IMG/VR virus record: IMGVR_UViG_3300027759_000486
Span: 1 to 21,595 of that record
Direction: 5' to 3' (one strand)
DNA: 21,595 bases
Origin: a virus
Under the pieces are notes generated by a model that saw nothing but the letters and a program-made list of their open reading frames with translations, did not search any database and had not been told where the DNA came from. Shown piece by piece: positions 1 to 21,595 of the stretch. The translations under genes were made by a program, and so were the position numbers. Position 1 is the first letter of the stretch; each line of letters opens with the position of its first letter.

Positions 1-95
1 ATTTCTCCTTCATTAATATCTTCCAACGCAAAAACTCCTAACCCGTGAATTGGACTACTCTCAACATAGATTTTAGATGGTGTGTTTATCCTCAT
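1..95 (-). CDS. SET-domain protein, N-terminal fragment (protein lysine methyltransferase family)
   Basis: A reading frame starts at an ATG (complement of 93-95) and leaves the window at base 1, so only 31 residues are visible. Residues 8-31 (KIYVESSPIHGLGVFALEDI, then NEGE) match the opening of SET domains, in which a charged/hydrophobic strand is followed by S-x-x-H-G-x-G-V-F-A and then an acidic D-I-x-x-G-E turn. In the family this segment forms part of the S-adenosylmethionine pocket, and the enzymes methylate lysines on proteins. The catalytic Tyr and the NHxC-type motif would lie outside the window. The gene diverges from the tail operon across a 46-base gap and is probably under separate control. 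The substrate is unknown; host or virion proteins are both possible. The family call is fairly sure from the motif, the activity is inference. Confidence 0.78.
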   Translation of the reverse strand, partial: MRINTPSKIYVESSPIHGLGVFALEDINEGE

Positions 96-104
96 AAAAA
101 ATTT

Positions 105-132
105 TACTTTAAATATAGTTATAATTAAAGTA
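105..132. promoter_or_regulatory. Inverted repeat in the divergent intergenic region
   Basis: TACTTTAA (105-112) and TTAAAGTA (125-132) form a perfect 8-bp inverted repeat with a 12-base spacer, midway between the divergent SET gene and the neck gene. The position suits an operator or divergent promoter element. A/T-rich DNA produces such repeats by chance, so the functional claim is weak. Confidence 0.3.
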
Positions 133-138
133 TTTATC
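131..138 (+). promoter_or_regulatory. Leader motif TATTTATC before the neck gene
   Basis: TATTTATC lies three bases before the chosen ATG at 142. It is one of six copies of TATTTAT(A/C) found in leaders of this window. If it is a -10-like promoter element, transcription would begin at or inside the start of this gene, so here the promoter reading is strained. Confidence 0.3.
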
Positions 139-141
139 AAT

Positions 142-654
142 ATGGAAAAATTAGTCCCTATTACTCGTTTAGGTAAATTCTTCGGTGGCGAAGATTATAC
201 GTTGGATATTGGTATGGGTGAGGAGTGGTTGGTAGGTGATATGAACTTTACAATCATTCTTTATAGAATTGATAGATACAAAACCAAAACGGATGATGTT
301 TATGGTGAGGTATTAGAAGACGGAATCCAATTCTTGGCTCCTGTTGAGTTAAAAGGATTGGTTCAGGTTATGGCACCTGCAAGTAAAAACTATGGTAATT
401 CAAAAATTGAATTACAAGAACCTGGTAATATGAAGTTTTCAATATACCAAAAAACTCTTGAGGATTTAGGTGTTGAGATATTCCAAGGGGATTATATTGG
501 ATATTATGAGACGGAGGATAGGGTTAGATATTACGTGGTGTCTGATGACGGATATGTTAGGTCAGACAATAAACACACTTATGGTGGATATAAACCGTTC
601 TACAGAACAATAAACGCCACTTTTGTAAGTGAAAATGAATTTAGAGGAATATAA
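142..654 (+). CDS. Probable neck / head-closure protein (T4 gp14-like position)
   Basis: The product is 170 residues. I take the ATG at 142, because the in-frame upstream extension from 82 overlaps the divergent SET start and encodes a hydrophobic, low-complexity stretch (residues NFTLNIVIIKVF). The protein is soluble, beta-rich and has no signal peptide or membrane segment. Visible features are DIGMGEEWLVGDMN near the N terminus, a VYGEV segment, FQGDYIGYY near the middle, then VVSDDGYV and KPFYRTINATF toward the C terminus, which look like a conserved structural core. It overlaps the next gene by one base (TAATG), so the two are translationally coupled. Its place ahead of the terminator-like protein and the sheath matches the T4 neck genes, which join the head vertex to the tail. 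The assignment rests mainly on position and general resemblance; another head-tail connector is possible. Confidence 0.5.
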   Translation: MEKLVPITRLGKFFGGEDYTLDIGMGEEWLVGDMNFTIILYRIDRYKTKTDDVYGEVLEDGIQFLAPVELKGLVQVMAPASKNYGNSKIELQEPGNMKFSIYQKTLEDLGVEIFQGDYIGYYETEDRVRYYVVSDDGYVRSDNKHTYGGYKPFYRTINATFVSENEFRGI

Positions 655-1694
655 TGGGATTTCCAAAACAAGTTAAACCAACACTACCTTTAGTACCAAA
701 AAAGATTCTTTCCGAAAGAAGAGAACAACTCCTTGAGTATATCAAAGAAGACGGTACCTATTTGCCTAAGTCAGTATTACATGCCGATTTGGATAGAGGT
801 ATGTTAGACTTTGTTAAAGAAGATTTAAAAGTTGTTACTGCGGGAAAGATTGTCCCAATGGTTGATATTATAATTACAACTCAAAATTGGGCACAATATG
901 TTGAGACCGCTTTGTTTGTTGATTTGGATTATAATCCATCCCCACCTTTTATTACTGTTGTAAGAAGCCCCGAGGTTAAATACGGAACAAACCCATCACT
1001 ACAATATACAATACCTAATAGAAAACAATTTTATTATGCTTCAGTTCCAACTTGGAATGGTAATGAACAAGGTATGGACATATACACAATACCTCAGCCA
1101 GTTCCTGTTGATATCAACTATAGTGTGAAAATCATTTGTAATAGAATGAGAGAGTTGAACCAACTTAATAAAATTATTATGCAAACGTTCTCATCAAGAC
1201 AAGCGTATACTTTTATCAAAGGTCAATACGTTCCAATTATTATGAATAATGTTGCGGATGAATCTCAAATGAGTTTGGAGTCAAGAAAGTATTATGTTCA
1301 AAGTTATGACTTCACAATGTTAGGATATCTTATTGATGAAGAAGAGTTTGAAGTTAAACCAGCAATTCAAAGAGTTACTCAGTTATTTGAAATTGATAAT
1401 AACAGATTAAGTAAGAGAAGACAACAATTTCCCGAAAATCCTGATGATTTTAAAAATGATTTTTTATTTGTTGTTGGAAATACAACCTTGGTTGACGTTA
1501 TTGATTTTACTGCAAATATGGCTTTGGTTGGAACTGAAAATATTTTAAGTTATGATGTTTACATTAATAACGATTATTATGGTAGTAACGTTAACTTAAT
1601 TCAAATTACAACTAACGATACTTTGAGAATACAAGCCTTTAAAAACGACTATAGCTTGGAGGCAAAAATTATCTTTGAAAACAAGTTAGTTTAA
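654..1694 (+). CDS. Probable tail terminator / sheath-stabilising protein (T4 gp15-like)
   Basis: The product is 346 residues, starting at the ATG that overlaps the previous stop. Residues about 70-240 form the recognisable core: VDIIITTQNW, the segment VDINYSVKIICNRMRELNQL (a beta strand and helix typical of terminator folds), and ESRKYYVQSYDFTMLGYLID (209-228), followed by DEEEFEVKPAI. Proteins of this type cap the tail tube and sheath after they reach full length and form the tail's joint with the neck. T4 gp15 is about 270 residues; the extra length here is a C-terminal piece from about residue 280 that looks like a small separate beta domain. The position, just before the sheath gene as with T4 genes 15 and 18, supports the call. 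The stop TAA is part of a TTAA shared with the convergent gene. A gp3-like tube terminator is the main alternative. Confidence 0.55.
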   Translation: MGFPKQVKPTLPLVPKKILSERREQLLEYIKEDGTYLPKSVLHADLDRGMLDFVKEDLKVVTAGKIVPMVDIIITTQNWAQYVETALFVDLDYNPSPPFITVVRSPEVKYGTNPSLQYTIPNRKQFYYASVPTWNGNEQGMDIYTIPQPVPVDINYSVKIICNRMRELNQLNKIIMQTFSSRQAYTFIKGQYVPIIMNNVADESQMSLESRKYYVQSYDFTMLGYLIDEEEFEVKPAIQRVTQLFEIDNNRLSKRRQQFPENPDDFKNDFLFVVGNTTLVDVIDFTANMALVGTENILSYDVYINNDYYGSNVNLIQITTNDTLRIQAFKNDYSLEAKIIFENKLV

Positions 1695-1852
1695 CCTTCA
1701 CCATAGATATCTCTCTTTTCCTTACACTTTTCCATAATTAAATTCTCGATAAATTTATAAATCTTAATTCCCCTTTTATCACAGTATTTTTTCAATACCT
1801 CGTGAGATTCAGGTGATATCTTTAGATTCTTTATTTCTTTCTTTGTTTTCAT
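1691..1852 (-). CDS. Small ribbon-helix-helix-like (Arc/MetJ-type) protein
   Basis: This minus-strand frame encodes 53 residues, from the ATG complementary to 1850-1852 to a TAA complementary to 1691-1693. The sequence begins MKTKKEIKNLKISPESHEVL and continues with KKYCDKRGIKIYKFIENLIM and a charged tail. This is the ribbon-helix-helix pattern: a short basic beta strand (KNLKIS), helix A beginning at a Pro-Glu cap (PESHEVLKKYCDKRG), then a turn and helix B (KIYKFIENLIMEKCKE). RHH proteins dimerise and insert the paired strand into the DNA major groove, usually as repressors. It sits between two tail genes in the opposite direction and is convergent with the terminator-like gene, the two stops sharing TTAA. 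Upstream it diverges from the sheath gene over 120 bases that hold an inverted repeat, so autoregulation or sheath control is plausible. It is too short for similarity alone to settle; the coding call rests on clean codon structure and the fold pattern. Confidence 0.68.
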   Translation of the reverse strand: MKTKKEIKNLKISPESHEVLKKYCDKRGIKIYKFIENLIMEKCKEKRDIYGEG

Positions 1853-1924
1853 AGGTAGAAAAAAGGCAGAATTAAATCATACCGTTTACAAATACATATC
1901 CAAAAGTCAAGTTTTTTGTGTTAG

Positions 1925-1943
1925 TAATGAATATTTATCATTA
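1925..1943 (+). promoter_or_regulatory. Inverted repeat overlapping the TATTTATC leader motif before the sheath gene
   Basis: TAATGA (1925-1930) and TCATTA (1938-1943) are perfect inverted arms around ATATTTA. The leader motif TATTTATC occupies 1932-1939, inside this palindrome, 33 bases before the sheath ATG. A second palindrome, ATTAATTAAT, lies at 1962-1971 just before the ATG. The arrangement suits an operator over a promoter and lies in the divergent gap shared with the RHH-like gene. Binding is inference. Confidence 0.38.
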
Positions 1944-1972
1944 AAATAAATCTGCAACAGAATTAATTAATA

Positions 1973-4900
1973 ATGGCAACAGCACAAGCAAACAAAAAGG
2001 TGTACGTTTCACCTGGTGTATACACTTCTGAAACGGACTTATCGTTCGTAGCCCAAAGCGTGGGTGTAACGACTTTAGGTGTGGTTGGGGAAACTATAAA
2101 AGGCCCCGCTTTCGAACCAATTTTTATAACTAACTACGATGAGTTCCAAGCCTATTTCGGTGGTACAGAACCAGTGAAATTCGTGAACACACAAATCCCT
2201 AAGTATGAAGCTGCGTATATCGCAAAATCTTACTTACAACAATCAAACCAATTATTCGTAACAAGAGTATTGGGTTTATCAGGATATGATGCGGGTCCAT
2301 CTTGGAGTATCTCTGTAACTGCGAATGTTGACCCTTTAACAATTGGGTTTACTTCGTCATCAGCTGCTACACCATTTACCGCAACATTTACGGGAAGTGC
2401 ATCTGCAAATACAATCACTTTCTTAGATACAACAGAATTACCTTCAGAGGTTGAAGCTAACTTAAATGTTCAATACAGATTGGCAGATGGAAGTACTTCA
2501 ACTTTACAATCTGATTTTAATACTTACATCAGTCAAATTGCTGACACAACATCATTATCTGCAAACACGTCGGTAATGTATGGTTCAATACCTGCTGAAG
2601 ATTGGTATTCGTTGGTTAATCAATACAGTAATCTTAAAAACGTTTATGGTGTTCCAGGAGATGGTGAAATTCAATATAACGATTTAAGTTCGGGTTCTAA
2701 TGATTCTTGGTATTATGCTAACTTTGAGAACTATTCAGGTGATAACTATTCAGGTTATTCTTTTGATTACATTGTTAATACTTTATCTGTTAATGGAGAT
2801 GTGGTTACAGGTACAATATCTGGTAATACATATTCATTCTCAGGAACAGCATATAGTGAATATAATAATATGGTTGTTGCAACTTTACGTTCGAGAGGTA
2901 TTGCTTTATTCAATAATAGTTCTGATTCTGAAAATCACGGACCTATCTATGAAACTACAGGTTTAACTATGGTTTGTGACGGAGCGTATTCTGGTGTAAG
3001 TAAAGACCCTTACGGTACATTCTTAATATCAGGTATTACTAACGATAACAACACGTTCCAATTTGAAACATCATTATTGGCTTCTTCTTCAAAATATCTT
3101 ACAAAAGTATTTGGTGTTGATAATTTTGGTAAATCAAGATTTACGGTTCCTGTTTATGTTGAGGAGGCTTATCAAGCTTCTTTAAATATTGCATATTCTC
3201 AAGGATATATCAGAGGAATTAATTGTAATTTAATTGATTTACCCGATGCTAGAAGTGAAATTAATACATCAATCGCTTACAAATTAGAAAGATATCAATC
3301 ACCTGAAACTCCGTTCTTAGTATCCGAGTTAAGAGGTAATAAAGTTTATGATTTATTTAAATTCATTTCAATATCTGATGGAGATGCTGCAAACACAGAA
3401 GTTAAAGTGTCTATCGCAAACCTTTCATTTAACAACATGTCTTTCGACGTATTAGTTAGAAACTTCTTTGATACAGATTCTAACCCTGTTGTAATTGAAA
3501 AATTCACTAACTGTAATTTAGACCCATTATCTAACAACTTTATTGGGGTTAAGATTGGTACATCAAACGGTGAGTATGCTTTGATTTCAAAGTATATTAT
3601 GGTTGAGATGTCTCCAACAGCTCCAGTAGATGCATTACCTTGTGGATTCCGTGGATACACTCAAAGAGAGTATGAAAATCTTTCTACATATCCTTCACCA
3701 TATATTCAATATAAAACAAAATATTTCTATCCAGGTGAAACAATTGCTAATCCTCCTTTCGGTGGAGCGGGTAATACAACAGAATCTGCTGGTGATGTCG
3801 TAAGAAGAAGTTATTTAGGTTTCTCAACACAATATGGTGTTGATGAGGCTTTCTTACAATATAAAGGAAAACAAAATCCACCTAATTGGATTAGTAACCC
3901 AACTCAAGAGGCTATACCTTGGAACGTTGTTAGTAAAGGTTTCCATATGGACTCAGGTGCTACGGTTGTAACAATCGCTAACACTTTACAAACAAGTGGT
4001 CAAACAGCTTTTGAATGTGGAGATGCTGATTTCAGAACAGACCCAGAATTCCAAGAAAATCCTTATTACTTTATTTACGCAAGAAAATACACAGTATGTT
4101 TTGCGGGTGGATTTGATGGTTGGGATGTCTATAACGAACATAGAACAAATGAAGATAGATTCCAATTAGGTTCTAGTGGTTTCTTAGCGGGAGCTTATCC
4201 TTCTTCAAGATACCCAGCGGCAACAGGAGAAGGTTTATTCAAAAGAATTGTTGTTCAAAATAACACACAAGACTTTGCAAACACGGACTACTACGCTTAC
4301 TTACTTGGTATTCTTACTTACGCAAACCCTGAATCTACAAATATTAACGTATTTGCAACTGCAAGTATTGACTATATTAACAACTCCAACTTATGTGAAG
4401 AGGCAATTGATATGATTCAATTCCAAAGAGCTGATTCGGTTTATATCGTAACAACTCCTGACTATAACATGTATACTCCTGATGCTTCAAGTCAACTTGA
4501 TGTAATCTATTCTCAAGAAGCGGTGGATAACTTAGATAACACAGGAATTGATTCTAACTATACAGCAACTTACTATCCTTGGATTTTAACAAGAGATACA
4601 GTTAACAATACACAAATCTACTTACCACCAACAGGTGAAGTTTGTAGAAACTTAGCTCTAACAGATAATATCGCATTCCCTTGGTTCGCATCAGCGGGTT
4701 ACACAAGAGGTCTTGTAAACTCAATCAAAGCTAGACAAAAACTAACTCAAGAAGATAGAGATACATTGTATCAAGGTAGAATCAACCCTATCGCTACTTT
4801 CTCTGATGTTGGAACAGTAATTTGGGGTAACAAAACTTTACAAGTTGCTGACACAGCTCTTAACAGATTGAATGTTAGAAGATTGTTGTTACAAGCTCGT

Positions 4901-5173
4901 AAGTTGATTTCAGCGGTGGCTGTAAGATTATTGTTCGAACAAAACGACCAAATCGTTAGACAACAATTCTTAGACAGTGTTAACCCAATCTTAGACTCTA
5001 TCAGAAGAGACAGAGGTTTATACGATTTCCGTGTAACAGTTTCATCTTCTCCTGAAGACTTAGACAGAAATACACTTACAGGTAAGATTTACTTAAAACC
5101 TACGAAGGCTTTAGAATTCATCGACATCGAATTCTTCATCACTCCAACAGGAGCTTCGTTTGAAAATATCTAA
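1973..5173 (+). CDS. Contractile tail sheath protein (T4 gp18 family), unusually long
   Basis: The product is 1066 residues, against about 660 for T4 gp18. The N terminus (KVYVSPGVYTSETDLSF, then GVTTLGVVGETIKGPAFEP) is the sheath signature: a PGVY strand that links neighbouring subunits, followed by the first domain up to about residue 100, ending in QLFVTRVLG. Residues about 100-560 are Ser/Thr/Asn-rich and beta-rich and probably form protruding insertion domains. The core resumes around residue 690, with AGGFDGWDVYNEHRTN near 710. The C-terminal domain (about 935-1066, from RINPIATFSDVGTVIWGNKT) ends in IYLKPTKALEFIDIEFFITP, the strand that completes the inter-subunit mesh. Sheath subunits surround the tube and contract to drive it through the envelope. 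There is no Shine-Dalgarno sequence; the ATG follows ATTAATTAAT. A strong hairpin follows the stop, consistent with a highly expressed, mostly monocistronic unit. Confidence 0.92.
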   Translation: MATAQANKKVYVSPGVYTSETDLSFVAQSVGVTTLGVVGETIKGPAFEPIFITNYDEFQAYFGGTEPVKFVNTQIPKYEAAYIAKSYLQQSNQLFVTRVLGLSGYDAGPSWSISVTANVDPLTIGFTSSSAATPFTATFTGSASANTITFLDTTELPSEVEANLNVQYRLADGSTSTLQSDFNTYISQIADTTSLSANTSVMYGSIPAEDWYSLVNQYSNLKNVYGVPGDGEIQYNDLSSGSNDSWYYANFENYSGDNYSGYSFDYIVNTLSVNGDVVTGTISGNTYSFSGTAYSEYNNMVVATLRSRGIALFNNSSDSENHGPIYETTGLTMVCDGAYSGVSKDPYGTFLISGITNDNNTFQFETSLLASSSKYLTKVFGVDNFGKSRFTVPVYVEEAYQASLNIAYSQGYIRGINCNLIDLPDARSEINTSIAYKLERYQSPETPFLVSELRGNKVYDLFKFISISDGDAANTEVKVSIANLSFNNMSFDVLVRNFFDTDSNPVVIEKFTNCNLDPLSNNFIGVKIGTSNGEYALISKYIMVEMSPTAPVDALPCGFRGYTQREYENLSTYPSPYIQYKTKYFYPGETIANPPFGGAGNTTESAGDVVRRSYLGFSTQYGVDEAFLQYKGKQNPPNWISNPTQEAIPWNVVSKGFHMDSGATVVTIANTLQTSGQTAFECGDADFRTDPEFQENPYYFIYARKYTVCFAGGFDGWDVYNEHRTNEDRFQLGSSGFLAGAYPSSRYPAATGEGLFKRIVVQNNTQDFANTDYYAYLLGILTYANPESTNINVFATASIDYINNSNLCEEAIDMIQFQRADSVYIVTTPDYNMYTPDASSQLDVIYSQEAVDNLDNTGIDSNYTATYYPWILTRDTVNNTQIYLPPTGEVCRNLALTDNIAFPWFASAGYTRGLVNSIKARQKLTQEDRDTLYQGRINPIATFSDVGTVIWGNKTLQVADTALNRLNVRRLLLQARKLISAVAVRLLFEQNDQIVRQQFLDSVNPILDSIRRDRGLYDFRVTVSSSPEDLDRNTLTGKIYLKPTKALEFIDIEFFITPTGASFENI

Positions 5174-5183
5174 TAAAAAATAG

Positions 5184-5206
5184 GGGGGAGTTAATCTCCC
5201 CCTTTT
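5184..5206 (+). terminator. Intrinsic terminator after the sheath gene
   Basis: GGGGGAG (5184-5190), loop TTAAT, CTCCCCC (5196-5202) and TTTT form a 7-bp, almost all-GC hairpin ten bases after the sheath stop. It stands out in this AT-rich window. It should end most sheath transcripts, and the phosphatase-like gene eight bases further would be expressed by readthrough. Confidence 0.75.
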
Positions 5207-5213
5207 AGCCAAT

Positions 5214-6041
5214 ATGAGAAGAATAGTAGAAGGATTTAAATCAGAGCATACACCAGATATGAAATATTATGCATTCGATTGGGATGATAATATTGTTCAC
5301 ATGCCGACTAAAATAGTTTTGAAGACTGAAGACGGTGATGAGGTAGGTATGAGTACTGATGATTTTGCAGAGTATAGACAGGACATTGGAAAAAAACCAT
5401 TTGACTATAAAGGTGAAGTGGTTGTTGGTTTTGCTGATGACGCTTTTAGAAACTTCAGAACTGCGGGAGATAAAGATTTTTTGATTGATGCGATGACGGC
5501 TAAAAAAGGTCCTGCATTTGATGACTTTAAAGAGGCTATCAATAACGGTTCGGTTTTTTCAATAATCACTGCAAGAGGTCACAACCCAAGTACTTTAAAA
5601 GAAGCGGTTTATAATTACATCATCAATGGATTTGGTGGTATAGATAAAGACCAACTAGTTAAGAATCTTAAAAAATATAGAACATTTTCTGATGAAGAAG
5701 ATATGTCTGATGATGATTTAATTAGGTCTTATTTAGAACTTAATAGGTATCACCCTGTATCGTTCGGTAATGATGGAAGTGCTGCAAGTCCTGAAGAATT
5801 AAAAGTAATGGCGATGGATGAATTTGTGGACTATGTTAAAGGATTAGCATCATTACTTAATAAAAAGGCTTATTTAAAGAAAGATATAGGTAATAGATTC
5901 ATACCAGAGCAACCTAAAATAGGTTTTTCAGATGATGATTTAAAGAATGTAGAAAAGATAAGTAAGCATTTTAAAGATAAACCAGATAATATAGTAAAAA
6001 CTTATTCTACTGCTGGAGGAATTAAGAAGGAATATAAATAA
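5214..6041 (+). CDS. HAD-superfamily phosphatase-like protein
   Basis: The product is 275 residues. The HAD motif I is FDWDDN, with the nucleophile Asp22 and the general acid/base Asp24. Motif II is SIITARG, with Thr119. A likely motif III lysine lies in the KNLKKYRTF segment (150-158). The motif IV area, SFGNDGSAASPEELK (183-197), has Asp187 and a downstream Glu but lacks the standard DD or GDxxxD spacing. About 95 residues between motifs I and II leave room for a cap domain over the active site. HAD enzymes hydrolyse phosphate esters of nucleotides, sugars or proteins; no substrate can be read here. The C terminus ends with VKTYSTAGGIKKEYK. An ATG at residue 16 (MKYYAFDWDDN) is an alternative start that keeps all motifs. 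The gene sits between sheath and tube behind a terminator, has no TATTTAT leader motif, and is probably weakly expressed. Whether it is a virion component or a cargo gene is unknown. Confidence 0.68.
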   Translation: MRRIVEGFKSEHTPDMKYYAFDWDDNIVHMPTKIVLKTEDGDEVGMSTDDFAEYRQDIGKKPFDYKGEVVVGFADDAFRNFRTAGDKDFLIDAMTAKKGPAFDDFKEAINNGSVFSIITARGHNPSTLKEAVYNYIINGFGGIDKDQLVKNLKKYRTFSDEEDMSDDDLIRSYLELNRYHPVSFGNDGSAASPEELKVMAMDEFVDYVKGLASLLNKKAYLKKDIGNRFIPEQPKIGFSDDDLKNVEKISKHFKDKPDNIVKTYSTAGGIKKEYK

Positions 6042-6093
6042 TGAATATTAATTTCTAACCACAAAGTAAATAGAAATATTTTTGATAAGACTA

Positions 6094-6102
6094 TATTTAT
6101 AA
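6094..6102 (+). promoter_or_regulatory. Leader motif TATTTATAA before the tail tube gene
   Basis: An exact TATTTATAA sits 33 bases before the tube ATG, inside a 94-base gap with no open frame. The spacing equals that in the sheath leader, so the two most abundant tail proteins share the same arrangement. Candidate late promoter. Confidence 0.42.
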
Positions 6103-6135
6103 GATATAAAATAAAAAAAACAAAATTATAATAAC

Positions 6136-6624
6136 ATGGCTGATTTACTAATGAAAATGCCGATTCCTTACGAACCGAAACGTCAGAACCGATTCATCTT
6201 GAGGTTTCCTTCAAGTTTGGGGATTAATGAGTGGTTCGTGGAAAGTACGAAAAGACCATCTATCAAAATTGCTTCAACAGAAATACAATTTTTAAATACA
6301 TCAACATATGTTGCAGGTAGATTCAACTGGGACGAAATGACAGTTAAGTTTAGAGACCCAATTGGACCGTCAGCGGCTCAAGCTCTTATGGAGTGGGTTC
6401 GTTTACACGCAGAGTCTGTAACAGGTCGTATGGGATACGCAGCAGGTTATAAGAAAGACATTGACTTGGAGATGTTAGACCCGACAGGTGTTGTTGTTGA
6501 AAAATGGATTCTTTACGGAACCTTCCTAACAAGCGTGGACTTCGGTTCTTTAGGGTATTCAACAGACGCTTTAGCAGACATCACAGCAAGTCTTCGTCCT
6601 GACCGTTGTGTGTTGGTTTACTAA
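6136..6624 (+). CDS. Tail tube protein (T4 gp19 family)
   Basis: The product is 162 residues, practically the length of T4 gp19 (163). It begins MADLLMKMPIPYEPKRQNRF, with the usual N-terminal strand followed by the RFILRFP sequence. A central RFNWDEMTVKFRDPIGPSAA is a typical phage tube motif (strand, then a loop with the DPIGPSAAQAL helix). The C-terminal half carries LEMLDPTGVVVEKWILYGTF and VDFGSLGYS. Subunits form hexameric rings that stack into the rigid tube inside the sheath. The gene follows a TATTTATAA leader and is followed by a hairpin terminator, in keeping with very high expression. Its arginine codons differ from its neighbours: five of ten are CGT, whereas AGA dominates elsewhere, which suggests selection for translation rate. 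Confidence 0.93.
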   Translation: MADLLMKMPIPYEPKRQNRFILRFPSSLGINEWFVESTKRPSIKIASTEIQFLNTSTYVAGRFNWDEMTVKFRDPIGPSAAQALMEWVRLHAESVTGRMGYAAGYKKDIDLEMLDPTGVVVEKWILYGTFLTSVDFGSLGYSTDALADITASLRPDRCVLVY

Positions 6625-6627
6625 TAC

Positions 6628-6636
6628 TATTTATAA
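6628..6636 (+). promoter_or_regulatory. Leader motif TATTTATAA between tube and chaperone genes
   Basis: An exact TATTTATAA lies four bases after the tube stop and 59 bases before the chaperone ATG. A terminator hairpin stands between this motif and the ATG, so if the motif is a promoter its transcripts meet the hairpin almost at once, which would act as an attenuator. Confidence 0.35.
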
Positions 6637-6658
6637 AAAATCAATAGAAACTATATTT

Positions 6659-6693
6659 AACCGTAAAGACATAAACTTTACGGTTATTTTTTT
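6659..6693 (+). terminator. Intrinsic terminator / attenuator before the chaperone gene
   Basis: AACCGTAAAG (6659-6668), a seven-base loop, CTTTACGGTT (6676-6685), then A and seven T (6687-6693) make a perfect 10-bp hairpin with a T tract. It ends only two bases before the chaperone ATG. It should end tube transcripts, leaving the chaperone gene to readthrough. Confidence 0.78.
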
Positions 6694-6695
6694 AT

Positions 6696-7439
6696 ATGGA
6701 CAATCAAACATCAAATTACGCACAATCTAATTTCACACTCCCTCATGACGTGGTACCATTACCATCACAAGGAGTGTTTTATAAAAACAAAAAGAAATCT
6801 GTTAAGGTGGGTTATCTTACCGCTGCAGATGAAAACATTCTTTTATCAGGTGGCGAAGATATTACTACTAATTTAATTAGAACTAAACTATATGAACCAG
6901 ACATTAGAGTCGAGGATTTATTAGAAGGTGACGTTGAGGCAATCCTTGTTTTCTTAAGAAATACATCATTTGGACCTGAAATCACATTAAATGTGACAGA
7001 CCCTAACACAAGAAAGGTATTTGAAACAAACGTTGTTTTAGATGAATTATCTATTGTGAATGGTCAAGAACCATTAGAAGATGGAACATTTATAATTACA
7101 TTACCAAAATCAGAGGCGACTATTAAAATAAGACCAATGACATATGGTGAAATAATGGACATTAACAAAATGGCTGAGTCATATCCACAAGGAAGAACAG
7201 TACCAAGAGTTACTTGGAGATTAAATAAACAAATTGTTGAAATAAATGGAAGTCAAGATAAAGGAGAGATTGCCAAGTTTATTGAACAAATGCCAATCAT
7301 GGATTCCAAATTCATAAGAAAATTTATGGATGACAACGAACCAAGATTAAACATGAATAGAGTAGTAACAACCCCATCAGGAGATAGACTGACAGTTAAC
7401 GTCGGTTTTGGGGTGGAATTTTTTCGTCCTTTCTTCTGA
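6696..7439 (+). CDS. Tail assembly chaperone, zero-frame product (T4 gp26 / T4_baseplate family)
   Basis: The zero frame gives 247 residues ending at TGA. Near the N terminus is DVVPLPSQGVFYKNKKKSVK followed by VGYLTAADENILLSGG, the family pattern of a proline/glycine-rich strand, then a helix opening T-A-A-D-E. Further on come IRVEDLLEGDVEAILVFLR and the segment FIITLPKSEATIKIRPMTYG. T4 gp26 is about 208 residues; it is needed for hub assembly but is absent from finished baseplates, so a chaperone role is likely. The frame closes abruptly in GVEFFRPFF, and a 50-codon reading frame carries on in +1. The gene directly precedes the tape measure, the usual chaperone position in tailed phages. 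TGA is the only non-TAA stop among the closed genes of the window, as expected for a stop that is bypassed. No Shine-Dalgarno sequence is visible, and the start lies at the foot of a terminator. Confidence 0.78.
   Translation: MDNQTSNYAQSNFTLPHDVVPLPSQGVFYKNKKKSVKVGYLTAADENILLSGGEDITTNLIRTKLYEPDIRVEDLLEGDVEAILVFLRNTSFGPEITLNVTDPNTRKVFETNVVLDELSIVNGQEPLEDGTFIITLPKSEATIKIRPMTYGEIMDINKMAESYPQGRTVPRVTWRLNKQIVEINGSQDKGEIAKFIEQMPIMDSKFIRKFMDDNEPRLNMNRVVTTPSGDRLTVNVGFGVEFFRPFF
7419..7426 (+). other. Probable +1 ribosomal frameshift site
   Basis: Zero-frame codons here are TTT TTT CGT. tRNA-Phe on the second TTT (7422-7424) can move one base to TTC (7423-7425) with full pairing, placing GTC (7426) next and opening the +1 frame. 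The +1 frame is closed upstream by a TGA at 7390-7392, so the shift must fall between 7393 and the zero-frame TGA at 7437. A -2 slip would give almost the same product; a -1 slip leads quickly to a stop. Confidence 0.6.
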
Positions 7440-7578
7440 TTATAGAAAAGGTCAATTAGATGAATTTTATTATTTGAGTACACTAATGAATGTTGCATGG
7501 CAAGATTTTGAAAAAATGCCAATTTTTGTAAGAAAATATTTGTTGGATAAATGGATTGAAGAACACAAGAGGGACTAA
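7426..7578 (+). CDS. Tail assembly chaperone, +1-frame C-terminal extension (gp51-like role)
   Basis: Fifty codons in the +1 frame run from GTC to TAA at 7576-7578. They encode VLSSDYRKGQLDEFYYLSTL, then MNVAWQDFEKMPIFVRKYLL and a basic tail, DKWIEEHKRD. The Tyr-Tyr helix, an acidic turn and the MP-x-x-x-R helix look like the C-terminal helical part of the gp26/chaperone family. Fused with the zero-frame part this gives about 293 residues. The extension has an internal ATG at 7486 but no leader or ribosome site, so an independent product is unlikely. In other tailed phages the minor, frameshifted chaperone binds the tape measure and the tube protein. A true mutation or a sequence error in the six-T run could produce the same picture. 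Confidence 0.65.
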   Translation, partial: VLSSDYRKGQLDEFYYLSTLMNVAWQDFEKMPIFVRKYLLDKWIEEHKRD

Positions 7579-7591
7579 AAAAATAGTCCTT
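7570..7591 (+). terminator. Weak hairpin at the end of the chaperone extension
   Basis: AGGGACTA (7570-7577), a six-A loop and TAGTCCTT (7584-7591) form an 8-bp stem with one G-T pair. The TAA of the +1 frame is partly inside the stem. The following bases (TCTTCTATTT) are only partly T, so termination would be inefficient. Confidence 0.4.
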
Positions 7592-7595
7592 CTTC

Positions 7596-7604
7596 TATTT
7601 ATAA
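7596..7604 (+). promoter_or_regulatory. Leader motif TATTTATAA before the tape measure gene
   Basis: An exact TATTTATAA ends 13 bases before the tape-measure ATG, just after a weak hairpin. Used as a promoter it would make an almost leaderless transcript. Confidence 0.38.
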
Positions 7605-7617
7605 GAAAAACACTTTA

Positions 7618-9453
7618 ATGGCAGAGAAAAAAGAATCCGCGGAAGAGTATGGTAAATCAATGTCGGATGCCATATCCTTTGGTTCGGAACAATGGATAGG
7701 TGCTGTTGGACAAATGCTTGAGGCGGGTAACGAACTTACCAAAGCCTTCACACAATCTCGTGCCAGAGTAAGTGAGATGATGACGGCTGTTAATGAGGCT
7801 GCTCCGAGAATGAGAAGACTTGGTGCTAGCTTTGAACAGACAATGTCTACGATGAAAGAAATTGCTGTGGCTACAGGTAAAAATACTTTAGCTTCGGCAG
7901 ATAGTGTTGCTAAATTATATGCAACTTCTATAGTTCTAGAACAAAGTACAGGAACTATAGTCAAAAACTTTGAAGGTGCGGGGATTCAATTTGGTGTTGT
8001 CGGTGCACAATTAGAAGAGGCTACCAACAGTGTTCGAGATATGGGGTTAAATGCCAAAGAAGTAATGCAAGATGTGGTTACAAACGCATCAAATCTCAAT
8101 AAGTTTAATTTCGAGGGAGGTGTTCAAGGGTTAACAAGAATGGCGGCGAGAGCAGCTCAATTGAAAATTGACATGAATACCGCTCTTGATTTTGCTGACA
8201 GAATGATGGACCCCGAAAATGCAATTGAAATGGCATCCGCATTCCAAAGACTTGGTGTTACAGCTGGAAACCTCGCAGACCCATTTGCATTAATGAATCA
8301 ATCTATTAATGACCCGGGTGCGTTACAAGAAAGTTTAGCAAAAGTTGGTAAACAATTCACATACTTTGACGAGAAAACAAAATCCTTTAGAATTAATCCC
8401 CAAGGGATATTGACGTTAAAACAAATGGAGAAGGAGGCTAATTTGGCTGGTGGTACACTATCTAAAGCAGCTTTAGCCTCTGCGGAGCTAGATAAAAGAC
8501 TTTCAAATATTAATCCTAGCATTAATTTCAAAGATGAATCAGACAAACAATTCTTAAGTAATTTATCTGAAATGGATGCGTCTGGTAACTATGTTGTTAA
8601 AATTAGTGACCAAGAAACTAAAAAACTTAGTGATGTAACCCAACAAGAATTTGATAAGTTAATTACTGAACAAAAGAATCAGCCTAAGTCAATGGAAGAG
8701 ATTGCCAGAGCTGGTATGAAAACAAGTGATATTATTAGAAATGATGTTACAGCCATTAAAGAGGCGGTTGTTAGAGGCGCGGTAGGAACAACGGTAGTTA
8801 AAGACAATTTTGAGGCATATAGAAAAATTACCACAACACCAACGGGTATTTTATCTGACAAAGTAGGTAGAACTGAAATTTTTAATAAACAGTTTGAAAC
8901 ACTTAGTAAATCAATTAGAGATGCTGCTGGAGAATTAGTCAAAAGTGATGGAAAATCTATGGGTGATGTGTTGAAAGATTTAGGTAGTAAATTTGGAAAA
9001 CAAGGTGATGATGTTAAAAAGATTGTTGAACAACTTGGTATTTCTGTTTATAAAGATATTAAAGGAAAAGATTTAAGTTATAGGTCTTCTGAAATAGGTG
9101 ATTTAGCAAACAAGGCATTAAGAGGACTTGAATCGTATATTGATGACACTAGTTTTGGTAAAAAAGCCGCAGCAACAGGTACTAAGAGTGGTACAACAGT
9201 AAAACCAACAAGTGGAAAATCTTCATTACTTGAAGGAACTGATGCATTTACAAGTAGTACAAGCAAAGACAAAACATTAACATCAACAGTAAATCAAACC
9301 GTTGATTATAGTGGAACAATCGTATTCAAAGTTGACGCACCAGCTGGTGTTAGTACACAATACCTTACAGACTTTTTGAATAGTGAAAAATTCAAGGAGC
9401 AGATATACACATATGTTCAAGAAAAAAACAAACAAAAAGAAAAGACGAAGTAA
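7618..9453 (+). CDS. Tape measure protein (T4 gp29-like)
   Basis: The product is 611 residues, close to T4 gp29 (590). It is largely alpha-helical, Ala/Gln/Lys-rich and without a signal peptide. The N-terminal third shows long amphipathic helices (AEEYGKSMSDAISFGSEQW, then VGQMLEAGNELTKAFTQSRA). The region from about 70 to 210 repeats Ala/Met-rich helical stretches such as GGVQGLTRMAARAAQLKIDM. A Ser/Thr/Lys linker follows around 515-560, and the C terminus carries VDYSGTIVFKVDAPAGVSTQ, like the folded end of tape measures that holds the baseplate hub. At about 1.5 Angstrom per residue (known for tape measures) the length predicts a tail of roughly 90 nm. The gene lies right after the chaperone and before the baseplate genes. 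No peptidase or lysozyme insertion is visible. Confidence 0.82.
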   Translation: MAEKKESAEEYGKSMSDAISFGSEQWIGAVGQMLEAGNELTKAFTQSRARVSEMMTAVNEAAPRMRRLGASFEQTMSTMKEIAVATGKNTLASADSVAKLYATSIVLEQSTGTIVKNFEGAGIQFGVVGAQLEEATNSVRDMGLNAKEVMQDVVTNASNLNKFNFEGGVQGLTRMAARAAQLKIDMNTALDFADRMMDPENAIEMASAFQRLGVTAGNLADPFALMNQSINDPGALQESLAKVGKQFTYFDEKTKSFRINPQGILTLKQMEKEANLAGGTLSKAALASAELDKRLSNINPSINFKDESDKQFLSNLSEMDASGNYVVKISDQETKKLSDVTQQEFDKLITEQKNQPKSMEEIARAGMKTSDIIRNDVTAIKEAVVRGAVGTTVVKDNFEAYRKITTTPTGILSDKVGRTEIFNKQFETLSKSIRDAAGELVKSDGKSMGDVLKDLGSKFGKQGDDVKKIVEQLGISVYKDIKGKDLSYRSSEIGDLANKALRGLESYIDDTSFGKKAAATGTKSGTTVKPTSGKSSLLEGTDAFTSSTSKDKTLTSTVNQTVDYSGTIVFKVDAPAGVSTQYLTDFLNSEKFKEQIYTYVQEKNKQKEKTK

Positions 9454-9481
9454 TTCCACTTCAGAAAATTATCAATTAACC

Positions 9482-9490
9482 TATTTATAA
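9482..9490 (+). promoter_or_regulatory. Leader motif TATTTATAA before the large baseplate gene
   Basis: An exact TATTTATAA ends 12 bases before the ATG at 9503, within a 49-base gap. A 5-bp hairpin (GAAGT/ACTTC, 9447-9462) over the tape-measure stop lacks a T tract and is not called a terminator. Confidence 0.38.
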
Positions 9491-9502
9491 TAAAAGTATT
9501 GA

Positions 9503-12500
9503 ATGGGTAGTCCCTTAGATTTAGTTAGTTCGGAAGCGTTTAGAAAGAAACTCATCACGAGAAATTTGACACCTTATGCTAAGGCGCCAAATAGACCTAC
9601 GTTTGGGACTAACTATGAATACATACAATCTGATACTTCAGTAGTAGACAGTCCTGACCAACTTATAGACGAGCCATCGTTCGCAAATAAGTTATATCCA
9701 TTAAACCGATATGGTAATGAAGGTGGATATCAACAAGCCCCCGACCCCAACGCCAACTTAAACACCAAATCTAACGAAGGTGAATATGGTTTCCAAGATG
9801 CAAACATCCTTGATGAGGCGGGACCTGAAGCCAAGAATTGGAGAAAGGTTAATGCGTTTGGTAGTGGTAGTGAACAACTATATGATAGTTCTGAATTTAT
9901 TCAGACGTTCGAAACAATCAGCCCCAACGGTAGTTTAAGATACTATAATAACCAACCATACCCAAACTTTAATCCATCATCTTATGGACCTGTGGGGATA
10001 TTATTGTCACCTGACCCTCAAGGTAGTAACGGTCTATTAAGTTCTGACTCTTATCTTGCTCGTTTAGGTGCTTACACATTAAGAAAGGGTTTTGAAGCAA
10101 GAATTGCCACAGGCATTATTCAACAAACAGTCGGTAGAGCCAATGCGTTTAATGTAAGAAGTGGTACTGATGTATTGAATTTAGTTACAGGTAGAGTTCC
10201 TTTAATTGAACCTAACTATACTATTACCGCACCATCAAACCCGATAATTGCGGCAACTGACTTTGCGTTAAGACTTGCGGGTAGCACCATCCCGACATCT
10301 ACAATCCCTGGTTCATACTTCGATGCAAGTATCAATTCAGGTCAACCAACAACAATCCAACAATTAAGCGCTGCGTTCCTTAAAACATCTGTCGGTAAAT
10401 CATTCAGTAGACTATTGGGCGGCGATAAGACAGGTTCACAGTTATTCTTAAACAATACAGGTGGAGGTCAAAAGTCGAGATTATTCGGTAACATTGATTA
10501 CAACAAATACAAGCCAAGTTACGACAGAACATTGTTTGATAGAGCGGCAGGTGCTCTTGTTGGTTCTACAACAAACAATAGTAACTTCTACGTAGGTTCG
10601 ACAACATCTGACCCATCAAGAGTGTTCTCACCGGGTGGTGATATACCTGTTAATCAGTTTGGACAAGAACAACAATCACCGGTATATGGACCATCAGAGT
10701 TGGCTCAGTTATATGAAGGACCAAGTAAGGAGGTTAGACTTGGTGCTAACGGACCAATATACAGTAATGGTGGTGGTATTGAAGGAGGGTTTACTTGGGT
10801 ATCTCCGAAGTATAAGGGGAATGCCGGATTTAAAGTTGGTATTGGCGGTGCGATTGCTTCTCAAGACCAAGACTTTAAACCATCGTCGTATAACAGTACT
10901 GAATCAACAAACAGAACATATAGAGAAGGTTCAATACTTGACGATACCCAAAGAATTATCACGAGCCAACCTCAAGGAGGAAGGAGACTACAACATGTAG
11001 GTAATGCCATCGACCAAGTGAGTAAGGTCTTCCACGACGGTTACAAAGAGATTACAAAGGGTTCTAAGGTATTGACCTATGTCGGCGCAATCGGACAGGA
11101 AGTAGGAACCGAATATTGTCGTATTTTTGCTAAGGATGTTCCTTATTTGCAATACAATGATTTGCAGAAAAGAAATGGTATGACAACCGAAGGTAGAAAG
11201 TTTGCTTATTCTGTTATGGATAAGACTTGGAACTTAAACATCTATCCTAACAAACAAGAAGGAGGTCAAGATTCAACTAATCTTATTGGTACCGTTAACG
11301 ATGCCTACGCCAAGAAATATATGTTCTCAATTGAAAACTTGGCTTGGAGAACGTCAAATACACCAGGTTTTTCTGTTGCTGATTTGGCTGTTTGTGAAAG
11401 AGGTCCTAATGGTGGTAGAGTAATGTGGTTTCCACCTTATGGATTAACCTTTAGTGAAAACGTGTCTGCTAACTGGAAAGGTAATGACTTCCTTGGAAGA
11501 CCTGAACCAATCTATACATATACTAATACAAACAGAACAGGTAGTCTTACTTGGAAAATAGTTGTTGACCATCCATCGGTATTAAACGTTATTGTTGATA
11601 AAGTATTAAAGAACGAATCAAATAAGACAAGAATTGATAGTATTATCGATTCATTCTTTGCGGGATGTAGAACTTATGACTTATATGAATTGGCTAAGAA
11701 GTATTATACAATTAATCCAAACGATTTATATCAGTTACAACAGGCGATTTCTTCAAAGGAGTTGACAAAGGAACAATTGACATATGCAATTAAGACAGTT
11801 CAATCAGGAAACAATTCAACACCTGGTACACAACCTGTGTCACCAAGTGACACACCAATATCATTTACGGAATATAATAATATGGGGTTTTATTTTGAAA
11901 ATGATGTCCCAAAGAAAAACGAGACACCCGCAAATTTTGCCTCAGAATACGCCGCGTATAGTGGTAATGTTTTAAGTGGTACTTACACAAAAAAATCAAC
12001 AACAAAAGAGACAACATCGTTTTTTAATAGCGTGGTTACACCTAACTATACCAAAATTCAAGAGTTATGTAATTTAATAGCAAAGGCATTCGTAAATGTT
12101 ACTCCTGAATCAACTATGACAATTACAGTTGATTCTAGTTGTTCTGCACCAGCAACAGTACAATATAATAAAGACTTATCGGTAAGAAGAATTAACGCAG
12201 CAATACAATTTTTTGCAACAAATCCTGCAACAAAAAAATTATATGATGATAAAAAATTACTTGTTGTATCAGGTATTGGGTCTGGAGAAACATTAACGAG
12301 TGTTTTACAATATGATGACCAAGCTAAAAAATTTATTAAAGGACCAACTTTAAGTTGTACCGATAGTGACCCAAATGCCAAAGGAGGAGATACTATGTCT
12401 TCAACTGAAGTGTATACAACAAACGCTATGGCTTGTAGAAGAGCGTCTATTAAAATAAATGCAGCAAATTTAAATCGAACACCAGCTCAACCAATCGCTG

Positions 12501-14539
12501 GAGTAACACCTCAGACCCAACCTAGTACACAAGATTATCTTGTTGGTACGGTGACACCTGTGACAACAACTGTCCAAACTGTTGAAGAATCATGGGTTGA
12601 AAGAGATAATATTACCAAAAGAGTATTAAGGTCTTTATTATCAGAATGTAACTACTTCGAAACTATTAAGGAAGAAACCCCTATGGTTTATGATAATTTA
12701 AAAGAGAAGTTAAAGTTTTTCCAACCAGCGTTTCATTCAATGACACCTGAAGGTTTAAACACAAGACTAACATTCCTTCAACAATGTATGAGACCTGGTG
12801 ACACAATCCCAACAATTAAAACTGTTGGACAAACAAACGAACTTCAATACAACAATGCGGTTAATACAGCCTTCGGAGCACCACCTGTTTTAGTGTTAAG
12901 AGTTGGTGATTTTTATAACACTAAAATTATTCCAACATCATTGGCACTTACTTATGAGGAGTTAGATATTAATCCTGAAGGTATAGGTATTCAACCAATG
13001 ATTGCTAACGTAACTTTAGCGTTCAATTTTGTTGGTGGTAGTGGATTAAAAGAATCTGTTGATAAATTACAAAACGCCTTAACATTCAATTATTATGCTA
13101 ATACAGAAATGTATGATGAAAGAGCGGATGTTACTGATGATAGTTACAAAGTGATTGATAAAGATTTCTTAAAATCTATTGGCGCACAAGCACCCCCACC
13201 AACAGTTAATCAAACACAAGACAACAACCCACAAACAAACGAAAGTACGATTGGTGAAGTAACATTTAACGCAATTACATCCTCAGGAGAAACAGGCAAT
13301 ATCAATTATAAAAAATATATGGATGGATTTGTTGCTCAAACGCAAACTTATTTCCAAACATTTGTGAATAAGAGTAAAGAATGTGTTAGGCAATATAACA
13401 ATGCCATGTTACAAAACTGGACTTGTGAAAGAAATTATGTTAACGGAAAATTATTGGCGGATACGGATAAAGATGTTTTGATTATTGGTAAACCAGCAAA
13501 CGTTCAAACAAGAATTGATAATGTATTCAAAGATTATGTGGCGGACATCGAGAGTGATGACAAAACAACCCAAGACAGATTCATCAATTTTATGTCATCA
13601 ACTAGTAAAGGATTCAGTCCGAAAGTTATTAGACAATTAAGAATGAATTTGAAAAATTTTGTTGTTGGTAAAAAAGGGAGTTATCTAAATGCGGTGTCAA
13701 CACTGACACAAGATATTACTAATCAACAACAGACATATATTCAATATTTAACAAGGGCTAATGTTTTACCTTTTGAAGCATCCACAGGGTCTGGTGTTGG
13801 TACTGATGGATTACAAGAAAAGAATGGTAATGTTAAGATATACAATATTAGTGGAACAACAAAAGTTTTTAAAACTGATGAGGCGGCTAATACGTTTATT
13901 GAGTTAGAAAAAGATATAAGAAAAATTGGTACAGGAATTACAGCATATTATGTGGCGGTGGTTAAAGAAAATAGTGTTACTTATGGTTCTAAAACATACA
14001 AAGGAAAACTATTATATGGTGATGACGGAGAACAAACGACTTATGATAAGTACTTAAAACCAAACGTATTCATACAATTTAGTACGGATGCAGATTTTGA
14101 CTTTTTATCATTTAAAAGAATGTATATGATTTTATCACCTGAAATAACTGATGATAAAAGATACCAAACCTTTAAGAATGCGATAATTGGTAATATAATT
14201 AAGAACACAGATATACTTGGTAGTGGAAGTATGGATGTTGAGGCGCAGTTTGATGGTTATTGGTTACAAATTGCAAAACCTAAATTCACTGAAGAAAATG
14301 CAATAACTAACGCGTTTATTGATGGTATGGAAAAAGGTATATTAAAAGATTTTATTAAGTACACTCCATTCCCATCAAAGACGAGAGAGTTTACTTATGA
14401 GAAATCGGCATCTTCAATAGCTGGTCAGAAAGATTTAATTAATGGTTTGGGTAGAGTTTTAGCAAACACAAACAAAATAAGTTGGAACAACCCAGATAAA
14501 GAAGCCCGAGTATACGTAGCAAAATTAAAACTTAACTAA
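9503..14539 (+). CDS. Giant baseplate protein with an internal OmpA-like domain
   Basis: The product is 1678 residues. The first 530 residues are Asn/Ser/Pro/Gly-rich and unrecognised. A core at about 535-760 includes GGRVMWFPPYGLTFSENVS (from about 637) and a FLGRPEPIYTYTNTNRTG segment before VVDHPSVLN. A second core at about 1130-1215 has VLRVGDFYNTKIIPTSLALT, then NPEGIGIQPMIANVTLAFNF and NALTFNYYANTEMYDERAD. These blocks look like two halves of a tube-like or wedge baseplate fold. Between them, residues about 845-988 form an OmpA-like domain: ITVDSSCSAPATVQYNKDLS, then VRRINAAIQFF, VSGIGSGET (922-930) and a final ACRRASIKI (977-985), corresponding to the LSxxRAxAV, GyGexxP and NRRVEI motifs. 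OmpA domains bind peptidoglycan. The C-terminal 460 residues are mixed helix and strand. The stop overlaps the next start by one base, so translation is coupled. The exact T4 counterpart (gp48/gp54/wedge) is uncertain. Confidence 0.68.
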   Translation: MGSPLDLVSSEAFRKKLITRNLTPYAKAPNRPTFGTNYEYIQSDTSVVDSPDQLIDEPSFANKLYPLNRYGNEGGYQQAPDPNANLNTKSNEGEYGFQDANILDEAGPEAKNWRKVNAFGSGSEQLYDSSEFIQTFETISPNGSLRYYNNQPYPNFNPSSYGPVGILLSPDPQGSNGLLSSDSYLARLGAYTLRKGFEARIATGIIQQTVGRANAFNVRSGTDVLNLVTGRVPLIEPNYTITAPSNPIIAATDFALRLAGSTIPTSTIPGSYFDASINSGQPTTIQQLSAAFLKTSVGKSFSRLLGGDKTGSQLFLNNTGGGQKSRLFGNIDYNKYKPSYDRTLFDRAAGALVGSTTNNSNFYVGSTTSDPSRVFSPGGDIPVNQFGQEQQSPVYGPSELAQLYEGPSKEVRLGANGPIYSNGGGIEGGFTWVSPKYKGNAGFKVGIGGAIASQDQDFKPSSYNSTESTNRTYREGSILDDTQRIITSQPQGGRRLQHVGNAIDQVSKVFHDGYKEITKGSKVLTYVGAIGQEVGTEYCRIFAKDVPYLQYNDLQKRNGMTTEGRKFAYSVMDKTWNLNIYPNKQEGGQDSTNLIGTVNDAYAKKYMFSIENLAWRTSNTPGFSVADLAVCERGPNGGRVMWFPPYGLTFSENVSANWKGNDFLGRPEPIYTYTNTNRTGSLTWKIVVDHPSVLNVIVDKVLKNESNKTRIDSIIDSFFAGCRTYDLYELAKKYYTINPNDLYQLQQAISSKELTKEQLTYAIKTVQSGNNSTPGTQPVSPSDTPISFTEYNNMGFYFENDVPKKNETPANFASEYAAYSGNVLSGTYTKKSTTKETTSFFNSVVTPNYTKIQELCNLIAKAFVNVTPESTMTITVDSSCSAPATVQYNKDLSVRRINAAIQFFATNPATKKLYDDKKLLVVSGIGSGETLTSVLQYDDQAKKFIKGPTLSCTDSDPNAKGGDTMSSTEVYTTNAMACRRASIKINAANLNRTPAQPIAGVTPQTQPSTQDYLVGTVTPVTTTVQTVEESWVERDNITKRVLRSLLSECNYFETIKEETPMVYDNLKEKLKFFQPAFHSMTPEGLNTRLTFLQQCMRPGDTIPTIKTVGQTNELQYNNAVNTAFGAPPVLVLRVGDFYNTKIIPTSLALTYEELDINPEGIGIQPMIANVTLAFNFVGGSGLKESVDKLQNALTFNYYANTEMYDERADVTDDSYKVIDKDFLKSIGAQAPPPTVNQTQDNNPQTNESTIGEVTFNAITSSGETGNINYKKYMDGFVAQTQTYFQTFVNKSKECVRQYNNAMLQNWTCERNYVNGKLLADTDKDVLIIGKPANVQTRIDNVFKDYVADIESDDKTTQDRFINFMSSTSKGFSPKVIRQLRMNLKNFVVGKKGSYLNAVSTLTQDITNQQQTYIQYLTRANVLPFEASTGSGVGTDGLQEKNGNVKIYNISGTTKVFKTDEAANTFIELEKDIRKIGTGITAYYVAVVKENSVTYGSKTYKGKLLYGDDGEQTTYDKYLKPNVFIQFSTDADFDFLSFKRMYMILSPEITDDKRYQTFKNAIIGNIIKNTDILGSGSMDVEAQFDGYWLQIAKPKFTEENAITNAFIDGMEKGILKDFIKYTPFPSKTREFTYEKSASSIAGQKDLINGLGRVLANTNKISWNNPDKEARVYVAKLKLN

Positions 14540-14862
14540 TGGCATATTCATATTATAATCGATACAGTGAATTCATCATCAATGGTGAACAGACTGTTGT
14601 GCCATTTGTTAATATACCATCAAAACCAACAGACCAAACCTTTATTTATAAAGTAGGTAGAAGTAGGTTGGATAAAGTTTCTCAAGAATTTTATAATGCT
14701 CCATACTTTAGTTGGTTAATATTACAAGCAAATCCTGAATTTGGTGGATTAGAAAATAATATTTATGACGGTGCAGTATTGATTATTCCATTTCCTCTCA
14801 TAGCTTCCTTACAGGACTATAAAGGTGCGTTAGAAAATTATTTTTATTATTATGGCAGGTAA
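14539..14862 (+). CDS. Small LysM-like baseplate wedge protein (T4 gp53 / P2 gpX type)
   Basis: The product is 107 residues. After a YNRYSEFIINGE opening it shows a LysM-like pattern: IYKVGRSRLDKVSQEFYNAP, YFSWLILQANPEFGGLENNI, then YDGAVLIIPFP. This is strand, helix, helix around a Trp and an AN turn, and a G-x-x-L-x-IP strand. T4 gp53 and P2 gpX carry the same kind of module; in gp53 it clamps the baseplate wedge to its neighbours. T4 gp53 is about 196 residues, so only the core module is present here. It shares one base with the gene before (TAATG) and overlaps the next by 11 bases, making a tightly coupled baseplate unit. Confidence 0.75.
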   Translation: MAYSYYNRYSEFIINGEQTVVPFVNIPSKPTDQTFIYKVGRSRLDKVSQEFYNAPYFSWLILQANPEFGGLENNIYDGAVLIIPFPLIASLQDYKGALENYFYYYGR

Positions 14863-17800
14863 CCTACAAGCTGATAACAGCGGGAATATATTAGTGGATT
14901 TTGATTATAATAATCTTATTGTGGTTGACCCAAATAAGACTATTGATAATATGGGTAAAATCCGAGAAAGACTTGTAGACCACGAGAATTTGGTTATGTA
15001 TGCAAATCTTGAAGCGGAAATTATTCCAAGAACAAAATTATCGGTGGGAGGAAGTCCTGAAGATAGAATTAGAACAATATCTGTTGCTAAAATTAATTTT
15101 CTAAAACCAACTAAAAATAATTCTTTAGGTACGGGTTATTATGATGAATTAACAGGAGAAAATTCTACAAAATTTCAAGCGGTTAATCAACCTAAAGAAA
15201 GTGTAATTAATTTTGGAAACGGTGAAAAACCATACATAAAAAATAGTGTTGCGGATGAAACCAACGTTATTGATACAGGTTTATTAGGTATTACAAGTAT
15301 TAATATTAGAACGGGTACATCCTTTATTCCAAGTGTTGATATCGAGCTTGAGGACATTCAGGGAAAAGCGTTATTTGAACTTGGTAATAATTCACCCTAC
15401 GCTGCTTTTTTTAACCTACCATATTGTCCGTTTTATTTAACCTTAAAAGGCTATTATGGACAGGCAATAAGATATCAATTAAATCTGCACACATTTAATG
15501 CGAGATTCAACTCATTCAGTGGGAACTATCAAGTAACATTAAATTTTAAGGGATATAAGTTCAATATCTTAAATGAGATTGCATTCGGTCATTTATTGGC
15601 TGCACCTCACATGTACTCTCAAAGATTTCAAATAACACAATCTCCAACTGAAGGCCAAAATGCCAATGCATCAAAAGATGCTACCCAAATAGCTAATTCT
15701 GGTGTTGGTACGACAAGTACTAATAATGTAACTGCGGAAATCGTTGCGGAAAGAGGTTATCAAAAGGTTGTTGAGATTTATAGTGAGTATAAAGCCAAAG
15801 GATTAGTTGCTCCTGATTTTCCAGAATTGACGGTTCAACAATTAATGAATAAACTTGCAAACTTTGAACAAGCAATTGTTAACTCATATAAGAAATCAAA
15901 TGTTGAACCATTAACTAACATTAGAACATATAAACAAAAACTAACTGATTATTTTGCAAATGTGAGAGGTTCTGAATCATCGTGGTTTAATACCTATTGT
16001 GATGTAAAACCAATAGTTTTAAGCGGAGGTCAAAATGTTTATGCGTTCAAAGCAAACATAGATGATGCAGCAAAGGCTGAGGCAAAATCAAAACTTTCTG
16101 ATTTAGTTGCAAGATATAATATTGCGTTGGCGGAAAATCCGACATTAGGTAAAACCGGAACATCACCAATAACAAATCCAATAAAATACGACGATTTTTT
16201 CAAAGATGTTAATTATAGTGATATTTTATTAGAGGACACAGTAAGAAGTCAAACAGGAATTGTTCAACCAACAACTGCGGATACATTAAATGTTGTAACT
16301 AAATTACTTAAACAATTAAAACCTGCTTTTGAAGTTGAAAAAAATGCAACTCTTGATTCATTTAAGAGTATTGTTTTCCCACAATTTATTGTGTTTGAAG
16401 GTGACAAAAAGTTTGACAAGAATATTGCCAACATGGAGACACAGGCTAATGCTAAATTATCTGAGGTGGAAACATTATTGTCTGCAGACTTGGCGAGAAA
16501 AATTGAAGATAAAGCTACAGGGTTAGGTTTTAAACCTACAGTAAGAAATGTTATTGCTGTTCTTATGGCTTCCGCTGAGGCGTTTATTAGATTGATGGAT
16601 GATGTTCATACTAATGCATGGAATGTAAAATACGACCCAATTAGAAAGGCGGCAATATTGGACAATCCATCATCCGCACCTGGTTCAGATACCGTACAGG
16701 TTGTTAAGATTTCAACATCTGCGCAACAATCAAATCAAGGATTATCTACCTCTCAAATACCCGTTTATCCTTGGCCTCAATTTTTTGTAGAAACCCCCGA
16801 AGATAAAAAAGGTAGGTTTCAATTAAAGTATCTTGCAGACCCTTCTGTGGTTAATCTTACTAAAGGTTATCTGTATGATAAATGGCCTGAGGTTGAATTT
16901 GTTGAAGAATATATGAGAGGATTGACTCAAAAATTTCAAAATCCTCTTACTCAACCATCAATAGGTACGGAAAATAAAACAATAATAACTAACGTTAATG
17001 CGATTGAATTTCCAAATGAGGGTATTGCATATCTTAATAAAGAAGAGATTAAATTCTTCTATGAAATTTGGGAGAGACAATATGTTACAGCGTTCTATTC
17101 AAATTACGTAAGGTTATTAGGAAACAATAATGGTACTGATGTATTTCAAAAATATAACACACTTTGTGAGTCATCGAATATTGTAAAAAGTTTAGGTGGA
17201 GGTTCACCATATTTAACCGTCAAGTTAAAGAACTTAGATATCAATGCCTCAAATTTCCAAACAACATTACAAACAATTTCCAACCAAGGGACTGGTAGAG
17301 CTTATCAAGATTTCATTAGAGACTTTTACATTACACCATATCTTAAAGCAATTACTGAAACTTCATTCTCTATTTTGGATGTAAATAATACAGGAAAAAT
17401 ACCAGTAGCAGCACCAGACCCAAAGGCTTTAACTGAGATTGTTAAGGGGGCGTATAACACTCCAATGTTATTAGATACGTATCCATTTACTGACCCTACA
17501 TGGTGTTTACGTAATATGGATACTTCACCTAAAAATACTAATGATTTAGTTTATAATACAAATAAAACATATAAAGTTTTTTCGGATAATAATGTTATTG
17601 CTAATTTCAATGATATAACAAATTATAGTGTTAACAGACCAGTAACAAACTTTTCATATTTGAAAGTTTCAAACCCTTCAGATGGATTATCTAATAATAC
17701 TTTAAGTTTCTTTTATACTTTCAGACAAATAAAAGACTTCTTCCCAACGGAAGGGTATTGTTATTTCCCATCACCGGTATCAACTTTTACGGCCCAAACA

Positions 17801-20800
17801 ACGACATCAATTATTAACACCCCATTTTTTGTAAACGCAATTCAAAATGGTGTTTATAATCAAAGAAGAAGTGACTTATATCCATATGTTCAAGGGGCTT
17901 ATCTTTTTATTAACTCTTTACCATTAATTTCATTAAGAGAAAGATATAAGACATACGATAATGGTAATGCCACTGATTTGGACTATATGGCATCCGTATT
18001 CAAAAAATTTGGTGCACTTCATAAAGTCCCTTACGCTTGGGTATTAAAGATGGGTTCTATTTGGCATAGATATAAAAGATATACAGAAACAGGTATTGAT
18101 ATATTAGATACTGCATGGACAAACTTTGATTATATTACTAACTACGACCCAGTAGGGGCTTCAGTTGCTCGTGAATATAGTTATCAAGTTAAAGGTGTTG
18201 ATGGACAAATTACAACAGAAAAGATTGTTCTTCAAAGCGAAACAACAACCCGAATTACAATACAAAATGGATTCTACCCTAAACTTGTTAATGACTTCAA
18301 CTACTTCTACAACGGATATGATTTATATCAAAACTATACAAACGAAGAAATACAACAAAGTTTGAATAGAGGGATGAGGTTATTCTCCATTAAAGAATCA
18401 AATATCAACTCGGTTCTTCAAGGGGATAAATACGTTGATGTTAAGCCTTTTAGTGTTATGATACCTGACTTAATTGATAACACAACTAAAGCTGAAGATG
18501 CTTGTGTTCCTGCTAATAATAGTGTTGGATTAGAATATTATGTTGTACCTTCTTTTGGTACTGTACTTAATCAAACTGCCGCACAGTGTATTAGTAACAA
18601 TAGGACTGTTGTTAATTTAAGTAGTAACCAATCAATGTATAATGGAAGTGTCAGGACATTATGGGCGGCACCTAACTATGGGTATTTTGATTCAACAACT
18701 ATCATTAAACCAAGGCCGGATTCTTATATGAACTATATTAATCCACTATCTTCAAATGTAACGTTATCTTCGAATCAATCACCAATGACACTTCTTTCGG
18801 GAGATACCTACTCTAAGATAGAGGAAATTTTTTCTGTGTTCGATAAGTCAATTTTAAATCAATTTGAACAAGAGTTTTTGAATTTCTGTAAACCAAACAA
18901 CACTTTAAATGGGGCGTTAAGTGTTGTAGGTGTTGGACAATCACCAATAGATACCAATGCTAACTTTAAGAATTTCCAAGCGTTGATGAGAACCTTGATG
19001 ACAGTACCGGCTCAAAACGGGGGAACTGAGGAACAATACTTTAAAGACACAGCGGCGACACAATCTCAAGTTTTTGCATCTAACATTAAAAGTTTTATGG
19101 AGTATGATGTTCTATTGAGATATGGTAATCCTGGAAATTATAATAGAAGAGTTTTCAATTCATTTATTAATGATGTTATAGACCCAATTAATTTTGGATT
19201 CTATCAAAAAGGAACGTTACCAACATTAGGGGGTAATGTTAGTCTTGCTCAAAGTCAGGCAAGTTATCCATTACAATGGGCCGCTCTAAGAACTGAGGTG
19301 GGATTTTCAACAATAGAAAACTTGGTTTACACCGATAGAGGTTCGTACATTACAGACTTCTTTGTTGATAACAATATTGCATTCACGGTTCCAAATATCA
19401 CATTATTATCACAATTAATTAAGATATATGCAACTAGAAAGTTATTAGACCCAACAATAACAAGTACATCATTTAAAGACCAAATTACTCAATTTATTTC
19501 TAACGGTAGTAACCTACAAAGTCTTTTTATAAATGATACAATGTCTTCAATCAGAGCAACATTACCACCACAATCACAACTACCTGAAAGAGTAATTCAA
19601 TCAGTTATAGACGGACAACAATCCAAAGTTGAAAACTATGAAATGTTTAAGGCTCTTAACGATAAATGGATTGCCGGTGGAGACTACAAGACAAAGACAT
19701 TATTTGAAGATATGTTGTTCTTAGACAGAGCGTCAAGAAACATCGGTGACACAGTTATCATAGATATATTTGATTTACAAAATGTTTTAAACCAAAACGC
19801 CTATACCGAATCAATGAGCGTATTCACATTGATTAGTGGAATTTTAATTAAGAATAACTTTAATGTTATGCCATTACCGGCATATGTTAACTTCTATAAT
19901 GTACAAGACGTTACAGGTGTTAATTTTACAAAAAGTGAAGGTTCGTTAGCATTTGCTAATAATATGTGGGGAACATTTTTAAATGTTGACTATAGAGACT
20001 CGGGTCCAAAAATGGTTTGTTTTTATGTTGGTAAACCTTCAGAGTATTTGAACTTGCCAAAAGGTAATTTTAGATTTAGAGATGATAGTTTTGAGATGAG
20101 AAGAGCATCTGAAAATCCTTTAATTGAGAATATGCAAAATAAGAAGGATTATGGTTTGTCAAATAGGTGTGTTGGTTTTAATGTTGAGATAGGAATAAGA
20201 AATCAAAATGTGTTCTATTCGTTCCAAGTTTCTCAAGAAGCTGGTAAAGCAACATCTGAATCAATTAATACCGAATTGAATATGATTAACCAAGCAAATG
20301 GTAGAAATGTTGCAACTCAAAACGTTAGTTTGTATAATTTGTATAAACAAAGAAGTTATAAGTGTACTGTACAATGTTTAGGTAATGCGTTATTGCAACC
20401 TACAATGTACTTTAATTTACAACACGTACCAATGTTTAATGGACCATATATGATTACAGATGTTTCTCATGCTATTAGTCCTGGTGGTTTTGAAACAACT
20501 CTTACCGGTGTTAGACAAGGTATGTTTGATTTGCCAGCAATAGATAGTTTCTTACAAAGTATTAATCAAAATCTTTTAACTAAAATTGAACAAGCGGTAT
20601 TAAATAAAAAAGACGAACCACCTAATCCTGCTATTGCATCAACGGACATCAATAAGGCGGCTAAAATAGTTCAAGAAGCAGATGCAAAAACAGCGGAACA
20701 AAACTCTTGTACTGCAAAGTTAAACCCAATTTACAGTGAGCAGGGATGGGTTACAGATGTTGCTCAAACAACTTCGTTATCTGAAAAAGCGCTTAGAGAT

Positions 20801-21595
20801 GCAATTGTTTCTGGAACAACTAATGGAATACTTCAGACAATTATTTACTGTATTTGTTATGTTAGAACATATCAAACAGGACCTAAAACATCAACATTTG
20901 CTGGAGTAAATAATAACTTTGCTTCTGTTACATTAGATTTAGATTACGGTAATAATAATGTATATTTTACTCAAGCCCAAAAGAAGTATGTTTGTTTAGA
21001 TGTTGCCAAGACTAATTCAACAACAAAAACAAGTACTAATGTTTTACCAATTGCAAACTTTGAAAACGTCGGCAGGTTCGTTAATTTTATGATTTCTAAA
21101 TTGCAACCCAATATCCAAAGAATAACACAAATGGGACTAACTAAATATTATGTTTGTTATTGGCCAACAAGTAATTTAACAGAAGAATATTACGAAACTA
21201 ATAAAGATAAGGAATTTAAAACAGTACAAGCAACTTTTGAGAAGGCAATTAAATCTGCAAATGGGTTAGGATTACCTGATTTGGATGGTGTTTACGTTAA
21301 TGGAACTACAACATCAGGAACAACTACAGGAACAACTACAACTACAGGAACAACTACAACTACAGGAACAACTACAACAACAGGAACGACTATAACCTCA
21401 GGAACAACAACTACTGTTAAATGTTTACCTCCAACAATAGCATCATTTACACCAACGTTAGGAGGTGAGAATACAATTTTAACAATTAAAGGAAAACAAC
21501 TTGATTCAGTAACAGCGGTCACATTTAATAATAATGTGAATGTTATTAAAGGGCTTATCAAATCTAAAGACGGAACTCAGATTATTGTTACGGTA
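14852..21595 (+). CDS. Giant baseplate hub-like protein with C-terminal IPT/TIG domain (incomplete at window end)
   Basis: The frame is open from the ATG at 14852 to the window edge, at least 2248 residues. I translated it through without meeting a stop. Residues about 149-256 have SVDIELEDIQGKALFELG, then SPYAAFFNLPYCPFYLTLKG and YYGQAIRYQLNL, and at about 1834-1890 RSYKCTVQCLGNALLQPTMY followed by FNGPYMITDVSHAISPGGFE. Both look like conserved blocks of large-phage hub proteins (T4 gp27 / gpD role); the long middle is unrecognised. Residues about 1951-2130 have a lysozyme/glucosaminidase flavour (TFAGVNNNFASVTLDLDYG, then a short IANFENVGRFVNFMIS segment), not firm enough to assign. A Thr/Gly linker (2151-2188) leads to an IPT/TIG domain from 2192 (LPPTIASFTPTLGGENTILT, then IKGKQLDSVTAVTF), an immunoglobulin-like fold common in surface and receptor-binding proteins. 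The start overlaps the gp53-like gene. Hub and host-binding roles are inference. Confidence 0.66.
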   Translation, partial: MAGNLQADNSGNILVDFDYNNLIVVDPNKTIDNMGKIRERLVDHENLVMYANLEAEIIPRTKLSVGGSPEDRIRTISVAKINFLKPTKNNSLGTGYYDELTGENSTKFQAVNQPKESVINFGNGEKPYIKNSVADETNVIDTGLLGITSINIRTGTSFIPSVDIELEDIQGKALFELGNNSPYAAFFNLPYCPFYLTLKGYYGQAIRYQLNLHTFNARFNSFSGNYQVTLNFKGYKFNILNEIAFGHLLAAPHMYSQRFQITQSPTEGQNANASKDATQIANSGVGTTSTNNVTAEIVAERGYQKVVEIYSEYKAKGLVAPDFPELTVQQLMNKLANFEQAIVNSYKKSNVEPLTNIRTYKQKLTDYFANVRGSESSWFNTYCDVKPIVLSGGQNVYAFKANIDDAAKAEAKSKLSDLVARYNIALAENPTLGKTGTSPITNPIKYDDFFKDVNYSDILLEDTVRSQTGIVQPTTADTLNVVTKLLKQLKPAFEVEKNATLDSFKSIVFPQFIVFEGDKKFDKNIANMETQANAKLSEVETLLSADLARKIEDKATGLGFKPTVRNVIAVLMASAEAFIRLMDDVHTNAWNVKYDPIRKAAILDNPSSAPGSDTVQVVKISTSAQQSNQGLSTSQIPVYPWPQFFVETPEDKKGRFQLKYLADPSVVNLTKGYLYDKWPEVEFVEEYMRGLTQKFQNPLTQPSIGTENKTIITNVNAIEFPNEGIAYLNKEEIKFFYEIWERQYVTAFYSNYVRLLGNNNGTDVFQKYNTLCESSNIVKSLGGGSPYLTVKLKNLDINASNFQTTLQTISNQGTGRAYQDFIRDFYITPYLKAITETSFSILDVNNTGKIPVAAPDPKALTEIVKGAYNTPMLLDTYPFTDPTWCLRNMDTSPKNTNDLVYNTNKTYKVFSDNNVIANFNDITNYSVNRPVTNFSYLKVSNPSDGLSNNTLSFFYTFRQIKDFFPTEGYCYFPSPVSTFTAQTTTSIINTPFFVNAIQNGVYNQRRSDLYPYVQGAYLFINSLPLISLRERYKTYDNGNATDLDYMASVFKKFGALHKVPYAWVLKMGSIWHRYKRYTETGIDILDTAWTNFDYITNYDPVGASVAREYSYQVKGVDGQITTEKIVLQSETTTRITIQNGFYPKLVNDFNYFYNGYDLYQNYTNEEIQQSLNRGMRLFSIKESNINSVLQGDKYVDVKPFSVMIPDLIDNTTKAEDACVPANNSVGLEYYVVPSFGTVLNQTAAQCISNNRTVVNLSSNQSMYNGSVRTLWAAPNYGYFDSTTIIKPRPDSYMNYINPLSSNVTLSSNQSPMTLLSGDTYSKIEEIFSVFDKSILNQFEQEFLNFCKPNNTLNGALSVVGVGQSPIDTNANFKNFQALMRTLMTVPAQNGGTEEQYFKDTAATQSQVFASNIKSFMEYDVLLRYGNPGNYNRRVFNSFINDVIDPINFGFYQKGTLPTLGGNVSLAQSQASYPLQWAALRTEVGFSTIENLVYTDRGSYITDFFVDNNIAFTVPNITLLSQLIKIYATRKLLDPTITSTSFKDQITQFISNGSNLQSLFINDTMSSIRATLPPQSQLPERVIQSVIDGQQSKVENYEMFKALNDKWIAGGDYKTKTLFEDMLFLDRASRNIGDTVIIDIFDLQNVLNQNAYTESMSVFTLISGILIKNNFNVMPLPAYVNFYNVQDVTGVNFTKSEGSLAFANNMWGTFLNVDYRDSGPKMVCFYVGKPSEYLNLPKGNFRFRDDSFEMRRASENPLIENMQNKKDYGLSNRCVGFNVEIGIRNQNVFYSFQVSQEAGKATSESINTELNMINQANGRNVATQNVSLYNLYKQRSYKCTVQCLGNALLQPTMYFNLQHVPMFNGPYMITDVSHAISPGGFETTLTGVRQGMFDLPAIDSFLQSINQNLLTKIEQAVLNKKDEPPNPAIASTDINKAAKIVQEADAKTAEQNSCTAKLNPIYSEQGWVTDVAQTTSLSEKALRDAIVSGTTNGILQTIIYCICYVRTYQTGPKTSTFAGVNNNFASVTLDLDYGNNNVYFTQAQKKYVCLDVAKTNSTTKTSTNVLPIANFENVGRFVNFMISKLQPNIQRITQMGLTKYYVCYWPTSNLTEEYYETNKDKEFKTVQATFEKAIKSANGLGLPDLDGVYVNGTTTSGTTTGTTTTTGTTTTTGTTTTTGTTITSGTTTTVKCLPPTIASFTPTLGGENTILTIKGKQLDSVTAVTFNNNVNVIKGLIKSKDGTQIIVTV
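21302..21415 (+). repeat. Period-18 tandem repeat encoding a Gly-Thr linker
   Basis: Units of GGAACAACTACAACTACA repeat in phase: 21329-21346 and 21347-21364 are identical, 21365-21382 differs by one base, and 21383-21400 and the flanks are diverged. Each encodes Gly plus five Thr. The 18-base period preserves the reading frame, so copy number could change the linker length without breaking the gene. Confidence 0.85.

What the first reader, a model, noticed from the sequence alone, without database searches (positions are those of the whole stretch)
7393..7578. Programmed +1 frameshift in the tail-assembly chaperone gene
The zero-frame gp26-like ORF stops at TGA 7437-7439, but the +1 frame is open from 7393 to TAA 7576-7578 and continues a plausible C-terminal helical domain. 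The shift must occur between 7393 and 7437, where TTT TTT CGT (7419-7427) permits a perfect tRNA-Phe slip to TTC. TGA is the only non-TAA terminator among the closed genes. Chaperone frameshifts of -1 (lambda) and -2 (Mu) are well known; +1 is rarer, and I know of no such shift for the T4-type gp26. The shift would fuse the two parts that T4 keeps as separate genes 26 and 51.
Basis: partly seen in the sequence, partly recalled or inferred. Interest (0 to 1): 0.75.

Follow-up and report, generated by a model that had tools for sequence, protein, structure and literature searches.

The report
Tail chaperone made by +1 frameshift
A phage tail-building helper protein is made in a short and a long form because some ribosomes skip one base at a fixed TTT-C site, a layout kept in every one of more than 100 distinct relatives and preceded by a conserved RNA hairpin that was not part of the original observation.

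Summary
The zero frame ends at TGA 7437-7439 and a +1 frame is open from 7393 to TAA 7576-7578. All close relatives examined keep this layout (116 distinct gene sequences). The +1 tail evolves as protein-coding sequence, and the other two frames carry stops. A sequencing error is excluded. Comparative evidence puts the slip at TTT-C, 7422-7425. That Phe codon never changes on the tree (0 changes, against 4-18 at other conserved Phe codons). The next codon is almost always CGY, although other Arg codons are mostly AGA. Distant relatives keep TTT-pyrimidine, or use -1 at T TTT TTY on the same Phe-Phe codons. The zero frame belongs to the T4 gp26/gp51 family. A conserved hairpin (7371-7414) lies just upstream of the slip, shows covariation, and is more stable than synonymous recodings; I propose it as a stimulator. 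T4-type chaperone pairs and frameshifting chaperones are known. What appears new is +1 recoding at UUU-Y in this family, its interchange with -1 at the same codons, and the hairpin. No protein evidence exists yet.

The parts
6696..7439 (+). Zero-frame gene: short chaperone form (247 aa, ends ...VEFFRPFF*), T4 gp26-like
   Evidence: PF12322 E 9.4e-9 above curated cut-off; phrog_150 E 8.1e-14; AlphaFold model resembles gp26/hub-subunit models
7422..7425 (+). Inferred slip site TTT-C: P-site tRNA-Phe moves from TTT 7422-7424 to TTC 7423-7425
   Evidence: Phe codon invariant, 0 changes on tree against 4-18 at other Phe codons; TTT-Y kept in distant +1 users
7425..7427 (+). Rare zero-frame Arg codon CGT in the A site
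   Evidence: 110/110 Arg at this position are CGY; in the window's genes CGT is 15 and CGC 0 of 233 Arg codons
7426..7578 (+). +1-frame tail VLSSDYRKGQ...KWIEEHKRD, C-terminal domain of the long form (293 aa in all), stop TAA 7576-7578
   Evidence: Open and under coding selection in all close relatives; tail profile aligns with the last 28 residues of T4 gp51, weakly
7371..7376 (+). Outer stem of upstream hairpin, 5' arm ACCCCA
   Evidence: CCCC invariant; pairs with 7409-7414
7409..7414 (+). Outer stem 3' arm TGGGGT; ends 7 nt before the slip codon
   Evidence: GGG Gly codon 7410-7412 invariant, 0 changes on tree against 8-26 at other conserved Gly codons outside this element
7389..7393 (+). 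Inner hairpin 5' arm CTGAC
   Evidence: Middle pair G-C / A-U / G-U covaries
7401..7405 (+). Inner hairpin 3' arm GTCGG
   Evidence: As above; mean z -3.05 against codon-usage-preserving recodings in 23 representatives
7379..7383 (+). AGGAG, Shine-Dalgarno-like, in the internal loop
   Evidence: GGA codon 116/116 with 0 changes on the tree; role unknown
7618..9453 (+). Downstream gene, probable tape measure protein (611 aa)
   Evidence: PF10145 phage minor tail E 3e-6, below curated cut-off; annotated tape measure in the same place in immuto and phiXF1
6136..6624 (+). Upstream gene: tail tube
   Evidence: phrog_4542 tail tube E 2.2e-25

Best explanation
This is a two-product tail-assembly chaperone gene of a T4-type contractile-tail phage. 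Most ribosomes stop at TGA and make the short form (247 aa). A fraction shift +1 when tRNA-Phe in the P site slips from UUU (7422-7424) to UUC (7423-7425) while the rare CGU codon waits in the A site. They then read 7426-7575 and make a 293-aa long form with an extra C-terminal domain. By analogy with lambda gpG/gpGT, the short form would coat the tape measure protein and the long form would recruit tail tube subunits. The conserved RNA hairpin 7371-7414, at the mRNA exit side when UUU is in the P site, probably stimulates the shift. Shown by sequence: the layout, coding selection on the tail, codon-level constraint at the slip, and the hairpin. Inferred: that shifting occurs and how often, the hairpin's role, and the assembly function.
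For: Layout conserved in 116 distinct relatives. Coding selection in the +1 tail. Slip Phe always TTT, 0 changes on tree. Following codon CGY 110/110, or CTC in the L157 group, always giving TTT-C, though AGA is the usual Arg codon. TTC TTT C in L031 shows no dependence on the six-T run. Distant +1 users keep TTT-Y: L082, L083, L086-L088, L090, L104, L190-L193. UUU_Ynn is documented as especially prone to +1 shifting, and the influenza cassette is UCC_UUU_CGU (PMC5009743). Hairpin: 98.7% of cells paired, 0/500 shuffles, slid controls 28-53%; mean z -3.05 against synonymous recoding. T4 gp26 (short) and gp51 (long) are in the same family.
Against: No peptide, ribosome profiling or reporter data. 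The hairpin is lineage-specific and is not seen consistently in distant +1 users. The tail's likeness to gp51 is weak (7 bits). The Foldseek match to the HK97 chaperone has E 1.3. A Pro-codon slip at CCT cannot be fully excluded.
Confidence: 0.88

Rival explanations
1. +1 shift at the proline codon CCT (7428-7430), giving ...FFRPSSDYR.
For: CCT is invariant; Pro codons are used for +1 in Listeria phage PSA (PMC5009743); CCC TAA occurs in the L086 and L087 relatives.
Against: CCT to CTT breaks the middle pair. This does not explain the invariant TTT or CGY instead of AGA. The invariant CCT TTC TTC is explained by +1 coding of Leu-Ser-Ser.
Confidence: 0.07
2. -2 shift (as in phage Mu) on TTT TTT, reaching the same frame.
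For: Possible by pairing in the window itself.
Against: L031, L034 and L037 (TTC TTT C) and the distant users L083, L086-L088 and L190 keep the frame but cannot re-pair well after -2.
Confidence: 0.02
3. The +1 tail is a separate gene started on its own.
For: Distant relatives L085, L099 and L103 carry the domain as a separate ATG ORF.
Against: In the window the first +1 ATG is at 7486, inside the domain, and is not conserved; no +1-frame start codon is conserved among relatives, some of which have a +1-frame stop just before the slip site.
Confidence: 0.02
4. Transcriptional slippage on the six-T run, or a sequencing error or pseudogene.
For: There is a T6 run at 7419-7424.
Against: L031-type relatives have no run longer than three T at the site yet the same layout. 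Error and decay are excluded by conservation in over 100 sequences.
Confidence: 0.01

Closest known systems
T4 gp26 / gp51 tail-assembly chaperone pair (PF12322, phrog_150)
   Same: Same N-domain family; short form ends at the EFF motif (profile position 235 in gp26, 232 here); long form carries a C-terminal domain
   Different: T4 uses two separate paralogous genes; here one gene with a +1 shift
Cyanophage (S-CAM8, S-RIM8) and XacN1 gp26-type genes
   Same: Same kind of gene; recoding at the same Phe-Phe codons, with the tail in another frame
   Different: -1 frame, with a T TTT TTY heptamer
Lambda gpG/gpGT
   Same: Short and long chaperone by frameshift near the 3' end, upstream of the tape measure gene
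   Different: -1 slip; sequence similarity not tested here
UUU_Y +1 shift sites (influenza PA-X UCC_UUU_CGU, YopN-TyeA, rhizobial ICE)
   Same: Same P-site codon and, for influenza, the same A-site codon CGU
   Different: Different genes; the phage site has a conserved upstream hairpin
Halorubrum myovirus HSTV-2 and Listeria PSA +1 shifts
   Same: +1 frameshift in a phage tail or structural gene
   Different: HSTV-2 is a haloarchaeal virus whose chaperone I did not compare; PSA shifts at Pro CCC in capsid and tail shaft genes

Membership tests
T4-type tail-assembly chaperone (PF12322 / phrog_150) | Match to the family N-terminal domain | tested here: met
   PF12322 E 9.4e-9, above cut-off; phrog_150 E 8.1e-14
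T4-type tail-assembly chaperone (PF12322 / phrog_150) | Gene position between tail tube and tape measure | tested here: met
   Tube at 6136-6624; tape measure call for 7618-9453 rests on weak PF10145 and synteny
T4-type tail-assembly chaperone (PF12322 / phrog_150) | Long form with gp51-like C-terminal domain | tested here: inconclusive
   Tail profile hits the last 28 residues of gp51 at 7 bits only
Frameshifted phage chaperone pair (G/GT type) | Conserved overlapping frame giving short and long products | tested here: met
Frameshifted phage chaperone pair (G/GT type) | -1 slippery heptamer X XXY YYZ as in lambda | tested here: not met
   Tail is in the +1 frame; GAA TTT TTT gives no -1 heptamer. 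The wider group also includes -2 and +1 users (PMC5009743), so this excludes only the lambda subtype
Frameshifted phage chaperone pair (G/GT type) | Both products made, neither in the virion | not testable with these tools
   Needs protein data
Frameshifted phage chaperone pair (G/GT type) | HK97-like chaperone fold | tested here: inconclusive
   2ob9 found with TM 0.48 by target length, prob 0.47, E 1.3
UUU_Y +1 frameshift site | UUU followed by pyrimidine, rare A-site codon | tested here: met
   TTT CGT; CGY is 6% of Arg codons in the window's genes
UUU_Y +1 frameshift site | Measured +1 product | not testable with these tools
   No expression data

The most novel reading that the evidence does not exclude
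The conserved two-tier hairpin 7371-7414 is a new kind of +1 stimulator. It sits 5' of the slip site and refolds at the mRNA exit of the ribosome when UUU is in the P site, pushing the ribosome forward. In this chaperone family the direction of recoding (+1 or -1) has switched between lineages on the same two Phe codons.
Probability: 0.4. Interest if true: 0.75.

Novelty: new variant of a known kind. Interest (0 to 1): 0.58.

Why it matters
A major review describes chaperone frameshifting as conserved in long-tailed phages except T4 (PMC5009743), and later work proposes separate genes for some T4-like phages. This locus shows that T4-type chaperones also use +1 recoding, in a large group of environmental phages. 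One codon pair supports both +1 and -1 shifts in different lineages. The long form's tail is missed or misannotated in published genomes. The upstream hairpin offers a clean natural system to test whether structure behind the ribosome promotes forward shifting.

Tried and rejected
Rfam found no known element near the site above its curated score. The downstream region shows no conserved structure. Upstream hairpin in distant +1 users: not consistent, so not a general feature of the family. A search of prokaryote genome contigs gave no host. Scanning IMG/VR with L083 gave only one relative (L188) and with L087 none. The 2022 T4-like chaperone paper is not held, so I could not check whether it already lists +1 cases. 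Literature searches found no report of a +1 shift in gp26-type genes.

Full report
Observation. The zero-frame gene 6696-7439 (247 aa) ends TTT TTT CGT CCT TTC TTC TGA. The +1 frame is open from 7393 to TAA 7576-7578. The window is a 21.6-kb virus record. TGA is the only non-TAA stop among the nine closed genes.

Conservation. A scan of IMG/VR found 377 relatives and kept 80; a second scan with an alignment added 80. All close relatives have the same arrangement: the zero frame ends after FFRPFF (or FFRPFFGL, or FFLPFF in the L157 group), and a +1 tail F[VAS]LSS[DNE]YRK...MPxFxRKYLLxKW (with minor variation) continues 44-47 codons past the stop, except where the contig ends first. The zero-frame stop varies (TGA, TAA, or TAG two codons later), so the shift does not depend on a particular stop codon. 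In 42 representatives the tail varies mainly at third positions of the +1 frame, with 8972 synonymous and 3319 non-synonymous pairwise differences; 0/42 have stops in that frame and 42/42 in each other frame. This excludes sequencing error and decay.

Where the shift happens. Relatives with GTA GAN have a +1-frame TAG just before GAN TTY TTT C, so the shift lies at or after that point. In 116 distinct sequences the second Phe codon is always TTT. On a tree of 109 distinct sequences it has 0 changes, against 4-18 at other conserved Phe codons. The next codon is CGT or CGC in all 110 sequences with Arg there, although AGA dominates elsewhere (192 of 233 Arg codons in the window's genes, CGT 15, CGC 0). 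The L157 group replaces Arg by Leu but uses CTC, again keeping TTT-C. Slipping from UUU to UUC keeps full pairing with tRNA-Phe. A shift at CCT would explain neither the TTT nor the CGY constraint. A -2 shift or RNA polymerase slippage is disfavoured by L031-type sequences (TTC TTT C). [quoted passage not shown] The window has UUU_CGU.

Distant relatives. +1 with TTT-pyrimidine: huge phage LR756508 (TTT CTA), Streptococcus phage GXN1 (TTT CGT), QdP_Psa3 and phiXF1 (TTT CCC TAA), the L088-L098 group (TTT TGG), L104, immuto (TTT CTT), Mel-JY01 and RM378 (TTT TGG), SP-15 (TTT CAC). -1 with T TTT TTY at the same Phe-Phe codons: XacN1, L188, S-CAM8, S-RIM8. Separate ATG ORF: LR756511, L099, L103. 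In QdP_Psa3 and phiXF1 the tail falls in an unannotated gap before the next gene (annotated as tape measure in phiXF1), and in immuto it is partly annotated as a short separate ORF.

Family. The short form matches PF12322 and phrog_150. T4 gp26 matches phrog_150 positions 14-235 and gp51 positions 13-280 of 282; both match PF12322 over its whole length. So gp26 and gp51 are paralogous short and long forms, and the window's short form matches up to position 232, close to where gp26 ends. The tail profile aligns with the last 28 residues of gp51, weakly. An AlphaFold model of the short form (pLDDT 84.6) matches gp26/hub-subunit models in the viral library, and the HK97 chaperone 2ob9 appears in the PDB list without significance (TM 0.48 by target, E 1.3). 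That some T4-like phages keep one short and one long gene is published (ref. 44 in PMC10885494; ref. 76 in PMC12846349).

Upstream hairpin. Near the slip, two Gly codons (GGG 7410-7412 and GGA 7380-7382) show 0 changes on the tree, against 8-26 at the other conserved Gly codons. CCCC (7372-7375) and GGGG (7410-7413) are invariant and pair. An inner stem CTGAC/GTCGG covaries: G-C in 20, A-U in 45 and G-U in 3 of 69 sequences, with several changes on each side (6 and 5) on the tree. Overall 98.7% of cells pair, 0/500 shuffles reach this, and slid controls give 28-53%. Only one pair has changes on both sides, so covariation alone would be modest. Against recodings that keep protein and codon usage, the mean z is -3.05 over 23 representatives. 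The hairpin ends 7 nt before the slip codon. No Rfam family matches at its curated score. It is not consistently present in distant +1 users, so I treat it as a lineage-specific stimulator. That role is inferred. Alternatively the GGGG may act through the 16S tail, though the window's genes mostly lack Shine-Dalgarno sequences.

Verdict. A conserved +1 programmed frameshift in a T4-type tail-assembly chaperone, on comparative evidence only. The kind is known; the direction in this family, the switch of direction on one codon pair, and the upstream hairpin make it a new variant. Whether the 2022 study already lists +1 members could not be checked.

Noticed in passing
L086 3158-3323; L087 3188-3347: In published phages QdP_Psa3 and phiXF1 the +1 tail of the chaperone is unannotated, at TTC TTT CCC TAA, where both UUU-C and CCC-U could slip.
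   Followed up: partly
L084 3238-3498: Xanthomonas phage XacN1 'baseplate hub subunit' and the next ORF look like one -1 frameshift pair (T TTT TTT A).
   Followed up: partly
window 7379-7383: AGGAG, with an invariant GGA codon, in the hairpin's internal loop, about 40 nt before the slip site; role unknown.
   Followed up: partly
window 1973-5173: Tail sheath of 1066 aa; the best family match covers residues 849-1064, suggesting a large insertion.
   Followed up: no
window 5214-6041: 275-aa gene between sheath and tube with no Pfam match; contains DWDDNIVHMPT, like a HAD-type phosphatase motif.
   Followed up: no
window 14852-21595: Very long ORF (at least 2248 aa, runs off the end) with a Thr/Gly repeat stretch near its end.
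   Followed up: no
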